This document shows positions 1-64,000 of a stretch of 64,000 nucleotides of DNA, in pieces (the stretch's first letter is position 1; each line of letters begins with the position of its first letter). A program made the position numbers and the translations under genes. Location of the stretch: the NCBI RefSeq assembly GCF_020723905.1, contig NZ_DYHZ01000006.1, positions 1 through 64,000 of the forward strand. The letters are read 5' to 3'. Source of the DNA: Anaerolinea thermophila. GTDB taxonomy: Bacteria; Chloroflexota; Anaerolineae; Anaerolineales; Anaerolineaceae. Below the pieces are notes generated by a model. It had not been told where the DNA came from and did not search any database. It saw only the letters and a program-made list of their open reading frames with translations.

Positions 1-55
1 CCATCGTCCCTACGTTCAGATGCGGCTTCGTCCGTTCAAATTTCTGCTTCGCCAT
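1..55 (-). CDS. tuf: Elongation factor Tu, N-terminal fragment cut by window edge
   Basis: EF-Tu is the GTPase that carries aminoacyl-tRNA to the ribosome. Reading the minus strand from the ATG at 55-53 gives MAKQKFERTKPHLNVGTM, which is the conserved EF-Tu start just before the first GTP-binding loop. An AAGGAGA ribosome binding site lies at 65-71, nine bases upstream. Only 18 codons are in the window and the rest lies to the left. The gene directly follows three tRNA genes on the same strand, as in the classical tRNA-tufB transcription unit of many bacteria, so it is probably co-transcribed from the promoter at 496-524. Confidence 0.88.
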   Translation of the reverse strand, partial: MAKQKFERTKPHLNVGTM

Positions 56-108
56 GTTTCTCCATCTCCTTCAAAAATTCCATTGCAACATGTACATACG
101 GCTGAAAG

Positions 109-181
109 AGCCCCCAATGGGATTCGAACCCATGACCTTGCCCTTACCAAGGGCACGCTCTACCACCTGAGCTATGAGGGC
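109..181 (-). tRNA. tRNA-Thr (anticodon GGT)
   Basis: The minus strand folds as a 73-nt cloverleaf. The acceptor arm GCCCTCA pairs with TGGGGGC with one G-U, the T arm is ATGGG-TTCGAAT-CCCAT, and the anticodon loop TTGGTAA sits on a TGCCC/GGGCA stem, giving GGT for threonine. CCA is not encoded. It is the last tRNA before tuf, in the position thrT has before tufB in E. coli. Confidence 0.95.
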
Positions 182-232
182 TTGCCGATATGCACCCTTT
201 CGGGTAAGTTTTTTTCGGCTTTTCAGCCGAAG

Positions 233-316
233 TGGGCAGTGAAGGATTCGAACCTCCGAAGGGGTGTCCCCAACTGATTTACAGTCAGTCGCCTTTGGCC
301 ACTTGGCTAACTGCCC
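233..316 (-). tRNA. tRNA-Tyr (anticodon GTA)
   Basis: An 84-nt tRNA on the minus strand with the long variable arm expected of bacterial tRNA-Tyr. The acceptor arm is GGGCAGT/ACTGCCC, the anticodon arm GACTG-TAAATC places GTA at 34-36, and the T loop is GTTCGAATC. CCA is not encoded. It lies between two tRNA-Thr genes and upstream of tuf. A 6-bp inverted repeat (TCGGCT/AGCCGA) lies in the 51-bp spacer to the next tRNA and may be a processing element. Confidence 0.95.
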
Positions 317-390
317 AGATTACCTGAACCCGTTGCGGGCTCGAAAGCGAGACGATCACTGGACCGTCTCACTTGCCAACCTGCAACTGG

Positions 391-463
391 AGCCGACGAC
401 GGGAATCGAACCCGTAACCTACCACTTACAAGGCGGTTGCTCTGCCGATTGAGCTACGTCGGC
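391..463 (-). tRNA. tRNA-Thr (anticodon TGT)
   Basis: A 73-nt minus-strand cloverleaf with acceptor arm GCCGACG/CGTCGGC, D arm with AGCTCAATCGGCAGAGC, anticodon loop CTTGTAA giving TGT for threonine, and T arm ACGGG-TTCGATT-CCCGT. CCA is not encoded. It is the first gene of the tRNA-Thr/tRNA-Tyr/tRNA-Thr/tuf unit and starts 33 bases after the promoter -10 box. Confidence 0.95.
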
Positions 464-495
464 GCTGGATTGTTAATGATCCGTAAAGCGAGCAG

Positions 496-524
496 ATTAT
501 ACCAGAGGAACCGCGGAAAGACAA
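496..524 (-). promoter_or_regulatory. Housekeeping promoter of the tRNA-tuf operon
   Basis: On the minus strand the -35 element TTGTCT (524-519) and a perfect -10 element TATAAT (501-496) are separated by exactly 17 bp. Transcription would start near 489, about 26 bases before tRNA-Thr(TGT). The near-consensus boxes fit a strongly expressed stable RNA and tuf operon. Confidence 0.75.
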
Positions 525-673
525 GATGTTTACTGGAGTGTTGTTTTTTCTTCCTGCGTACTCTGCCTGCGGGAGTGGAGTTTATCAAAACTCCGAAGAA
601 CCGTCAAGGAAAATGCCTGAAGTTCTCCACCGGCATTTTTTACCGGAATTCCAACCCTCGCCCTTTTCTAGGT

Positions 674-679
674 TATAAT
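674..679 (+). promoter_or_regulatory. -10 element before the metallo-hydrolase/mutY/pcm group
   Basis: TATAAT lies 24 bases upstream of the ATG at 703. No good -35 box sits at the right distance, so this is a partial promoter match. It would drive the plus-strand group 703-3414 divergently from the tRNA-tuf promoter. Confidence 0.4.
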
Positions 680-702
680 AATTTCGAGATCCTGGAGGTT
701 TC

Positions 703-1347
703 ATGGAGATTTTCTGGTACGGACATTCTTGTTTTCGACTGGTTGAACGCGGAATGGCTTCTATTGTAACCGATCCGTTTGATCACCGTGTTGTTGGCTA
801 TGAACCACTGAAATTACGCGCTGATGTAGTAACCATCAGCCACGATTCACCCTCACATAATTACGTGGATGGGGTTAAAGGCACTTCTCACGTGATTACC
901 GGGCCCGGCGAATATGAAATTGGCGGTGTTTTTATTACGGGGGTACAAACCAACCACCGAAACGGAAAAGAGGATACTCCCCGCAATACCCTTTATGTAT
1001 TTGACTATAATGGAATTAATGTGGCTCACTTAGGCGACCTGAACCATGTGCCTTCGCAGACGGAGGTTGAAAGTCTGGGTACAGTACATATTGCCCTGGT
1101 TCCCGTAGGAGATGGATCCAGTCTAAACGCCTCCAGGGCCGCCGAAGTCATCAGTCTGCTGGAACCCAATATTGTCATTCCTATGCATTATCACACGCCA
1201 GCGTGCAACCTGAAACTGGATTCCTTGAATAAGTTTCTCAAGGAAATGGGGCTTTCGGAAATTGAGACCTTACCCTCTCTCAAGATTTCCGGTACAGCCG
1301 GCTTACCGGAAGAAACGCGTGTGATCGTTCTGGATTATCAACACTGA
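703..1347 (+). CDS. MBL-fold metal-dependent hydrolase (COG2220-like)
   Basis: A 214-residue cytoplasmic protein of the metallo-beta-lactamase fold, in the UlaG/COG2220-like branch. It starts with MEIFWYGHSCFRL, the usual first strand of that branch, followed by a degenerate metal-binding segment SHDSPSHN near residues 45-52, GPGEYEIGG near 66, HLGDLNH near 110 and PMHYHTP near 163. The canonical HxHxDH motif is not intact, so metal content and substrate are uncertain. The start has a GGAGG site (693-697) at good spacing. It heads a plus-strand group with an unknown small protein, mutY and pcm, and nothing in the group reveals a substrate. Confidence 0.8.
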   Translation: MEIFWYGHSCFRLVERGMASIVTDPFDHRVVGYEPLKLRADVVTISHDSPSHNYVDGVKGTSHVITGPGEYEIGGVFITGVQTNHRNGKEDTPRNTLYVFDYNGINVAHLGDLNHVPSQTEVESLGTVHIALVPVGDGSSLNASRAAEVISLLEPNIVIPMHYHTPACNLKLDSLNKFLKEMGLSEIETLPSLKISGTAGLPEETRVIVLDYQH

Positions 1348-1368
1348 TCCATCTGAAGGAGTGTTCCC

Positions 1369-1671
1369 ATGGCATACAAACTGATCATGACCTGGGATAT
1401 TATCCCCGAACGAGAACAGGAATATTTTGAGTTTGTCGTTCGCGAATTTATTCCCGGTGTCCAGAGGTTAGGATTCGAATTGACGGATGCCTGGGCAACC
1501 ATTTACGGAGCACGCCCTCAGATTCTGGTTGGAGCAATGTTGCCCACACTGGCTAAAGTCAATAAAGTGTTGCAATCTGAAGAATGGAAACGCTTGAACT
1601 CACAATTGCTGGATTTTGTTCAAAACTATGAACAAAAGGTTGTAGAGGCTCATGGTGGTTTCCAGTTTTAG
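1369..1671 (+). CDS. Conserved small protein of unknown function
   Basis: A 100-residue soluble protein with no signal peptide or membrane segment. I do not recognise a named family. The pattern (MAYKLIMTWDI, an aromatic-rich middle, a second short strand WATIYGARP, then helices to the C terminus) resembles a dimeric alpha/beta-barrel of the NIPSNAP/ABM type, but this is inference from pattern only. AAGGAG lies nine bases before the ATG. It follows the metallo-hydrolase by 21 bases and ends two bases before mutY, so the genes are probably co-transcribed. Confidence 0.7.
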   Translation: MAYKLIMTWDIIPEREQEYFEFVVREFIPGVQRLGFELTDAWATIYGARPQILVGAMLPTLAKVNKVLQSEEWKRLNSQLLDFVQNYEQKVVEAHGGFQF

Positions 1672-1673
1672 AC

Positions 1674-2768
1674 ATGTTTACGCAAGTTTCCCAGCGTTTG
1701 CTGGAATGGTATAAAGATCACGCCAGAAATCTTCCCTGGAGGAAAGAGAACCCCGATCCTTATGCTGTACTGGTCTCTGAGATCATGCTTCAGCAAACAA
1801 GAGTGGAGACGGTCATCCCATACTATGAACGCTGGATGAACCGTTTTCCCAACCTGGAAACGCTTGCTCAAGCCCCGCTTGAGGAAGTTCTCCGCTACTG
1901 GGAAGGGCTGGGGTATTATTCTCGAGCGAGAAACTTACACCGCACCGCTCAGATACTGGTGCAATCCTATCAAGGAATTTTCCCCCAAGAGTTATCTGAT
2001 TTACAAAAACTTCCAGGAATTGGTATTTACACTGCCGCGGCAATTGCTTCGATTGCTTTTGGGCAAAAGATTGCAGCGGTAGATGGAAACATCCGTCGTG
2101 TGCTTTCTCGCTTATTTCAAATTACAGAACCTGTTTCTCTCCCTGAAACTCGAGATAAAATCCAAAACCTTGCCCAACAATGCCTTCCTCCCGATAAGAC
2201 AGGAGATTACAACCAGGCACTTATGGATTTAGGGGCAACGGTGTGTCTACCCCGTTTTCCTAAATGTGATCTCTGTCCACTGGTTCAGTTGTGTCTGGCA
2301 TACCAAAATAGAAAACAAAATGAAATCCCCGTAAAAACAGGCAAAAAATCCATTCCCTCTGTGGTGGTCACTGCCGCGATCATTGAAGATAGAGATCGGG
2401 TGCTGATTGCCCAACGTCCTGAAAACGGCTTACTGGGAGGGCTCTGGGAGTTTCCCGGAGGAAAAGTCGAAAACGGGGAAACTTTATCCGAATGCCTGAA
2501 GCGGGAAATTTTCGAAGAGCTGGGAGTCCTGATCGAAGTTGGACAACTGTTCGGCGTTTACCATCACGCCTATACGCATTTCAAAGTTGTTCTTCATGCC
2601 TTTGAAGCACAGATACAAGATTCTCAGCCCCCTCGACCCATTCAGGCTGAGGAGATTCGATGGGTATCCATACCTTCTCTCCAGGAATACCCGATGGGAA
2701 AAATTGACCGCTTAATCGCTCGTGAACTTGTGGAGCGAAAATATGGAAACAGAAAGTTTGTGGGTTGA
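1674..2768 (+). CDS. mutY: A/G-specific adenine glycosylase with an intact Nudix box
   Basis: MutY removes adenine mispaired with 8-oxoguanine. The 364-residue protein has the HhH-GPD glycosylase domain (residues 1-210) with catalytic Glu36 in SEIMLQQTRVE, helix-hairpin-helix LPGIGIYTAAAI near 113, catalytic Asp137 in AAVDGNIRR, and a [4Fe-4S] motif C191-x6-C198-x2-C201-x5-C207. The C-terminal domain (about 229-360) would normally be the MutT-like recognition domain with a decayed Nudix box, but here the full box is present: G263-x5-E269-x7-R277-E278-I-x-E281-E282-x-G284. It may therefore also hydrolyse oxidised nucleotides (inference). It overlaps pcm by 26 bases. Confidence 0.95.
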   Translation: MFTQVSQRLLEWYKDHARNLPWRKENPDPYAVLVSEIMLQQTRVETVIPYYERWMNRFPNLETLAQAPLEEVLRYWEGLGYYSRARNLHRTAQILVQSYQGIFPQELSDLQKLPGIGIYTAAAIASIAFGQKIAAVDGNIRRVLSRLFQITEPVSLPETRDKIQNLAQQCLPPDKTGDYNQALMDLGATVCLPRFPKCDLCPLVQLCLAYQNRKQNEIPVKTGKKSIPSVVVTAAIIEDRDRVLIAQRPENGLLGGLWEFPGGKVENGETLSECLKREIFEELGVLIEVGQLFGVYHHAYTHFKVVLHAFEAQIQDSQPPRPIQAEEIRWVSIPSLQEYPMGKIDRLIARELVERKYGNRKFVG

Positions 2769-3414
2769 AGAACGATTGCGCATGGTGAAAGAACAAATCG
2801 AACAGCGGGGAATTCGCGATCAGCGGGTTCTCCAAGCCATGCGTGAAGTGCCACGTCACCTTTTCGTGCCTGAAGAAGAGCAACCTTACGCCTATGAAGA
2901 CTGCCCTTTACCCATTGGCTTTGGGCAAACAATCTCACAACCTTATATGGTTGCCATCATGACTGCTCTTCTGGAACTGAAAGGGGATGAAAAAGTTCTG
3001 GAAGTGGGCACAGGATCTGGTTATCAGGCTGCCATTCTCAGTCGAATCGTTCGGGAAGTCCACACCATTGAACGCCACCCGGTTTTGGCGCAACGAGCAG
3101 AGGAACGCCTCCGCACACTGGGTTATTCCAATGTAAAAGTATATACAGGAGACGGTTCTCTGGGATTACCCGATAAAGCCCCCTTCCAGGGAATTGTTGT
3201 CACTGCGGCTGCACCTAAGGTACCTGCCCCTCTTCTGCAACAACTTGCGTTGAATGCATACCTGGTCATTCCTGTAGGGGGACCTGCCGGACAGGAGTTA
3301 ATGCGCTTGCAAAAGACCTCTCAAGGGGTTGAGCAGGAAGAACTTTTCCCGGTTGCGTTTGTGCCATTGCGCGGCAAGGAAGGCTGGAAAGACAGTCAGT
3401 GGTTTCCACGATAG
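2743..3414 (+). CDS. pcm: Protein-L-isoaspartate O-methyltransferase
   Basis: Repairs isoaspartyl residues in aged proteins by SAM-dependent methylation. The 223-residue product shows the family pattern: RGIRDQRVLQAMREVPRHLF near the start, the active-site segment IGFGQTISQPYMVA near 60, SAM-binding motif VLEVGTGSGYQAA near 90 and VTAAAPKVP near 150. The ATG at 2743 is preferred over one at 2722 because GGAG precedes it and the shorter protein matches the family start. It is the last gene of the plus-strand group and a terminator-like hairpin follows. Confidence 0.93.
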   Translation: METESLWVEERLRMVKEQIEQRGIRDQRVLQAMREVPRHLFVPEEEQPYAYEDCPLPIGFGQTISQPYMVAIMTALLELKGDEKVLEVGTGSGYQAAILSRIVREVHTIERHPVLAQRAEERLRTLGYSNVKVYTGDGSLGLPDKAPFQGIVVTAAAPKVPAPLLQQLALNAYLVIPVGGPAGQELMRLQKTSQGVEQEELFPVAFVPLRGKEGWKDSQWFPR

Positions 3415-3424
3415 GAACAAAACG

Positions 3425-3461
3425 AAGGGGCTGCCATTTTCCAGCAACCCCTTTGATTTTT
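3425..3461 (+). terminator. Terminator after pcm
   Basis: AAGGGG(C)TGC pairs with GCA(A)CCCCTT around a nine-base loop with one mismatch, followed by TGATTTTT. It lies between the convergent pcm and RNase J genes, touches the RNase J stop codon, and serves the plus strand. Confidence 0.65.
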
Positions 3462-5107
3462 CACAAAGACCGTGAGACTGTCACATAAATCATGGGACGA
3501 CGTCGCGTTTCACTGTACAAATACTCTCGAACGGTTTCTTCTACAACCCGACGCACATTACCATTGGCACGAGATGCGGACTGAATGATCTTCCGTCGCA
3601 TTTCTCCCATCAATTCGTTTGCATCTCTGGGTAAAAGGAAGCCCTTCGTTACGATTTCAGGATCATATACAACCGCATTGAACTCTTTGGACATAGTCAA
3701 ATGAACAAGGACCACCCCATCGCGAGACAGAGCTTCCCGTTCACGCATCAATTCAGGGTCCACATCTCCAACACCAGCACTGTCTACAAAGACATGAGAC
3801 ACAGGAACCTGCTCTTCACTGAGGCGCATCTCGCCGTTTTCAAATTCCAGAACCATTCCATTTTGAATAACCTGAATATTTTCCTCAGGCACACCCACTT
3901 CTCGAGCCAGTCTGGCATGTTGCACCAGTTGGCGTAATTCACCATGAATCGGCACAAAATATTTGGGACGGGTTAATTGCAACAGCAATTTCATTTCTTC
4001 CTGGCTGGCATGTCCGGAAACATGGACCGGAGCAATGGCTTCATAAATTACGGAAGCACCACGCGCAATCAGGCGATTAACGACGCGATAGACATTTTCC
4101 TCATTTCCAGGAATGGGATGGGAGGATAAAACCACAGTATCGCCTTTTTGAATATCAAACAGACGATTGGTACCAAGCGAAAGCCTTCCTAAAATGGAAG
4201 TGGGTTCACCCTGTGAACCGGTACACATGATTGTCACCTGGTGAGGAGGTAATGCCAGGATCTGGTCTATCGATACGACAAGATCATCGGGGAAATTCAA
4301 ATACCCCAATTTGCGCGCCATTTTCATGTTATCGAGCATGCTTGCGCCTACAAAGGCTATTTTTCGTCCATGACGCAGAGCGGCATTAGCCGCCTGTTGC
4401 ATACGGGAAATTAACGATGCAAAGGAAGCAATAATGATTCGCCCTTTTGCTTCGCTAAAAACCTGGTCGAAGGCGGCGTCAATTGTTTTTTCAGAAGGCG
4501 TCCAACCTGGCCGTTCCGAATTCGTTGAATCCGCCAGTAAAGCAAGCACGCCCCTCTTGGAAAATTCCGCCAACTTTGCGTAGTCTGTAGATTTTCCATC
4601 CACCGGGGTATGGTCAAATTTATAGTCCCCGGAGTGCACAATTAATCCAGCAGGCGTCTGGATACCCAGCCCTACCCCATCTGGAATCGAATGGCAAACG
4701 TGGTAAAACTCAACCTGAAAAGGTCCAATCTGGACCACTTCGCCGGCTTGTACCGTGCGCAGGTCTGCTTTGCTCCCATGTCCATTTCTTCCCAGTTTGA
4801 CTTCCAGAAGCCCGCGAGTGAGCGGAGTAGCATAAATGGGGGCATTTACCTGGTCGAGAAGATGATGAATGGCTCCAATATGGTCTTCATGACCATGAGT
4901 GATCACAATCCCCTTGACTTTTTCATGGTTTTGAGCGAGATAGGTCATGTCGGGAATGATGTAATCAATCCCCAACATATCATTCTCAGGGAACATAAGC
5001 CCTGCATCAACTACCAGTATCTCATCATCATACTCATAAACCATCAAATTGCGGCCTACTTCCCCCAGACCGCCCAGAGGAATTACACGAAGTATTCCAT
5101 TGCTCAT
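3461..5107 (-). CDS. rnj: Ribonuclease J
   Basis: RNase J combines endonuclease and 5'-3' exonuclease activity in mRNA decay and rRNA processing. The 548-residue protein has the beta-lactamase core with THGHEDHIG near 73-81, HSGDYKFD near 165, the beta-CASP region with CTGSQGEP near 298 and SGHAS near 362, and a C-terminal domain. The ATG at 5107 is chosen over the TTG at 5125: the protein then starts MSNGILRVIPLGGLGEVG as in other RNase J proteins, with GAGG about 12 bases upstream. It lies downstream of dnaA on the same strand, with a hairpin and a promoter-like -10 box between them. Confidence 0.95.
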   Translation of the reverse strand: MSNGILRVIPLGGLGEVGRNLMVYEYDDEILVVDAGLMFPENDMLGIDYIIPDMTYLAQNHEKVKGIVITHGHEDHIGAIHHLLDQVNAPIYATPLTRGLLEVKLGRNGHGSKADLRTVQAGEVVQIGPFQVEFYHVCHSIPDGVGLGIQTPAGLIVHSGDYKFDHTPVDGKSTDYAKLAEFSKRGVLALLADSTNSERPGWTPSEKTIDAAFDQVFSEAKGRIIIASFASLISRMQQAANAALRHGRKIAFVGASMLDNMKMARKLGYLNFPDDLVVSIDQILALPPHQVTIMCTGSQGEPTSILGRLSLGTNRLFDIQKGDTVVLSSHPIPGNEENVYRVVNRLIARGASVIYEAIAPVHVSGHASQEEMKLLLQLTRPKYFVPIHGELRQLVQHARLAREVGVPEENIQVIQNGMVLEFENGEMRLSEEQVPVSHVFVDSAGVGDVDPELMREREALSRDGVVLVHLTMSKEFNAVVYDPEIVTKGFLLPRDANELMGEMRRKIIQSASRANGNVRRVVEETVREYLYSETRRRPMIYVTVSRSL

Positions 5108-5132
5108 AAAAATATTTAACCTCAATGATCTT

Positions 5133-5166
5133 AATAAAATCGCCCCGGCTTATTTCAGCCAGGGCG
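5133..5166 (-). terminator. Terminator-like hairpin between dnaA and rnj, possible attenuator
   Basis: On the minus strand CGCCCTGGCT pairs with AGCCGGGGCG over ten base pairs (one G-U) around a six-base loop, followed by ATTTTATT. It lies 26 bases before the RNase J start and downstream of a TATAAT box at 5238-5233. It either ends dnaA transcripts or acts as a leader attenuator of rnj. Sequence alone cannot decide. Confidence 0.6.
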
Positions 5167-5232
5167 TAAACGTCCTGAAATGTCCAAAACCTGCGTTTCA
5201 GAGCACCGGTTGCCCGGCTTACTAACAGGTAT

Positions 5233-5238
5233 ATTATA
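5233..5238 (-). promoter_or_regulatory. -10 element upstream of rnj
   Basis: TATAAT on the minus strand, just after the dnaA stop codon. The hexamer 17 bp upstream (TATTTT) is a weak -35. If used, the rnj transcript has a leader of about 120 bases containing the hairpin at 5141-5166. Confidence 0.4.
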
Positions 5239-5261
5239 CCACAAAATCAACCCCAAAAATA

Positions 5262-6605
5262 TTAAGCCATGACCGTAGCACGACCATACAATCTTTCGCG
5301 AATGGCGAAAATCTTTCTGCGCAGACGATCATCGCGCTCGATCATGTCAGCAACTTTTTCGCAAGCGTACATAACAGTGGTATGATCCCGTCCACCCAGG
5401 GCTTCACCAATTTGCGGTAAAGAAGCGTTCGCTTCCTCTCTCATCAGGTACATAGCCACCTGTCGGGGCAGAGCCACATCACGGGAACGGCTTCTGCCAA
5501 GCAGTTCGTCCATCGAAATGCCAAATTCGCTGGCAACCACTTCCAGTACTTGAGAAGATTCCAGATGAGTGCGATTGGGCAGCATATCCGCGAGGGCAGT
5601 ATGCACCAACTGGGGAGATAAAGGCATTCCCGATAAATCCGAAAATGCCAGTACCCGAGTCAAGGCACCTTCTAATTCTCGAATGTTGGACTGGACTAAG
5701 CGAGCAATACTTTCAAGGATCGGGTACGGCACTTCTTTGTTATTCCGTTCCGCCTTTGAACGCAAAATGGCAATCCTTGTTTCCAAATCGGGAGGTTGAA
5801 TATCAACGGTTAATCCCCATTCGAAACGGGAACGAAGACGTTCTTCGAGGGTGACCAGGGCTTTAGGAGAACGATCGGAAGAAATCACAATCTGTTTATC
5901 CTGCCCATGAAGGGTATTGAAGGTATGGAAAAATTCTTCCTGAGTGGACTCTTTTCCCGCAATAAACTGGATGTCATCAATGAGGAGCACATCCATCTTT
6001 CGGTAACGCTCACGGAAAGCCTGAGTGGTATGAGAACGAATGGCGTTGATCAAATCGTTGGTAAACTCTTCCGACGACACATAGAGGACTTGCAAACCTC
6101 TTGCCTGGGCAGCATTTCCAATGGCATGTAACAGGTGAGTTTTCCCTAATCCAACACCACCATATAGAAAGAGCGGGTTATAGGCTTTGGCAGGACTTTC
6201 AGCAACCGCCATACAGGCAGCGTGTGCCATCCGGTTGCTGGTCCCAACAATAAAATTATCAAAGGTGTAGCGAGGGTTGATGGTATTGGGACCATTTCTT
6301 GGAGCCACCTGCTGGAAACTCTCAACAAAATTTTCTTCTTCGGGTAGATCCATCTCATCACGATGCCAAACCACGAACCTGACCACTGGAGTTGTGCCAG
6401 TCAACCCTTCCAGAATTTTTTGTACAGAACCAGTCAAGCGACTTTCCAGCCAGTCTCGAGCATATGCATTAGGCACGCCGATGATAAATTCTCCCCCTTC
6501 AGATGAAATCAACTGTGCATCTTTTACCCACGTATCAAAGGATGCTTTGTTCATTTCCATTTGCAATTGTCCGAGGGTTGCTTGCCATGCTTGCTGTGGG
6601 TTCAT
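5262..6605 (-). CDS. dnaA: Chromosomal replication initiator protein DnaA
   Basis: DnaA binds the origin and opens it in an ATP-dependent way. The 447-residue protein has domain I (1-80, starting MNPQQAWQATLGQLQ), a short acidic linker, an AAA+ domain with Walker A GGVGLGKTH, Walker B LLIDDIQFI and sensor ERLRSRFEWG, and the C-terminal DNA-binding domain with the signature GGRDHTTVMYA. The ATG at 6605 is chosen because GGAGG precedes it by eight bases; an in-frame upstream extension has no such site. dnaN is not next to it; RNase J follows instead. The 441 bases upstream hold no convincing DnaA boxes. Confidence 0.97.
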   Translation of the reverse strand: MNPQQAWQATLGQLQMEMNKASFDTWVKDAQLISSEGGEFIIGVPNAYARDWLESRLTGSVQKILEGLTGTTPVVRFVVWHRDEMDLPEEENFVESFQQVAPRNGPNTINPRYTFDNFIVGTSNRMAHAACMAVAESPAKAYNPLFLYGGVGLGKTHLLHAIGNAAQARGLQVLYVSSEEFTNDLINAIRSHTTQAFRERYRKMDVLLIDDIQFIAGKESTQEEFFHTFNTLHGQDKQIVISSDRSPKALVTLEERLRSRFEWGLTVDIQPPDLETRIAILRSKAERNNKEVPYPILESIARLVQSNIRELEGALTRVLAFSDLSGMPLSPQLVHTALADMLPNRTHLESSQVLEVVASEFGISMDELLGRSRSRDVALPRQVAMYLMREEANASLPQIGEALGGRDHTTVMYACEKVADMIERDDRLRRKIFAIRERLYGRATVMA

Positions 6606-7046
6606 GCGACACACCTCCAAAGTTTTTTCGGTCAAAGACAATAGGGGCAGATAAACCCGCTGCATTTCTCAAACGCAGCGGGAAAGATCCCTGCATATTC
6701 GCCTGTATCCGTTTGGGACGAAACCACCAACCCCTTATCGTCAGTAAAAATTTTATCAAATGGACGGGATTGGAGCAAGTCGAAAAGCCTACGGGCGCTT
6801 AAAAAAATACCGAATTTTAAGTTTATGGTTCTTAAAAAAACCTCTTCAAATTTTTTAAGACTTTTTGCTGCCGCTCTTGCCACCTCCCCAATATATACAA
6901 TTTTGGAAACGGTAACACCACCACATATGGGGTTTACTATCTCATTTTCACTTATGCAGACTAAATATCGGCGTAGAAATTTTTACGTCCTCTTACAAAA
7001 GCCCATTCAATCAGTCAGAATCAAAAGCCTCTTTTTGCAATGAAAA
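6606..7046. other. Gene-free region upstream of dnaA
   Basis: This 441-base stretch holds the dnaA ribosome binding site and is AT-rich, with two CTTAAAAAAA tracts (6799 and 6831). No plausible gene is seen on either strand. Loose DnaA-box resemblances are TTATCGTCA (6735) and TTATGCAGA (6953), each two mismatches from TTATCCACA, so an origin cannot be claimed. A weak -10-like TATATT on the minus strand at 6890-6895 could belong to a dnaA promoter. Confidence 0.5.
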
Positions 7047-8339
7047 CTATACGCTATCCAGCATCAGACGGGCTGCCTTGCGACCAATCTCAACCGCAAA
7101 ATTGGTGCCGCGATCCCAGGGATAAACCTGACTCATACTGGCAAAGAACAGTCCTTTAATGGGAGTTTGTATTGCGGGAATATTTCTGGAATGGTTCAAC
7201 TCAGGAACAGGTTGAGCATAGGATGTTTTCCATAGCCAGACTTTCTTAATCCAATCAGGTTTGAATTCAGGATTAAATTTGGGAAAAACCTCGATAAAGC
7301 GGTTCAGCAACTCATCCTGGCTCAGGCGAAAGTATTCATGATCGGTATCCAGATAATCTCCACAATACACAATATGATCTCCGCCAAAGTATTTAGGATC
7401 GAGGTAATTGGTATGTTCCACTAACGCCAGGAAGGGGTAGCCAGCCGATTTAGGAATATTGAACCAGTAATACCCCTGACGAGACAACTGATGTTTGAGG
7501 GAAAGAACCAGCACCACCGCCCCCATGCTCTTCAATTCCAGTAATCCCTTCAGGTACTGTTCTGGTAACTCGGGAGCCATACGGGCAAACTGGGACGGTG
7601 AAGATGTAACCAGACATTGATCGTATTCCTCTTCTCCGGACCTGGAAAAGATCTTAATGGCACGCCCCTCTCCTGTTGAAATGCTGGACACAGGAGAATT
7701 CAGGCGGATATCCACACCCTGACTGCGTAAATAATCAGCCAGACGATCAGCAAAATGTTGAAATCCACCCCTAAATGTGCCAAGTCGAGTCGTCCGCGCC
7801 TTTAATCGCGCCCACATCCAAGCCATATTTACTTCTGTATAATGTGGACCGAACTTTCCTTCAAGCAAAGGTTGAAATAGGGTTTGATATAATTCATTCC
7901 CATACCATTTTTTCATCCATTCATGGGCTTTTACTTTTTCTAAGGATTTCCATTGTGCCAGATAACGCAGATAAACCGTAACAAGCCCAAAACGAATCAT
8001 TCCCCAGGGAAATTGAAAACCCGGAAATCGAAGGGCAGCCAGAGGGCTGTCGAGAGGATAAAATGCTCCCTGGTGATAAGCAACGGTCTTGGGACGATTA
8101 AAAATGACCTGATCCTGCCATCCTAATTCTTTAATTAATCCCAACATTGCTCGGTCACTTTGAAACCAGTGGTGGTAAAACTTTTCAACAGACCATTCCC
8201 AGTGAGGTTCTTTAAATCCGGAAGCCAGACCTCCAACAGTCTCAGCACCCTCATAGATAACGACTTGATGCCCTACTTTTACCAGATCAAAAGCAGCGGA
8301 CATGCCTCCGAGCCCGGCTCCAATTATGGCAATTCTCAT
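7047..8339 (-). CDS. FAD-dependent amine oxidase/protoporphyrinogen oxidase-like protein
   Basis: A 430-residue flavoprotein with an N-terminal Rossmann motif GAGLGGMSAAFDL, then YEGAETVGGLASGF, the usual FAD-binding signature of the amine oxidase/phytoene desaturase/UDP-galactopyranose mutase superfamily. The substrate is unknown. The region after the FAD site (HWEWSVEKFYHHWF) resembles conserved oxidoreductases found in sugar or lipid modification loci. It overlaps the flippase-like gene upstream by four bases, so the two are translationally coupled, which suggests a role in an envelope lipid or glycan pathway (inference). It is the last gene of the minus-strand group 7047-9489. Confidence 0.8.
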   Translation of the reverse strand: MRIAIIGAGLGGMSAAFDLVKVGHQVVIYEGAETVGGLASGFKEPHWEWSVEKFYHHWFQSDRAMLGLIKELGWQDQVIFNRPKTVAYHQGAFYPLDSPLAALRFPGFQFPWGMIRFGLVTVYLRYLAQWKSLEKVKAHEWMKKWYGNELYQTLFQPLLEGKFGPHYTEVNMAWMWARLKARTTRLGTFRGGFQHFADRLADYLRSQGVDIRLNSPVSSISTGEGRAIKIFSRSGEEEYDQCLVTSSPSQFARMAPELPEQYLKGLLELKSMGAVVLVLSLKHQLSRQGYYWFNIPKSAGYPFLALVEHTNYLDPKYFGGDHIVYCGDYLDTDHEYFRLSQDELLNRFIEVFPKFNPEFKPDWIKKVWLWKTSYAQPVPELNHSRNIPAIQTPIKGLFFASMSQVYPWDRGTNFAVEIGRKAARLMLDSV

Positions 8340-9361
8340 ACCTCTCCTGTTTCAATAGATTTCTGATTGGATTGAATATCTTTTCCCCATCGCAATGGTT
8401 GCTTAAGGTAATAGTACAACCCTAATAATGTGATCGGGAACCATAAAGCGCCATGAAGTACAAGGGTATACCCTGCGGCTATTTCAGGGGTTACCCCGTA
8501 AGCGACGAGAACTGCAATTCCGGGTGTATCAAAAGTCCCAATGTAGCCGGGAGCACTGGGTAAGGTAGTTGCCAGATTGACAACACCGTTCATCAACATC
8601 AAAGCAAAAAAGGAAACCTCAAAAGGAAATGCATGCATGACAAACCAGTATTTAGCCGTTTCTAATAGCCAGATAATGACCGTAGTGAAAAAAATCATCA
8701 GGGCTTCAACAGGCGACCGTAAGGCTTCCAGACCAGAAAGAAATTTGACCGCAATCGCTAAAATTTTTTCTCTTAACTTTTCCGGAAACCAGCGACTGAC
8801 GAAGGTCAAAATACTTTCGGTTTGTCGGGGGAACATGGCACACAACAAGAAAAATACTAAAGCGCTGAAAAAAACGGCCGAACCTCCAATCGCAATCGTC
8901 CGAATATCGAGATTTCCTCCCAAACCCGCATTATGGGTCAATCGGGTCAATTCGGCGATATTGACGAACACAAATGCAAGCATAACCACGCCATCATAGA
9001 TTCTTTCAATCAGAATAGTTGCCAGAGAAGCAGAAATGGGGATTCCAGAACGTTGTTTGAGAATCACCGCACGGAGGACTTCACCAGCCCGGGCTGGATA
9101 TATATTATTTCCCATGTACCCGATGGCTACAATGGGAAACATGGTCGTGGTTGAAATCTTTTTTAAGGGTCGAAGAAGATAATGCCAGCGCCATGCCCGA
9201 ACCCAAACACCAAGAAAATAAACAGCAACTCCGGGAATTAACCACCAGTAATAAGCGCTTTTTATGGTAATCCAAAGTTCAGATAACTTTAAATTTGCGA
9301 GGGCTAAATACAAAAAAAAGGCGCTGATAACAACGCCAACCCAGAATTGCCATCGTTTCAT
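8336..9361 (-). CDS. LPG synthase transmembrane-domain/flippase-like protein (COG0392)
   Basis: A 341-residue polytopic membrane protein with about eight hydrophobic segments and the conserved pattern WVRAWRWHYLLRP, YMGNNIYPARAGEVLRA and ERIYDG of the COG0392/UPF0104 family. The family includes the membrane part of lysylphosphatidylglycerol synthase and proteins linked to lipid or glycolipid transfer. The catalytic aminoacyl-transferase domain is absent, so it is not a full MprF. It shares one base with the stop of the small gene upstream and overlaps the FAD enzyme downstream. A paralogue lies at 54673-55659. Confidence 0.85.
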   Translation of the reverse strand: MKRWQFWVGVVISAFFLYLALANLKLSELWITIKSAYYWWLIPGVAVYFLGVWVRAWRWHYLLRPLKKISTTTMFPIVAIGYMGNNIYPARAGEVLRAVILKQRSGIPISASLATILIERIYDGVVMLAFVFVNIAELTRLTHNAGLGGNLDIRTIAIGGSAVFFSALVFFLLCAMFPRQTESILTFVSRWFPEKLREKILAIAVKFLSGLEALRSPVEALMIFFTTVIIWLLETAKYWFVMHAFPFEVSFFALMLMNGVVNLATTLPSAPGYIGTFDTPGIAVLVAYGVTPEIAAGYTLVLHGALWFPITLLGLYYYLKQPLRWGKDIQSNQKSIETGEV

Positions 9362-9489
9362 CAGACGCTCACCAGGGAGATAATCATAGAAAGGATAATA
9401 ATCAGAGATAAACCCAAGAAGATGATCTGATTTCTTCTCCGGGCGGCCTGTTCACGTTGTTTCTTTAACTTCTCGTAATTTGGTTTCAT
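9361..9489 (-). CDS. 42-residue single-pass membrane protein
   Basis: A short gene below normal calling size. The ATG at 9489 has GGAGG six bases upstream. The product is MKPNYEKLKKQREQAARRRN followed by one hydrophobic helix of about 20 residues and a short tail. The very basic N terminus before the helix predicts a cytoplasmic N terminus. Its TGA stop overlaps the ATG of the flippase-like gene by one base, a typical coupling arrangement. The function is unknown; it could be an accessory subunit or stabiliser of the flippase-like protein. Confidence 0.7.
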   Translation of the reverse strand: MKPNYEKLKKQREQAARRRNQIIFLGLSLIIILSMIISLVSV

Positions 9490-9615
9490 GTAAATCCTCC
9501 GTACGAAGATTTATTTTAAGCACTTATTGGTAAAGGGTCAAACGGCTTAAACAGATTTTCTTTCTTTCTAATAAATTTTATAGAAACTTTAATGTACGAA
9601 TTAGAAATATTGTTC

Positions 9616-9621
9616 TATAAT
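9616..9621 (+). promoter_or_regulatory. -10 element of the radical SAM/AAA operon
   Basis: TATAAT with a predicted start near 9628, twelve bases before the ATG at 9640, which also has GGTGA as ribosome binding site. The -35 region is not recognisable, which could mean that an activator is needed. Confidence 0.45.
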
Positions 9622-9639
9622 AATTACTGGTGACGCTAG

Positions 9640-10263
9640 ATGATCAATGTTGCAGAGGTTTTTGTTGGGACAAGAGCACTTGGACCCGGATTAAGAACTG
9701 TTATCTGGGTTCAGGGTTGTCCTTTTCATTGTAAGGGTTGTTACTCCCCTGAATGGATTCCCAATATACCTGCTAAATTATACACACCTCAGGACCTTGC
9801 TACGCTCGTGCTTTCAAGACCTGATATTGAAGGAATAACATTATCTGGTGGTGAACCATTTATCCAGAGTGAAGAACTGGTGGAATTCTTAACCCTTATA
9901 AAAAAGCAATCAAACAAAAATGTTATTTGTTTTTCTGGTTTTCGGTTTTCATTTCTTTTACAGCATCCTTCTCCTTCAGTACAAGGCATGCTGCGGCTTA
10001 TTGATGTATTGATTGATGGACCTTATGTACAGGAGAAAGAAACCAGTAAAGGATTGAGAGGGTCAACCAACCAACATATATACCACTTTACTTCAACTCT
10101 TCTCTTTCATGATTTTATCAATCAAGAAAGAGTTAATGAAATCCACATCTCAGGGAGTGAGTTACTCGCTATCGGTATTCCGAGTCCAGAAATCAAAGCT
10201 CTTTTCGGGTTCAACAACAAATGTGGTTCACAGCCAAAGGAGCATCTCTATGAGCGGGCATAA
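9640..10263 (+). CDS. NrdG-like radical SAM activase without a visible partner enzyme
   Basis: A 207-residue protein of the anaerobic ribonucleotide-reductase-activase type. It has C27-x3-C31-x2-C34 (GCPFHCKGC) to bind a [4Fe-4S] cluster and SAM, followed by SGGEP at 69-73. NrdG-type proteins make a glycyl radical on a partner enzyme, but no nrdD or other glycyl-radical enzyme is in the window. Instead it overlaps a coiled-coil protein gene by 14 bases and is followed by a double AAA+ ATPase. The cluster is AT-rich compared with genes further right, which fits acquisition by transfer. The target may be in this operon or elsewhere. Confidence 0.82.
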   Translation: MINVAEVFVGTRALGPGLRTVIWVQGCPFHCKGCYSPEWIPNIPAKLYTPQDLATLVLSRPDIEGITLSGGEPFIQSEELVEFLTLIKKQSNKNVICFSGFRFSFLLQHPSPSVQGMLRLIDVLIDGPYVQEKETSKGLRGSTNQHIYHFTSTLLFHDFINQERVNEIHISGSELLAIGIPSPEIKALFGFNNKCGSQPKEHLYERA

Positions 10264-11620
10264 AAGAACAACCGTGACCATCAGTCAAGAAGAATACAGG
10301 AAACTTTATGAAGCAGAAATGCTCCTGAAAGGTTTAGATCTACAGTCATCTGGCAAATCCGGACGTCCATCGGTGGAAGCAATCACTTTTCTAAACACCC
10401 AGATGGATTACTCTATTCAACGACAGGAACAATTTCTCCGTCTAGGAGAAGCCTTGAGAAATGAAGTTTCAAGTTTAGAAAACAGTACGGCTGAAAACAT
10501 ACGAGACCTTGAATATCATCTTCTTCAGGAAATCCAGCAAAATAACGAAAACGTCTTTGAAACCATGGGAAAATTTGAAGAAGATTTGAAGCGCCTGGAA
10601 AATCACTTTGTTAAGGCAAACGAAGACACCCTGAAAATTCTCTGGCAATTTCAACATCAATCCAACGAATTTCTTTACAGGGAAGAAGAGAAAGGCGAAT
10701 ACGTACGTGGATGGCTGGATGATTGCATCCAGGTATTCAACTTTATTCTTGAAAATTATCCAGAAAGTGTTCCGTATATCGAAAATCTTCAAAATGTTCA
10801 AACACAGTTGGATTTCGCCATTCAAAATTTCCATCTGGGCTTTTATGATTCAGCACTCAATCTTTCCCAAACCATTTACTTTAATTTATCATCCCTAAGA
10901 TTAAAACTGGAAAACGAAGGGGTTGAAAAAAGACGTATTCTTGCCGAGATTATCGATGAATTATCCAAATTGCAAAATAACTTAAGGAGAAATCGAAAAA
11001 TTAAACCCGTTGATTTACAGGGGAATCTGATCGACTCCTATATTTCTGTTGATGAATGGTCTGGCAATACACTATCTCAACTTGAAAGTTATGTTTCGCA
11101 ATTAATCCAGGAATTTAACAAATATGGAATCCAACAAAGCCTTGAAATTTTGAGAGATTTCAAAGAAAACCAACTTCAATCCCTAAAAAATCAGTTGATC
11201 GAAGTTATTCATCAGGCACGTCTTAATGCTTTAAATGCCCACTTAAATTATTTAATCGCTCATGATGTACTGCTTGCGCTGGTTGAGCAGGGATATAAAC
11301 CAATCGAAGGGGAATACGAATCTGAAGAGATTAAAGACACATATATTGCAAAAGCCGTCGATCCATTGGGGAATCTCGTGGAAATTCAGGTTCAAACAAC
11401 ATCTCCAGAAAAAATTGAACATGATTTACACATCATATCAACCCATAAACAGAATCATTCATTACATGAATTAAGGCAACGAGCAAAAGAAATTCAGAAA
11501 AGTCTGAACAAAATCGGCTGGGTAGTTCAGGACCCTATAGAACTACCTAATTCCATTACCAGAACCGTTAAAAGACCATCACAGGTTCGTCTTCCATTAA
11601 TTAGAGGTGATCACGCATGA
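10250..11620 (+). CDS. RHH-like N terminus plus long coiled-coil protein, unknown function
   Basis: A 456-residue protein. The ATG at 10250 is chosen because AAGGAG lies seven bases upstream; an in-frame extension would read through the previous gene. Residues 6-28 (TTVTISQEEYRKLYEAEML) look like a ribbon-helix-helix strand and helix. Residues about 60-330 are rich in Gln, Glu, Asn and Leu and predict long coiled coils, then a more globular part (about 370-440) contains KAVDPLGNLVEIQVQ. No enzyme motif or membrane segment is seen. The stop overlaps the AAA gene by four bases, so all three proteins are probably made together; this one may be scaffold or substrate of the ATPase. Confidence 0.75.
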   Translation: MSGHKRTTVTISQEEYRKLYEAEMLLKGLDLQSSGKSGRPSVEAITFLNTQMDYSIQRQEQFLRLGEALRNEVSSLENSTAENIRDLEYHLLQEIQQNNENVFETMGKFEEDLKRLENHFVKANEDTLKILWQFQHQSNEFLYREEEKGEYVRGWLDDCIQVFNFILENYPESVPYIENLQNVQTQLDFAIQNFHLGFYDSALNLSQTIYFNLSSLRLKLENEGVEKRRILAEIIDELSKLQNNLRRNRKIKPVDLQGNLIDSYISVDEWSGNTLSQLESYVSQLIQEFNKYGIQQSLEILRDFKENQLQSLKNQLIEVIHQARLNALNAHLNYLIAHDVLLALVEQGYKPIEGEYESEEIKDTYIAKAVDPLGNLVEIQVQTTSPEKIEHDLHIISTHKQNHSLHELRQRAKEIQKSLNKIGWVVQDPIELPNSITRTVKRPSQVRLPLIRGDHA

Positions 11621-14193
11621 AAAGGTTACTGTCTAAAATTAAGGACAAACTTGAACAACGGTTCTTAATTTTGTATGGGTTTGGATTATCCGATTCTTTT
11701 CTCACAGAGAATTTCCAGGAATTACAACTGGATCTGGCTTTATTGCACACTCTTAAAGGGTTGGGATATAAAAGAATTTTATACCTGAGCCCGCAAAATC
11801 CTCTTCACTTCCTGGATGAAGAATCCAAAATTTTATCCCGTCATATAATCTGGGAAAAACGTCAGGATGTACTGGAGAACAGACATTTATCAGAAATTCA
11901 ACAGGGTCCTTTTGGAAATATCCATTTTTTCCAGCAAATTGTTAACGAACCTTCAGGCAAAACTGACCCAATTGGTGATATCCATGCGCTCCGATTGGTA
12001 GATTATCTGGTACAGGAAATCAATCCGTACAAAACCGCAATTATCATTGATCAGGCTGATATTTTTCTCTCGTATTTTGAAGATCAAAGATCTATGGCAA
12101 GTATTATTGGGAAATGGTTGCGTTTGCCCTCCTATAATTCGAGCCAGATTTTTTTTGTAATCTCTTCTCCAGATTTTTCCGATTTAATCAGCCGTATCCA
12201 GCAACTTCCTCTTCCTGAACTGACCCTCCTGGCCCATTTTGAAACCCAGGATCCATCTCACCCCTTTATTCTGGTTGAGGGTCCGGAACAAGATGAATGT
12301 CATCTTCTTTTACAATATTTCAAAGATCAGAATTCTGTTGATATTCCAGACGAAGAGTTTCGTACACTCAGTGATTGGATGACCGTTGAAAACCAGCCAT
12401 TAAAGATATGGATGGCTCGTTTATCTCAAATATCATCCTTTTCAATTGAAACAGGCAAACAAAAAGGATGGTTTCAAGCCTTTCACCACGATTCCAGAAC
12501 AATTGAAGAAAAACTCAACGAATTAATCGGTTTAACCGAAATCAAAACAAGGATTACTGAATTATCAGGTTGGATCCAGGAGAAAAAGAAAACCGGCTCT
12601 CCAATAAACCATAACTTTCACATGGTTTTCATTGGTCATCCCGGCACTGGAAAGACCACCATGGCGCGAATCATTGGGGAAATTTTTAAGGATTTAGGCA
12701 TTTTACAAAAAGGTCACCTGGTTGAAGCAAAAGCAAGTGATCTCATCGCAGAATATGTGGGCGGTACCGCAATCAAAACAAACTCTGTGATTGACAAAGC
12801 ACAGGGTGGCGTGTTGTTCATTGATGAGGCCTATTCCCTTAGTGCAAAAGATCGAGGTGGATTTGGTCAGGAAGCCATAGAGACCTTATTAATTCGAATG
12901 GAAAATGAAAGAAATCGCTTTATTGTGATCCTTGCGGGATATCCTCAAGAAATGAATGATTTTATAGAATCAAATCCAGGGTTGAGCCGAAGGTTTCCAG
13001 TTGAAAATCGGTTTTATTTCCCGGATTTTTCTGAAGAAGAACTTTTCATTATTTTACGGAATATGCTAAATGAAAAACAACTAAACCTGACCAGTGAGAT
13101 GGAAAACCTTCTCAAAGAAGTTATTCATCAAATGGTCATGCAAAAAAACGAACGTTTTGGAAACGCTGGAGAAATGCGCAATTTGTCTGAATCCATCGAA
13201 AGAAAGTGCCTTGCAAGATATCACTTTCAGAATTTATCGAGTGAATACTGGATTGCAAAGGAAGATATCAGCGATGAGTACATACGTTATTTAAATGTGT
13301 CCAACGAAAATAAACAGTCCGAATTTTTTGAGGCGCTGGAAAAATTAAAAGGTCTTTGGCAAGTTAAAAATTATGTAAGGCAGTTATTTTATAGAGTCCA
13401 ATTTGAAAAATTGCAAGCCTTATCAAAAGGATCAATAAAACCAGAAGTAAGAATACCTCATCTGGTATTTGTCGGAAATCCCGGAACCGGAAAAACCACC
13501 GTTGCCAGATTGATCTCCAGGTTTTTTCATCAAATTGGATTTTTACATAAAGGACACCTGATCGAAGTCACAGCCGCTGATCTAATTGCTGGATATGTTG
13601 GACAAACGCCTGAGAAGACCAGTAAGGTTATAAAGTCCTCCCTTGGTGGTGTTTTGTTTATTGATGAAGCATACAGTCTTATTCGGGGATCCAATCGAGA
13701 TCATTATGGATTGGAAGTGATCGATCTGCTGGTAAAAAACATAGACAGGTATGAAGGTCAACTTTGTATCATCCTGGCTGGTTATCCAGAAGAAATGAGT
13801 GATTTTCTCAGAAGCAATCCGGGATTGAAATCTCGTTTTGATGATCCGATTTTCTTTGAAGACCTATCAAATGATCATTTTATTGAAATCCTCAGAGAAC
13901 TGGCAGAACATGACGGGTTAATCCTACCAGAAGAAGTCATCCGGTACGCCATTCAAGAGATTGAAGCCCGAAAAAAGATACAAGGGAAATCCTTTGGTAA
14001 TGCGCGCGAAGTAATAAAAGTTTATGAAAAGATGAAAGACCATCTAGCACTACGGGTAATTCCAGAGATTCAGGGTAAAAATAATAACCTGGCTCAAATC
14101 CCCGGTTGGAATATATTCCAGGTTGAGGATATTTTAGAATCATCAGAATTTATCCACTTCTCTGAAAATCAAAAATTGTATAGAAATTCGTGA
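11617..14193 (+). CDS. Double AAA+ ATPase of the CbbX/SpoVK type with an extra N-terminal region
   Basis: An 858-residue protein. Two similar AAA+ modules of the CbxX/CfqX (SpoVK-like) family are present: Walker A GHPGTGKTT near residue 339 and Walker B GVLFIDEAYSL near 397 in the first, GNPGTGKTT near 620 and GVLFIDEAYSL near 676 in the second. Both carry the family helix AGYPxEMxDFxxxNPGLxxRF. The first 300 residues resemble a decayed P-loop ATPase domain, with a Walker-B-like TAIIIDQADIF near 145 but no Walker A. CbbX-type proteins remodel other proteins. The gene overlaps the coiled-coil gene by four bases and ends 19 bases from the convergent TPR gene. Confidence 0.88.
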   Translation: MKRLLSKIKDKLEQRFLILYGFGLSDSFLTENFQELQLDLALLHTLKGLGYKRILYLSPQNPLHFLDEESKILSRHIIWEKRQDVLENRHLSEIQQGPFGNIHFFQQIVNEPSGKTDPIGDIHALRLVDYLVQEINPYKTAIIIDQADIFLSYFEDQRSMASIIGKWLRLPSYNSSQIFFVISSPDFSDLISRIQQLPLPELTLLAHFETQDPSHPFILVEGPEQDECHLLLQYFKDQNSVDIPDEEFRTLSDWMTVENQPLKIWMARLSQISSFSIETGKQKGWFQAFHHDSRTIEEKLNELIGLTEIKTRITELSGWIQEKKKTGSPINHNFHMVFIGHPGTGKTTMARIIGEIFKDLGILQKGHLVEAKASDLIAEYVGGTAIKTNSVIDKAQGGVLFIDEAYSLSAKDRGGFGQEAIETLLIRMENERNRFIVILAGYPQEMNDFIESNPGLSRRFPVENRFYFPDFSEEELFIILRNMLNEKQLNLTSEMENLLKEVIHQMVMQKNERFGNAGEMRNLSESIERKCLARYHFQNLSSEYWIAKEDISDEYIRYLNVSNENKQSEFFEALEKLKGLWQVKNYVRQLFYRVQFEKLQALSKGSIKPEVRIPHLVFVGNPGTGKTTVARLISRFFHQIGFLHKGHLIEVTAADLIAGYVGQTPEKTSKVIKSSLGGVLFIDEAYSLIRGSNRDHYGLEVIDLLVKNIDRYEGQLCIILAGYPEEMSDFLRSNPGLKSRFDDPIFFEDLSNDHFIEILRELAEHDGLILPEEVIRYAIQEIEARKKIQGKSFGNAREVIKVYEKMKDHLALRVIPEIQGKNNNLAQIPGWNIFQVEDILESSEFIHFSENQKLYRNS

Positions 14194-14211
14194 GCCATTA
14201 AGAATTGAGAA

Positions 14212-15192
14212 TTAATAAAGAGTGGTCAACACCTTTCTCATATCTGATATTCTGAACTGATACCAATCTCTCTTCTGGATTTCTCTTTTAAAATCAGCAG
14301 ATTCTCTCAACTCTTCAAAGGATTGAATTGCATCCGACATGAAAATTAAACTATTATTTTTTTCTTCCGGTATTCTCGAATAAATCAATCCAATCATCCA
14401 CCTCCCAACAGCCCACTGATGATTAAAAGGAGTAAAAGAAGCGCAGGCTTTCTTCAGAAAATCAATGGCTCTTCTGAAATCTCCCATTTGATAAATGGCA
14501 ACGCCTATTTTTACCCAGATTTCGCCGGTCTCCCCGGGATCCAGATTAGCCCGCCCGAGAGAAGAAAGCCAACGAGAAATTTCATAGGCTTCGGGATACT
14601 TTCTTTGTTGAATTTTCTCTTTTAACCTCCCAATGATATGATTGGCTTCGTCACTGATTTTTGAAGGCTCAAATAAATTCAGCCAGTATTCGGCTTCTTC
14701 AACTGTGGCTGCCATATCCAGATTGATTTTTTCCAATCTCTCTGAATACCAGAGGTTACCTTTTACATCCCCTATTTGGATTCGGTGAAACTGACAATCC
14801 TGAAAAGTTTTCCGTGCCAGAAACCAGTGAGAATAGGCATGAGAATTTTCCTGCAACTCCCACTCAATCATACCCAGCAACCAGTATGTCACCCCCTGTT
14901 GATGGGTGCCCGGTCTGAACAATTCAGTTGCTCTTAAGATTTCAGCATAAGCACTCCGCAGGTCTTGTTTTTCAAAAAAGTACCTGGATATGCCCAGATA
15001 AATTTCAGCCGCTTGCAACGGTCTTGGAGTGTTTTGAGCCGTTTTTCTTAATTCTCTCAAAAAATCTTCTCGTTCATTGTAGGATAATTTGGGTTCATTC
15101 AACTGGAAAAAATTTAATAAATCTGCATTGGATAAATTTGAATGGCTAAACTGATTAAGCCATCCATAAACTTCGTCAAAACCCAAGATCAT
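14212..15192 (-). CDS. TPR-like helical repeat protein
   Basis: A 326-residue soluble protein built of helical pairs with TPR-like spacing. Examples are AEIYLGISRYFFEKQDLRSA near 63 and EIWVKIGVAIYQMGDFRRA near 224, both followed by the A-x-x-x-A/F pattern of TPR helix B. No signal peptide or membrane segment is seen. It is the last gene of the minus-strand operon after two SPFH-like genes, 11 bases from the previous one, and its 3' end lies 19 bases from the AAA gene. TPR proteins usually serve as binding platforms, so it may link the membrane SPFH pair to the AAA/coiled-coil proteins (inference). Confidence 0.78.
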   Translation of the reverse strand: MILGFDEVYGWLNQFSHSNLSNADLLNFFQLNEPKLSYNEREDFLRELRKTAQNTPRPLQAAEIYLGISRYFFEKQDLRSAYAEILRATELFRPGTHQQGVTYWLLGMIEWELQENSHAYSHWFLARKTFQDCQFHRIQIGDVKGNLWYSERLEKINLDMAATVEEAEYWLNLFEPSKISDEANHIIGRLKEKIQQRKYPEAYEISRWLSSLGRANLDPGETGEIWVKIGVAIYQMGDFRRAIDFLKKACASFTPFNHQWAVGRWMIGLIYSRIPEEKNNSLIFMSDAIQSFEELRESADFKREIQKRDWYQFRISDMRKVLTTLY

Positions 15193-15203
15193 GGATTATC
15201 CTC

Positions 15204-16490
15204 CTAAAGTTCATCAAAAAAGAGTAGATTTTGACCATCTTGCTGTTTTTCTGACCGATTCCGTGAGTTTATCCAGTTTTCTATCATTTCAGCAGTACGC
15301 AAAATCAGCAATTTGCGAATACTTTCTGAAGGCTCTTCTCCCCAGTTAACGTCTTTCAAGGCTTCTGTGAGAGCGATAATCATCTCAGCATGCGCTTCAG
15401 CTCTTCCCATCTCCAAGAACACCTGGCGTTTGGCTTCACCATATGCCCTTTGCACCTGAGCATTCCCCAGCCAGTCAGCCGCCCAATAATCAGTTCTCTG
15501 CTCATCTACGACAGGGTCAATTTCAAAATGCCCGATATCTACCCAAATTAACTCTGCACCGTTATTCCTCAACGCCGTCCTGGTTGGTCCATATAAGAGA
15601 GAATATCGTATCTCTCTCCGAGGGTCAATTCCCGACTCCCTTGGAGCGGTCAGATAATCAATATCATGTTCACTGATAAAGTCTGTGATCCCCCCTACCA
15701 CCGCACGGCCTACCACGGTCCTCCAGTTATCCGGACCAGCATCAGTTACCGGTAGATTGTAAGCCGAGTTCCACAAAGCCTTTTCGTCAAACGGGTAAGG
15801 TTCATCAACCGTTCGCCGTTTTGGACGTCCAAATTGCAACTCAGGAAACAACCGGTATCGGAACTGAATGTCTTTTATTGTCACACGAATTCCATCACGG
15901 GTCACTGCAGGAATATCAGAACGGGAATCCTGTTGTTCATCCAGATTGACAATCTGACCAATTGTCTCGAACGGGCGCAGGTAATAACTCTCTCGAATGG
16001 ATATTCTGGAAGGTCGCCTCAATTCTTTAAACATAACGGCATTTCCCGGCTGGATAACGACATGCCCAGGTCCGCCGATAGCGTCGATTAAATTCACTTC
16101 GTTCTTTTCCAGTTTCTTTTCCCCGCCATCAATGATAATACGGGGAACAAACAAAGCAAATAAAGAGGAAATGACGTAACGGATCCCCTGACGCAATCTT
16201 GGAAGCGCGTAGATATCCCTCACATAAGAGCCCGCCGCTAATGTCACAAAAATGATCACAGAAACGGGGGCAAGGAAATACCGCGCAGTATGAGGGTTAA
16301 AGGCAATGCGGAAAAATTCGATCGGAGGAAACCGCCAGAAATTCTTAATTTCCTCAGATAAATCAGGCTCGAAAAGCCACCCCGCCAAAAACAGGAATAT
16401 TGAAATGAGAGCAAACAGAAAAAGAATCCTGCTCAATCCCGCTATGCGGTGCTGTACTTGAAAATTACCCGTGGTACGAGGCTGATTCAT
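15204..16490 (-). CDS. SPFH/band 7-like membrane protein, second of a pair
   Basis: A 428-residue protein with two or three hydrophobic segments in the first 110 residues (for example ILFLFALISIFLFLAGWLF near 22-40), then a region like the SPFH (stomatin/prohibitin/flotillin) domain: GGPGHVVIQPGNAVMF and later VTRDGIRVTIKDIQFRYR, which match the start and middle strand of such domains. The C-terminal part is helical and charged, with an Ala/Glu-rich stretch near 360-390 as in flotillins. SPFH proteins form large membrane-bound rings. It overlaps the upstream paralogue by four bases (ATGA) and precedes the TPR gene. Confidence 0.72.
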   Translation of the reverse strand: MNQPRTTGNFQVQHRIAGLSRILFLFALISIFLFLAGWLFEPDLSEEIKNFWRFPPIEFFRIAFNPHTARYFLAPVSVIIFVTLAAGSYVRDIYALPRLRQGIRYVISSLFALFVPRIIIDGGEKKLEKNEVNLIDAIGGPGHVVIQPGNAVMFKELRRPSRISIRESYYLRPFETIGQIVNLDEQQDSRSDIPAVTRDGIRVTIKDIQFRYRLFPELQFGRPKRRTVDEPYPFDEKALWNSAYNLPVTDAGPDNWRTVVGRAVVGGITDFISEHDIDYLTAPRESGIDPRREIRYSLLYGPTRTALRNNGAELIWVDIGHFEIDPVVDEQRTDYWAADWLGNAQVQRAYGEAKRQVFLEMGRAEAHAEMIIALTEALKDVNWGEEPSESIRKLLILRTAEMIENWINSRNRSEKQQDGQNLLFFDEL

Positions 16491-18115
16491 TTTCTTCCCT
16501 CTAATCCCCCTTCTCCAATTCTGCCCTGTAAAAGACGAAGGATTTCCACGGTGTGGGGTGGAAGCAACTGACGAGTTTTAGGATCAGAAGCAGAACTCTC
16601 CAGAGCGCGAAGCAGACGCACAGCAACGACTTCGTCAGTTAAATCTTTAGAGTCAAAAATTTCTTTCAGGTGCGTCGCCAGATCAACCTGTGCCTTTGCA
16701 CGCGCCCTTCCCATGACCCGCATCGCCTCTAACTCCAGGCTTGCCGCGCGAATGGCCGTGTCTCTCTGCCAGGGAGCCCGCCACGACTCCAGACGGTGAT
16801 GATAAATGGCTTCATTGACCGGATTAATATCTCCAAAGTTACTGCTAATTACCTTGATTCCCCGATCTCGAAGGAGTTTGGGAGTCATCAGAGGAAACAC
16901 TTCACTGACGATGATTTCTGAAACATGATATACCCTTCTTCTCTGAAAGGGTTCGCCATTTTTCAGGAAGACCATCCGGTATGAAAGCAAGCCGTTATTT
17001 CTGACTGTCTGGCGAAGCCGTGCCCGGTATATTGACACACCAGGTGATCTGCCATGTAACTGATATAGCTCATCAAATCGCACCTGAGAAAGGATTTCCC
17101 GAAACACGCTTGCAGCAAATCGCGCCGGCAATTCTGTCCATGTCAATAATCGGTCTTCAGAACGAGCCTGAGCAAATACTGCCGCAAAAACCCGATCACG
17201 GTCAAATTCAGGCTGGTTCGAAACAGGCGGCAAAGGGGTATAGGGCTTAAAATCTCGATCGCTTAAACCATGGCTAACATGATGAATTTCTCTTCGATCG
17301 TTGCGTTCCAGTTCATCTTCAATGGCGACCAACCGGAGGTAATCACGATTCACCTGTTCAAAGCGGACCACCCGTAAATGATCGGCATCCTGTTCTTTGC
17401 CTTCATAAGTGACTTCAACTACATCCGGCGGTTGCCCAATTGTAAAAATGCAATTCACATTGGCATACACTTCTATTCCGTCCCGCGTATATGCCGTAAC
17501 CCCGCGAATCACTCGAAACTGCCGTCGAAGGTCCACAGTGCCGCGAATGCGCTCACGCTTCCGCATAAACACAATCCCGGGACCAAACACGCGTGGGGAC
17601 TGGGGACGATCTGCCAGACCCAACAACATCTGAACCTGATGGAAAAAATCCTCAAAAGCCCTTCCAATCCCCGGCGGGGGAACCGTTTCTTCCAGCACCA
17701 CCGCAGAATTAAAGTCCACAACAATCACCCCCGGACCGTTGCGAACATCCTCGCGAGTGCTGATGACTTTTCCGTCCTTCACAAACACCGCGGGACCATG
17801 TAAACGCAGGATATACAACATCAGGCGCCAGATGGTGCGCCAGATCTCTTTAGCATTTTGTACCGGCAGGATTGCCTGGGCAGAGATCATCCAGACATAA
17901 ATAAACCCAATGAGGACAAAACCCGCCAGATTGTATAACACAATGAAAAATGCAATGCGACGTTCAGGATCATTCAGTTTACCAAAGTCCCCAAGTACCT
18001 CTAAAAAAAATTTCAACTCTTTTTCAAAACTGATGATAAAAAGGAAAATTAAAAAAACCACCAATCCAATGATGAGCAAAACCCTGTTCTTTCTGTTCGG
18101 TTCGCCAAGATACAT
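16487..18115 (-). CDS. SPFH/band 7-like membrane protein, first of a pair
   Basis: A 542-residue protein with two clear transmembrane helices (about 11-29 and 53-75), a linker, then an SPFH-like domain starting GPGVIVVDFNSAVVLE and continuing with YTRDGIEVYANVNCIF. The C-terminal half has an Ala/Arg/Glu-rich helix (AIRAASLELEAMRVMGRARA) typical of flotillin-like proteins. It shares this layout with the next gene, so the two look like paralogues that may build a mixed ring. A good promoter lies just upstream at 18164-18193 and AAAGG is the likely ribosome binding site. G+C content is closer to the window average than in the convergent AAA operon. Confidence 0.75.
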   Translation of the reverse strand: MYLGEPNRKNRVLLIIGLVVFLIFLFIISFEKELKFFLEVLGDFGKLNDPERRIAFFIVLYNLAGFVLIGFIYVWMISAQAILPVQNAKEIWRTIWRLMLYILRLHGPAVFVKDGKVISTREDVRNGPGVIVVDFNSAVVLEETVPPPGIGRAFEDFFHQVQMLLGLADRPQSPRVFGPGIVFMRKRERIRGTVDLRRQFRVIRGVTAYTRDGIEVYANVNCIFTIGQPPDVVEVTYEGKEQDADHLRVVRFEQVNRDYLRLVAIEDELERNDRREIHHVSHGLSDRDFKPYTPLPPVSNQPEFDRDRVFAAVFAQARSEDRLLTWTELPARFAASVFREILSQVRFDELYQLHGRSPGVSIYRARLRQTVRNNGLLSYRMVFLKNGEPFQRRRVYHVSEIIVSEVFPLMTPKLLRDRGIKVISSNFGDINPVNEAIYHHRLESWRAPWQRDTAIRAASLELEAMRVMGRARAKAQVDLATHLKEIFDSKDLTDEVVAVRLLRALESSASDPKTRQLLPPHTVEILRLLQGRIGEGGLEGRK

Positions 18116-18163
18116 GGGGATACCTTTTTCAATTCAGAGATAAAAATCCCACTTGGTTAAATC

Positions 18164-18193
18164 AGTATAGCCCTGATAAATTCCCTTTGTCAA
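18164..18193 (-). promoter_or_regulatory. Housekeeping promoter of the SPFH/TPR operon
   Basis: On the minus strand a perfect TTGACA (18193-18188) and TATACT (18169-18164) are separated by 18 bp. The predicted start near 18157 gives a leader of about 42 bases before the ATG at 18115. Confidence 0.75.
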
Positions 18194-18260
18194 GCAAGGC
18201 TGATACCAACTTCTCTGGGATATGGCTTTCAAGCACCTGTTCTTTGAAATGACAGTGAAA

Positions 18261-18294
18261 ATAAAAAACTGGCACCCGTAAGCGAGTGCCAGTT
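18261..18294 (-). terminator. Rho-independent terminator of the alpha/beta hydrolase gene
   Basis: On the minus strand AACTGGCAC pairs perfectly with GTGCCAGTT around a ten-base loop and is followed by TTTTTTAT. It lies 14 bases after the hydrolase stop codon and insulates the SPFH operon promoter downstream. Confidence 0.85.
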
Positions 18295-18308
18295 CAATTC
18301 AGCGTTTT

Positions 18309-19316
18309 TTACCCCTGTTTCAAGCCTTTCCAGAATCCTTCAATTACCTCAACGGTGTCGGCAAGGCGTTCAAAATGGGGTAAACCTCTGGAAGGAACCA
18401 GACGAACCGCCTGCCAGAAAGGATTCTTCAGCAACACATCGGGTAAGCGTTCAAAAGACGTGTACGGGTCCTGATCATAAAGCACCAGAACCGGAACTTT
18501 GAGACGTTCATAGACCAGGGTACGCACCTGCGGAGTAAACAGTTTTCCCGTGATAAAGTAGAGAGGCGCATGCTCAGCACCGGGTTGATGAGCACTGGCG
18601 TAGGCATATTCAACAAACCCCGAAGGAATATGTCCAACAAAGGATTGTTTCAGGAATAATTCAATGCTGGTACGAGTAGCCAGTAAATCAAACAATGGAC
18701 GTGCCCACAAAGGAAGAGTTAACAGCGCATGAGCAATATGCCCAACAGGGAACCCGCTGAGGGCTAAGTCCTTCCGCAGGAAACTTTTCCCTAACCCGGT
18801 TGGGGAAATCAACGTCAGAGAAGTAAACCATTCGGGGTGCGAAAGCGCCGCCCGACTGGCAAATTCTCCACTGAGAGATAAAGCAATGACATCCGCCGGC
18901 TGTTTTACCTGAGAAGAAAGAAATTCCACCAGAGTTTCTTCATATAACAGGGGGCTGTAGATTCGATCAGAACGTTCGGAAAAGCCAAAACCGGGAAGAT
19001 CTATCGCATAAACAGGGCGCTGTCCACGGAAATACAGAAACAACGGGGAAACTTCGTAAGAACTTGCGGCGGCATTCACACTGTGAATAAGCACGACAGG
19101 ACGTCCCGATCCTGATAAATCAACATAGTAATTTACCCTGCCAGCAGACTTGGAGAAGAAAGACTCTCGATTTGCGGGGATGGCTTCAGGCAAAGGGACA
19201 CGGTGATTAATGCCAAAATGGCTGTACAGGATCCATCCACCCGCAGCCACTGCTGCCCATTTAGCGAAAGATAACCCTGATTTCATATCCCCTGACTTTT
19301 GATTTCGGACCGCCAT
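18309..19316 (-). CDS. Membrane-anchored alpha/beta hydrolase
   Basis: A 335-residue protein with one hydrophobic segment near residues 15-35, then an alpha/beta-hydrolase domain: oxyanion region VVLIHSVNAAASSYEV, YAIDLPGFGFSERSDR, nucleophile elbow ALSLSGEFA (Ser in SLSG), an acid in LVLYDQDPYTSF and a likely catalytic His in RGLPHFERL. The substrate is unknown; close families include lipases, haloperoxidases and MhpC-like hydrolases. GAGGTG precedes the ATG and a TATAAT box lies at 19349-19344. It stands alone between its promoter and a strong terminator. Confidence 0.85.
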   Translation of the reverse strand: MAVRNQKSGDMKSGLSFAKWAAVAAGGWILYSHFGINHRVPLPEAIPANRESFFSKSAGRVNYYVDLSGSGRPVVLIHSVNAAASSYEVSPLFLYFRGQRPVYAIDLPGFGFSERSDRIYSPLLYEETLVEFLSSQVKQPADVIALSLSGEFASRAALSHPEWFTSLTLISPTGLGKSFLRKDLALSGFPVGHIAHALLTLPLWARPLFDLLATRTSIELFLKQSFVGHIPSGFVEYAYASAHQPGAEHAPLYFITGKLFTPQVRTLVYERLKVPVLVLYDQDPYTSFERLPDVLLKNPFWQAVRLVPSRGLPHFERLADTVEVIEGFWKGLKQG

Positions 19317-19455
19317 TCTTCACCTCTCAGCAAACTTTTCTGAATTATAACGTGAAACGGGTGAGATTTTCTGATGAAATCCCTCGACATTCCTGCCGAA
19401 CCAATTCGATACCGGCTGGATCAACAAGGTGGGGCAACTTCCCATGCTCTGGATG

Positions 19456-20031
19456 TTATTCCTCTATTCTGCAGGTTTCAAATGGAATTCCCCACTGCTT
19501 CAGGGTGTCATATGCCGGCAATCTTCTATAGGCACGCTCGATTGCCCAGGTTAGAATATCGGTATCACGGGCAGCAGCAGTACAGAGCCGTTCCGGATTG
19601 GGAAAAACGAAAACCCGCGCTAAATCCAGACGATCCGCGTCCCAGCAAGTCTGAACCGTAATATCTTCATGAATCAATCCATCCGAATGGTAACGAATGG
19701 CACGAACCAGTAAATCCATCCCTTCATCGTCGAGAGAAAAGAACTTCCCTCTTAAATTCTGAATCCACCTTGCACTTTCCGAACCATGAAGATGATCTGT
19801 GCTCTCATTCGTCCTGCAAACATCATGAAATAGCGCAAATAGCGCCACAACATCAGGGCGTGCACCCGTCCGACGCGTTAACCGCATCCCGTTTTCATAA
19901 ACCCTTGCCCAGTGACAGGGACCATGAATGGAGTAAACCCCAAGACGGAACTCTTGTAATGCTATCTTAACGAGTTCTGGAGAGATGACCGGCTCAAAAC
20001 CAGACACGAAATTACCCAACTGGTCTTCCAT
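19456..20031 (-). CDS. HD-domain phosphohydrolase-like protein
   Basis: A 191-residue protein with HD-superfamily metal-binding residues: HGPCHWARV near 36-44, the HD pair in LFALFHDVCR near 67-70, and HLHGSESARW near 80. HD proteins hydrolyse nucleotides or other phosphate esters; the substrate here is unknown. The gene has no recognisable ribosome binding site and its TATACT box (20044-20039) ends only eight bases before the ATG, so the mRNA may be leaderless. It is divergent from the Pro/Thr/Ser-rich membrane protein gene at 20118. Confidence 0.82.
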   Translation of the reverse strand: MEDQLGNFVSGFEPVISPELVKIALQEFRLGVYSIHGPCHWARVYENGMRLTRRTGARPDVVALFALFHDVCRTNESTDHLHGSESARWIQNLRGKFFSLDDEGMDLLVRAIRYHSDGLIHEDITVQTCWDADRLDLARVFVFPNPERLCTAAARDTDILTWAIERAYRRLPAYDTLKQWGIPFETCRIEE

Positions 20032-20038
20032 GAAAATG

Positions 20039-20044
20039 AGTATA
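20039..20044 (-). promoter_or_regulatory. -10 element of the HD-domain gene, possibly leaderless
   Basis: TATACT on the minus strand. The predicted start at about 20032 coincides with the ATG at 20031. The hexamer 17 bp upstream, TAACAT, is a poor -35. Confidence 0.4.
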
Positions 20045-20063
20045 CAGGAAAAAAAGAACTGAT

Positions 20064-20092
20064 GTTACACTATAGCCACTCAGGGTTATAAA
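20064..20092 (+). promoter_or_regulatory. Promoter of the Pro/Thr/Ser-rich membrane protein gene
   Basis: GTTACA (20064-20069) and TATAAA (20087-20092) are separated by 17 bp, 25 bases before the GTG start at 20118. It faces away from the HD-gene promoter, so the two share regulatory DNA. Confidence 0.45.
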
Positions 20093-20117
20093 ATTTCCTC
20101 AACGCTGGAGAGGATGT

Positions 20118-20672
20118 GTGAGCAAACTGCCCGGTTTTCCAATTCTCAAATTGATTATCCTGATCTCATTGACTTTCTGGATATCTTACAGAGTTTACGC
20201 TTCTCCACTTCCCCAGCAGGAAACACCCTATTCTCCGCCCAACCAAACAGGAGAAGCACCTACCGAATCCTATCCATATCCTGCCACCTCTCCAACCCCG
20301 ACTGGAGGGTCCAACGTCACTTCCACTTCCATTACCCCTACACCTGCTTCAACATCCTCCACACCACTTCTCCCATCCATTACCCCCACTGTCAGGACCG
20401 CAACCCCTCAACAAACGTTCATCCATCGATTTGCGACTGAAATGGCAGAACTGGCGCAAGCGCGTATTATTCCAGAGGTAACGGATGTGCTTCCAACGCG
20501 CAGTCCGCCAATTACCCCTTCTTTGAAGAATAACCTTCCAGAAACCTCCCCAAAGGAAAACATCAATTTTGCCCGTTTTGGTCTGGGGATCCTGATCTCT
20601 CTGGTTTTCACCCTCGGAGCAATGCTGTTATTTCGTCTTCTTCAAAGCGGTGAATTCCGAATTAAGGAATGA
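20118..20672 (+). CDS. Pro/Thr/Ser-rich surface protein with C-terminal anchor
   Basis: A 184-residue protein with an N-terminal signal or anchor segment (residues 8-27), a low-complexity region rich in Pro, Thr and Ser (about 30-100), a short middle part and a C-terminal transmembrane helix (about 153-175) ending in basic and acidic residues. The GTG start has GGAGAGG upstream. No enzyme motif is present. The layout is the same as in the protein at 50106-50630, so these may be family members acting as stalk-like envelope proteins. It lies upstream of lepB, but lepB has its own promoter. Confidence 0.7.
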   Translation: MSKLPGFPILKLIILISLTFWISYRVYASPLPQQETPYSPPNQTGEAPTESYPYPATSPTPTGGSNVTSTSITPTPASTSSTPLLPSITPTVRTATPQQTFIHRFATEMAELAQARIIPEVTDVLPTRSPPITPSLKNNLPETSPKENINFARFGLGILISLVFTLGAMLLFRLLQSGEFRIKE

Positions 20673-20693
20673 TGAAAATTTTCAGCATGGCTC

Positions 20694-20722
20694 TTGCTAT
20701 GAGGTGATGAGGGCTTTATAAT
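20694..20722 (+). promoter_or_regulatory. Promoter of the lepB-deoC-zinc finger group
   Basis: TTGCTA (20694-20699) and a perfect TATAAT (20717-20722) are separated by 17 bp, 45 bases before the lepB ATG. Confidence 0.7.
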
Positions 20723-20767
20723 CAGCCCAAAGAGGATTTAAGGAAAAAAAGCACGTCCTGGAGAAAG

Positions 20768-21364
20768 ATGGATTCATTTCGCACCGAATTATTGCCTGAA
20801 GAACAGCCGGCTGAACCAAAGAAAAATCTGGTTTTAAATTTTTTCTGGGAAGTAATTCAGACCGTTGTCATGGCAATGGTCCTGTACTTTCTGGTAGACA
20901 TGATGATTGGCAGGGTACAGGTTGAAAATATCAGCATGGAACCCACCCTGCAACCCGGAGAGCGACTCATTGTCAATAAATTAGCCTATCGTCTCGGACC
21001 TATCAAACGGGGAGATGTTATTGTGTTTCACTATCCCCGCAATCCCAACAGCGATTACATCAAACGGGTCATTGGCTTGCCGGGGGAAACGGTTCGCATT
21101 GCGGATGGAACGGTTTATATCAACAATGAACCGATCAAAGAAGAGTACATCTCCGCACCGCCCACCTATTTTGGAGAATGGACGGTACCCGAGGGGCAGG
21201 TTTTTGTCCTGGGGGACAATCGCAATCAATCTTTTGACTCCCATTCCTGGGGTTTTGTCCCCCAGGAGTTGATTGTAGGAAAAGCCATCCTGATTTACTG
21301 GCCCCCAAATGCCATTCGGGTGTTAAATCAGACCCCCGTCGTCATTGCCGCTGGACAACCATAA
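20768..21364 (+). CDS. lepB: Signal peptidase I
   Basis: Cleaves signal peptides from exported proteins at the outer face of the membrane. The 198-residue protein has one transmembrane helix (about 30-47), catalytic Ser56 in ISMEPT, the general-base Lys99 in DYIKRVIGLPGE and the conserved GDNRNQSFDSHSWG. GGAG precedes the ATG. It is followed after ten bases by deoC. The many secreted and TadE-type proteins in this window are possible clients of the cell's signal peptidases. Confidence 0.96.
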   Translation: MDSFRTELLPEEQPAEPKKNLVLNFFWEVIQTVVMAMVLYFLVDMMIGRVQVENISMEPTLQPGERLIVNKLAYRLGPIKRGDVIVFHYPRNPNSDYIKRVIGLPGETVRIADGTVYINNEPIKEEYISAPPTYFGEWTVPEGQVFVLGDNRNQSFDSHSWGFVPQELIVGKAILIYWPPNAIRVLNQTPVVIAAGQP

Positions 21365-21374
21365 GGAGTAACCC

Positions 21375-22127
21375 ATGAAAGAAATTCTCACCCTGCTGGA
21401 TGAATTTGAAAAAGCACTTCCCCCGCTGATTCTGCCTGAAGAATTGAAACAGGAGAGCCCTTTTTCCAGGTGGATTGACCATACCCTATTGAAACCAGAA
21501 GCCACCCCTGCTCAGATTGAGAAATTGTGCGAGGAAGCCAGACACTATCAATTCGCCTCGGTGTGTGTAAATCCAGTTTTTGTTTCTCAGGTTTCAAAAG
21601 CGCTTGCCGGATCACCGGTCAAAGTTTGCACAGTGATCGGTTTTCCTCTTGGTGCCACACCCACCCGGGTAAAAGTGTTTGAGACCCGCACCTGTCTGGA
21701 AATGGGAGCGCAGGAAATTGATATGGTCTTGCCCATCGGGCTTCTCCGCGCAGGAGATTTTGAGACCGTTCTGGAAGACATTTACAGTGTGGTGGAAGCC
21801 GCTCACGCTCAGGATGCTCTGGTGAAGGTAATTCTCGAAACCGCTCTTCTCAACCAGCGAGAAAAAATTGCAGGTTGTCTGCTCAGTCAGAAAGCCAGAG
21901 CCGACTTTGTGAAAACCAGCACCGGATTTGGTCCGGGAGGTGCAACTGTTGAAGATATTGAACTGATGCGCAGAGTGGTTGGTCCAGACATGGGGGTTAA
22001 AGCCTCCGGAGGCGTGCGCAATTTAGCCATTGCCCGAGCCATGTTGAATGCCGGCGCTAATCGTCTGGGAACCAGTTCTGGCGTTATAATTATGAAGGAA
22101 CTGGAAGAGGAAACTGCGAAGAAATGA
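21375..22127 (+). CDS. deoC: Deoxyribose-phosphate aldolase
   Basis: Converts 2-deoxyribose-5-phosphate to acetaldehyde and glyceraldehyde-3-phosphate in deoxynucleoside breakdown. The 250-residue protein has the TIM-barrel signatures [11 protein letters not shown] near 34, SVCVNP near 62, [10 protein letters not shown] near 85, the Schiff-base Lys180 in [10 protein letters not shown] and VKASGGVRN near 211. It carries about 30 extra residues at the N terminus before the family core. AAGGAG precedes the ATG. It overlaps the zinc-finger gene by four bases. tpiA nearby acts on the same triose-phosphate pool. Confidence 0.96.
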
Positions 22128-22411
22128 GACGCTCTATGGAACGTTACACGGTGCCATGCACGCAATGCCAGGCTGGACAAATGCATCAGCACTTCATCAC
22201 CTACTTCACCTGGTTAGGGGATGAATTGATTACGGTGCCTGATTTCCCCGCCTGGATCTGTGACGTGTGTGGTCATCGCGAATATGATCCCGCAGCACTC
22301 AATCAGTTGAGTTTGATTCTCAGTCCCAATGCCGGGCGTCCTGTCTCCCGTTCACGGGGAATTCCTCACCACCGTTCGGATAAAAAGGGACAACGTGCAA
22401 GTCGCCCATAA
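22124..22411 (+). CDS. YgiT-type zinc-finger protein
   Basis: A 95-residue protein with two CxxC pairs: CTQCQAGQM near residue 12 and [10 protein letters not shown] near 45, separated by a short beta region, as in the YgiT-type zinc-finger domain (the N-terminal half of MqsA antitoxins). No helix-turn-helix domain follows; the C terminus is basic and low in structure. No toxin gene of the MqsR type is adjacent, so a toxin-antitoxin role is not supported. The ATG overlaps the deoC stop (ATGA), which indicates coupling. A second ATG at 22136 is possible. Confidence 0.75.
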
Positions 22412-22432
22412 CTCTCTCAGAAGAGGCTTTTG

Positions 22433-22464
22433 AAAAACCCATCCTCCCGGATGGGTTTTCTTTT
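22433..22464 (+). terminator. Rho-independent terminator after the zinc-finger gene
   Basis: AACCCATCC pairs perfectly with GGATGGGTT around a four-base loop and is followed by TTCTTTTC. It separates the lepB-deoC group from tpiA. Confidence 0.85.
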
Positions 22465-22535
22465 CAGAGGGAAAATTGCATTAAAATAGGTCTCAGTCTG
22501 GGAAAACCAGAAAATCCTTTCTCCACGAGGAAGCC

Positions 22536-23303
22536 ATGCGTAGAAAATTTGTAGCCGGAAACTGGAAAATGAATAAAACGGCGGAAGAAGCCCGTCTTCT
22601 TCTGAATGAGTTAATTCCCGCTATTCAGCCCCTTTCTCAGGTTGAGCGGGCTGTGTGTCCCCCCTTCCCGTACCTGATGATGGTACGCCACATGGTGGAA
22701 GGAACCGGAATCGGGGTTGGGGCGCAAAACATGCACTGGGAAGCCGCAGGGGCATTTACCGGGGAAGTTTCTCCAAACATGGTTGCCGAATTTTGCCAGT
22801 ATGTCATTCTGGGACACTCTGAACGCCGCACTTATTTTGGAGAAACCAACGAGACTGTGAACCGCAAAGTCAAATCCGCTCTTGCTTCAGGATTAACCCC
22901 CATTGTCTGTGTGGGGGAAACCCTGGCAGAAAACGAAGCCAGCAAAACCGCCGAAGTCGTGTGGACGCAAATTACCGAGGGCTTGAAAGACCTTTCTCCC
23001 GAAGATGGATTGAAACTGGTCATCGCCTATGAACCGGTCTGGGCAATTGGCACCGGACGCGCCGCCACCGCAGAAGTGGCTCAATCCGTTCACGCCAATG
23101 TGGTCCGTCCTGCCCTTGCCCATCTGTTCGGACAGGCGGTTGCCGACCAGATTCGCATTCAATACGGCGGCTCGGTGACAGCAAAGAACGCACCAGAATT
23201 GTTCGCCATGCCCGATATTGACGGGGCTCTGGTGGGCGGCGCCAGTTTGAAACCTGCAGAATTTGCAGCAATCGTCCAGGCTGCTGCAGAAGTTTCTGGA
23301 TAG
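22536..23303 (+). CDS. tpiA: Triose-phosphate isomerase
   Basis: Interconverts dihydroxyacetone phosphate and glyceraldehyde-3-phosphate in glycolysis. The 255-residue TIM barrel has the substrate Lys in AGNWKMN, the catalytic His in LGHSERR, the catalytic Glu in AYEPVWAIGTG and the phosphate loop GGSVTAKNAPEL and GALVGGASL. GAGGAAG precedes the ATG at 22536. It is not grouped with gapA or pgk here, but follows a terminator and probably has its own promoter. Confidence 0.97.
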   Translation: MRRKFVAGNWKMNKTAEEARLLLNELIPAIQPLSQVERAVCPPFPYLMMVRHMVEGTGIGVGAQNMHWEAAGAFTGEVSPNMVAEFCQYVILGHSERRTYFGETNETVNRKVKSALASGLTPIVCVGETLAENEASKTAEVVWTQITEGLKDLSPEDGLKLVIAYEPVWAIGTGRAATAEVAQSVHANVVRPALAHLFGQAVADQIRIQYGGSVTAKNAPELFAMPDIDGALVGGASLKPAEFAAIVQAAAEVSG

Positions 23304-23322
23304 TTACCCAGAGTATTCATTC

Positions 23323-24084
23323 ATGGGAGAGTTCTCTTTTTGGGGCGGTCTGGCATGGTTGTTTGCCTTGACCGTCCCCTTGCTTTACCTGCAACGTCAG
23401 TTGCACCGCGAGATTCAACTGACCTTCTTTCTGATCACCCGTCATCCCACTATCACGATGGGGATTTTTGCGCTGCTGTTTTTACCGGGTGTATTTCTCC
23501 ATGAAATCAGCCACCTCATCATGGCGTGGATTTTAAGGGTGCCTACAGGGAGGCTCTCGCTTTTGCCACGTTTTTTACCCGATGGAAAAGTGCAACTGGG
23601 CTTTGTAGAAACAGATCCTTCGGATATTTTCCGGGACGCGCTGATTGGCGCGGCGCCCTTAATCACTGGTGGTATCCTGGTTGCCTATCTTGGAGCAACC
23701 CGTCTGGGCATGCTTCCCCTGTTTGAAGCCATTCGCACATACAACACCGATCTGTTCTGGGCATACCTGATAACTCTGCCCGAGTTACCGGATTTCTGGC
23801 TCTGGTTTTATTTGACCTTCACCATCAGCACCACCATGTTTCCATCCGAATCAGACCGGAGGGCATGGCTCCCTGTGCTGGGGATAGCCTGTGGTATGGG
23901 TGGACTCGCGTGGCTTTCTGGAGTCGGGGGATGGCTCTCGAGCACACTGGCACCCCTGTTCTCTCAAGCCATCCAGGCGGGGATCATTATTTCCGCCATC
24001 AGCCTGGCGCTTCACCTGTTACTGTGGTTCCCCTTTCGATTCCTGCGGGCGATTTTTCAGGGAAACATGAAAATTATTCAATAA
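23323..24084 (+). CDS. Polytopic membrane protein with HExxH motif (M50-like)
   Basis: A 253-residue membrane protein with about six hydrophobic segments. The helix around residues 55-70 contains FLHEISHLIM, an HExxH zinc motif inside the membrane as in site-2 protease (M50) and related metalloproteases. The second family motif (NPDG-like) is not seen; GAAPLITGG lies in the corresponding later helix. Proteolytic activity is therefore unproven. The ATG at 23323 is chosen; a TTG at 23263 would overlap tpiA by 41 bases. Its 3' end overlaps the convergent gene on the minus strand by 11 bases. Confidence 0.7.
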   Translation: MGEFSFWGGLAWLFALTVPLLYLQRQLHREIQLTFFLITRHPTITMGIFALLFLPGVFLHEISHLIMAWILRVPTGRLSLLPRFLPDGKVQLGFVETDPSDIFRDALIGAAPLITGGILVAYLGATRLGMLPLFEAIRTYNTDLFWAYLITLPELPDFWLWFYLTFTISTTMFPSESDRRAWLPVLGIACGMGGLAWLSGVGGWLSSTLAPLFSQAIQAGIIISAISLALHLLLWFPFRFLRAIFQGNMKIIQ

Positions 24085-26368
24085 CGGCAAAATATAGCGC
24101 ATTTCCAAAGGCAAGAATCAACCGGCGATTTGGGGTAACCACAAAGGCGGTAGGATCCTGCGCCGGGAATGCCACCTGAGGAGGATCGGCATTTCGATAT
24201 TGCCTCTGGAAGTTCAACTTGCGCTGACTGAACTGATAGACAGCATCTTCCCGGGTATCCAGGATATAGATAAAGGGCTCAGGCAACTGGGTTGCCTGCA
24301 AGCGAACAAACTGAGCATCCTCAAAACGTTCCACTTCTCCGGCTCTGCCAGGACGGTCATCACCATATTCGGCAACATTATTACACTCCACCTGAAAGCC
24401 AGCGTGGGAGCAAATAGACATGTGTCCATCCTGATGAAGCAGATAAAGATGTTCCACATCCGCAACCAGGTCCACCACATCATTCAGGGGCGGGGTGTTT
24501 TCCCCAAAGTACAGTCTGGGCTCATCCACGGGGCTGAAACCAACAGTCTGGTCCGCCTGATAGACATAGACCATATTGGAGATAGGATCCAGCACATATA
24601 AAGTGCGATGATTGACTGTAATTTTTTCGATTTTTCCCCAGCCCATTCCCGGGGCTTGTAAAACCATCAGATCCATGGTGGTTGCCCCCGGGGTACAGAA
24701 CACCAGATTGCCACCTGTATCCATTCCCATCACCGTGGCATTTGACCCTTTTAACTGGGGAGCAGGCGCAATATCGACCAGTGAGGTGATGATTCTGCCT
24801 CCTGCCATCCCGGGACCACAGACAAAACTCAAATCCAGTTCGTAATCGCTACCCGAACGCAATAACCGAAACACCCGCCCGCTGGTTTGGTCCAACACAT
24901 AGACATCATTCAGATAAGCCACCATGCGAGTGATATGCACTTCAGGAGGTAAACCATCCCGAAGTGCCGGACGGAAAGTCAACCGCTTCACCCCGTCTAA
25001 CTGATCAAGCCCACTTTGCACGCTCTGGCGGATCTTCTGTCCCTCTTCCGAATTTTTTAGAGAACCAGATTTACCCAGCCAGTTAAGGGCTTCCAGATAA
25101 TCCTGACGTTTGAGCACAGGATCTGACTGACTTTCTGCCCGGGTGAGATACTGGCTGGCGGTAGCCAGGTAAGCGCGATTTTGTTCGTTTCGCCCCCGTT
25201 CCAGATAAACTGTTGTGCCGATGGCTGCCATGAGCAAAGGCACAAGCAGGGCAATTGCCAGCATCACCCCCGGTGAAAGGTTCACCTCTACCCCAACTGA
25301 CCGGGGGAGAAGACGTTGAATTCCCTTTTTAAGGGAACCAATCACTTTTGACCAGCCCTGCCCCAAACGACGCAAAAATTGAGCAAGGCTCTTCAGAAAT
25401 GGTTGCCATTCAGGTTCAGAGAATACAGGTTGCTGACGCGGCTTCTTCGGAGGAATCGCCTGAGCCTGTTCCGACGGGCTTTGTTCTGGAGGATTATCTT
25501 TTAATGGGGCAGGTTTATCGAGAAGTGCATCCGCTTTCTCAGCCGGAACGCGTTCCTCCCCGGGCTGAGAAGAGGCCTCCAGACGCCCCATCCAGCGTTT
25601 GCCGCTCAATGAAATGGCTTGAGGTACAACCTGGGGCTCAACTTTCGGCTGTTTTTCTTCAATCTTCTCAGCAACAGGCGGCTCTGGGTTGGCCGGCGCA
25701 CGCTTCGCAACAGCAGGGACATGCCAGTGCAGGTCCCCTTTTCCAGATGAAATCCGGACCAGACCGCAGGAAAAATTTACCAGATTGCCCTGCAAACGCT
25801 GCCGAATCCCCTCCTCCCCTGACTGATTCAGTCCTGCCAGGGCTTCCGGCTGCCAGTACAATTCGGGAACAAGAACCAACAAATCCCTCTCGTTAATCTC
25901 TTCCCGAAAGAACCGCACGGTGGGGATTTTTGCCTGTCCAAGAGGGCGCCCGACACTGTCGTACCAGTGCTGAACCCCTTCCTTTTGAACAAGGAGCGCA
26001 TGAGCCGTGCCACTCACCATAAAATACAAACTTTCTCCACGCACAACCCCCGCCAGCAGACTTCCGGTCAGTGGACTGGTCGTGGAAGGTTGTTTGAGGT
26101 TGCGGGAGAGAAGAAAATCGTTCAGGCGTTCTACCAGAGACTTTAACCCGGAGGTGACCGTCCCTTCGGAACGATAATAAGTTTCGCTCAACCGTGCCAG
26201 AAGTTCACGCTGCTGATGGCTGGGAAAAGGAATGGTCGAAAACAACACCAGGCGATCGTTTGCGCGTAAACGGGCAGGCTTGACCGGCATGGCCGCATAG
26301 AAACCGGGTAATTCCGTTTGCCAGACTCCGGCAGTTAATTGTAAGGGCAGAAAATGCAGGTCAAACAA
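24074..26368 (-). CDS. PP2C-like (probably inactive)/membrane/beta-propeller protein
   Basis: A 764-residue protein. Residues about 30-190 follow a PP2C phosphatase pattern (GSLLAGVVRGESLYFMVSGTA, then ERDLLVLVPELYW), but the metal-binding Asp of GDS and SDG are replaced, so catalysis is unlikely. A Pro/Gln/Glu-rich linker follows, then one transmembrane helix (about 393-415), a coiled region and a C-terminal part (about 470-764) with repeated strands typical of a beta-propeller (VYVLDQTSGRVFRLL, LYVLDPISNMVYVY). The start is TTG, supported by GGAG at eight bases and a TATAAT box at 26395-26390. It is divergent from the TadE gene. Confidence 0.65.
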   Translation of the reverse strand: MFDLHFLPLQLTAGVWQTELPGFYAAMPVKPARLRANDRLVLFSTIPFPSHQQRELLARLSETYYRSEGTVTSGLKSLVERLNDFLLSRNLKQPSTTSPLTGSLLAGVVRGESLYFMVSGTAHALLVQKEGVQHWYDSVGRPLGQAKIPTVRFFREEINERDLLVLVPELYWQPEALAGLNQSGEEGIRQRLQGNLVNFSCGLVRISSGKGDLHWHVPAVAKRAPANPEPPVAEKIEEKQPKVEPQVVPQAISLSGKRWMGRLEASSQPGEERVPAEKADALLDKPAPLKDNPPEQSPSEQAQAIPPKKPRQQPVFSEPEWQPFLKSLAQFLRRLGQGWSKVIGSLKKGIQRLLPRSVGVEVNLSPGVMLAIALLVPLLMAAIGTTVYLERGRNEQNRAYLATASQYLTRAESQSDPVLKRQDYLEALNWLGKSGSLKNSEEGQKIRQSVQSGLDQLDGVKRLTFRPALRDGLPPEVHITRMVAYLNDVYVLDQTSGRVFRLLRSGSDYELDLSFVCGPGMAGGRIITSLVDIAPAPQLKGSNATVMGMDTGGNLVFCTPGATTMDLMVLQAPGMGWGKIEKITVNHRTLYVLDPISNMVYVYQADQTVGFSPVDEPRLYFGENTPPLNDVVDLVADVEHLYLLHQDGHMSICSHAGFQVECNNVAEYGDDRPGRAGEVERFEDAQFVRLQATQLPEPFIYILDTREDAVYQFSQRKLNFQRQYRNADPPQVAFPAQDPTAFVVTPNRRLILAFGNALYFAVIE

Positions 26369-26389
26369 GGCTCACACTCCGTGACGATG

Positions 26390-26395
26390 ATTATA
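26390..26395 (-). promoter_or_regulatory. -10 element of the PP2C-like gene
   Basis: TATAAT on the minus strand with a predicted start about 15 bases before the TTG codon at 26368. The -35 is poor. A TTGACA for the opposite direction lies at 26459-26464 with a weak -10 (TACCTT) 17 bp later and may serve the TadE gene. Confidence 0.45.
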
Positions 26396-26538
26396 CATAA
26401 GAATGTCTGGATTTTGTTACAAAAGCGTGACATTCAAATTACAGTTTTCAAGATTCTCTTGACAGTCTTCCCGCCTTCCTTTACCTTAAAAGTGCGTGAG
26501 ATTCTATCTTTTTCGAGAAACGGTGCAAGGAATTTGCC

Positions 26539-27417
26539 ATGTTGAACCCAGACAGTGAAAGAAAATCCTCCCCTTCCAGGCGCCGGGGGCAATCTTTTGT
26601 GGAACTGGCGCTGGTACTTCCCATCCTCCTGGTGATGTTGCTGGGGCTGGTTGAGGTGGCAGTGTTCGTCGGACGTTATCTGGATGTTCTGGACTTAACC
26701 CGCGAAGCCGCCCGTTTTGCCTCTGTAAAAGACCCCTTCTTTATTGACATGCCGGGACACTGGGATTGCTCGGGCAATCAATTTTTCTTTTACTTCCACA
26801 CTGCCTGCATTTTCTCTCCCCCCAGTGATCAGGAAACAGAAGGGGGGGTGTGCTGGAACCGCCGCTTTGATCACGATAATGACCCCAGCACTCCCATTCA
26901 CGACCCCTTCTGTAATGGACTTAACCCCTACATTACCCTCGACCTGACAACCGATGATGTGGTCATCAGTGTGTACACCGTGAACGAAGATAACACCGTC
27001 AGCCAATCTCATCCGGGACCCCATCCCGACCCGCGTTTTTCGGGAGATTCGGTTATCGACGAGAACGGCAACATCACTTACTTCTGGGCACTCTCCAACC
27101 ACGACTGGGATACCGCCCACAACGACAACTGGAAAAAGGACTGTGAGGGAAATGTGGTTCGCGAGCGCCCGCATTACACTACCGCCAGCATCCAGCAAAT
27201 GATCCATGCCAGCAGTGTACTGAACGAGCAGGGTACGCCGGTACCGGCACCGGGAACAAAAGGGTATGTGGCGGTTGAACTGTACTACTGCTATAAACAA
27301 GCCCTGAACGTGCCGTTATTCAACGTGATCGTCCCCAACCCGGCAATGATTCACGCCTATACCATCATGCCCATCCCCGCCGCACAGCCGACGGCAACGC
27401 CCATTTCTAACCCGTGA
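26539..27417 (+). CDS. TadE-family pilus/secretion-like protein
   Basis: A 292-residue protein with a basic N terminus and the TadE-type segment GQSFVELALVLPILLVMLLGLVEVAVF, in which Gly-Gln-Ser-x-x-Glu precedes the hydrophobic helix as in pseudopilins, followed by DLTREAARFAS. The rest is a large extracytoplasmic domain with several Cys, Asp and Asn residues. TadE-like minor pilins are normally assembled by Tad/Flp machinery, but tadA, tadB and tadC are not in this window. AAGGA precedes the ATG. The next gene, a TadG/vWA protein, starts 10 bases later. Confidence 0.82.
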   Translation: MLNPDSERKSSPSRRRGQSFVELALVLPILLVMLLGLVEVAVFVGRYLDVLDLTREAARFASVKDPFFIDMPGHWDCSGNQFFFYFHTACIFSPPSDQETEGGVCWNRRFDHDNDPSTPIHDPFCNGLNPYITLDLTTDDVVISVYTVNEDNTVSQSHPGPHPDPRFSGDSVIDENGNITYFWALSNHDWDTAHNDNWKKDCEGNVVRERPHYTTASIQQMIHASSVLNEQGTPVPAPGTKGYVAVELYYCYKQALNVPLFNVIVPNPAMIHAYTIMPIPAAQPTATPISNP

Positions 27418-27427
27418 GGAGGTTTGC

Positions 27428-29383
27428 ATGGCTCGTGAACGTGGACAGGTTTTAGTCATCTTCGCCGTTTCGCTGGTGGCATTACTGCTTTTTGTAGGAC
27501 TGGCAGTGGATGCCGGCGTGCTGTACGTGACCTACGGACAATTAAAACGCGCCTCCGATGCCGCCGCAGTCGGTGCAGCAAACAACTTCAAACGCGGGCA
27601 AACTGAACTGGAAATGAAAGCCGCCGCCATGGAAATCTACCGTCTGCACAATGTAGACACTTCGGTGCTGGACTTAAACGTGCAGATTTGCGACGATGAT
27701 GCCGACGGCTTTACCGATGGCACCTACAAATCCGGAAATGACGTCCTCTTTGATGCCAGCCTGCTGGACAGCGATGAACAAAAGGTTGCCAACTTCTTCG
27801 AAAAAATCTGCCCTCGCACCGACCCCACGGTAGGCGCCGGACAGCAAGCCGCCTCTCCCCGGAAACTGGTGTACGTTTCAGCCACTCAAAAGGCAAATTT
27901 TTACTTCCTCTCCCTGCTGGGGATTACTCATGCCAACCTGCGCACCTACTCGGTAGGCGAAGCGGCTTCGGTGGATCTGGTGATTGTGATTGATACGTCC
28001 GAATCCATGGTAGCCGAATGCCAGACTTTCGACGCCAACGGAATTTGCGCCTTCTTCAAGTCTCCCGGCTTTAACAACAATACTCTGGATGATTACGACC
28101 CCTACGCACCGGGAAACTGTAATACCATTCCAACGACCTATGCGGGAATCACCGTACAGAATTCCTGCTACCCGCTGGTACAGGCTCAGGTTTCTGCTAT
28201 TTACCTGGTCCGAACCCTGTATGAAGGCTACGATAATGTAGGTCTGGTGACCTACGACTCGGTGGCAGTGGACCGCATGGGTGGGCTGGTCAACATGATC
28301 AACCGTACCGCTATTGAAAATGCCATTGCCAACGTCAAGGTGCACGACGACGCTCCCTACGGACGACTCTGGCCCACCTGGCGCGTGCCCGGACGGTTCA
28401 ATCCCATCAACCCGGAAGACCGCGATGGAGATGGACAGGACCGCGACACCGCCGCCAGGGTTGGCTACACCTGTTTATTGGATGATGACCGCTGGGATGA
28501 ATCCATTGACCCGTATGGATGGGGTGGAGTGCCCTGCGACGACGATAACCTGTTTGACGCTTTCAACTGGGTGGATGAAAACACTGACGGCGATAACAAC
28601 CCCGACTCGAACCCGACATTTTCCAATGCGGATGACACTTACGCCAGGAACTGGCTGGCGACGCGCGATCCGGATGGCGCCGGACCCCTCACCGCCACGC
28701 TCTCAGTGACCTCAACCTGCAATGGCTGTGGCATCCGCACGGCTTCAAATCTTCTGCGTCAGTACGGACGTCCCGGCTCAGTGTGGGTAATGGTTTATCT
28801 GACCGACGGCGTTGCCAACATGAGCGATACCCCCCGCACAGACAGCAGTATCCCATCGGGTTATCCCAATGGTTTCTGCCAGGGATCGCTCAATCCAGGC
28901 AATCCGGGCTTCTGGCCCCCCATGTGCGTGGATCGCAATATCTCCCCGCGGTACTGCATTGACACCAACGCCAGCACCTGCCCGCCTGGATCGGTACATG
29001 TGAATATCCCCGATCCACGGTATTCTGGCGCAGACTACGCCCGCGATATGGCAGACGCGGCCGCCCTGACCATCGTTCAGAGCAGTAACCCTCTGGATAC
29101 GCGCTATAACCCCAACGAGCCAATTGGCAACGACATTGCCATTTACACTATCGGGCTGGGGGCGGTGACCCCGGATAATCCACCTTCCTGGATGGATACC
29201 GGTGAAAAGATTTTGCGTTACATGGCAGCAGTGGGCGATGACGGAGACCGAGTCACTGATCCCTGTGCCAGTGTTGGTCCAAAACGGTCCTGCGGCAACT
29301 ACTACTACGCCCCTACCGGTGATGCCTTGCGCGCTATCTTCGACGATATCGCCAGCCGCATTTACACGAGAATTTCTCACTAA
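27428..29383 (+). CDS. TadG-like protein with von Willebrand factor A domain
   Basis: A 651-residue protein. Residues 1-60 form a TadG/Flp-type N terminus (RERGQVLVIFAVSLVALLLFVGLAVDAG, then LKRASDAAAVGAAN). A vWA domain starts at about 180 with VDLVIVIDTSESM, so the metal-ion-dependent adhesion site DxSxS is intact, and a later strand MVYLTDGVANMSD carries another conserved Asp. Long Asp/Asn/Gly-rich insertions (for example EDRDGDGQDRD) may bind calcium. GAGGAGG precedes the ATG. It is flanked by two TadE-type genes and is probably secreted and adhesive. G+C is clearly higher than in the window's left part. Confidence 0.85.
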   Translation: MARERGQVLVIFAVSLVALLLFVGLAVDAGVLYVTYGQLKRASDAAAVGAANNFKRGQTELEMKAAAMEIYRLHNVDTSVLDLNVQICDDDADGFTDGTYKSGNDVLFDASLLDSDEQKVANFFEKICPRTDPTVGAGQQAASPRKLVYVSATQKANFYFLSLLGITHANLRTYSVGEAASVDLVIVIDTSESMVAECQTFDANGICAFFKSPGFNNNTLDDYDPYAPGNCNTIPTTYAGITVQNSCYPLVQAQVSAIYLVRTLYEGYDNVGLVTYDSVAVDRMGGLVNMINRTAIENAIANVKVHDDAPYGRLWPTWRVPGRFNPINPEDRDGDGQDRDTAARVGYTCLLDDDRWDESIDPYGWGGVPCDDDNLFDAFNWVDENTDGDNNPDSNPTFSNADDTYARNWLATRDPDGAGPLTATLSVTSTCNGCGIRTASNLLRQYGRPGSVWVMVYLTDGVANMSDTPRTDSSIPSGYPNGFCQGSLNPGNPGFWPPMCVDRNISPRYCIDTNASTCPPGSVHVNIPDPRYSGADYARDMADAAALTIVQSSNPLDTRYNPNEPIGNDIAIYTIGLGAVTPDNPPSWMDTGEKILRYMAAVGDDGDRVTDPCASVGPKRSCGNYYYAPTGDALRAIFDDIASRIYTRISH

Positions 29384-29401
29384 AAGAAAGTGAGGTGGGT
29401 T

Positions 29402-32400
29402 ATGAGAATTCGAAAAACCATCCAGGCATTTTTCACTTCCACGCGCCAGCGATTGCGCCCTTCTGCACCCGCGCAGGGCTTGCTGGAGTTTGCCCTGGCT
29501 CTGCCGGTCCTGCTCCTGCTGGTGTTCGGCGTCATTGAGTTTGGGCGCATCATGCAGGCATGGCTGGCACTGGAAAACGGTGCCCGCTTTGGCATTCGCT
29601 TTGCCATCACCGGCGATTACGATCCAGACTACTGTGATGACGCCATTGCCGCGCTGACTCAGCCCGGGGCAGTTTTTGCCAGTGTGGGACGCACACAACT
29701 GGAAGCCCTGGACCATGCAGATGGACGCATTGACTGCATGATCCCCGACAAAATTAACGGCAACCCAGTCCCTCGCTGGGATGAATACACCAGCGCGCTC
29801 CAGGACTGGGCGCGCCTGCCGTCCATTCGCGATGCGGCTCTGGCAGGAGCAACGGGAATTGCCTGGGAGGATGATCCAGCGGTTTCCGGCGATTACCTGG
29901 CTTACCTGACCTTCCCTCAAAGCACCTTCAGCCAGAACTACCGCGGTAACCCGGCAGCCCCCGGATACCTGAATGTGATGATCTGCTCGAGCCGCGATCA
30001 GGGTTTTTTCATGGAAGGACCGCCGCAAGACCCGCATTACTACAACAATGTAATCAGCAATGATCATCTTTATCCCATGGTATGTGTGGATAATCGCGGC
30101 GGAACCAAGCGGTATATTGATGACGCTGGCGGGCCCGGAGATCGGGTACGCGTCATCCTGACCTACCGTCACACCCTCATCACCCCCTTCCTGAGTTCGT
30201 GGTGGCCCACCCTGCGATTGACCTCCACCCGTGAAGGTCTGGTAGAGAAATTCCGCACCTCCCGCGTGACGGGCTTGACGGGCGGCATTGCCATGGCGCC
30301 AACCCGCACCCCCACCCCCACCAACCCGCCAACCTTCACCCCCACCCCCACCCCCATGCATTGCGACAACACCGGCACCATTCTGCTGGAACGCTTCAAC
30401 AACGTTAATGGCAGTACCATTGCCGACCTGACCGGCAGCGCCAACTATCCGGCTCTCCCGGATGAACGCACCTATCCTACCTCCTTCCGGATAACGCCCA
30501 ACACCGGCGACAACTACGGCACGCGCTTCCGCGGCTATATCTGTCCACCTTACTCCGGTGAGTACACTTTCTACATCGCCAGCGATGACACCAGCCGCTT
30601 ACTGCTCAGCCCGGATATGGACGCCTCGCGCGCCGTGCAGATTGCCTACCTGAACACCTACACCTCGCAGGATAACTGGACGGTCAACGATACCCGCCGT
30701 TCGGCGCGTATCTGGCTGCAAGGCGGTACTTTCTACTACATCGAAGCCCTGCACAAGGAAGGGACAGGCAGCGATCATCTCTCGGTGGCGTGGTCTGGTC
30801 CGGGAATTGGCACCGACCCCACCCTGATTGACGGGCAATATCTGGCACCTGCCGAGCCGGACGTAGTTGCGCCTACCCTGTGTGACGGCACAAAAGGGGT
30901 CCTAAGGGAGGACTGGGTTGGCGTCAGTGGCACCAGCGTAAGCAACCTGACCTCTTTAGCAGACTACCCCGCATATCCGACCGACTACGGGTACCTGAGC
31001 ACCTTCAACTACTCCCGAAACGCAGACAACTACGGCTCCCGTCTGCAGGCTTACCTGTGCGCGCCCTATACGGGAGAGTACACCTTCTGGCTGGCAAGCG
31101 ACGACAACGGCGTGTTGAACATGAGTCCAGATGAAAACCCCGCCAATAAAGTCACCATTGCCAGAGTGCCGGGGTGGACAAACCAGCGTCAGTACGACAA
31201 GTATTCCGAGCAGCAATCCATCACCCTCAACCTGACCGCCGGACAGAAGTACTACATGGAAGCCATCTTCAAAGAGGGCGGCGGCGGCGACCATGTTTCC
31301 GTAGCCTGGCGGGGACCGTACATCCCGGTCCAGGAACTGATCCCGCAGAAATACCTCTTGCCGCTCACACCTCAACCCACGCGGACGCCAACAGCTACCC
31401 CGACGCCTTCCTGTGACGTGCTGACCTTCAACAGCCCCGATCAACTGTATCTGCATGACGAAAGCAGCCTCTACTATATGAACGCGTTCATGCAGAATAA
31501 CAGTGCCATTTACCCGGTGATCATTGACCGTATTTCCGGATCGTGGATTGAAAACTGGCACACCATTCCCAGCGAAACCCGTCCGGCAAAGAAACTCACC
31601 CTTTATGAATGGAAAAGTGCATCCAGCACAACCACCATTTACACCATCCCATCCGGTGGGCTGGCGCTTGCCAGCGTTCCAACCAACTGGGATCACACCT
31701 TCACCACGCCGCACACCATTCCCATCAGCACCAGCGGCAACCTGCGCCTGCGGGTAGATACCAAATGGAAGAAAGCCTCCTTCGTCAAACCGCAACAGCC
31801 AACCAACGAGTTCAATTACTACCACGGCGACGACTTCCGCTGGACAGTGTACTACCGGGTGGGTAATCTCTCCTGTCAAGCCACTTTGACGGGAGTGGCA
31901 GGTCCAACCGTCACTGCGCAGACCGTGACCGGCACCGGCAGACGGTTCTCTGTGCGGGCAAATGTGTCGGTTGCCAGCGGACGTTCGGTCAATCGCGTGT
32001 ACTTCACCGTGTTCAACTCAGCCGGGCAGATGGTGCATTATTTCAACACCAACGCCACACCATACTGTCTGTTTGGCAGGAGCGGAAGCAACTGTATTCT
32101 GATGGATCCATACGTGGATAAGTGGAATGGCGGTACAACCAACACCACCAGCGACGATATCCTCATCACCAACGATACCTACACCGTCCATATCATCGCT
32201 GAAGACAGCGGAGTGACCATCAATGGAACCAAAGTGGGCGTTTACTCCACCCGCATCATCTATACCCTCAATCTGCAGGGCGCAACACCCACGGTGACCT
32301 TCACGCCCACCCGCACGAACACACCGCGTCCAACCAACACACCCACCAATACGGCGACCCGCACCAACACACCCACGGTAACCAACACCAGTCCGCCCAC

Positions 32401-32542
32401 ATTCACACCCACCCGCACCAACACGCCCAGACCGACAGACACACCTACACCGGGCCCAACCAACACGCCCACCCGCACCAGAACGCCTACCCCATCGCCG
32501 ACCAAGTGTCTGACCCCACCTGATCTGGGTGGCTGCGGATAG
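29402..32542 (+). CDS. TadE-type protein with two PA14 domains and Thr/Pro stalk
   Basis: A 1046-residue protein. The N terminus has the TadE segment GLLEFALALPVLLLLVFGVIEF. A Thr/Pro linker (about 300-318) leads into two PA14-like domains (about 320-483 and 492-652), each with GEYTFxxASDD, a strand with G-x-x-Y-Y-x-E-A and a final HxSVAWxGP. A third unknown domain (about 675-820), an Ig-like domain (about 835-960) and a C-terminal Thr/Pro/Asn/Arg-rich tail follow. PA14 domains often bind glycans. The ATG at 29402 is preferred over GTG at 29390 because GAGG precedes it. A perfect terminator lies after the gene. Confidence 0.85.
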   Translation: MRIRKTIQAFFTSTRQRLRPSAPAQGLLEFALALPVLLLLVFGVIEFGRIMQAWLALENGARFGIRFAITGDYDPDYCDDAIAALTQPGAVFASVGRTQLEALDHADGRIDCMIPDKINGNPVPRWDEYTSALQDWARLPSIRDAALAGATGIAWEDDPAVSGDYLAYLTFPQSTFSQNYRGNPAAPGYLNVMICSSRDQGFFMEGPPQDPHYYNNVISNDHLYPMVCVDNRGGTKRYIDDAGGPGDRVRVILTYRHTLITPFLSSWWPTLRLTSTREGLVEKFRTSRVTGLTGGIAMAPTRTPTPTNPPTFTPTPTPMHCDNTGTILLERFNNVNGSTIADLTGSANYPALPDERTYPTSFRITPNTGDNYGTRFRGYICPPYSGEYTFYIASDDTSRLLLSPDMDASRAVQIAYLNTYTSQDNWTVNDTRRSARIWLQGGTFYYIEALHKEGTGSDHLSVAWSGPGIGTDPTLIDGQYLAPAEPDVVAPTLCDGTKGVLREDWVGVSGTSVSNLTSLADYPAYPTDYGYLSTFNYSRNADNYGSRLQAYLCAPYTGEYTFWLASDDNGVLNMSPDENPANKVTIARVPGWTNQRQYDKYSEQQSITLNLTAGQKYYMEAIFKEGGGGDHVSVAWRGPYIPVQELIPQKYLLPLTPQPTRTPTATPTPSCDVLTFNSPDQLYLHDESSLYYMNAFMQNNSAIYPVIIDRISGSWIENWHTIPSETRPAKKLTLYEWKSASSTTTIYTIPSGGLALASVPTNWDHTFTTPHTIPISTSGNLRLRVDTKWKKASFVKPQQPTNEFNYYHGDDFRWTVYYRVGNLSCQATLTGVAGPTVTAQTVTGTGRRFSVRANVSVASGRSVNRVYFTVFNSAGQMVHYFNTNATPYCLFGRSGSNCILMDPYVDKWNGGTTNTTSDDILITNDTYTVHIIAEDSGVTINGTKVGVYSTRIIYTLNLQGATPTVTFTPTRTNTPRPTNTPTNTATRTNTPTVTNTSPPTFTPTRTNTPRPTDTPTPGPTNTPTRTRTPTPSPTKCLTPPDLGGCG
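32286..32515 (+). repeat. Low-complexity Thr/Pro/Asn/Arg tail repeat
   Basis: In-frame repeated codons with a periodic ACACCC/ACGCCC pattern encode units such as TPTRTNTPRPTNTPT. Shorter versions are at 30297-30358 and 31371-31409 in the same gene. Such tracts usually form a wall-spanning or glycosylated stalk and are prone to length variation. Confidence 0.8.
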
Positions 32543-32561
32543 CACCAGAAGCACCATGGCT

Positions 32562-32596
32562 CACCTGTGCGCCTGGAACGGCGCACAGGTGTTTTT
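32562..32596 (+). terminator. Strong rho-independent terminator after the PA14 gene
   Basis: CACCTGTGCGCC pairs perfectly over 12 bp with GGCGCACAGGTG around a six-base loop and is followed by TTTTT. Confidence 0.93.
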
Positions 32597-32620
32597 AAAA
32601 GAGTGGCATAATAAAGAAGG

Positions 32621-33505
32621 ATGAAACTTTCAGCACGGTTCTGGACTCTCCTGGGGTTCACCATCAGCAGTCTGGTTTTCCTGAGTCTGAGCGGATTGCT
32701 CTACCTCCGACCGCCTGATTTATCCCTGCAAAGTCTGGTATGGGCACTAATCGGGCTTGGTTTTTCGCTGGTAATGATGGGCATTCTGGGTTTTGAACTG
32801 CTCAGGCGCAGAACGGTTTTGCAGACCTCCTCTTCCCTTTCCGCCTGGCGGGTTTTGCTGCTCGTTTATGTCCTGACGCCCCTGGTTCTGGTGTTTCCGG
32901 TCTGGCTGGTGGCGCTTGGTCTGGGAGTTACCCGCTTTCCTGCCGCATTCCTGGATATCCGGAAGTTGTTCTCCCTCCCCACCCCATGGGTGTGGCTTAT
33001 TCAAGGCAGTCTACTTTTTCTCTTCATGCTTCCCGCCCTTGTTCCCTTTCGGGCACAGGGAATCGATATCCGAAAGCCTTTCCCTTCTGCCCGGATCGCC
33101 ATCCTTCTGGGATGGATGATGGCGCTGATGACGCTGTTTTGTTATCACCTTGCCATCCGTGTGATCGGCTTTGAGCCAGCGTTGCTCCCCACCCCGGAAG
33201 GAATTCAGGCATGGGCGGCAGGCATTCTCGGGGTGATCATCCTGCCCATCTCCGAGCAACTCTTCTTTCGGAAATATCTGTATGGGGCTCTTGTGGAACG
33301 GTTTTCCCCTTCACGGGCTCTGTGGATGACGGCGGTGATTTTTGCACTGGTGCAGGGACGCCCGGCGTTGTTCCTGCCGGCTTTCCTTTTTTCTGCATTG
33401 CTCCAGTGGCTGATAAATGCCACGGGTGATCTTCGCATGGCAATTCTTGCACATGCCTTTACCAACCTTCTTGCACTGGCAATAAACTGGGCTCTTCTCT
33501 TATGA
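32621..33505 (+). CDS. CPBP-family membrane protein with altered active-site residues
   Basis: A 294-residue protein with about eight transmembrane helices. The last third has the pattern of the CPBP (CAAX protease/bacteriocin-processing, Abi) family: SEQLFFRKYLYGAL at the EExxxR position, FALVQGRP at the FxxxH position and HAFTN at HxxxN. The second Glu and the His of the first two motifs are both Gln here, so protease activity is doubtful. GAAGG precedes the ATG. It overlaps the sensor kinase gene by four bases, so it may work with or report to that two-component system (inference). Confidence 0.8.
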   Translation: MKLSARFWTLLGFTISSLVFLSLSGLLYLRPPDLSLQSLVWALIGLGFSLVMMGILGFELLRRRTVLQTSSSLSAWRVLLLVYVLTPLVLVFPVWLVALGLGVTRFPAAFLDIRKLFSLPTPWVWLIQGSLLFLFMLPALVPFRAQGIDIRKPFPSARIAILLGWMMALMTLFCYHLAIRVIGFEPALLPTPEGIQAWAAGILGVIILPISEQLFFRKYLYGALVERFSPSRALWMTAVIFALVQGRPALFLPAFLFSALLQWLINATGDLRMAILAHAFTNLLALAINWALLL

Positions 33506-35682
33506 ACACCGGGTGGAAAGCGCTACGCGGGTTTATCCTGATCTATCTTCTGCTTTATATCCTGTGGATTTTCTTCCCGGCAGGCGAGCCACAAGAACGG
33601 GCGCTGGGGGGGGGATTAGCGCTGTGGTTCACGGGAACTGTAGCAGCGTTGATCGCGCTGGAAACACGGACTCAGATCCCCGAAGGCAATCACCGCAGTC
33701 TGTGGACATGGATCAGCGCAGGACTGATATTGTGGTGGGCAGGCGATCTCCTGCGATTGTTCCTTGTTCCAGGCAGAAGCATCCTTTCCCCCCTGCGAGA
33801 ATCGATATTTACCCTTGGAGCAGGGATGATTTTAATCGGGATATTACAGGCTCCCCGTAAGCCCGTCCAGTCCGCAAGCAAACTACGCCTGTGGCTGGAT
33901 GTCACCATTAACGCCAGCGCTGTGGTGATTCTTGTCTGGTTGATCCTGCTGAAGCCCGTCATGGAAACCCTGCAAATCACCGGAACATATGGGGTTGCCA
34001 TCCTTTACCCCATTGCCGACTTAATCCTGCTGATCGTCTTGATACTCATTTTCCAAACCGGTGAAACAGAACACATCCCGCAATCGCTGGGATGGATTGC
34101 GGTCGGTTTGCTGGCGTACACGATGAGCGACCTGGCTTATGTGTACCTTGCCAACAGTGGGGCTTATCTTCCGGGAAATCCAATTGACCTGGGCTGGACC
34201 CTTGGAGATGGGTGCTTCATCCTTGCCGCATGGATGCAAATCCGCGCGAAACCGGGGGAGATGCCATCCTTTTCTCGAATGAGCCGTTTTCTGATTCAAC
34301 GGACAAGAAATTACCTCCCGCTGGTCAACGTCATTGCCCTGGGATGGTACACCCTGCTGCTCTGGCAATTCAGCGGCAAATCGGAGCCGCTCGGGTTGTG
34401 GGGAACTGTTTTACTGGGACTGGTACTGATCGCCCGACAGGGAATCCTGGCAGGGGAAGTGGAATTCCAGCAATACGCCAATCTGGTCAATCATATTGCC
34501 GAGCCAACGTTTATCTGCAATGCCGCTGGACGGTTACGTCTGGCAAATCCCGCTTTCTTACAACTGGCAGGATTTGATTCCCCCGAGAAGATTCCGGGAC
34601 TTCCACTTCAGCAGGTCTTTCGTCCTTCCGCCGAGGTGACTTTGTGGGTGAAAAATGGACTTCAATCCGGGTGGACAGGGGAAGTGGAAGTGCAACGAAT
34701 GGACGGTGCCCGCCTTCCCGTCATGCTGGCACTGCGTCCTTTGATTCCCGGAAAAACACTTGCTGGAACGGCACACGACCTGAGCCAGATCAAACAACAA
34801 CAGATGGCTTTGCAAAAAGCCTATGAAGAAATCGCTCATGCCCATGCCGAACTTGCCAGAATGAATGCCGAACTGGAGCAACGGGTAGCCGAAAAAACTG
34901 CCAGTTTGAGTGAAGCCTATCAACAACTGGAGCGCCAAAACCTTGCCCTGCAAAACCTTGACCGGTTGAAGTCGGATTTTGTGTCGCTGGTCTCTCACGA
35001 ACTGCGCGCACCCCTGACGAACATCAGCGGGGGTATTGAATTGTTGCTTCTGCGCTCAAAACGCCTCCCTCAGGATGCTCGCCAAACCCTGCGTCTGGTT
35101 CAATCTGAAATCATCCGGCTAACCCGCTTTGTGGAGTCAATCCTCGACTTGAGCGCACTGAATGCCGGAAAAATGCCGCTTTACCTGGGTCCTGTATCCC
35201 TGCATGCCGTTAAGGAAGTGGTAAAACGGCAATTTGCCCATTCCCCCGGATTTGAACGTATTCGCTGGGAGATACCGAATGATTTACCTGACTTTTTAGC
35301 CGATGAACAAGCCCTGACCAGTGTTCTCTTCCATCTGCTGGATAACGCAGTGAAATATGCTCCCAGTGGGGATATTGTTGTCAAAGCCTGGGTGGAGGGC
35401 AAACAGGGCTTTTTGGAAGTGCGCGACCACGGACAGGGCATTCCAGAAGAGGATATTCCCCTTCTGTTCACCCAGTTCTTCCGCTCCAGAATGAGCGACT
35501 CACAAACCACTTACGGTCACGGGCTCGGGTTGTACATGGTTCGCCGCCTTCTCGAAGCAATGAATGGTACAATTAAGGTCAGAAATATGCCCGAGGGGGG
35601 AGCCTGTTTTACCTGCTGTCTGCCCGTAGTGCAGATTGAAGCGGGGGAGGACCATGAAGCCGAAAGTATTAATCGTGGATGA
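33502..35682 (+). CDS. Membrane sensor histidine kinase with PAS domain
   Basis: A 726-residue sensor kinase. Residues 1-310 contain eight or more hydrophobic helices. A PAS domain (about 325-430, YANLVNHIAEPTFICNAAGRL) follows, then a coiled coil (about 435-485), a HisKA domain with the phospho-acceptor His in SLVSHELRAPLTN near residue 499 and an ATPase domain with N box DNAVKYAP near 615, G1 DHGQGIP and G2 GHGLGLYMV. It overlaps the CPBP gene upstream (ATGA) and the response regulator downstream by 29 bases, so the three are co-translated. The signal is unknown; the large membrane part suggests envelope or small-molecule sensing. Confidence 0.93.
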   Translation: MNTGWKALRGFILIYLLLYILWIFFPAGEPQERALGGGLALWFTGTVAALIALETRTQIPEGNHRSLWTWISAGLILWWAGDLLRLFLVPGRSILSPLRESIFTLGAGMILIGILQAPRKPVQSASKLRLWLDVTINASAVVILVWLILLKPVMETLQITGTYGVAILYPIADLILLIVLILIFQTGETEHIPQSLGWIAVGLLAYTMSDLAYVYLANSGAYLPGNPIDLGWTLGDGCFILAAWMQIRAKPGEMPSFSRMSRFLIQRTRNYLPLVNVIALGWYTLLLWQFSGKSEPLGLWGTVLLGLVLIARQGILAGEVEFQQYANLVNHIAEPTFICNAAGRLRLANPAFLQLAGFDSPEKIPGLPLQQVFRPSAEVTLWVKNGLQSGWTGEVEVQRMDGARLPVMLALRPLIPGKTLAGTAHDLSQIKQQQMALQKAYEEIAHAHAELARMNAELEQRVAEKTASLSEAYQQLERQNLALQNLDRLKSDFVSLVSHELRAPLTNISGGIELLLLRSKRLPQDARQTLRLVQSEIIRLTRFVESILDLSALNAGKMPLYLGPVSLHAVKEVVKRQFAHSPGFERIRWEIPNDLPDFLADEQALTSVLFHLLDNAVKYAPSGDIVVKAWVEGKQGFLEVRDHGQGIPEEDIPLLFTQFFRSRMSDSQTTYGHGLGLYMVRRLLEAMNGTIKVRNMPEGGACFTCCLPVVQIEAGEDHEAESINRG

Positions 35683-36373
35683 TGACCCTACACTGCTTCG
35701 CTTTCTGCAGGACTATTTAAAATCGGAGTCCTTTGAGGTGCTTGCGGCAAGCAACGGCAACGAAGCCTTGAGGTTAGCCTATCAGGAACATCCCGATATT
35801 GTCGTGCTGGATGTGATGATGCCCGGAATGGACGGCTGGGAAGTCTGTTCGCGGCTGCATGAACTCTCCGATATTCCCATTATTCTCCTGACGGCAAAAA
35901 CTGCGGAAGAAGACAAACTGCGGGGCTTTCAACTGGGTGTGGATGATTACTTGACGAAACCCTTCAGTTTTGCCGAACTCTCGGCACGCATTCGAGCCAT
36001 CCTTGCGCGCGCTCAACGCAACCTGCCTGCCCAGCGAAAGAATCAGATCACCTTTGGAGAATTCATCATGGACCTGGATAAACGCGAATTATGGCGCGGC
36101 AAGGAGCAGTTGATTCCCCTTACTCCCACAGAGTTTCGCTTGCTGGAGCATCTGGCGAGAAATAAAGGCAGAGCCGTTTCCGAACAGGAACTGAGCGAAC
36201 AGGTGTGGGGCATTTATCTTTCATCAGATCGCTCTGCGGTACGCCGATACATCTGGCTGTTACGACAAAAAATTGAGAGCGACCCCGCCCATCCCCGCTG
36301 GATTCGCACCGTGCGCGGTTACGGATATCGCCTGGGAACCGGCACGGATATCCTTACACCTTCCGAATCTTAA
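35654..36373 (+). CDS. OmpR-family response regulator
   Basis: A 239-residue DNA-binding regulator. The receiver domain (1-120) has the acidic pocket DDD at 9-11, phospho-acceptor Asp53 in VVLDVMMPGMDGW and Lys in YLTKPF. The C-terminal winged-helix domain (about 135-232) has LTPTEFRLLEHLARNKG and VRRYIWLLRQKI with VRGYGYRL. The ATG at 35654 is chosen because GGGGGAGG precedes it. It pairs with the overlapping sensor kinase gene. The GNAT gene follows after 20 bases and may be in the same operon. Confidence 0.95.
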   Translation: MKPKVLIVDDDPTLLRFLQDYLKSESFEVLAASNGNEALRLAYQEHPDIVVLDVMMPGMDGWEVCSRLHELSDIPIILLTAKTAEEDKLRGFQLGVDDYLTKPFSFAELSARIRAILARAQRNLPAQRKNQITFGEFIMDLDKRELWRGKEQLIPLTPTEFRLLEHLARNKGRAVSEQELSEQVWGIYLSSDRSAVRRYIWLLRQKIESDPAHPRWIRTVRGYGYRLGTGTDILTPSES

Positions 36374-36393
36374 TTTATAACGTAGAGTGCATC

Positions 36394-37422
36394 ATGAACC
36401 TTGAATTTGAGTTTCATTCCAGTTTCACCATGCCCCTGAATCGGGAGTGGTCCGCGTTACTCCCTCACAGTATCTGTCATGTTCCGTTTTTAGACCCTGA
36501 TTACCTTGCCCTCTGGTGGGATACCCGTGGAGGCGGCGAATGGCAGGACGAGTGCCAGTTAGTCCTGATTACTGCACGAGATGCGGGTCGTCTGGTTGGT
36601 ATTGCGCCCCTTTTTTACACCCCCAGTTTCAAAGGCAGTCCGCGTTTAATGTTGCTGGGCAGTGTTGAAGTATCGGACTATCTGGATTTTGTGGTTCTTC
36701 CCGAGTACCTGTCGGTATTCTGTGAGCAACTATTGCCCTTCCTGCGTCAATTACCGCTTCCTGAATGGCATGTGCTCGATTTATACAATCTCTTTGAAAC
36801 CTCTCCCACCATCGAAACCCTGAAACAGTCTGCCGGGAAGATGGGTAAAAGCCTTGAAATCGAGAGAGCCTACCGTTGCCCACAGATCTCTCTCCCGGGA
36901 GACTGGGAGCAGTACCTTGCCTCGGTGGACAAAAAACAGCGTCACGAAATTCGCCGAAAAATGCGGCGGCTGGAAAACGCCGGTTTTGAGACACGCTGGT
37001 ACCGGGTGGAAAACGGGGATCATCTGGACGAAGAATTCGATTCCTTTGTCAAACTGATGGAGTTTGACGAGGAGAAAAAGCGCTTTCTCACCCCCCGAAT
37101 GCGCCAGTTTATGAGGGGCGTTGTCCATTGGGCGTACCAGAAAGGGATTTTACATCTGGCTTTTCTGGAAATTGACGGCATCAAGGCGGCGGCATACCTG
37201 GCTTTTGATATGCTGAACCGCCTGTGGATTTATAATTCAGGCATCAATCCTGACTTTGGAGATTTCTCTCCGGGCTGGGTGCTGGTCGCTTACCAGATCC
37301 GGTGGGCAAATGAACAACATCGAGAAGCCTTTGACTTCATGCGCGGTGATGAGGAATACAAATACCGCTTTGGGGCTGTGGACCGTCATCTGGACCGGGT
37401 CACCATCGACTTCTCCAACTGA
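36394..37422 (+). CDS. GNAT-like acyltransferase (CelD/FemAB-like)
   Basis: A 342-residue soluble protein of the GNAT/FemAB-like type, with the arrangement of BcsL/CelD-related proteins (COG5653): QLVLITARDAGRLVGIAPLF in the first half, KKQRHEIRRKMRRLEN before the second domain, LHLAFLEIDGIKAAAYLAF as the acetyl-CoA-binding core and FDFMRGDEEYKYRFGA near the end. Substrates of this family include polysaccharides, cell-wall amino groups and unknown small molecules. No clear ribosome binding site is seen. It is 20 bases from the response regulator gene and ends at a terminator. Confidence 0.75.
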   Translation: MNLEFEFHSSFTMPLNREWSALLPHSICHVPFLDPDYLALWWDTRGGGEWQDECQLVLITARDAGRLVGIAPLFYTPSFKGSPRLMLLGSVEVSDYLDFVVLPEYLSVFCEQLLPFLRQLPLPEWHVLDLYNLFETSPTIETLKQSAGKMGKSLEIERAYRCPQISLPGDWEQYLASVDKKQRHEIRRKMRRLENAGFETRWYRVENGDHLDEEFDSFVKLMEFDEEKKRFLTPRMRQFMRGVVHWAYQKGILHLAFLEIDGIKAAAYLAFDMLNRLWIYNSGINPDFGDFSPGWVLVAYQIRWANEQHREAFDFMRGDEEYKYRFGAVDRHLDRVTIDFSN

Positions 37423-37424
37423 CC

Positions 37425-37461
37425 AAAAACCCCCGCTGGATTTGAACCCGGCGGGGGTTTT
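37425..37461 (+). terminator. Terminator between the GNAT gene and the Ccm operon
   Basis: AAAACCCCCGC pairs with GCGGGGGTTTT around a 15-base loop and is followed by CTTTCC. The A and T tracts on both sides suggest it can act in both directions; the minus-strand Ccm operon ends at 37474. Confidence 0.8.
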
Positions 37462-37473
37462 CTTTCCCTGACC

Positions 37474-37635
37474 CTATTTCTGCACTTTTTCTTTTTCCAG
37501 TTCCTGGAGCAGGGCTTCGTCCTGTTTCAAATTTCGGGTGCGCACGGCAAGACTGATCAGATAGATGACCATGATGCCGAAAATGACACCATAACCTAAA
37601 AGCATGTACGAAAGGGTATCGGCTGGACCTTCCAT
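37474..37635 (-). CDS. ccmD: CcmD-like small membrane protein
   Basis: A 53-residue protein: a short acidic N terminus, one transmembrane helix (about 10-30) and a charged C-terminal helix rich in Lys, Gln and Glu. This layout and its place right after ccmC match CcmD, a small protein that helps release haem-loaded CcmE from the CcmABC complex. GGAGG lies five bases before the ATG at 37635, and the gene starts 18 bases after the ccmC stop. CcmD is poorly conserved, so the name rests on size, topology and position. Confidence 0.75.
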   Translation of the reverse strand: MEGPADTLSYMLLGYGVIFGIMVIYLISLAVRTRNLKQDEALLQELEKEKVQK

Positions 37636-37653
37636 GAAAACCTCCTTCTTATT

Positions 37654-38352
37654 CTACCGCATCCATTTCAACCGTAATTGTTCCACCCGCTGAGCCAGTT
37701 CACCCAAGCGAATGCGATGCCAGAGCAGGCTGATAAACAGAATCGAGAACGCCACCAGACTGACCGCAAAGGTTTGTGCCATGGGTGGGGTCATGGCAAA
37801 AGAGCCTGTTACGGTTGGATCGGCTCCGCCAATGACCACAGGATGAATGGTGCGGTAAATCCGGATGGAGAAAAACGTCAGCGGGACGCTGATAAAACCG
37901 ACAATGGCATACACCGCTCCAAAGCGGGCGCGTTTCTCCGGATCATCAATTCCCTGACGGAGCAACAGGTAGGCAGCATACACCAGTTCCATGATTGTGG
38001 CAGTGGTTAACCGGGGATCCCAGGTCCACCAGGTATTCCAGATGGGACGCGCCCAGATCGAACCGGTGATTATGTTAATGAGCATAAACGTCAAGCCAAT
38101 CTCAATGGCACCAACGCCCACCAGATCCCACCGGGTTTTACGGGTGACCAGATACGCCACTCCTGCCACAACCGCAACCAGAAAACCCAACATACCCACC
38201 CATCCGGTGGCGACATGGAAGTAAAACACCTTTTGGACCTCTCCCATAACCCGTTCAACGGGAGCATAGAGGAAAACCATCCCGGTTGCCACAATCATGG
38301 CAATAAGTGCCAGGGTATCCAAAAACGTTAACAAGCGGGGTTGTGTCTTCAT
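37654..38352 (-). CDS. ccmC: Haem-handling protein CcmC
   Basis: CcmC places haem on the chaperone CcmE on the outer side of the membrane. The 232-residue protein has six transmembrane helices and the WWD haem-binding motif WNTWWTWDPRLTTA, with conserved His residues in YFHVATGW and TIHPVV. The ATG at 38352 is chosen because GGAGG precedes it; an upstream in-frame extension lies inside ccmB. It follows ccmB directly in the minus-strand operon. Confidence 0.95.
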   Translation of the reverse strand: MKTQPRLLTFLDTLALIAMIVATGMVFLYAPVERVMGEVQKVFYFHVATGWVGMLGFLVAVVAGVAYLVTRKTRWDLVGVGAIEIGLTFMLINIITGSIWARPIWNTWWTWDPRLTTATIMELVYAAYLLLRQGIDDPEKRARFGAVYAIVGFISVPLTFFSIRIYRTIHPVVIGGADPTVTGSFAMTPPMAQTFAVSLVAFSILFISLLWHRIRLGELAQRVEQLRLKWMR

Positions 38353-38353
38353 G

Positions 38354-39031
38354 TTATTCCTCCACAATAGAATCAAACACCATAAAGGCAATCGCCGTAA
38401 AAACGATATCATAGGTAATGAGTAAATTTAACCAGGGTTGAATCTCTTCAAACGGTAAGGTTTGCAGAAAACCCGCCGAAGCCTTTACTGCCGCCACCAG
38501 CACCGGAATGACTACCGGGAAAAGCAAAATGGGTAAAAGCATGTCGCGGGTGCGAGTCTGGACCGCCATGGTAGCCAGTAAAGTGCCGATGGCTGTGTAA
38601 CCTTCTGCACCCAGGAAAATCACCAGCAATAACCCTGGACGGGCAAAGAGATTGATATTGTAAAACACACTGTAAACTGGCAGAACAATGGCGGCAACCA
38701 CCAGCATGAAGATTAAATTTGCCGCAGTTTTGCCAAAATAAATCGCCGCTCGATCCACGGGAGCAAGCAGTAAACCGTCCAGACATCCACGATCTTTTTC
38801 GATGGCAAGAGAACGGTTCAGCCCTAAAGTGCCGGCAAAGATAAAAGTGACCCAGAGAACCCCGGAAGTAATGCTGGCACGGGTGTTGGGTTCAAGATCC
38901 AGGGCAAAATTGAAAATAAAAATAACCAGCAATGCAAAGACCAGCATGGCTGAAAGCAACTCACGACTGCGCACTTCCGCCGCCAGATCTTTCCAGAGGA
39001 CTGCCAGCATGGCACGGAGAAATCCTTTCAT
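38354..39031 (-). CDS. ccmB: Haem exporter-type permease CcmB
   Basis: Membrane subunit of the CcmAB ABC complex, which uses ATP to release holo-CcmE from CcmC. The 225-residue protein has six hydrophobic segments, a basic N terminus and the family pattern LNRSLAIEKDRGCLDGLLLAP near 75. It overlaps ccmA by four bases and is followed by ccmC without a gap. Confidence 0.95.
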   Translation of the reverse strand: MKGFLRAMLAVLWKDLAAEVRSRELLSAMLVFALLVIFIFNFALDLEPNTRASITSGVLWVTFIFAGTLGLNRSLAIEKDRGCLDGLLLAPVDRAAIYFGKTAANLIFMLVVAAIVLPVYSVFYNINLFARPGLLLVIFLGAEGYTAIGTLLATMAVQTRTRDMLLPILLFPVVIPVLVAAVKASAGFLQTLPFEEIQPWLNLLITYDIVFTAIAFMVFDSIVEE

Positions 39032-39762
39032 TCTACCCCCTTGCCCTCATGATGACCCAGAGCATTTCGATAGAATGTCAACAATCCGTCTTTAGGTATG
39101 CTCTCTTTGGGAACAGAAGCGCAGATCACACCGCGCGAGAGGACATCAAAGCGTGAACTCAAGTCCTCCACGCGCGCCAGATCGTGAGAGGTCATGACAA
39201 TCGTTCGCCCACGCCTGGCTTCTTCCTTCAAAATTTCATCCAGCATCTCACAGGCATCCTGGTCCAGTCCGGTGTGAGGTTCATCCAGCAACAGGACATC
39301 CGGGTCATGGAGAATGGCTCTACCAATCGCCAGGCGCTGTTGCATTCCACGGGAGAAGGTTCTGACCAGATCCCTGGCACGTTTTTCCAGCCCAACCTGC
39401 CGGAGCACCTCACGGATACGGGATTCCAGCGGGTTCACCCCGTACATCTTCCCAAAAAAGCGGAGGTTCTCCTCAGCAGTTAAATCGCCGTACAGCAAAG
39501 GTAAATGGGAAACCACCCCAAGCCTTTGACGAACGGCCGCCGCTTCTCTGGGCAAAGCATAACCTGCGACAAGTACCATCCCCATACTTGGGCTGGATAA
39601 GGACGCCAGAATGCGCAGAAAGGTTGTCTTTCCGGCGCCATTGGGACCCAGCAGTGCCACAAACTCTCCGGGTTGTACGGAGAAATTCAAACCCCGAAGA
39701 ACGACTTTGGGACCAAATCGTTTTACCAAACCTTGCACTTCAATCAATGCATGGTTTTCCAT
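39028..39762 (-). CDS. ccmA: ABC ATPase CcmA
   Basis: ATPase subunit of CcmAB. The 244-residue protein has Walker A GPNGAGKTT near 38, the ABC signature FSRGMQQRL near 135, Walker B VLLLDEPHTGLD near 155 and the switch His in TSHDLAR near 191. It is coupled to ccmB by a four-base overlap and lies six bases after the multidomain cytochrome gene. Generic ABC ATPases look similar, but the position with ccmB, ccmC and ccmD fixes the identity. Confidence 0.93.
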   Translation of the reverse strand: MENHALIEVQGLVKRFGPKVVLRGLNFSVQPGEFVALLGPNGAGKTTFLRILASLSSPSMGMVLVAGYALPREAAAVRQRLGVVSHLPLLYGDLTAEENLRFFGKMYGVNPLESRIREVLRQVGLEKRARDLVRTFSRGMQQRLAIGRAILHDPDVLLLDEPHTGLDQDACEMLDEILKEEARRGRTIVMTSHDLARVEDLSSRFDVLSRGVICASVPKESIPKDGLLTFYRNALGHHEGKGVE

Positions 39763-39768
39763 GAAGGG

Positions 39769-41625
39769 CTACTCTTTCTTTGTACCTCGAATCGCCTCCA
39801 GACGTTTTTTCAATTCCATACGGCGTTTTTGATACGCCTTCTCAGGCAATTTGCCTGCCTGATACAAATCGTCCAGGGCAATGATGGCATCTACAAGACT
39901 TTCCTCTGTTTCCATCGTGTCAGTGTCGGTTTGATCTTGCTGTCCAAGCCGTCGTTGTCGCAAGAACCAGTAACCTGTGCCGATCAGCGCCATGCCAAAT
40001 ACCCCTGCACCAATGACAAGGGAAATCCATCCGGAGGAATTTGCAGGGCTTCCGCCGGGTTTTCCAGAAAGTTGAATGTCAATCGTAGAACCGGCTTTCA
40101 GATTCCCCGCAGTGAACATTTCAAAGGTCATGTCCTGTACATTGCGCTGTCCCATGGGCACCAGTTGTTTACTCTGCAATTTCACCCCCGACTGGGGTAA
40201 CAATACCACCGCCGCGGTGACATCAAAAGGCATGGTCAGAGTCACACTGGTTTTGCGTTCATAGGGCAATTCATACGAGAATAACACCTGATGCGTGCCC
40301 TGTCCCGGAGCAATGGGGGTTAAATCACCAAAGCCATTTTCCAGTGCCACATACCTTGAACCGAGTTCCCCTTCGTCAAATTGCAAACCTGTGGCTCCCT
40401 GGGGCAATGGGAATTGCAACGCAGGTTGATCAGGGGAAGCCGGCACGACGACTTTATCCCCCGTATTGGAAAGAATGTAGAGTTCGGCGACCTGAACTTT
40501 TCCAGGAATGGAGAAATCGAAGAAAATGTGCAGGCGCTCAACTTTTACTGAAGCGGGGTCCGAAGTGGTTTCAAATACGGTAATTGGCAGATTGATTTCA
40601 TTTCCCTGAACTTGCGTGCCATGAAATACCTCAGAATTGAAGGTGGTGCCTCCATATGTCGCCTGAGCGATGTAAATCTGTTCGGCGTTGTAAGGAATTT
40701 CCTCAAAACGATAGGTGCCATCTGAGCCGCTGGTGGTGGACTTCTCCAGCGCGACCTGCATTCCTTTATAGACGTACAAAGTGACCGGCACTCCGGCTAA
40801 CACGTCACCTTTGGCATTCGTAACCGTCCCATTGACAATAACAGCCGACAGAGGAAGGTCAGAAACCGAATCGGAAGAAATATCCGGCTGGCTGGCAGGT
40901 TCGGGTTGGGAGATTTCGGTTTGCGGCAGAGCCGTAAAAGACAGAGCCCTTAAGTACATGGCAACCTGAGTCATTTCTTCATCGGTCATACCTGCTACAG
41001 GAGACATGCCCCCTTTGCCATTCTTCATCACATCTACCAGATCATCCAGGGAGCGATTCGCCAGCAAATCCTGACGGGTAAGGTCGGTGACTGTCCCCAT
41101 TCCTTTGCCATCTTCTCCGTGACATTCAGCGCAACGGGAAACAAAAGCCGTCTTCCCCTGTTCGACCGCATCCGGGGAAATGCTCATGGAAAGAACGTAC
41201 GCCACAACATTCCAGCGTTGCCGGTCCGTGAGCGATTCAGAAAACCCGGGCATAAACCGATCCAACCGCCCGGAGGTTACAATGCTATACCAGTCCGCCG
41301 GACGAGCCGTTTTGGCTACCTCCAGGCTTCCAACGGGCGGAGGAGGATTGGGTAAATTCATGGCTTGGGGACCATCACCCATCCCCTTTTCCCCGTGACA
41401 TGGCAGGCATTTTTCCAGGTAGATGGCTTCCCCCTGGTCAGGGTCTGCAGGAACAAGCGGAAACAGCGAAGACTGACTGGCAACCACCGGCTCTGAAGAT
41501 TGCGGCGCCTGGGGAGTGTAATCCGGCGGGGGGGTGACATCTGCCGCAAGGGACAAGCCGCTACAACCGGTAAGGAATGAAAACAGTACCCATCCAAGAA
41601 TTAAGAATTGAGAAAATCGACGCAT
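39769..41625 (-). CDS. Dihaem cytochrome c lipoprotein with Cna-like domain and C-terminal anchor
   Basis: A 618-residue exported protein. The ATG at 41625 has GAGAGG upstream and gives a lipoprotein signal ending in LTGC (Cys21). Two cytochrome c domains follow, with haem motifs CLPCH near 73 and CAECH near 166 and candidate Met ligands in RFMPGF and GMSPVAGM. Next come a carboxypeptidase-regulatory/Cna-B-like domain (VNGTVTNAKGDVLAGVPVTLYVYKG), an unknown beta-rich region, a transmembrane helix (about 550-570) and a charged helical tail. It lies inside the ccm operon and is a likely client of it. Its redox partner is unknown. Confidence 0.85.
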   Translation of the reverse strand: MRRFSQFLILGWVLFSFLTGCSGLSLAADVTPPPDYTPQAPQSSEPVVASQSSLFPLVPADPDQGEAIYLEKCLPCHGEKGMGDGPQAMNLPNPPPPVGSLEVAKTARPADWYSIVTSGRLDRFMPGFSESLTDRQRWNVVAYVLSMSISPDAVEQGKTAFVSRCAECHGEDGKGMGTVTDLTRQDLLANRSLDDLVDVMKNGKGGMSPVAGMTDEEMTQVAMYLRALSFTALPQTEISQPEPASQPDISSDSVSDLPLSAVIVNGTVTNAKGDVLAGVPVTLYVYKGMQVALEKSTTSGSDGTYRFEEIPYNAEQIYIAQATYGGTTFNSEVFHGTQVQGNEINLPITVFETTSDPASVKVERLHIFFDFSIPGKVQVAELYILSNTGDKVVVPASPDQPALQFPLPQGATGLQFDEGELGSRYVALENGFGDLTPIAPGQGTHQVLFSYELPYERKTSVTLTMPFDVTAAVVLLPQSGVKLQSKQLVPMGQRNVQDMTFEMFTAGNLKAGSTIDIQLSGKPGGSPANSSGWISLVIGAGVFGMALIGTGYWFLRQRRLGQQDQTDTDTMETEESLVDAIIALDDLYQAGKLPEKAYQKRRMELKKRLEAIRGTKKE

Positions 41626-41626
41626 A

Positions 41627-42154
41627 TCACCTCTCTTCAACCGGTACCGATAAAGCATTTCCACATCGGGGGCAGAAACGATCAGATTTCTGAACCGGGT
41701 TCCCGCACTTCGAACAAAAGCCGGAGGCTCTTTCCTGACGCTGTTTGCGCCGGAGAAGAATGATTTCTTCAATCTCGTCGGCTGGCTGTGACTGCCCCAC
41801 TGGTTGAGACGCTGAGATCTCTGAATGAGAGTCATCCAGATGCCTGCTTACACCCATTTCCTGCTCCATCTTTTCCAGCGCACGCAGAACTTCCGCAGCA
41901 TGTTTGAGCAGTTCTGCACGCATGACCGGATAATCCTCTTGAGGAATTTTTCCAAGCGTATGATCAAAATCCAATTCCTGCAAAGCCTGGGCAAGTCTTT
42001 CCTTCTCAGCCAGCAACGCAGAATACCGGTGATCAACCGGGTCTTTCACCAGGGGGGTATGGCTTTCCTTCCTGGATGTAATGAACGGTTGGGCTAAGAA
42101 AGCCCCAACAATTACCGCTACGGCAAGAACGATAAGCAACGAACCAGCATCCAT
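41627..42154 (-). CDS. CcmI-like helical protein with C-terminal zinc ribbon
   Basis: A 175-residue protein with one N-terminal transmembrane helix (5-22), a helical segment (about 43-100; LLAEKERLAQALQELDFDHTLGKIPQEDYPVMRAELL) like the region after the membrane helix in CcmI, and a C-terminal zinc ribbon with CSKCGNPVQ and CPRCGNA. Full CcmI has a TPR domain instead. It lies between ccmG and the cytochrome gene, so it may assist apocytochrome handling (inference). Zinc binding is supported by four Cys residues. Confidence 0.75.
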   Translation of the reverse strand: MDAGSLLIVLAVAVIVGAFLAQPFITSRKESHTPLVKDPVDHRYSALLAEKERLAQALQELDFDHTLGKIPQEDYPVMRAELLKHAAEVLRALEKMEQEMGVSRHLDDSHSEISASQPVGQSQPADEIEEIILLRRKQRQERASGFCSKCGNPVQKSDRFCPRCGNALSVPVEER

Positions 42155-42171
42155 CAGTTCACGTTCTCCTG

Positions 42172-42732
42172 TTATCTGGATAAAAGCGGATCAATGACGC
42201 GAATAATTTCCTGAGTAGAGCCAAATGGACCGATTTTGACATACGCCAGTTTGCCGCTCTGGTCAATGATATAAGTTTCAGGAACCCCTCGAATGCGGAA
42301 CATCTGAGAAACAGAAGTTCTCAAGTCTGGTCCATTAGGATAGGTAATACCAAACTTCTTTAGATATTCCTTAGAGTTGTACTCCGTATCCACATAGGCT
42401 AAGCCCAGAAAAACCACTTTCCCGGTATCTTTGTAGTATTGATAGGCTTCTTCCAATTCCCGGGCTTCCTGTTCACAGGGTTTACACCATGATGCCCAGA
42501 AATTCAGCACAATGACCTTCCCGACAAAATCTGTACTGCGCAGGCTTTCCCCGTCAAAGGTTGTCATTTGAAATTCGGGGACTTTCTGTCCCACCGTGAT
42601 GGGACCGCTCATGGAACGTTTCAATCCCCATCCAATCAATGCAAGGAAAGCCAGTAAAATGAGCAAAGAAAGAACAATTGCCCAGACAGGTAGTCTTCGA
42701 GGCTCTGTCACAGCAGTCTCGTTCATTTCCAT
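42172..42732 (-). CDS. ccmG: Membrane-anchored thioredoxin-like CcmG/DsbE
   Basis: Reduces the haem-binding cysteines of apocytochrome c outside the membrane. The 186-residue protein has an N-terminal anchor (about 15-37), then a TlpA/ResA-type thioredoxin fold with the active site NFWASWCKPCEQE near 76-88, the cis-Pro in RGVPETYIID near 152 and a typical insertion. It follows the ccmH stop codon without a gap. The start at 42732 has a GGGAG site; a second Met two codons later is possible. Confidence 0.93.
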   Translation of the reverse strand: MEMNETAVTEPRRLPVWAIVLSLLILLAFLALIGWGLKRSMSGPITVGQKVPEFQMTTFDGESLRSTDFVGKVIVLNFWASWCKPCEQEARELEEAYQYYKDTGKVVFLGLAYVDTEYNSKEYLKKFGITYPNGPDLRTSVSQMFRIRGVPETYIIDQSGKLAYVKIGPFGSTQEIIRVIDPLLSR

Positions 42733-43218
42733 CTACTCCCTTTCTTGTTTCAATGCTTCTTCGATTCGCTTTAACTCTTCTTCGTCAATCTCCGCGGAAG
42801 AGGATGACACAATTGAAGCAGAAACAGGTTTTCGCATGGAACGCAAAACCCGTACAGTTACAATTACCGCAATCAAAAACACCACAACCGGCAAGATGTA
42901 AACTACCCAGTTCAACCCTCGACGAGGTGGCTCTGCAAGCACGCGGTCGCCATAATGCAGAACAAAATACTCCTTAATTTGTTCCTCTGTTAATCCTTCG
43001 ATCAACTTCTGGCGAATCAACTCACGCCATTCATTGCAAGCCTGCGTTGGACAGACATCCAGCGGGACATTTTCGCATACCGGGCAGTACAGTTGTTTGG
43101 CAATGCGGTTCACCTCGTCATCAGAGGGGGTAGGAACTGGCGTCTGGGCATACCCCACCTGAGCGAAAACTGCCAGAATAACCAGCCCCAAAAAGATCCA
43201 AAGGTGCGCTCTTCTCAT
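42733..43218 (-). CDS. ccmH: Cytochrome c maturation protein CcmH
   Basis: CcmH takes part in reducing apocytochrome c and in haem ligation with CcmF. The 161-residue protein has a signal or anchor segment (about 6-24), the redox motif LYCPVC near 43-48, a second Cys pair in VCPTQAC, and a C-terminal transmembrane helix (about 101-120) followed by an acidic tail. The ATG at 43218 is chosen because GAGGTGAG precedes it. It heads the ccmHG-I-cyt-ABCD group and faces the M28 peptidase gene divergently with only 61 bases between. Confidence 0.93.
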   Translation of the reverse strand: MRRAHLWIFLGLVILAVFAQVGYAQTPVPTPSDDEVNRIAKQLYCPVCENVPLDVCPTQACNEWRELIRQKLIEGLTEEQIKEYFVLHYGDRVLAEPPRRGLNWVVYILPVVVFLIAVIVTVRVLRSMRKPVSASIVSSSSAEIDEEELKRIEEALKQERE

Positions 43219-43279
43219 GCTTATCTCACCTCGCATCATCTATGTTTTTCCCCAGAGTTTTGCTACACTGATTACAATC

Positions 43280-44632
43280 ATGAAACTCCACCAATTTGCC
43301 TGTCGGTTGCCTGTTTTGATTCTTCTAACTGCCATCCTTTTACTCACCGGTACCGCCGTACCGGGTCATGGATACCTTCCTTTGCAAGATTTATCTCTTT
43401 GTACAGGGTCGCCGCTCGTCTCAGAACTGCTTACACACACTAGCCAAGAACAGTGGGCAACCTGGATACGTCAATTTTCGGGGGGAGAAACGATTGAACT
43501 CGAGGGAAAATTCTATCGCATTACCACACGGTTCTCATCCGCGCTTTTTTCTAATGCCCCGAATGCCAGAGCATACGATTACATCCTCCAGTGGCTTTCT
43601 TTCTGGTACCCGGAAGAATGGATCAAAGAACATGCCTTCCAATTCAGCGGGGAAACATGGAATAACATCATCCTCACCATTCCAGGTTCGAAAACTCCAG
43701 AGGAAATTCTGCTCGCCACTGCCCACCTGGACAGCCTGTCCCCCGATCCGTTGCACCTGGCTCCCGGTGCAGAGGATAATGCCAGCGGCGTGGCAACCCT
43801 GATGGAAATGGCGCGCCTGTTCCGGCATTACCGTTTTGCCCGCACCATCCGTCTTATCTGGTTCACCGGTGAAGAACAGGGCTTGATTGGCAGTAAAGCC
43901 TATGTGAGGGATTACGGGACTTCCGGTATCGTAGGGGTATTGAATTTTGACATGTTCGGGTACGATAGGGATGAAGACCGATGTTTTGAAATCCATACCG
44001 GTACTCAGCCTCAGTCCAGAACGTTGGGAGCATGTATGGAAATGGTTATTTCTGCCCTGAACCTCAATCTGAAGACAGACCTGATTGATGGTTACAACAT
44101 GACCTTTTCGGATCATACCTCATTCTGGGAAGCCGGTGTACCTGCTCTGGAAGTGCTCGAAAACCATTTTTACAATGCTCCCTCTCTGGGATGTGCCGGA
44201 ACACGCGATCAAAACCCCAATTACCACACCATTAGGGACACAATAGATACCCTCAATCTCCCGGTTGGCTTTGACATTGCTCAGGCAGGTATCGCCACCA
44301 CAGCCAGTCTGGCGAGGGTTGAAAACAGGTGCTTTACAACCACTCCTGAAGTGCAACTTCAGCCACTTCACGGCATTTCTCGACTGGTATGGACAGAAAT
44401 GAAGAATGCCAGCCAGTATCGTGTGCTTCGTGCAAATTCAGGATGCCGTCAGACAGGTCATCTGATTTCCGAAACGCCTTTGTTGAGTTGGGAAGATTCC
44501 GAAAGCCTTCTCCCCTTTTCAGGCTACATGGTGGAAGCCGTTTCTTCATTCGGCTGTGTCTCTTTCCCCTCCGCCTGTGTGTGGAATTCCTTTCCGTTCA
44601 GACAGAGTCACCCAAACCCTACAAAGAGATAA
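43280..44632 (+). CDS. Secreted M28-family aminopeptidase-like metallopeptidase
   Basis: A 450-residue exported peptidase. The ATG at 43280 gives a signal peptide (about 1-32). The M28 fold shows the zinc ligands in TAHLDS, GAEDNASGVAT and WFTGEEQGLIGS, and SDHTSFWEAGVPA carries the last ligand His. The C-terminal 100 residues are a separate, probably Ig-like domain. The gene lies on the plus strand between ccmF and ccmH and interrupts an otherwise uniform minus-strand Ccm locus, so it is functionally unrelated or was inserted. No good ribosome binding site is visible. Confidence 0.85.
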   Translation: MKLHQFACRLPVLILLTAILLLTGTAVPGHGYLPLQDLSLCTGSPLVSELLTHTSQEQWATWIRQFSGGETIELEGKFYRITTRFSSALFSNAPNARAYDYILQWLSFWYPEEWIKEHAFQFSGETWNNIILTIPGSKTPEEILLATAHLDSLSPDPLHLAPGAEDNASGVATLMEMARLFRHYRFARTIRLIWFTGEEQGLIGSKAYVRDYGTSGIVGVLNFDMFGYDRDEDRCFEIHTGTQPQSRTLGACMEMVISALNLNLKTDLIDGYNMTFSDHTSFWEAGVPALEVLENHFYNAPSLGCAGTRDQNPNYHTIRDTIDTLNLPVGFDIAQAGIATTASLARVENRCFTTTPEVQLQPLHGISRLVWTEMKNASQYRVLRANSGCRQTGHLISETPLLSWEDSESLLPFSGYMVEAVSSFGCVSFPSACVWNSFPFRQSHPNPTKR

Positions 44633-44680
44633 ATTGTTAAGGTGCAAATCCATGCTTGAGTAACTGAAAAAGCAACTCCC

Positions 44681-46738
44681 TCAGAATACCCGTTCAGGAA
44701 CGGAAATCGTAGATGGGACCGCCACACGTCTTGGTTCGGGGTCACGATCTGGCCAGGCGGCGATTAACGTACCCAGAATCAATACCAATGCCCCAAACCA
44801 CATCCAGTTCACTAACGGATTATGGAATACTTTGAAAGTCGCTCCCTGGGAGGATATGGGCTGCCAGTCTACCAGAAGGACATACAGGTCATCCTCCATG
44901 GTACTGCGTGTGCCCGGGATGGTCATCGGTTGATTGGCATCCCAATAATAATCTCGCCGGGGATGCAATTCTCCCAGATAACGGTTTCCGCGGTATACAT
45001 CCATGGTTGCACGGGCTACATTTCTTCCATCGGGCAAATTGAATTCGTCCAACTGTCGGAAAGTCACGGTGTATCCCGCCAGTTGAATGGACTCGCCTGA
45101 TCGCAAGGTGGCCTGGGTTTCAGTCTGGAACATCTCAATGCCTACCACACCCAACGCCATGAGCACAATACCAAGGTGAATGGTATAGCCTCCATAACGG
45201 CGGCGGTTCTTCTGCGCTAACCGCCACAGAGACACCCAGAGGGTTTCGCCAGTGCGTTTCGCGCGGGCAATGACAGCACGGCCATACTCATATAAAGTGA
45301 CGCTGGAAGTGAACGCTACCAGCCAGAACGCCAGTATTGCCCAACCATTCCGCACCCCTAACCAGATAACCAGAGGAAATGCCAGTACGGATACCAGTGC
45401 TGGCTTCCACAAGGCTTTTCCAAGAGTCTTAACAGTAGAATGCCCCCACGCAGATAAGGGCGCAATGCCCATCAAAAGAAGCAGCCCGGCAAACAGGGGG
45501 CCGGTAGCCCGTTCATAGAAGGGTGGACCAACCGTAACCTTTTGTCCTGTGAGGAGTTCAGATACCAGTGGAAAAATCACCCCCGAGAAGCATACGATCA
45601 GGATGCCCATGAAGAGCAAATTGTTCAGCAGAAACAACGATTCTCGGGAAAGTAGTGAATACAAAACTCCTTCATCGGATAGATCTGCCCATCGGTACAG
45701 CAAAAGGGACAGGGAAACAATGAACGTTATGCCAATGAAAACAAAGAACATGGGTCCAATGGCGCTCTGGGCAAAGGCATGTACCGAAGAAAGGACACCG
45801 GAGCGCGTCAGGAAGGTCCCAAAAATTACCAGCGCGTAGGTGACAATAATTAAAATCATATTCCAGCGCTTGAACATTCCGCGCTTTTCCTGAATCATCA
45901 CCGAGTGAAGAAAGGCGGTCCCTGTAAGCCAGGGCATAAAAGCCGCAATTTCAACGGGATCCCAGCCCCAGTAGCCTCCCCAACCGAGGACGTCGTAAGC
46001 CCAACGGGCGCCCAGAACCAGCCCCATCGTGAGAAACAACCATGCCACCAGGGTCCAGCGGCGGGTAATGCGGATCCAGCGATCGTCCGTCCGACCGGTT
46101 ACCAGTGCAGCAATGGCAAAAGCAAAGGGCACAACAAACGACACAAACCCAAGATACAACATGGGGGGATGTATGATCATGCCAGGATGACGCAAAAGCG
46201 GGTTCAGCCCGCGCCCATCCTGAGGGATTAAGGGAATTGAACCGGCAGGCTGGAAAAGCGCCTCTACTTCGCCGGTAGGCGTCCCCCAGAAACGATTGAA
46301 GGGATTTTCAAAGAAAATAGAGAGACTTAAGAAGAAGGTAAGCGTTACCAGCCCCGTCAGGATCACCCATGGCAGAAACTCTCGATCTCGATCCCACTTC
46401 CGCAAGGTTACAGCGGTGGTAAAAGCGGCAAGCAACCATGACCAGAAGATCAGGGAACCCGCTTGCCCACCCCATAATGCCGTGATTTTCAAATAGAGCG
46501 GCATTGAGCGACTGGTTACTCCATACACAAAACTGTATTCATACCGATTGGTCAATAATAAAATTAATAAAGAGGCAACCACGACAGTGATCAAAGGAAA
46601 GGTGAGCAACATCGCCAGTCGGGCGCTTTCAACCCAGGCAAAAGCCTGTTTGCGCAGTCCCACGATGCTGGCAATAATGCCGTACACAGAAACCAGGAAT
46701 ACAAACACCAGAAAACCAAGACCAATATGGGCAACCAT
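44681..46738 (-). CDS. ccmF: Haem lyase subunit CcmF
   Basis: CcmF with CcmH attaches haem to apocytochrome c. The 685-residue protein has about 15 transmembrane helices, the WWD motif WGGYWGWDPVEIAAFMPW near 240 and conserved His residues in HPPMLYLG and SSVHAFA. Length is normal for the family. AGGAG precedes the ATG at 46738. It follows ccmE after a 93-base gap that holds an inverted repeat, and is separated from ccmH by the plus-strand peptidase gene. Confidence 0.96.
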   Translation of the reverse strand: MVAHIGLGFLVFVFLVSVYGIIASIVGLRKQAFAWVESARLAMLLTFPLITVVVASLLILLLTNRYEYSFVYGVTSRSMPLYLKITALWGGQAGSLIFWSWLLAAFTTAVTLRKWDRDREFLPWVILTGLVTLTFFLSLSIFFENPFNRFWGTPTGEVEALFQPAGSIPLIPQDGRGLNPLLRHPGMIIHPPMLYLGFVSFVVPFAFAIAALVTGRTDDRWIRITRRWTLVAWLFLTMGLVLGARWAYDVLGWGGYWGWDPVEIAAFMPWLTGTAFLHSVMIQEKRGMFKRWNMILIIVTYALVIFGTFLTRSGVLSSVHAFAQSAIGPMFFVFIGITFIVSLSLLLYRWADLSDEGVLYSLLSRESLFLLNNLLFMGILIVCFSGVIFPLVSELLTGQKVTVGPPFYERATGPLFAGLLLLMGIAPLSAWGHSTVKTLGKALWKPALVSVLAFPLVIWLGVRNGWAILAFWLVAFTSSVTLYEYGRAVIARAKRTGETLWVSLWRLAQKNRRRYGGYTIHLGIVLMALGVVGIEMFQTETQATLRSGESIQLAGYTVTFRQLDEFNLPDGRNVARATMDVYRGNRYLGELHPRRDYYWDANQPMTIPGTRSTMEDDLYVLLVDWQPISSQGATFKVFHNPLVNWMWFGALVLILGTLIAAWPDRDPEPRRVAVPSTISVPERVF

Positions 46739-46763
46739 TTTTCTTTTCTCCTGATAGACACAA

Positions 46764-46791
46764 ATTTTGGCGAGATATTTCTCACCAAAAT
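46764..46791 (-). other. Inverted repeat between ccmE and ccmF
   Basis: ATTTTGGCGAG and CTCACCAAAAT form an 11-bp stem with one mismatch around a six-base loop. It is followed on the minus strand only by TTTGTGTC, so it may be a weak terminator, an RNA stability element or an operator. It would reduce ccmF expression relative to ccmE if used as terminator. Confidence 0.45.
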
Positions 46792-46831
46792 CTGCATATA
46801 ACGAAAAATTTAGAGAATCATCACAATAAGG

Positions 46832-47383
46832 TTAATTTCCGTTGTCTGAATTTTCAACCTGTTCCGGCAAGGCTTCCTCATAGCGGGTAGGACATTTCAG
46901 CAAAAGTTCTTCTGCATAAAAAACGCCATCCTCTCCAAGGCGCCCGGTCATAATCGCCTGCGCTTCGTTGCGGAGCAAATCGGGCTTTACCCCGTTATAA
47001 ACGACCTTCAGCCGGGGGCGATTGGGATCCATCACCGCGGCGTGCAGTACTGCCGCCATACCACCCTGAGCATCTATTTCCTTTTGCGAACCAGGCGTAT
47101 GAGCCACAATAAACTCTAATCGGAGAGTTTGAGGGTCGTACTGAATAGAATCACCGATTACCGCGCCGGAGACCCTTAATTCACGTCCTAAAACGGCACT
47201 CCCGCGTTGCTGGATTTCTTCTACCGTCATGAAGTACTGCGCATTGGCAGTTGCGGAAGAAATGATAAGGTAGACTACAGCCGCAATAATCAACAAACCG
47301 CCAATCAAAAATTTGACCTTGTTGGCGGAAGTCCGTTGAACGCTCACAGTCTGTTCCACTTGAGGTTGATGTGCCAGATCCAT
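46832..47383 (-). CDS. ccmE: Haem chaperone CcmE, cysteine (CxxxY) variant
   Basis: CcmE binds haem covalently outside the membrane and hands it to CcmF. The 183-residue protein has an N-terminal transmembrane helix (about 24-42) and the OB-fold pattern AVLGRELRVSGAV, LRLEFIVAHT, RLKVVYNGVKPDLLRNEAQAI. In most CcmE proteins the haem-binding motif is HxxxY; here the segment is LKCPTRYEE, with Cys164 and Tyr168, the CxxxY variant known from archaea and some anaerobes. AGGAGG lies 6 bases before the ATG. An extended -10 promoter and a CRP/FNR-like palindrome lie upstream. Confidence 0.93.
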   Translation of the reverse strand: MDLAHQPQVEQTVSVQRTSANKVKFLIGGLLIIAAVVYLIISSATANAQYFMTVEEIQQRGSAVLGRELRVSGAVIGDSIQYDPQTLRLEFIVAHTPGSQKEIDAQGGMAAVLHAAVMDPNRPRLKVVYNGVKPDLLRNEAQAIMTGRLGEDGVFYAEELLLKCPTRYEEALPEQVENSDNGN

Positions 47384-47475
47384 GAAGTTCCTCCTGATGA
47401 AAACCTTTTCCCAATTCTCTCTAATTCTGTCACAAAAGGATTAATAAAACGTGAGAAAATGAACCCTGTCGCCCT

Positions 47476-47497
47476 TTCTGTGAAAAAAATCACAGAA
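47476..47497. promoter_or_regulatory. CRP/FNR-family-like operator in the ccmE leader
   Basis: A perfect 22-bp palindrome TTCTGTGA-N6-TCACAGAA, containing TGTGA-N6-TCACA, the core recognised by CRP-type regulators. The centre lies about 13 bases downstream of the predicted ccmE transcription start, a position typical of repression. It could alternatively fold as an RNA hairpin. Confidence 0.55.
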
Positions 47498-47506
47498 GTG
47501 TGGCAA

Positions 47507-47512
47507 AGTATA
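47507..47512 (-). promoter_or_regulatory. Extended -10 promoter of ccmE
   Basis: TGGTATACT on the minus strand matches the extended -10 form TGnTATAAT with one mismatch. A -35 is not clear; TGACAA lies 18 bp upstream inside the end of the NusG-like gene. The predicted start near 47500 gives a leader of about 117 bases. Confidence 0.55.
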
Positions 47513-47533
47513 CCATAAATTGGATAGCATTTG

Positions 47534-48076
47534 TCACTTTACGGGGGGTGAGATTTTTCCTTGCTTTTTAGGACGCAGTGGTTTCAGAGAACCTACCTGC
47601 AACTCTACCGGCACATACCGCTGACTTAAGAGTTGAATCAACACCCTGACCCGCTCTTTACCGGGCAAGCGCACATCGAAAATGGCTTCATATCCGGCAA
47701 AGGGACCGTCCTGAATTAAGACCGCTTCCCCGTGTTTCAAGGACTCAAATATTTCTCCACCCGCACGGTTCACTTCATCCACGCGCTTGCGGATGGCTTC
47801 AATCAGGTTATCCGGAACTGAGGCGGGTTCGTTTGAAAAGGAGACCACGCCCCGCGCAAAAGGTATCCAGTGAATCGTGGACAATCCCACCTGCTCCAGG
47901 TCCAGATGCACAAAAAGGTACCCCGGAAAGTAGGGACGCACCTTCCTTGCTCTGGGGTTCACTGGATTGACCCGGATTTGAGGATAAAACACCTCAATCC
48001 CCCGGCTGAGGAACTGCTCACATAACGCCTGTTCTTTATTTGGTTTACTTTGAATGGCATACCATTTTTTGGGCAT
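47534..48076 (-). CDS. NusG/RfaH-like specialised transcription factor
   Basis: A 180-residue NusG-type protein. The N-terminal NGN domain starts KKWYAIQSKPNKEQALCEQF and continues with RPYFPGYLFVHL. The C-terminal KOW-like part has GEAVLIQDGPFAGYEAIFD. It lacks the usual secE/rplK neighbours of housekeeping nusG, which points to a specialised paralogue such as RfaH, UpxY or LoaP that acts on long envelope-biosynthesis operons (family knowledge). It lies 12 bases after the DUF4012 gene and is probably co-transcribed with it. Confidence 0.88.
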   Translation of the reverse strand: MPKKWYAIQSKPNKEQALCEQFLSRGIEVFYPQIRVNPVNPRARKVRPYFPGYLFVHLDLEQVGLSTIHWIPFARGVVSFSNEPASVPDNLIEAIRKRVDEVNRAGGEIFESLKHGEAVLIQDGPFAGYEAIFDVRLPGKERVRVLIQLLSQRYVPVELQVGSLKPLRPKKQGKISPPVK

Positions 48077-48088
48077 GTTTTTCTGGCA

Positions 48089-50083
48089 TCATCTAAACAT
48101 TAAAGTCAATTCTATCGAACGATCAATTTGCCCCTGCCACATCCATTCGTTCTTCCCCTCAATTTTCTGCCAGCCGGTTTCCATCGGAACAACCTGAACA
48201 GAATCAGAAAAACGCACCACAATTTTCACGGGCAAATAGACAATTCCGGGTTGCTTTTGAAGTCTCAAAGTATAGTGCTTTCCTTTTTCCTCCGATTTTA
48301 TCACTGAGGGGGGGATTTGCCATGATACAACAAAATCGGCGTGAGAAGCCGCTGGCACCAGAAGCATCCCGGAAAATTCCGCCCACCCACCATCTCCAGG
48401 GCGACTTGTGACCACCCCGGTATAAGGCTCACCGGTAAGCAACTGCTCTTCTGAAATCACAGGAACCTGTGAGGACAACATCCGGCTACCGGCTGGAGAC
48501 AGGATACGCCAGTAATTCCAGTAACATCGTTGCCTTAATGACTCGTACGTGTCACCATATTCAGCCTGATGTGTGCAAGAGATCCCAGGGAGAGCGTGGT
48601 TTTCATATCGCACCTGGAGCGTGGCAACCGGGTTTTCAAGGCTGGTAAGATCCACAGTATATAATAACGAACGCTCTACCAGGGCATCGGCTTTGTTAAA
48701 GCCCATATTGGTGTCCACCAGCATCAAAAAATCACCTCTTGCCAGATGCACACCAGCATCTAATCCCGCTGATTGAAGTACCTGCTGTGCATTCCTATCC
48801 TCCAGATAAATCATGAAATGTCCGGACGGAATGTCATTTAAAATCACCCACCCAACTTTTGAAAGCGTCTGGAGATCTTCGGACTGGATCAGTTTTTGCT
48901 GAATGGCTCTCGCTAATAAACCCATGAATTCCTTGCGCTTTCCCCACCACACTTCATCGGTTTTCCCGTTGTCTGGCGCCCAGGCCTCTACCATCCATTG
49001 CATGACATTCCGGGAATCGACTTTTTCCGGCCCTAAAGGTAACTGGACAGGGCCAATAACCTCCAACAAATGCACAATGAAAACCTGATCAAAAGCAATC
49101 ACCCCGTCCATCCTCTCGCCGGTCGAGAGGGTATACAGTTCAAGCGCCTTTCGAGCAGAGGTGGGAAAATCAGGCGACCAGTTAGCATCACGAGGCATCC
49201 AGTAGCCGGCTTTCATGAAATACGCCATTGGTTCCGGAGGTGGCGGATAGGTTACATCCGGATTGTCAATCGCATAGGAATCCTGAATGTCAAAATGGAG
49301 AATGTTGCCGTTTTCGAGTTCCAGTTTTCCGATACCAGAAATAAATCCGCCTGTGGCTCGTAATTCTTCGTTGTTCTGCGCAAGCACCAGAAACCGACGG
49401 GGGGAATCACTTCCCAGCAATACCGGCAGAGATGGAAACACCTCCATCCCTTTTTCTGCTAAAGCGAACAGAGACTCGTTCTCGATCCAAAGTTTTCTAA
49501 ATTTTTCAGGAAACCATTCAGGATGTATTTCCCGGCGAATCAAAGCGGCTTCGGTAAACCATTTTTGAGACCGCGACAGAGAAACCCCGCTTTCATTAAG
49601 AGAACCTGCAAGGTTTGCAAGCCACACCAGCACCGACTCGCTACTTTCCAGTGATTGCAGGTGGGGCTTTATTTCGGCAGCAAATTCATCCGCGCCACGA
49701 GAGAGCGCTACCCCGTACAACATTAAAGGTTCAATCTGAGATAAAGTGTTTCCCCAGCCGGGAAACCATCGCAAACTATCTATCACGGGAAGCACCGGCA
49801 ACATTGCCCAGTAAATGCCCTCCGTGTGAATTCTCGCCTGATGAACCAGGTGCGGCATCTCTTGAAGAAGAGATTCGCGAGAAGAACGCAGTTGCCGTGC
49901 CTGGCCAAGGACACCATACAATCCAAGAGTATGCCAAACCAGAATGGCAATCCAGAGAAGGATAGCAGAAGCAATCCCTATCGAGAGCCAGATACGTAAA
50001 CGGTATTGCTTCGTTTCTCGTGAATTTTGTATCGATTTCGAAACGCTCAACGACGAAGGTTTGTTGCTATAATGAATTATCAT
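48089..50083 (-). CDS. DUF4012 family membrane-anchored exported protein
   Basis: A 664-residue protein with an N-terminal transmembrane helix (about 31-52) and a large external domain. The conserved core SPRRFLVLAQNNEELRATGGFISGIG near 225-250 and LVLVDTN-like segments (LMLVDTNMGFNKAD near 452) are typical of DUF4012. Members occur in surface-polysaccharide loci of Chloroflexi and Actinobacteria, but the activity is unknown. The ATG at 50083 overlaps the sequence of the divergent plus-strand gene; its ribosome binding site (GGTGAG) is close and weak. The NusG-like gene follows directly. Confidence 0.82.
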   Translation of the reverse strand: MIIHYSNKPSSLSVSKSIQNSRETKQYRLRIWLSIGIASAILLWIAILVWHTLGLYGVLGQARQLRSSRESLLQEMPHLVHQARIHTEGIYWAMLPVLPVIDSLRWFPGWGNTLSQIEPLMLYGVALSRGADEFAAEIKPHLQSLESSESVLVWLANLAGSLNESGVSLSRSQKWFTEAALIRREIHPEWFPEKFRKLWIENESLFALAEKGMEVFPSLPVLLGSDSPRRFLVLAQNNEELRATGGFISGIGKLELENGNILHFDIQDSYAIDNPDVTYPPPPEPMAYFMKAGYWMPRDANWSPDFPTSARKALELYTLSTGERMDGVIAFDQVFIVHLLEVIGPVQLPLGPEKVDSRNVMQWMVEAWAPDNGKTDEVWWGKRKEFMGLLARAIQQKLIQSEDLQTLSKVGWVILNDIPSGHFMIYLEDRNAQQVLQSAGLDAGVHLARGDFLMLVDTNMGFNKADALVERSLLYTVDLTSLENPVATLQVRYENHALPGISCTHQAEYGDTYESLRQRCYWNYWRILSPAGSRMLSSQVPVISEEQLLTGEPYTGVVTSRPGDGGWAEFSGMLLVPAASHADFVVSWQIPPSVIKSEEKGKHYTLRLQKQPGIVYLPVKIVVRFSDSVQVVPMETGWQKIEGKNEWMWQGQIDRSIELTLMFR
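50068..50073 (+). promoter_or_regulatory. -10 element of the plus-strand secreted-protein group
   Basis: TATAAT with a predicted start near 50080, about 26 bases before the ATG at 50106. It lies inside the first codons of the divergent DUF4012 gene, so the two genes share this DNA. The -35 is not recognisable. Confidence 0.5.
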
Positions 50084-50105
50084 GGCTCACCACACAGGAT
50101 CCAAA

Positions 50106-50630
50106 ATGGGGACAAAGGCAAGGCGTACTCTTTTCTTGAGCAGTATATTAGCCACCCTGGGCTTGTTTTTTCTTTATCATTCTACTTCGGCTGGCTCTAT
50201 GATGCAAACTGTGCCCACTGCAGCGCCTTCCGCTACTCCTTCTCCTGCCAGTAAAGATTCTACTCCTGTTCAAACATCTCTTCCCACACAGAGAACCGTT
50301 CCTCCTACCCTGGCTGTCCCCAGTCCTTCCCCTCAGACCAATACCCCGATTCAACCCGACGCAGGAGAAACCCCATCCTCATCTGATTCCGCGCCGGCAC
50401 CCACCGCTGTTGCTCTTGAGAACACCCCTCTCTCACAACAAACTTTGACACCTTTTGTAAATGCTGAAACGGACTCGCCGGGAACCTCGAGCACTTCTGG
50501 TATGCTTTCTGCAACCCAGTGGTTGAAATCTTTATATCTGCTCATTTGCGGCATCCTTGTGATAGGAGGCGGCGCTGTGATTGCTGTGATTTATAACCGC
50601 CAGAGAAAATCTCAGACCTCTCACAAATAA
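50106..50630 (+). CDS. Pro/Thr/Ser-rich surface protein with C-terminal anchor
   Basis: A 174-residue protein with an N-terminal hydrophobic segment (about 7-26), a Pro/Thr/Ser-rich middle (about 30-120) and a C-terminal transmembrane helix (SLYLLICGILVIGGGAVIAVIY) followed by a basic tail. The ATG at 50106 is chosen over 50082 because AGGA precedes it and the promoter -10 box gives it a normal leader. The same layout as the protein at 20118-20672 suggests a family of stalk-like membrane proteins. The secreted glycosidase-like gene follows after 24 bases. Confidence 0.65.
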   Translation: MGTKARRTLFLSSILATLGLFFLYHSTSAGSMMQTVPTAAPSATPSPASKDSTPVQTSLPTQRTVPPTLAVPSPSPQTNTPIQPDAGETPSSSDSAPAPTAVALENTPLSQQTLTPFVNAETDSPGTSSTSGMLSATQWLKSLYLLICGILVIGGGAVIAVIYNRQRKSQTSHK

Positions 50631-50654
50631 TCCATTTGAAATGGGGGACAAACC

Positions 50655-51860
50655 ATGAAAAAGATTGCTTCAATTTCTTTCCTCATCCTGGGTTTAATCC
50701 TGATTCTCCTGGAAACAACCCATGCGGTGCCTTCCCAGGCACAAACCAGCACATCGTTGTATTTGCCTTTGATTCGCCGGGCAGCAACCACATCCTGCCG
50801 ATTTGGCATTGCCGCGATTCCAGGAAATGGGGGCTACGATGTCTCGCTTAACGCGTTTAAAGTCGGCGGTTTTGTAGATTGGACGAGCGCTCCAAGCCGT
50901 ACTCTTCCAGGGGATGTCACTTTCCTCAGAGGCATCAATTTAAGAGATCCCTTTGACGATACGGAAGCCGCCCAACGTGCCGCAAGCCTCTCACGAGCCT
51001 ATCCCGGCAGTTACTGGCAGATTGGCAATGAACCAGACACCACTTACGAAGGACATGGCATCTATCAGGATAACGTGACTGCCAACCAGTACGGTCATCG
51101 CTACTACGTCATTGCCAGTGCCATTCGTCAGGCAGACCCCAGCGCAAAACTGGGATTTGGCAGTGTCGTTCAACCCACCCCAGTGCGGTTTCGCTATCTG
51201 GAAATGGCTCTGGCAAGGCTCATTTCAGATAGTGGCAGTGCTTCCGCCGCGCATGGATTGATTGACTTTATCAGCATCCATGGATTCATCCTCAATGAAG
51301 ATGAGGACCATAACGATGACGGAATTATTGATAACAAATGGGGAACAGGAGTACCCAAAGATTACAGCGACCCCTACCTGTACTGCCTGACCACGAATCC
51401 AGATGGCACCTGCAAAACCAAAATCCTTCCAGAAGCCCTTACTCCGGCTCAGACCTATGACATTAACCGCTTTAAGACCCGTGTTCAAAACATGCGCCAG
51501 TGGATGTACAATAATGGTCTACGAAATAAACCTTTGTGGATTACAGAATACGGGAGCCTTTTACCCCCCATCACCAGACCAGAGGATAATCTGACCACAT
51601 TACCTGACTCTGTCACAGCGCAATACATGGTGAATACCTTCGACTTCCTGCGAACCGCGACCAGCACAACAACCGGACTTCCCGCTGATGGCAATCGGTT
51701 GGTACAACGCTGGTTCTGGTACAGTCTGAATGAACACCGTTACTGGTTCGGCGGATCGTTATATGACCCGGATACCAGTCCCCCACAACTCACTTTGATC
51801 GGACAAACGTTCATCAATTACATGGCACCGTTGTTGCCAGAAGAAGGATGTTTGCCCTGA
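50655..51860 (+). CDS. Secreted glycoside hydrolase-like protein
   Basis: A 401-residue exported protein with a signal peptide (1-24). It has the features of a clan GH-A TIM-barrel glycosidase: WQIGNEPD with candidate acid/base Glu126 and PLWITEYGS with candidate nucleophile Glu298. An Asp/Asn-rich stretch (EDEDHNDDGIIDNK) may bind calcium. The GH family cannot be fixed by eye; GH39-, GH53- or GH128-like are possible. GGGGGA precedes the ATG. It lies between two other secreted proteins and may act on polysaccharide at the cell surface. Confidence 0.72.
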   Translation: MKKIASISFLILGLILILLETTHAVPSQAQTSTSLYLPLIRRAATTSCRFGIAAIPGNGGYDVSLNAFKVGGFVDWTSAPSRTLPGDVTFLRGINLRDPFDDTEAAQRAASLSRAYPGSYWQIGNEPDTTYEGHGIYQDNVTANQYGHRYYVIASAIRQADPSAKLGFGSVVQPTPVRFRYLEMALARLISDSGSASAAHGLIDFISIHGFILNEDEDHNDDGIIDNKWGTGVPKDYSDPYLYCLTTNPDGTCKTKILPEALTPAQTYDINRFKTRVQNMRQWMYNNGLRNKPLWITEYGSLLPPITRPEDNLTTLPDSVTAQYMVNTFDFLRTATSTTTGLPADGNRLVQRWFWYSLNEHRYWFGGSLYDPDTSPPQLTLIGQTFINYMAPLLPEEGCLP

Positions 51861-51878
51861 TCGGAAAGGGATGATTCT

Positions 51879-53024
51879 ATGTCTTCAGGAAATAAGTTTG
51901 TTGTTCTGGTCTTATCTGCCATAGTGCTGACTCTTGCCTTAATTGGCGGCACATGGACACCTACTCAGGGCGCCGCGCAAGGTCAAAGCACACTCCCAAC
52001 GATCACGCCCACGCGAGAGCCACCGGATACCCCTACCCCTACCCGGGTAGCCCCACCGCCTGCCTTTCCCATCCCTCTGATCTTCATCGTTTCGGTTGTG
52101 CCTGGCGAAAGCGTGACCATACGCACTGCCAACTTCCCTCCAAACACTGATTTTGACGTGCTAATGAATTATTACGGCACATTAGGGATTGGCGGCGAGA
52201 AGGTGGCAACGGTCAATTCGGGTGCTGGTGGTGTCCTGACATGGACCTTCAACATTCCTGCCTTTCTAAAGGACGCCGCCCGAATTGCGATCCGCCTGCA
52301 AAGCAAGACCGGTTATTATTCTTATAACTGGTTCTGGAACAAGCCTACCAGTGGAACGGGACAGGTTCCCCCCAAGCCTTTTGTCATTCCGACTTTCAAA
52401 ATTGTTGCTGTGGAACGGGATAAAACCGTCACCATCGAAACGGCCAATTTCCCGGCAAACGATACCTTCGACGTGCTGATGAACTACTACGGGACTTTAG
52501 GAATTGGCGGAATCAAAGTAGATCAGGTCAGTTCAGGTTCAGGAGGAACGCTGAGTTTTACGTTCAATATACCTGAAGCCTTGCGGGGACAAACCAAAAT
52601 CGCTATTCGGCTTCAATCTCCGACATCAGGATATTACGCCTATAACTGGTTTTGGAACAATTCCACCTCTGAAGTTTCTGCTTCCCCCAGCCCGGCGCCT
52701 TCAGACAGCCCGGTTCCTTCCCTCCCACCCGGCGTCATTCCTACCTTTATAATTCAAAGCGTGGTTCGAGACACCTCGGTAACCATAGTTACCAGCAACT
52801 TTCCCCAAAATGATACTTTTGACGTACTGATGAATACCTATGGGACACTGGGAATCAACGGGGTCAAGGTTGACACCATCTCCAGCGGTTCAGGTGGAAC
52901 ATTGACGCTTACCTTCACCATTCCTGAAAGCATGCGAGGAAAAAGCAGGATCGCCATTCGCCTGCAATCAAGCCAGTCCGGTTATTATGCCTACAACTGG
53001 TTCTGGAATAACACCTATCCATAA
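51879..53024 (+). CDS. Secreted protein with three tandem 90-residue repeats
   Basis: A 381-residue exported protein: signal peptide (about 1-33), Thr/Pro linker (40-65), then three copies of a domain of about 90 residues at 66-154, 170-260 and 287-378, separated by Pro/Ser linkers. Each has VTIxTxNFPxNxxFDVLMNxYGTLGI in its first half and a closing GYYxYNWFWN. I do not know a named family; a beta-sandwich is likely. It ends the plus-strand secreted group. The motifs are almost unchanged between copies, so recent duplication or strong constraint is likely. Confidence 0.8.
   Translation: MSSGNKFVVLVLSAIVLTLALIGGTWTPTQGAAQGQSTLPTITPTREPPDTPTPTRVAPPPAFPIPLIFIVSVVPGESVTIRTANFPPNTDFDVLMNYYGTLGIGGEKVATVNSGAGGVLTWTFNIPAFLKDAARIAIRLQSKTGYYSYNWFWNKPTSGTGQVPPKPFVIPTFKIVAVERDKTVTIETANFPANDTFDVLMNYYGTLGIGGIKVDQVSSGSGGTLSFTFNIPEALRGQTKIAIRLQSPTSGYYAYNWFWNNSTSEVSASPSPAPSDSPVPSLPPGVIPTFIIQSVVRDTSVTIVTSNFPQNDTFDVLMNTYGTLGINGVKVDTISSGSGGTLTLTFTIPESMRGKSRIAIRLQSSQSGYYAYNWFWNNTYP
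52074..53012 (+). repeat. Three tandem protein-domain repeats
   Basis: Copies at 52074-52340, 52386-52658 and 52737-53012 encode the repeated domain of the secreted protein. The DNA copies differ at many third positions while the protein motifs stay, which points to selection on the protein. Confidence 0.85.
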
Positions 53025-53047
53025 CCCCTTGTAGAATGCTTCTTAAC

Positions 53048-53080
53048 AAAAACAGCGGGACTTCCGCTGTTTTTGTATTT
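53048..53080. terminator. Bidirectional terminator
   Basis: AAAAACAGCGG pairs perfectly with CCGCTGTTTTT around a five-base loop, with A and T tracts on the two sides and GTATTTTT after it. It lies between the convergent repeat-protein gene and the GT2/PGT gene. Confidence 0.9.
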
Positions 53081-54676
53081 TTAATAAGCCCCTTTTCCCA
53101 ATATGACTGCAGGGATGGTTCGAGCCAGGAGCACAAAATCCTTCCACAAGGAGTAATGTTCAATGTAGTCTAACTCCAGTTGTAAACGCATAGAAATATC
53201 CAGGTTTGCCCTCCCCGAAACCTGCATGGGACCAGTCATCCCCGGTTTTACAATCAAGCGTTGACGTTCCCGATCCGAATACCGAAGGACTACAGATAAT
53301 TCCTCAGGACGGGGACCGACTAAACTCATTTCTCCCTTCAATACGTTCCAGAATTGGGGAAGTTCATCAATGCTCCATCGTCGTAAGAAACGCCCCACGC
53401 GGGTTACTCGCGGATCGTCCAATAACTTAAATGCCATTCCCCCGTTTGGAGAAAGCGGCTCCAGAGCCTCCCGGTATTGTTCTGCATTCATCACCATGGT
53501 TCGCAATTTCACCATGCGGAAAGGTTTGCCATTTTCTCCCGCTCTCCACTGAACGAAAAACACAGGACCAGGGCTATCCAGTTTAATTGCAAGTGCGCTG
53601 AGGAAAAGTATAGGAATCGAAACCCCTAAACCAAGAATTGCTCCCAGCACATCTATTATCCGCTTGAGCAGGCGATCCACCGCGCTCAATCCTTTTTTCT
53701 GAATACCCTGCGGCTTTTTTAATATCCCCCAGATAATTCCCGCCAATTGAGCAAACGCACGAACAGGAATCAAAACCAGACTATATGGAAACAATTGAAT
53801 ATCTTTCTTCGCCAGGAACACCCAAAACGGTACCGCCGTGCACCAGAACAATCCCAATGCCATAAGGCTTCCCCATTTCACAACCGGAGCAAAGTAAATC
53901 AACGGAGTGCCTAATAAAAACAACCCCAGGAAAATAATTTGCCAGCGTTGCGATGGAAGGGTATGCGAGTCATGAAAAGCCTTCTCGGGAAGCCAGTTGA
54001 TCATCACCGCTTTCCAGTACCCAATCCAGAATTTTCGGATGAAATATTCCCTGATGGATTTATCATGTCTATGCGAAACTTTAGCGAAGGGCTCAAACAC
54101 AAGAAGGTACCCCTTCCTCGCCAAGCGGAAGGAAAATTCCTGATCCTCAACCGAAGGAACCGGAAAAATGGAATCAAACCCTCCATTTTCTAAAAACACG
54201 TTCCGACGATAAGCAGCAGAGTACGTGTCAATGAAATCGATTGACTCCATTCGCTTCATTCTCTCGTATTTGTACTCATATTCAACCTGAACAAATCTTG
54301 AGACCGGCTTATTACTGCCGGTAGAGTAAACGCCCTTTACTCCAACAACCTGAGGGTCTTCAAAACGGCTCAACATGATTTTCAACCAGTTCGAATCGGG
54401 GACACAATCCGAATCTGTAAACACCAGAATATCTCCCCGGGCTTCCCGGGCTCCCCGATTCCTTGCCACAGCAGGACCGGTATTCGGTTGAGAGATCACT
54501 TTCACGTCTTTAAAAGATCGAGCCATTTCAGCAGTGCGATCAGAAGAGCCATCATCCACAACGATAACTTCATAATCGCCCGGAAACGTCATCCCGTTCT
54601 GATGAAGCACAGCCTCAAGGCAAGCATTGATGGTCTCTTCGGCATCTCTGGCTGGAATAATCACGCTGGCTTTCAT
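53081..54676 (-). CDS. GT2 glycosyltransferase fused to a sugar-phosphate transferase
   Basis: A 531-residue fusion. Residues 1-230 are a GT-A type family 2 glycosyltransferase (ASVIIPARDAEETI, VVDDGSSDRT, DSDCVP, VEDQEFSFRLARKG). Two or three membrane helices follow (about 245-320). The rest (about 335-531) is a bacterial sugar transferase of the WbaP/WcaJ type with KRIIDVLGAILGL, FRMVKLRTMV, DELPQFWNVLKGEMSLVGPRPE and KPGMTGPMQVSGR. Such enzymes start glycan assembly by moving a sugar phosphate to a polyprenyl phosphate. The ATG at 54676 has GGGGGA upstream and overlaps the flippase gene by four bases. Confidence 0.93.
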   Translation of the reverse strand: MKASVIIPARDAEETINACLEAVLHQNGMTFPGDYEVIVVDDGSSDRTAEMARSFKDVKVISQPNTGPAVARNRGAREARGDILVFTDSDCVPDSNWLKIMLSRFEDPQVVGVKGVYSTGSNKPVSRFVQVEYEYKYERMKRMESIDFIDTYSAAYRRNVFLENGGFDSIFPVPSVEDQEFSFRLARKGYLLVFEPFAKVSHRHDKSIREYFIRKFWIGYWKAVMINWLPEKAFHDSHTLPSQRWQIIFLGLFLLGTPLIYFAPVVKWGSLMALGLFWCTAVPFWVFLAKKDIQLFPYSLVLIPVRAFAQLAGIIWGILKKPQGIQKKGLSAVDRLLKRIIDVLGAILGLGVSIPILFLSALAIKLDSPGPVFFVQWRAGENGKPFRMVKLRTMVMNAEQYREALEPLSPNGGMAFKLLDDPRVTRVGRFLRRWSIDELPQFWNVLKGEMSLVGPRPEELSVVLRYSDRERQRLIVKPGMTGPMQVSGRANLDISMRLQLELDYIEHYSLWKDFVLLARTIPAVILGKGAY

Positions 54677-55659
54677 ATTTTCCCCCATTGTTCAAAAAGG
54701 ATTGCCAGTCCAGAAAAGAGCAATGGAAACACGGTGACAATCCCGTGGAGCACAATAGCAAACGAAAGACTCTGTGAAACCGGAATCTCAAAAAGCGACA
54801 TTCCCAAAACTACTGCCCCATGGAACGGTCCCAAATTACCCGGAATCAGAGCAGGAATCAGCGCGACGTAAATGAAAACCAGAACCACAATTGCCATGGT
54901 AATGTTGAGGGGATAACTCATTGCATGCATGAGGAGAAGGTTGGTTAGAATCATGTTTCCCCAAATAATGAGACTGAGCCCTATGGGTAACAGTCCCCTG
55001 GCTAACCGTTTTTTGGTGAACGGCGGAAATTCTACCTGGGCAATGTCATTTCCCAGTACCTGCCGGAATTTTTCCGGCACAAATGGGAAAGTCTTCATTT
55101 TAAAGTGACGGATTCCCCAAATCCCAATCCCTAAAATTGCCAGCAGAATTGCGAATACTCCCCAGGAGAGAATCGGCGGAAATGCCATCCAATCAGAAAT
55201 CAGCGGAGCAAAGGCAAAAGATAGAAGTGAAAGGATGAGAAAATCCAGCCATTTTTCCAGCAGGATGCTCAAGGCGCCTGGCACAATCAGGCTCTTATCC
55301 TTCCATCCCAACCAGGAAAACCGGGCAACCTCGCCCCCTCGAAATGGAAGGAGAATATTCACGGCCTGTCCAACCAGAAACGGAGTCATTAATGTTTGAA
55401 ATGGAATTGCTTTTTGTGTGCTTTCAATAAGGGTAATTAAAACACCCCAGCGTATCATTTTTAATCCCAGCGTCATAACAAAACTGAGAATTGCCAGAAT
55501 CAGCCACTTCCATTTGATTTCGCCTAAAACGTGAACAACCGATTGCCAGTCTACATTCTGAAGGATGTAAACTATCAAAATACCTGCAATACCTCCCCTC
55601 ACCAGGAGGTTGATCAACCCTTTTATGGAGAATTTACGTTCAGTTGTTTTGACATGCAT
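54673..55659 (-). CDS. LPG synthase transmembrane-domain/flippase-like protein
   Basis: A 328-residue polytopic protein of the COG0392 family, paralogous to the protein at 8336-9361. Typical segments are LPFRGGEVARFSWLG and VLVFIYVALIPALIPGNLGPFHGAVV. It overlaps the GT2/PGT gene by four bases and the DUF2723 gene by 20 bases, so the three are strongly coupled. A role in moving or modifying lipid-linked glycan is inferred from this context. The ribosome binding site is poor, which fits coupling. Confidence 0.83.
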   Translation of the reverse strand: MHVKTTERKFSIKGLINLLVRGGIAGILIVYILQNVDWQSVVHVLGEIKWKWLILAILSFVMTLGLKMIRWGVLITLIESTQKAIPFQTLMTPFLVGQAVNILLPFRGGEVARFSWLGWKDKSLIVPGALSILLEKWLDFLILSLLSFAFAPLISDWMAFPPILSWGVFAILLAILGIGIWGIRHFKMKTFPFVPEKFRQVLGNDIAQVEFPPFTKKRLARGLLPIGLSLIIWGNMILTNLLLMHAMSYPLNITMAIVVLVFIYVALIPALIPGNLGPFHGAVVLGMSLFEIPVSQSLSFAIVLHGIVTVFPLLFSGLAILFEQWGKI

Positions 55660-57115
55660 ATGTCACATATATGGCTGGCTGAGTTTCCACGCTTGTGCGG
55701 CAGATGGAGCGATTCGCGTTCAGTTCCAGTAAGAGTTCCCCCCAGGCACTTCCTTCAACTCCAGCAGGAGGATACTGTAAATCTGGATAGGCTTTCTGTA
55801 AAGACTGGCGATACCAGGAAAAGGGAGTAAGGGGCAATACGATGAGCCTTATGTCCGGGCGATAAGACAATCCAAAATGATAATACCAGAGAGGGAAGGT
55901 ATCCTGATCCTTTAACGTAACCACAAAGGCATTCAAAGGGAATGACTGCAATGCCTTCTCAGCAAAAAGGGCAGCATCCTCTTTTCCACGCACGTCAACC
56001 TGACGGGCAACCTGAGGTAAATTCCATGCACTCCACAGGAAAAAGATGCCCAACAGCACCCACCCGACTGGAAATGCCTTCCATTTCCACTTTAAGATCT
56101 CCATGACTCCAACCGCCAGCCAGATACTCAACACCATCCATGCAGGAATTAAGTAAACCTGCGAATCTTCTACGGCATACCCTAAAGAGAAAAGTACAAA
56201 GGCAAGGAAAGTCCATAACAAAATCTTCCCCACACGCCACGGTACGGAAATCACCAAGCCGAAGATCGCCAGGATAACGCCCCACACCCGAAAATCCTTC
56301 ACCCAGAGGCTGGAAAAAGCGGACAAACGGCTGACGAATTGTCCTGCATTTACATCGAAAATCATGCCCCGATACAGTTTTCCACTCACCAACCACCAGA
56401 ACCCTTCCCAGTCACTCGCTCCACCCCAATTGACCGGTGGCAATGCCTGTGCTCGAATGGGTAGTACTCCATAAATAAAAAGCCCCAGGCAAAATAAGAC
56501 TGCCTGGACGCTTGTTTCCTTCAATGACGTCTTTTTCCAGAACGAGAAAAAAGCCCACATCACAACCGGAAACAACAAACCAATGGACACATGGTTGCCT
56601 ACACCCAGACCAGCCATCACACTGAGCAAACTCAACATCCATAAAGGCACCGATATCTCGCCCAGTAAAGCACTTGCCCACCATATCCAGATCATGACCA
56701 TCAAGGCATGAAGGCCGTGAACTTCTACAATCAACGCCTGAGACCAAACCAGTGAGGTGGATAGCCAGAGAAAAGCCGCAACAACCCCAACTAAAGAAGC
56801 CAGAGATTTTCCCTTCAAAATGACCTTCTCCACCCAAAGGGCAAGGAGACCGGCTGCAAGTGCCATACAAAAAGCAGAGAAAAAAGCCCCTTTCCAATAG
56901 GGATTATGGAAGGGAAGTTTTTGAAAAAGTCCCCCTAATACCAGATAGAGGGGATAACCTGTTGGATGAGGGACACCGTTAGTCAAAATGGCTGTTAAAA
57001 AATCTCCTGCATCACCTCCTTGATTTTGCCAGGTGTAGCGATCCGGTAAAAAAGGGAAATACAACAAGATGCCCAGCAAAAAACTGACGAAAAAGGGAGA
57101 GGAAAATCGCTTCAT
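55640..57115 (-). CDS. DUF2723 / protein O-mannosyltransferase-like membrane protein
   Basis: A 491-residue protein with about ten transmembrane helices. The first external loop WQNQGGDAGDFLTAILTNGVPHPTGYPLY matches DUF2723 proteins, with acidic residues where GT-C glycosyltransferases bind a lipid-linked sugar. The ATG at 57115 is chosen because the upstream in-frame TTG at 57160 lies in the terminator of the preceding gene. It is the first gene of the coupled glycan group 53081-57115. Substrate is unknown; transfer of sugars to proteins or lipids is possible. Confidence 0.8.
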   Translation of the reverse strand: MKRFSSPFFVSFLLGILLYFPFLPDRYTWQNQGGDAGDFLTAILTNGVPHPTGYPLYLVLGGLFQKLPFHNPYWKGAFFSAFCMALAAGLLALWVEKVILKGKSLASLVGVVAAFLWLSTSLVWSQALIVEVHGLHALMVMIWIWWASALLGEISVPLWMLSLLSVMAGLGVGNHVSIGLLFPVVMWAFFSFWKKTSLKETSVQAVLFCLGLFIYGVLPIRAQALPPVNWGGASDWEGFWWLVSGKLYRGMIFDVNAGQFVSRLSAFSSLWVKDFRVWGVILAIFGLVISVPWRVGKILLWTFLAFVLFSLGYAVEDSQVYLIPAWMVLSIWLAVGVMEILKWKWKAFPVGWVLLGIFFLWSAWNLPQVARQVDVRGKEDAALFAEKALQSFPLNAFVVTLKDQDTFPLWYYHFGLSYRPDIRLIVLPLTPFSWYRQSLQKAYPDLQYPPAGVEGSAWGELLLELNANRSICRTSVETQPAIYVTYACQNN

Positions 57116-57135
57116 TGAATGCAATTTTATCTTGA

Positions 57136-57170
57136 GATAAAACAACGGGGTGACAATCAATCACCCCGTT
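57136..57170 (-). terminator. Terminator after the secreted 218-residue protein gene
   Basis: On the minus strand AACGGGGTGA pairs perfectly with TCACCCCGTT around a seven-base loop, followed by GTTTTATC. Confidence 0.85.
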
Positions 57171-57188
57171 TTAAGGATTTAAAGCAGA

Positions 57189-57845
57189 TTACTTCGACTT
57201 CGGAGGTTTCCAACCCAGTGTAAAGTACCCCCAATCCAGAGTGGAACAGAAGACCTTTCCATACTTCCCTTCTTTTGGCTCAAAGGTCAAATCTTCACAA
57301 GGTTGCCATTCTTTCTTTTCGGGGTTGTACCAGAATACACCAAACCGTTCGGGCATGTTATCATGGATCCAGCGCTCATACCAGGTTAATTCAAAGTAAA
57401 CCTGTTTTTGCCGGCAAGATTGCGTATCGTCCACAATCCCTTTTACATATTGTCGAACCTCCAGTCCTTCTCGCCAGTAATTCAATTGAGAACGGCCGGG
57501 CAAATATCGCACTGGAACTTTGCAAATCACTTCTACCGCATCTTCACAGGCAGTTCCCGGTGGATTAATGACCCCACCCCAGATCTCCTTGCTGCTTTTT
57601 TCGGGAAATCGTAAGAGCGATAATGTAACTTCCATCTCTTTGCTTAAGGGAGCCTTGACACAATAAAGCGGCGCCCCTTTTCCTTTTGGAGTTGGGGTCG
57701 GTTCTGGAGGAGGTGGAGGAGCCACTGTAGTAGGCGCCAGGGTAGGGACCGTCTGCGCACTGGAAATTTGAGGCGCACTCAATCCCCAAAACACGCCGAA
57801 AAGAATCCCTATAGCCAAAAAAGCAATTACTTTTTTCCAAGACAT
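57189..57845 (-). CDS. Secreted protein of unknown function
   Basis: A 218-residue exported protein with a signal peptide (about 1-30), a Thr/Pro linker (32-55) and a domain with six Cys residues (about 60-218), for example LYCVKAPL, GTACEDAVEVICKVP and WQPCEDLTFE. No known family is recognised. GGGGG precedes the ATG and a TATAAT box lies at 57889-57884. It stands as a single gene closed by a terminator, between the RNB nuclease gene and the glycan group. Confidence 0.75.
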   Translation of the reverse strand: MSWKKVIAFLAIGILFGVFWGLSAPQISSAQTVPTLAPTTVAPPPPPEPTPTPKGKGAPLYCVKAPLSKEMEVTLSLLRFPEKSSKEIWGGVINPPGTACEDAVEVICKVPVRYLPGRSQLNYWREGLEVRQYVKGIVDDTQSCRQKQVYFELTWYERWIHDNMPERFGVFWYNPEKKEWQPCEDLTFEPKEGKYGKVFCSTLDWGYFTLGWKPPKSK

Positions 57846-57929
57846 AATGCCCCCTATGTTTTTTACAAAACCGGATTGCTTTTATTATAACACGTTCAAA
57901 TTCTTTTAATGACTATACAGATAAAAAAT

Positions 57930-59747
57930 TCATATCAAAATCCTGAACAAAGCCTCCAGATAAGGTAATTTGACTTCCACACATTGAACCTGCAGGATCT
58001 GGTTTTTTACCAGCCCGGGAGAGCCCGGTAATACCGTTTCCCAACCCAGTTCAGGAATCATCACCACTGCTCCTGAAGAACGATGGTCAACTACATGAGC
58101 CGCTCCGCTCCAACCGGGATTTTGCAGTAAAAACACCAGTGTCCAGTGCTTTTCGGAAAGAGTTTCAGCCTGTCGAAGGGAAGGCAAGAGAGCCTCGACT
58201 TCGCCAATCCGTTCAAGGATTTCCTGCTCAGATAACACACGCTCTTCCCGAAGAGAACGACGAATCTGTTGATGGACAACCAGATCCAGGTACCGCCGTA
58301 AAGGGCTTGTTCCCGGTACATAGGCGCTTAATCCCAATCCAGCATGTTCTCCAGGGGATATTCGGTACTGGCTTCGTCGCATCCACCGACGCATGGCGTA
58401 CATGTCTGCGAGCGTGTTGCCAGTAAGCCGCTGTTCGGGCGGTTCCTGCACACTGAAAGGCACGGGAATGTGTCTTGCTGAACACCATTGTGCCAGCGCC
58501 GATCCAGCCAGAATCATGGCTTCCTCCACCATTCTTCGGCTCCGCAGGGACAATACGGGAGAGATGCTGACCCGATAAGACGAATCCACTTTAATCTTCA
58601 CTTCAGGCAAATCCAGATCAACGGCACCCCGGTTCTGTCGGGATGTGCGATGTTGAGATAGGATGTCCTCAATCTCTGCAAATATAGAAGAATTCATCAG
58701 CGTTTCTGCTATTTGATAGGTCAACCGCGTCACCCGCACCCACGAAGGAACAATATCAACGCTCTGAATTTCTCCTGAAGTTGATAATTCAATTCCGATG
58801 GAGAGTGCCGGTGAAATTTCCTGTTTGCCCAACCCGAATTTCGAGATGGCATCTTCCGAAAGCATGTGAATAGTGCCTTCAGGAAGATGAAGAGACTCGA
58901 CGCGCTGGCGGGCTTCCAGATCAGGTGGAGTATCGGGGAAAATTAATGCCGCAGGATCGGCAATATGCACCCAAATCCTCCTTCCTTCCAGACTAACAGC
59001 ATCATCGGGAACCTCGCTCCCTTCATCGTCTATGGCGTAAGCGGAAAGATGGGTCAGGTCTATTCGCGGTTCGTCCGGAAGAGATGGAAGGGTATAAATC
59101 GGAACCTGAAGTGGAACCTGAAGCCGACGGGGATGAGGGTTGTGAGTATCCTTCCAGTAACCAATCTCGAGCAGAAGTTGATGAGCATTCTCGGGGGTCT
59201 CGGCTCTTTTTAATTCCTGCAAAACCCTTGATCGTTTGGAAATTCCATATGCGAATTGTTCAACCTCTTTGAGGTAGCGAATGTCCTGTTCAATCCATTG
59301 TTTAAGACGAATGCGGTTAAGAAATGCCTGCCATTCCTGCTCCGATTTTTGCTTTGCCCTTTCCTGTTCCTCTTTTTCCCTCACCTCTTCTTCTGACAAA
59401 ACCTGTATTGCCTCAGGCGTGCCTTTAAATAAATAGCCCTGTAACACAGATTTCCATACTTCCCATGCCGTTTGAGGGGTATAGGTACCAAACGCCAGTT
59501 CCGACAACTCAACCAGTGTTGTGGTCATTCCTGCCAGTATTTGCCATGCACCCTGTAAATCCCCAGCAACAGGATGGAGTTCCTTCAAATCCTGGATGGG
59601 TCCGGGATGGATGAGCACCACATCCTTTGGGCGCACACGAAATACCTCTCCGTTCGACAACTCAATTTCCCAACGATCGCCTGTTCGGATGACTCTGGCA
59701 GGTTCGTTTCGGAATGCTACCAGTGCCCCTGGATGGATATTGTTCAT
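57930..59747 (-). CDS. RNB-domain ribonuclease (RNase II/R-like)
   Basis: A 605-residue protein. The RNB catalytic core (about 250-540) has AIDDEGSEVPDDAVSLEGRRIWVHIADPA with the metal-binding Asp cluster, and SPLRRYLDLVVHQQI near the end of the domain. The first 240 residues are a helical region without the usual cold-shock domains, and the C-terminal end is only a short S1-like remnant. Such atypical RNB proteins occur in cyanobacteria, Chloroflexi and Deinococcus. The ATG at 59747 has GAGG upstream. It is divergent from the methyltransferase gene. Confidence 0.88.
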   Translation of the reverse strand: MNNIHPGALVAFRNEPARVIRTGDRWEIELSNGEVFRVRPKDVVLIHPGPIQDLKELHPVAGDLQGAWQILAGMTTTLVELSELAFGTYTPQTAWEVWKSVLQGYLFKGTPEAIQVLSEEEVREKEEQERAKQKSEQEWQAFLNRIRLKQWIEQDIRYLKEVEQFAYGISKRSRVLQELKRAETPENAHQLLLEIGYWKDTHNPHPRRLQVPLQVPIYTLPSLPDEPRIDLTHLSAYAIDDEGSEVPDDAVSLEGRRIWVHIADPAALIFPDTPPDLEARQRVESLHLPEGTIHMLSEDAISKFGLGKQEISPALSIGIELSTSGEIQSVDIVPSWVRVTRLTYQIAETLMNSSIFAEIEDILSQHRTSRQNRGAVDLDLPEVKIKVDSSYRVSISPVLSLRSRRMVEEAMILAGSALAQWCSARHIPVPFSVQEPPEQRLTGNTLADMYAMRRWMRRSQYRISPGEHAGLGLSAYVPGTSPLRRYLDLVVHQQIRRSLREERVLSEQEILERIGEVEALLPSLRQAETLSEKHWTLVFLLQNPGWSGAAHVVDHRSSGAVVMIPELGWETVLPGSPGLVKNQILQVQCVEVKLPYLEALFRILI

Positions 59748-59826
59748 AAGTACCTCGCTTCCAAGAATATCCGTATTTCGGTTGAGTTTCATGAGTTTAA
59801 CGAATCATGTAAAATACATTAAGTTC

Positions 59827-60939
59827 ATGTGCGCACGCTATTCAACCTTACCGCTTAACCAGATTCTTCAGGGAGATTGCCGGGATATTCTTCCCGACCT
59901 TCCCGACCGGTCTGTTGATTTAATTTTTGCCGACCCACCCTACAATCTTCAACTCCAGCAAGATTTATATCGTCCTGATCGTTCGCGGGTGGAGGCTGTT
60001 AATGATGCCTGGGATCAGTTCTCCAGTTTTTCAGAATACGACGAATTTTCACAGGCATGGCTGAAGGAATGCCGGCGTGTTCTTAAAGATGACGGGGCTC
60101 TGTGGGTGATCGGTACATACCACAATATTTTTCGCATTGGCACTATTTTACAGGATTTAGGCTTCTGGATTTTGAATGATGTAATCTGGATTAAAACCAA
60201 CCCTATGCCCAATTTCAGAGGTGTGCGATTCACCAACGCACATGAAACGTTGATCTGGGCAGTGAAATCCAGAGATGCCAATTACATCTTTAATCATCAC
60301 GCCATGAAAGCCCTGAATGATGATCTGCAAATGCGCTCTGACTGGTATATTCCGATTTGCTCCGGTCCCGAGAGAATCCGGATCAATGGAAAGAAAATCC
60401 ATTCCACCCAGAAACCCGAAGCCCTGTTGTACCGAATCATCCTTGCAACCACCCGTCCCGGCGATGTAATTCTTGATCCGTTTTTTGGCACAGGCACAAC
60501 CGGAGCCGTTGCTCAACGCCTGGGCAGGAACTGGATTGGGATTGAGCAGGAATTGCAGTACATTCAAGCAGCCCGGGAAAGAATCGCCCGGGTAAATCCA
60601 GCCCCAGCAGATGCTCTTTCTTTACCCGTACGCTCCCGGAAAAGCCGTCTTCCCTTTGGAACGCTGGTAGAGCATCATCTGATTAAACCCGGACAGATTC
60701 TTTATTTTGACCGAAATCCGGATATCCGAGCCATGGTTTTATCCAACGGACATCTTTCAGTAGATGGTTGGAGCGGATCCATTCATATGGCTGCAGAAAA
60801 AATTTGCGGGCGACCAACCAACGGCTGGGAAAGGTGGTACTTCCTCGACGAGCATGGTAACTTTCAACCTGTTGCTGTTTTGAAACAGAAATTTCTTTCC
60901 GGTATTTCAAAAGAAGATGACCTGAAGGAAAACCTCTAA
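59827..60939 (+). CDS. CcrM-like DNA N6-adenine methyltransferase (predicted GANTC)
   Basis: A 370-residue beta-class methyltransferase. DPPYNLQL (36-43) is the catalytic motif IV, and DPFFGTGTTG near 220 is the SAM-binding motif I. The order and the long matches DGALWVIGTYHNIFR and FRGVRFTNAHETLIWA closely follow alphaproteobacterial CcrM/HinfI-type enzymes. The C-terminal region (about 285-350, GTLVEHHLIKPGQIL) matches the RAMA domain. No restriction gene is adjacent, so it looks like an orphan methyltransferase. The start at 59827 is chosen; ATG at 59791 is possible. It shares one base with the HAD gene. Confidence 0.93.
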   Translation: MCARYSTLPLNQILQGDCRDILPDLPDRSVDLIFADPPYNLQLQQDLYRPDRSRVEAVNDAWDQFSSFSEYDEFSQAWLKECRRVLKDDGALWVIGTYHNIFRIGTILQDLGFWILNDVIWIKTNPMPNFRGVRFTNAHETLIWAVKSRDANYIFNHHAMKALNDDLQMRSDWYIPICSGPERIRINGKKIHSTQKPEALLYRIILATTRPGDVILDPFFGTGTTGAVAQRLGRNWIGIEQELQYIQAARERIARVNPAPADALSLPVRSRKSRLPFGTLVEHHLIKPGQILYFDRNPDIRAMVLSNGHLSVDGWSGSIHMAAEKICGRPTNGWERWYFLDEHGNFQPVAVLKQKFLSGISKEDDLKENL

Positions 60940-61622
60940 TGGCTCTCGACATTTCTCGCATTCAAGCCATTTGCTTTGATATTGATGGAACGCTCGGTGA
61001 TTCGGATGACCAGTGGGTAGAAATGATCTATCATCGGATAACCTTCCTGAAAGGCTGGTTTGGAGAAGAACGATTGCACCAGCTGGCACGCTGGATCGTC
61101 ATGGAAATCGAATCCCCGGGGAACCTGCTCTACAATTTTCTGGATCGACTTCACCTCGACGATGAAGCCTCAAGGTTGTTTAATTTTTTAGCACGCACAT
61201 TCCATTCTCCTTCCCCAAAATTCAAGTTGATTCCAGGGGTAGATCGAGCCCTGCATTTGCTGGCACGCCATTATCCTCTCGCCATTGTCAGTGCCAGAGA
61301 TGAACGCGCAACGCAGAGTTTCCTTCAGCAAGCCGGGCTTGAGACTATCTTTCAGGTGGTGGTTTCTGCGCATACCTGCACGTACACCAAACCTTTTCCA
61401 GAACCTGTTCTTTGGGCGGCAGAGAACCTGCACATTCCTCCATCTGCCTGTTTGATGGTGGGAGATACTCCTGTAGATATTCATGCTGGAAAGAAAGCCG
61501 GCGCTCAAACTGTGGGAGTCCTGTGTGGGTTCGGAACGGAAAAAGAACTGCTCCGTGCTGGAGCGGATTTGATTCTTCAGACCACCTCAGCATTGCCGGA
61601 AATCCTCTTAAGGGAGACATAA
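60939..61622 (+). CDS. HAD-superfamily phosphatase
   Basis: A 227-residue HAD-IA hydrolase with motif I FDIDGTLGDSDD near 14, motif II IVSAR near 110, motif III Lys in TKPFPEP and motif IV MVGDTPVDI. Phosphoglycolate phosphatase/pyrophosphatase-like members look similar and the substrate is not known. Its ATG overlaps the stop of the methyltransferase gene by one base, which indicates translational coupling, although no functional link is known. Confidence 0.87.
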   Translation: MALDISRIQAICFDIDGTLGDSDDQWVEMIYHRITFLKGWFGEERLHQLARWIVMEIESPGNLLYNFLDRLHLDDEASRLFNFLARTFHSPSPKFKLIPGVDRALHLLARHYPLAIVSARDERATQSFLQQAGLETIFQVVVSAHTCTYTKPFPEPVLWAAENLHIPPSACLMVGDTPVDIHAGKKAGAQTVGVLCGFGTEKELLRAGADLILQTTSALPEILLRET

Positions 61623-61721
61623 TTCCATACCAAATGGATTACAAATTCACTGAATAAATTGAAGAATTTCCAATAAACACTAGAATATAAATCAGGTGTT
61701 ATATCGTACCATCGGGGAAAT

Positions 61722-62879
61722 ATGAGCAATATAGATTTAGATAAGACTCGTGAACAACTGGTTACCGACCTCATTAAAGCCCGTGAGCATATTTCCCGTC
61801 TACAACGGCAACTGATCGATTACCAGAGCCGGGATATAGCCTATCCAGAGATGATGTTGCAGAGCATCCCGGACGGGATTCTTCTGTTTGACAAGGAGGG
61901 CTATCTGGCAGAAGTAAAGCCTTCTCAGGATCCCCTGCTCTCTACCCTGTTTCCGATAGAACATTTGATTGGTCATCAATATACTGAATTTTTTCCTGAC
62001 GATCTGACCGAAAAGTTCTCCGACGCTGTATCTCAGGCAAGAAAAAAGCCCCAAACCCTCCAGACATTTCTGTATGAAGCGCAATCGCCTGATGGAGTAA
62101 AAGTCAGTGTTGAATTCTGGGTCAAGGTTTTCCCTGGTGGGAGTGTGGCATGTTCTTTTCGTCCCTCCCAGACCGAAAGTCAAGCCCCTGAGCAAGATGT
62201 TCACCGGCAAAATGTCTTCTACCATAACCTCATTGAAATTACCCGTCAACTTTTAGAAAATGCATCGCCATCTCGCTTCTGGCAGATCCTCACCGAATTA
62301 ATTCATCAGCACATGGGATTGTACCTGACTCGAACTTACCTCTACCAGTCGGATAGTGAATCTCTTTCTCTTATCGCGGGTACCGGAGACGTAACCATCT
62401 CGAGTCAGAGCACCCACCTGACCTTTTCCACCACCAGCCGTTATCCAGCCGTTCGAGCATTTAAACAAAATCAGGTTGTCCTGATAACTAACCCGGCTGC
62501 AGAAACCGGTATCCCCCCTAATATCCTTTTGCCGGGTATTCAATTCCTTCTGGAAATTCCTATTGAAGGGGTAGGAGTCCTGGAACTTGCATCTGAGAAA
62601 AGCCAGGCATTTGACAGGGATGAACAATTGATGCTTTCCTCTCTTGCACAAATGGTCCGAATGATATGGAAAGTTCTTATAGAAAAAGATGCTTTAGAAA
62701 AGCAAAAAGAACTGTTTTTCCTGGAAAAAGAAATCAAAGAGCGCATTCAACAAACGAAAACCATTGACGAAGCCTTGCAGGTGACCTTACAGGAACTGAG
62801 TAACGCCCTGGGATTTGAGCGCGCAGAAATCCGCTTAAATATCAACCCGGACAGAAAGGCAGCCTCTGGAAATGAATGA
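61722..62879 (+). CDS. PAS/GAF-domain signalling protein
   Basis: A 385-residue soluble protein. A coiled N terminus (1-40) leads into a PAS domain (about 42-150, MMLQSIPDGILLFDKEGYLAEV), then a GAF domain (about 165-325, with FLLEIPIEGVGVLELASEKSQAF), then a coiled coil and the start of another GAF-like helix (about 350-385). There is no kinase, cyclase or output domain, so the next gene may carry it. The gene overlaps the following sensor-like gene by eight bases. GGGGA precedes the ATG. Confidence 0.8.
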   Translation: MSNIDLDKTREQLVTDLIKAREHISRLQRQLIDYQSRDIAYPEMMLQSIPDGILLFDKEGYLAEVKPSQDPLLSTLFPIEHLIGHQYTEFFPDDLTEKFSDAVSQARKKPQTLQTFLYEAQSPDGVKVSVEFWVKVFPGGSVACSFRPSQTESQAPEQDVHRQNVFYHNLIEITRQLLENASPSRFWQILTELIHQHMGLYLTRTYLYQSDSESLSLIAGTGDVTISSQSTHLTFSTTSRYPAVRAFKQNQVVLITNPAAETGIPPNILLPGIQFLLEIPIEGVGVLELASEKSQAFDRDEQLMLSSLAQMVRMIWKVLIEKDALEKQKELFFLEKEIKERIQQTKTIDEALQVTLQELSNALGFERAEIRLNINPDRKAASGNE

Positions 62880-64000
62880 GGGTATTTCCTCCCGGCTCGA
62901 AGAGCGGTTGAAACGCCTGCTGGACGAGATAGACATTCCTCCACCTGTTCCAGAAAAGTCGGCTTCCGCTGGAACCATTCCCACACCTGAACCCTTCCCG
63001 CAGGAAATCGTTCGAACCTTTTACCCGGGTTTAAACCTCCTCATTCATTCTGAAATGCCTAAAACTTCCACGTTGCCTGCGGTTTCTATTCCTATTGCCA
63101 CTGAAGATCTTTACATCGGTAAAATTACCCTCTATAAAACGGATAAGCCCCTTCAGGAACACGAAAAGACCCTGATTGAAACGGTTCTCAAGATTCTGGC
63201 TTCTCATCTGGGAAAACTTGTCCGACAACCTGAAATGCTCAATGTGTCTGTCAGCACAAAGCAGGGAGAAAAACGCCCTTTTCCCAAGAGCATTATTGAG
63301 GAACGCGGGTATTCTTTCTGGAATCATGAAATTGCTCCCCTTTTATCTTCCATTCCTTCCACTCTAGACCCTCTTCTGACCTCCTTAGAATATCAGGATG
63401 ATCTGGCTGGACAAATCCATCTCAGTCTGCAAGGCATTCCGGACACACAAGAGCATGGTGAATTTTTGAGAGGGGTTTTAAGTACCCTGCAAGAGCATCT
63501 GATAAGTCTTTCTTATCAACAATTCTCCAAAAATCTTCTGGAACAACAACTGTCCTGGGAAAATGCATTAGAGAAAATTCTCCATGCCCGCTCCCCTGCG
63601 GATGTTCTTACTGTATTTTGCGAAATAATTTCCTCTACCGCAAAAGCGTATCTTCTACATTACATCGAGTCTTCCGGCTTCTTCGAAATCTCATCCCAGT
63701 GGAGTTCTCGACCTCAGTCTACATCAGGACTCAGACAAATTGTTGCTGACCCCATCCTTCAGGTAATTACCCATCCTGAAAAAATCCTGCAAATTTCATC
63801 AAATACTGAGACTCCCGGGGCATTAAGAGAATTGAAAAACTTTCTCAGCCCTGAAGAGCATTTGCTCGTCATTCCACTGATTTCAGGAGAAACGCCAGAG
63901 GGTTGCATTCTGCTAATGTCAACACAAAAACCAGTTATCTGTGAAGAAGACGAAAGAAAACTCCTTCACCTTGCCGGGGTGGCTTCGCTGGTATTACACC
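62872..64000 (+). CDS. GAF-domain protein, 3' end beyond the window
   Basis: An open frame of 376 codons from the ATG at 62872 to the right edge with no stop. It contains at least two GAF-like repeats: residues about 45-115 (AVSIPIATEDLYIGKITLYKT) and about 230-376 (ILHARSPADVLTVFCEIISS, then LVIPLISGETPEGCILLMST). No output domain is reached; a kinase, phosphatase or cyclase may lie beyond the edge. It overlaps the PAS/GAF gene by eight bases, so the two are co-translated and probably form one signalling unit. Confidence 0.8.
   Translation, partial: MNEGISSRLEERLKRLLDEIDIPPPVPEKSASAGTIPTPEPFPQEIVRTFYPGLNLLIHSEMPKTSTLPAVSIPIATEDLYIGKITLYKTDKPLQEHEKTLIETVLKILASHLGKLVRQPEMLNVSVSTKQGEKRPFPKSIIEERGYSFWNHEIAPLLSSIPSTLDPLLTSLEYQDDLAGQIHLSLQGIPDTQEHGEFLRGVLSTLQEHLISLSYQQFSKNLLEQQLSWENALEKILHARSPADVLTVFCEIISSTAKAYLLHYIESSGFFEISSQWSSRPQSTSGLRQIVADPILQVITHPEKILQISSNTETPGALRELKNFLSPEEHLLVIPLISGETPEGCILLMSTQKPVICEEDERKLLHLAGVASLVLH

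What the first reader, a model, noticed from the sequence alone, without database searches (positions are those of the whole stretch)
9616..18193. Candidate undescribed system: radical SAM, coiled-coil, double AAA+ ATPase, SPFH pair and TPR protein in two convergent operons
Seen: six genes fill 8.5 kb. The plus operon encodes an NrdG-like radical SAM protein, an RHH/coiled-coil protein and a double CbbX-type AAA+ ATPase, with 14- and 4-base overlaps. The minus operon encodes two SPFH-like membrane proteins (4-base overlap) and a TPR protein, from a near-consensus promoter. The 3' ends are 19 bases apart. Known: CbbX-type AAA+ proteins remodel other proteins, SPFH proteins form membrane rings, and NrdG-type enzymes make glycyl radicals. 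Inference: a membrane-associated protein-remodelling or defence module. The plus half is AT-rich, which suggests transfer.
Basis: partly seen in the sequence, partly recalled or inferred. Interest (0 to 1): 0.78.

Follow-up and report, generated by a model that had tools for sequence, protein, structure and literature searches.

The report
Radical-SAM/AAA core on SPFH platform
Six neighbouring bacterial genes form a repeatedly inherited set that joins a radical enzyme and a ring-shaped protein-remodelling motor to a membrane scaffold; its core recurs in several phyla beside predicted immune-type genes, and what it does is still unknown.

Summary
All six genes are real. The plus-strand trio (radical SAM; coiled-coil protein starting MSGxK; AAA protein with a degenerate AAA-fold N-domain and two intact CbbX-type rings) is a core spanning phyla: all three lie together in 58 of 104 stretches caught by a radical-SAM motif (Actinomycetota, Chloroflexota, Bacteroidota, Cyanobacteria, Desulfobacterota). 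The minus-strand trio is an SPFH pair (fold supported by prediction) plus a TPR protein. In the window's order the SPFH pair lies beside the coiled-coil gene in 12 of 19 readable genomes, nine with the same convergent order, window included, and the two co-occur genome-wide (14 of 21 against 35 of 379). So the halves belong together, yet each has other partners: the core with DO-GTPase/GAP1-N2/Hsp70-type conflict genes elsewhere, the SPFH pair with KAP NTPases. The NrdG reading fails: NrdD was found in 0 of 10 genomes. Best model: a membrane-anchored, radical-SAM-licensed protein-remodelling switch, probably of the NTP-dependent conflict kind. Defence is inferred, not shown. Ten paper searches found no description of the trio.

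The parts
9640..10263 (+). Short radical SAM protein (207 aa), NrdG/PFL-activase-like, motif WVQGC-x3-C-x2-C-x-S-P-E-W
   Evidence: no NrdD match in the genome
10250..11620 (+). Coiled-coil protein (456 aa) starting MSGHK; partner of the radical SAM protein; start at 10250 rather than 10109 by homology
   Evidence: MSGxK in 42 of 46 and, by reading the output, 16 of 19 further relatives
11617..14193 (+). AAA protein (858 aa): degenerate AAA-fold N-domain (residues 1-296) plus two CbbX/SpoVK-type rings with Walker A, Walker B and a YVG motif at the pore-loop place
14194..14211 (.). 18-base convergent junction between the two operons; the convergent order recurs in relatives
14212..15192 (-). 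TPR protein (326 aa)
   Evidence: TPR_12 7.7e-4, below cut-off; found in the same place in relatives
15204..16490 (-). SPFH2: membrane SPFH-fold protein (428 aa)
   Evidence: hydropathy
16487..18115 (-). SPFH1: membrane SPFH-type protein (542 aa)
   Evidence: Band_7 E 0.003; hhalign to SPFH2 probability 99.7; hydropathy
18164..18193 (-). Candidate promoter TTGACA-18-TATACT of the SPFH operon
   Evidence: consensus match only

Best explanation
The six genes make one membrane-anchored, NTP-driven protein-remodelling switch. Shown by computation: the core of radical SAM enzyme, MSGxK coiled-coil protein and AAA protein is conserved across phyla; in the window's order it is coupled to an SPFH pair and usually a TPR protein. 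Inferred: SPFH1 and SPFH2 form a heteromeric ring or cage on the membrane, as HflK/HflC, prohibitins and erlins do; the TPR protein is the adaptor; the AAA protein (dead first AAA fold as a docking part, two active rings with aromatic pore loops) is held there and threads or refolds the coiled-coil protein or a complex held together by it; the radical SAM enzyme modifies the coiled-coil protein, most likely at or near its conserved N-terminal MSGxK, and so licenses or resets it. In other lineages DO-GTPase/GAP1/Hsp70 genes stand where the SPFH platform stands here, and some AAA proteins carry a trypsin-like protease, so the output there could be proteolysis. By this company the likely role is a biological-conflict or damage switch rather than metabolism. 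The window's variant has no recognisable toxin or nuclease.
For: Core unity: radical SAM, coiled-coil and N-domain AAA genes together in 58 of 104 motif-caught stretches, radical SAM plus coiled-coil in 10 more; coiled-coil gene found in 34 of 35 radical SAM genomes searched whole, and in 11 of the 12 among them whose stretch showed none. Link of the halves: SPFH pair beside the coiled-coil gene in 12 of 19 readable order genomes, window included; 14 of 21 genomes with the coiled-coil gene have SPFH1 against 35 of 379 without, Fisher p 1.7e-9, not corrected for phylogeny; in one genome the coiled-coil gene sits with the SPFH pair while radical SAM and AAA lie on another contig (L160, L072). 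Folds: N-domain AAA fold, mean pLDDT 86, Z 11.4; SPFH2 model, mean pLDDT 71, matches SPFH structures, best E 4.4e-10. Conflict company: GAP1-N2 and DO-GTPase-type genes beside the core in Chitinophaga and Chloroploca, like operons in Saprospiraceae and Flavihumibacter; DO-GTPases, Hsp70 and a TPR protein on a Calothrix plasmid; trypsin-TPR, vWA and DUF4407 proteins in Actinomycetota; Trypsin_2 on two AAA proteins.
Against: No effector, nuclease or toxin is recognised in the window's six proteins, and the PADLOC matches are only to shared AAA or radical SAM folds. GAP1-N2 and DO-GTPase, the defining parts of the nearest described conflict systems, are not found in this genome, though the DO-GTPase search also missed the gene beside the core in G527 and so is weak. 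Seven of 19 readable order genomes have the core without an adjacent SPFH pair, and 35 of 379 order genomes have SPFH1 without the coiled-coil gene. Distance correlations are lower between the halves (0.33 to 0.71) than for coiled-coil/AAA (0.85) or SPFH1/SPFH2 (0.97); the radical SAM protein correlates no better with its own half (0.50, 0.56) than with the SPFH proteins (0.59, 0.60). No substrate or chemistry of the radical SAM enzyme is shown; the MSGxK link is inferred, and the third residue is not strictly Gly (MSC, MSA occur).
Confidence: 0.45

Rival explanations
1. Housekeeping membrane-protein quality control: the SPFH cage and AAA motor act like HflK/C-FtsH on damaged membrane proteins, with the radical SAM enzyme maturing one component; no link to conflict.
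For: SPFH fold nearest HflK/C, stomatin, erlin and prohibitin; chromosomal setting, a DnaA-like ORF at 5262-6665 (label by eye); no toxin.
Against: Patchy presence: coiled-coil gene in 21 of 400 order genomes and 5 of 400 in the phylum; core on a plasmid, and radical SAM plus a short MSGHK protein on a virus-like contig; company with DO-GTPase, GAP1 and trypsin-TPR proteins elsewhere.
Confidence: 0.25
2. Two independent modules that merely sit side by side at a favoured insertion site, each with its own function.
For: Lower between-half distance correlations and different GC; each occurs without the other.
Against: Adjacency in 12 of 19 readable genomes, one of them co-directional (L042) and one with only the coiled-coil gene beside the SPFH pair (L160); three genomes have both on different contigs (G717, G992, G911); Fisher p 1.7e-9.
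Confidence: 0.15
3. The radical SAM enzyme makes a small antiviral molecule (viperin-like) and the AAA/coiled-coil proteins gate it.
For: Weak pVip match, E 7.5e-6.
Against: NCBIfam viperin 20.3 bits against cut-off 180; closer to NrdG and PFL activase, which act on proteins; the near-constant partner is a protein with a conserved N-terminus.
Confidence: 0.05
4. The coiled-coil protein is a RiPP-like or scaffold precursor, the radical SAM enzyme its maturase and the AAA protein its export or assembly motor.
For: A virus-like contig carries the radical SAM gene and a 165-aa MSGHK protein; no AAA match in its 22.7-kb record (the record may be a fragment). The AAA rings also match EccA of type VII secretion.
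Against: The protein is about 435-514 aa and matched nearly end to end in most relatives; no cleavage signal or transporter was looked for.
Confidence: 0.1

Closest known systems
GTPase-centric (DO-GTPase/GAP1-N2) conflict systems, Kaur et al. 2020 (PMC7159879; sections 21, 27, 29 and found passages read)
   Same: The radical SAM/coiled-coil/AAA core lies in operons with DO-GTPase-type and GAP1-N2 genes in Bacteroidota and Chloroflexales, and with GTPase-like, Hsp70-like, vWA and trypsin-TPR genes in Actinomycetota; membrane setting.
   Different: The parts read do not name the core in these systems; no GAP1-N2 or DO-GTPase match in the window's genome, SPFH pair and TPR in their place. They call these systems nearly absent in cyanobacteria, where DO-GTPases stand beside the core here.
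HflK/HflC-FtsH and prohibitin/erlin cages
   Same: Two homologous SPFH membrane proteins with an AAA motor.
   Different: AAA motor is CbbX-type, with no hydrophobic segment and no protease domain here; adds radical SAM, coiled-coil and TPR proteins.
CbbX / SpoVK / EccA AAA proteins
   Same: The first ring matches CbbX structures 3syk, 3zuh and EccA1; both rings match the SpoVK, CbbX and EccA models.
   Different: Two rings plus a degenerate AAA-fold N-domain.
NrdG / PFL activase
   Same: Short radical SAM protein with CxxxCxxC.
   Different: Below the NrdG cut-off; no NrdD match in the genome.
FtsH ternary vWA-MoxR systems (same paper, section 21)
   Same: The paper describes an AAA protein with inactive first domain and, in a subset, a radical SAM gene with a presumed peptide target.
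   Different: There the AAA is FtsH-type; vWA and MoxR parts are not among the window's six proteins.

Membership tests
GTPase-centric conflict system | DO-GTPase gene in the locus | tested here: not met
   None of the six proteins matches a GTPase family
GTPase-centric conflict system | DO-GTPase gene anywhere in the genome | tested here: inconclusive
   No PF19993 match in the own genome; among nine Chloroflexota of this set only sub-cut-off hits in G179 and G707; but the same search missed the sub-threshold gene of G527 seen
GTPase-centric conflict system | GAP1 (N2 type) | tested here: not met
   No PF20013 match in the own genome nor in the eight other Chloroflexota of this set (seven with the core, and G179); 16 of 53 genomes searched have one
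GTPase-centric conflict system | FNIII-repeat or GASH component | not tested
   -
Class III RNR activase NrdG | CxxxCxxC radical SAM family | tested here: met
Class III RNR activase NrdG | Passes TIGR02491 cut-off | tested here: not met
   103.6 bits against 126.1
Class III RNR activase NrdG | NrdD partner in the genome | tested here: not met
   Found in 0 of 10 genomes, own included; control rings in 6 of 14
SPFH superfamily | SPFH fold | tested here: met
   SPFH2 model: 48 PDB matches at E<=0.001, 47 of them with titles naming SPFH proteins or their complexes; SPFH1 by profile to SPFH2. Band_7 itself is below cut-off
SPFH superfamily | N-terminal membrane anchor | tested here: met
   Hydropathy segments within residues 14-44, 68-91 and 102-120 (SPFH2) and 8-38, 52-85 (SPFH1)
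SPFH superfamily | Oligomeric ring or cage | not testable with these tools
   -
CbbX/SpoVK-type AAA | Walker A and B in the AAA domains | tested here: met
   Two of each in the window protein; two Walker A in 29 of 30 and two Walker B in 26 of 30 proteins, window included
CbbX/SpoVK-type AAA | Passes the CbbX equivalog cut-off | tested here: not met
   370.9 against 459.25; SpoVK 472.5 passes 422.95, with two matched stretches in the sum
Prokaryotic viperin | Passes viperin model cut-off | tested here: not met
   20.3 against 180
vWA-MoxR ternary system | vWA and MoxR genes in the locus | tested here: not met
   Pfam of the six proteins

The most novel reading that the evidence does not exclude
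A cross-phylum class of radical-SAM-licensed AAA machine: the radical SAM enzyme modifies the N-terminal MSGxK of a dedicated coiled-coil protein, which then becomes (or ceases to be) the substrate or adaptor of a triple-AAA motor; interchangeable platforms (SPFH cage with TPR, or DO-GTPase/GAP1/Hsp70) decide where and when it fires. A virus-like element carrying the radical SAM gene and a short MSGHK protein could be a decoy against it.
Probability: 0.33. Interest if true: 0.88.

Novelty: new variant of a known kind. Interest (0 to 1): 0.72.

Why it matters
It gives the NTP-dependent conflict-system network a recurring core that the parts of the 2020 description read here do not mention, and it ties radical SAM chemistry to a protein-remodelling motor and a membrane scaffold. 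A conserved five-residue N-terminus, a near-constant one-protein partner and named, isolated hosts (for example Anaerolinea thermolimosa, Ornatilinea apprima, Streptomyces species) make the central claim directly testable.

Tried and rejected
The AAA protein alone against viral contigs found nothing. The 298-genome class scan for the AAA protein at E 1e-40 gave 16 genomes besides the own one, all with partial matches to ring regions. PADLOC gave only shared-fold matches for the radical SAM and AAA proteins and none for the others; PHROGs gave nothing for the coiled-coil and SPFH proteins, NCBIfam nothing for the SPFH proteins and only weak sub-cut-off hits for the coiled-coil and TPR proteins. 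Profile searches of PDB sequences gave nothing for SPFH1 or the AAA N-domain, one chance hit for SPFH2, and mainly generic helical or coiled-coil proteins for the coiled-coil protein. Plasmid radical SAM genes beside other AAA proteins (Moellerella, Polaromonas, Leisingera, Rhizobium, Paenibacillus, Arthrobacter) look like other systems; their loci gave no match to this AAA protein. Ten paper searches brought up only PMC7159879 as relevant to the trio; of PMC10853773 I saw passages, of all others only listings; supplements could not be read. NrdG and viperin were considered and rejected.

Limits. One search covered 80 of the 104 motif stretches; one search covers all 104 and replaces it; group names there were assigned by me from record titles. 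Genomes were mostly chosen by the radical SAM motif. One search's low SPFH1 rate (2 of 298) came from a single-sequence query and understates the family (49 of 400 with a profile). The two 400-genome order draws are taken to be the same draw because the handles recur. Three order genomes (G968, G972, G887) were read through loci L158, L159, L160 fetched under other handles with the same coordinates. G868 counts as lacking SPFH1 in the Fisher test although one search found it there. G1069 and G911 were left out of the adjacency count because the contig ends at the locus. A 247-aa ORF in the TPR place of L042 was not matched by the TPR profile. Coiled-coil starts were picked nearest the profile start, which favours that place. 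My first pore-loop pattern was wrong and was redone more loosely.
Full report
Observation. The six ORFs are as described: radical SAM 9640-10263, coiled-coil 10250-11620 and AAA 11617-14193 on the plus strand; TPR 14212-15192, SPFH2 15204-16490 and SPFH1 16487-18115 on the minus strand. The genome is 3.29 Mb in 13 contigs; one same-genus genome of the order sample has the coordinates of Anaerolinea thermolimosa. Pfam gives Fer4_12/Radical_SAM, two AAA domains and weak TPR; Band_7 is below cut-off for both SPFH proteins, and the coiled-coil protein matches no family over cut-off.

What each part is. The radical SAM protein resembles NrdG and PFL activase but misses the NrdG cut-off, and NrdD was found in 0 of 10 genomes of this set including this one, with the control ringing in 6 of 14. 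The AAA protein has two complete CbbX-type rings with YVG at the pore-loop place in both (the role of the motif is recalled). Its N-terminal 296 residues, modelled from 29 sequences at mean pLDDT 86, take an AAA fold: the listed Foldseek hits are mostly AAA+ ATPases and VIA-align gives Z 11.4, rmsd 3.9 over 192 residues to spastin; the only two Walker A matches of the protein lie in the two rings. SPFH2, modelled from 7 sequences at mean pLDDT 71, matches HflK/C, stomatin, erlin, prohibitin and flotillin structures, best E 4.4e-10; 47 of the 48 matches at E 0.001 or better have titles naming such proteins. SPFH1 and SPFH2 are homologous (probability 99.7). Both have N-terminal hydrophobic segments; the other four proteins have none.

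The core across phyla. tblastn against plasmids found the same trio on a Calothrix plasmid. From that, Chloroflexota relatives and a virus-like contig I made a radical SAM motif; it hits 104 stretches in genome contigs. Of these 104, 58 hold all three core genes, 10 radical SAM plus coiled-coil, 6 radical SAM plus AAA, 29 radical SAM alone and 1 none; stretches are 8 kb or less, so some misses are truncations. By group (named from titles), all three together: 42 of 58 Actinomycetota, 11 of 15 Chloroflexota, 3 of 4 Bacteroidota, 1 of 24 Cyanobacteria, 1 of 3 Desulfobacterota-type. In 35 radical SAM genomes searched whole (32 from the motif, 3 of the window's order), the coiled-coil gene is found in 34. 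Twelve of them showed no coiled-coil gene in the radical SAM stretch; 11 of the 12 have it outside that stretch, at least once on the same contig (G705). The genomes were selected by radical SAM, so this tests the coiled-coil partner, not the radical SAM gene.

The N-terminus. The coiled-coil protein begins MSGxK in 42 of 46 relatives with known duplicates removed, the window included, and by my reading in 16 of 19 further ones; exceptions are MSC twice, MSA three times, MSGHE once and one start with another sequence. A virus-like contig has the radical SAM gene and a 165-aa protein starting MSGHK; no AAA match was found in its 22.7-kb record, which may be a fragment. This makes the N-terminus my best guess for the site on which the radical SAM enzyme acts; nothing here proves it.

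The SPFH module and the link. In 400 genomes of the order the coiled-coil gene is in 21. Of 19 with readable flanks, 12 have SPFH1-SPFH2 next to the coiled-coil gene or its AAA neighbour: nine have the window's convergent order with TPR (window, G946, G968, G886, G934, G988, G994, G1016, G972; in G988 the radical SAM gene would lie beyond the contig end), one is convergent without a TPR match and with SPFH2 in an ORF with WD40 repeats (G868), one is co-directional (G651), one has coiled-coil and SPFH pair while radical SAM and AAA lie on another contig (G887, read as L160 and L072). Seven lack it (G785, G948, G978, G992, G717, G971, G622). Outside that sample, L161 with L067 (two contigs of one genome, the coiled-coil gene split between them) and Ornatilinea apprima L126, as far as its stretch reaches, show the same arrangement. 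SPFH1 is found in 49 of the 400: 14 of 21 with the coiled-coil gene, 35 of 379 without, p 1.7e-9, uncorrected for phylogeny. Of 50 motif genomes from all groups, SPFH1 is found in 6, all Chloroflexota, and in 0 of the other 44 (one of the six, G684, only weakly, by a second type of SPFH pair).

Two modules. Over 8 to 12 loci, protein distances agree most for coiled-coil/AAA (r 0.85), SPFH1/SPFH2 (0.97) and SPFH/TPR (0.87, 0.88); between the halves r runs from 0.33 (coiled-coil/SPFH1, p 0.06) through 0.44 (AAA/SPFH1) to 0.71 (AAA/TPR). The radical SAM protein does not take sides: 0.50 and 0.56 with its own half, 0.59 and 0.60 with the SPFH proteins. The window's SPFH proteins are 51-55% identical to those of its two congeners (23-44% to the other loci), its AAA rings 41-43% (36-39%), its coiled-coil protein 23-26% (18-28%). 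GC of the trio is below all 217 sampled ORFs, and in the two congeners the trio is also poorer in GC than the SPFH genes, which is not so, or only slightly, in the other nine loci. I read this as some exchange of the coiled-coil/AAA part at a fixed junction; faster change of that part is the alternative.

Other partners. The core lies with ZnR, DO-GTPase-type and GAP1-like genes in one operon in Chitinophaga, Saprospiraceae and Flavihumibacter; GAP1-N2 is over cut-off in Chitinophaga and called at the same contigs in all three, while the DO-GTPase matches are sub-cut-off. It lies beside GAP1-N2, Hsp70-like and ZnR/WD40-like genes in Chloroploca, and beside Hsp70, a TPR protein with an NB-ARC-like part (label by eye) and DO-GTPases in Calothrix and, for the GTPases, Brasilonema. 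In five of six actinobacterial loci read at length there is a GTPase-like neighbour: three with a sub-cut-off DO-GTPase2 match (L179, L180, L182), two by eye (L181, L189); the GAP1-sized proteins scanned there have no Pfam GAP1 match. GAP1-N2 occurs in 16 of 53 genomes searched, none of them among the nine Chloroflexota of the SPFH/core set. One order genome without the SPFH pair, G785, has a GTPase with a sub-cut-off DO-GTPase2 match, an actin/Hsp70-like protein and a trypsin-tailed AAA protein. The SPFH pair without the core has a KAP NTPase directly upstream in G179 and in 4 of 13 further core-less loci listed.

Reading. The parts fit a membrane platform plus an NTP-driven remodelling core whose platform is interchangeable. 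The 2020 paper places many GTPase-centric systems near the membrane and proposes regulated assembly (sections 27 and 29); the sections and passages I read name no radical SAM/AAA trio there, the one radical SAM mention being in the FtsH ternary systems. Function as defence remains an inference by company.

Noticed in passing
L043 8037-13509; L256; L257; L266; L275: KAP-family NTPase directly upstream of the SPFH pair (with a TPR-place protein carrying Peptidase_S24 downstream in L043): another SPFH-platform system without the radical SAM core.
   Followed up: partly
L268, L269: SPFH1 in one ORF with LVIVD repeats (Pfam on L268, alike by eye in L269).
   Followed up: partly
L043 4562-7755; L161 8496-11413; L162 788-3780: A second, more divergent SPFH pair, near a pseudouridine-5-phosphate-glycosidase-like gene (label by eye).
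   Followed up: no
L032 298-1377: Virus-like contig with the radical SAM gene and a 165-aa MSGHK protein, on one 4.8-kb stretch with ParA and a YqaJ/Cas4-like nuclease: possible decoy or minimal pair.
   Followed up: partly
L024, L025, L028; L026, L030; L027: Other plasmid loci pairing a short radical SAM protein with unrelated AAA proteins (helicase-like AAA/PIN/hypothetical/AAA/radical SAM; AAA/DUF1257/DUF2997/radical SAM in L026, alike by eye in L030).
   Followed up: no
L042 13023-18874; L187 1456-3735: Sheath- and tube-like genes of a contractile injection system beside two of the core loci (assignment by eye).
   Followed up: no
L221 5249-6243: Three small WXG100-like proteins beside a coiled-coil/AAA locus with no radical SAM match nearby (assignment by eye); the AAA rings of the window also match the EccA model.
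   Followed up: no
L022, L185: DO-GTPase arrays in cyanobacteria, a phylum in which such systems were called nearly absent.
   Followed up: partly
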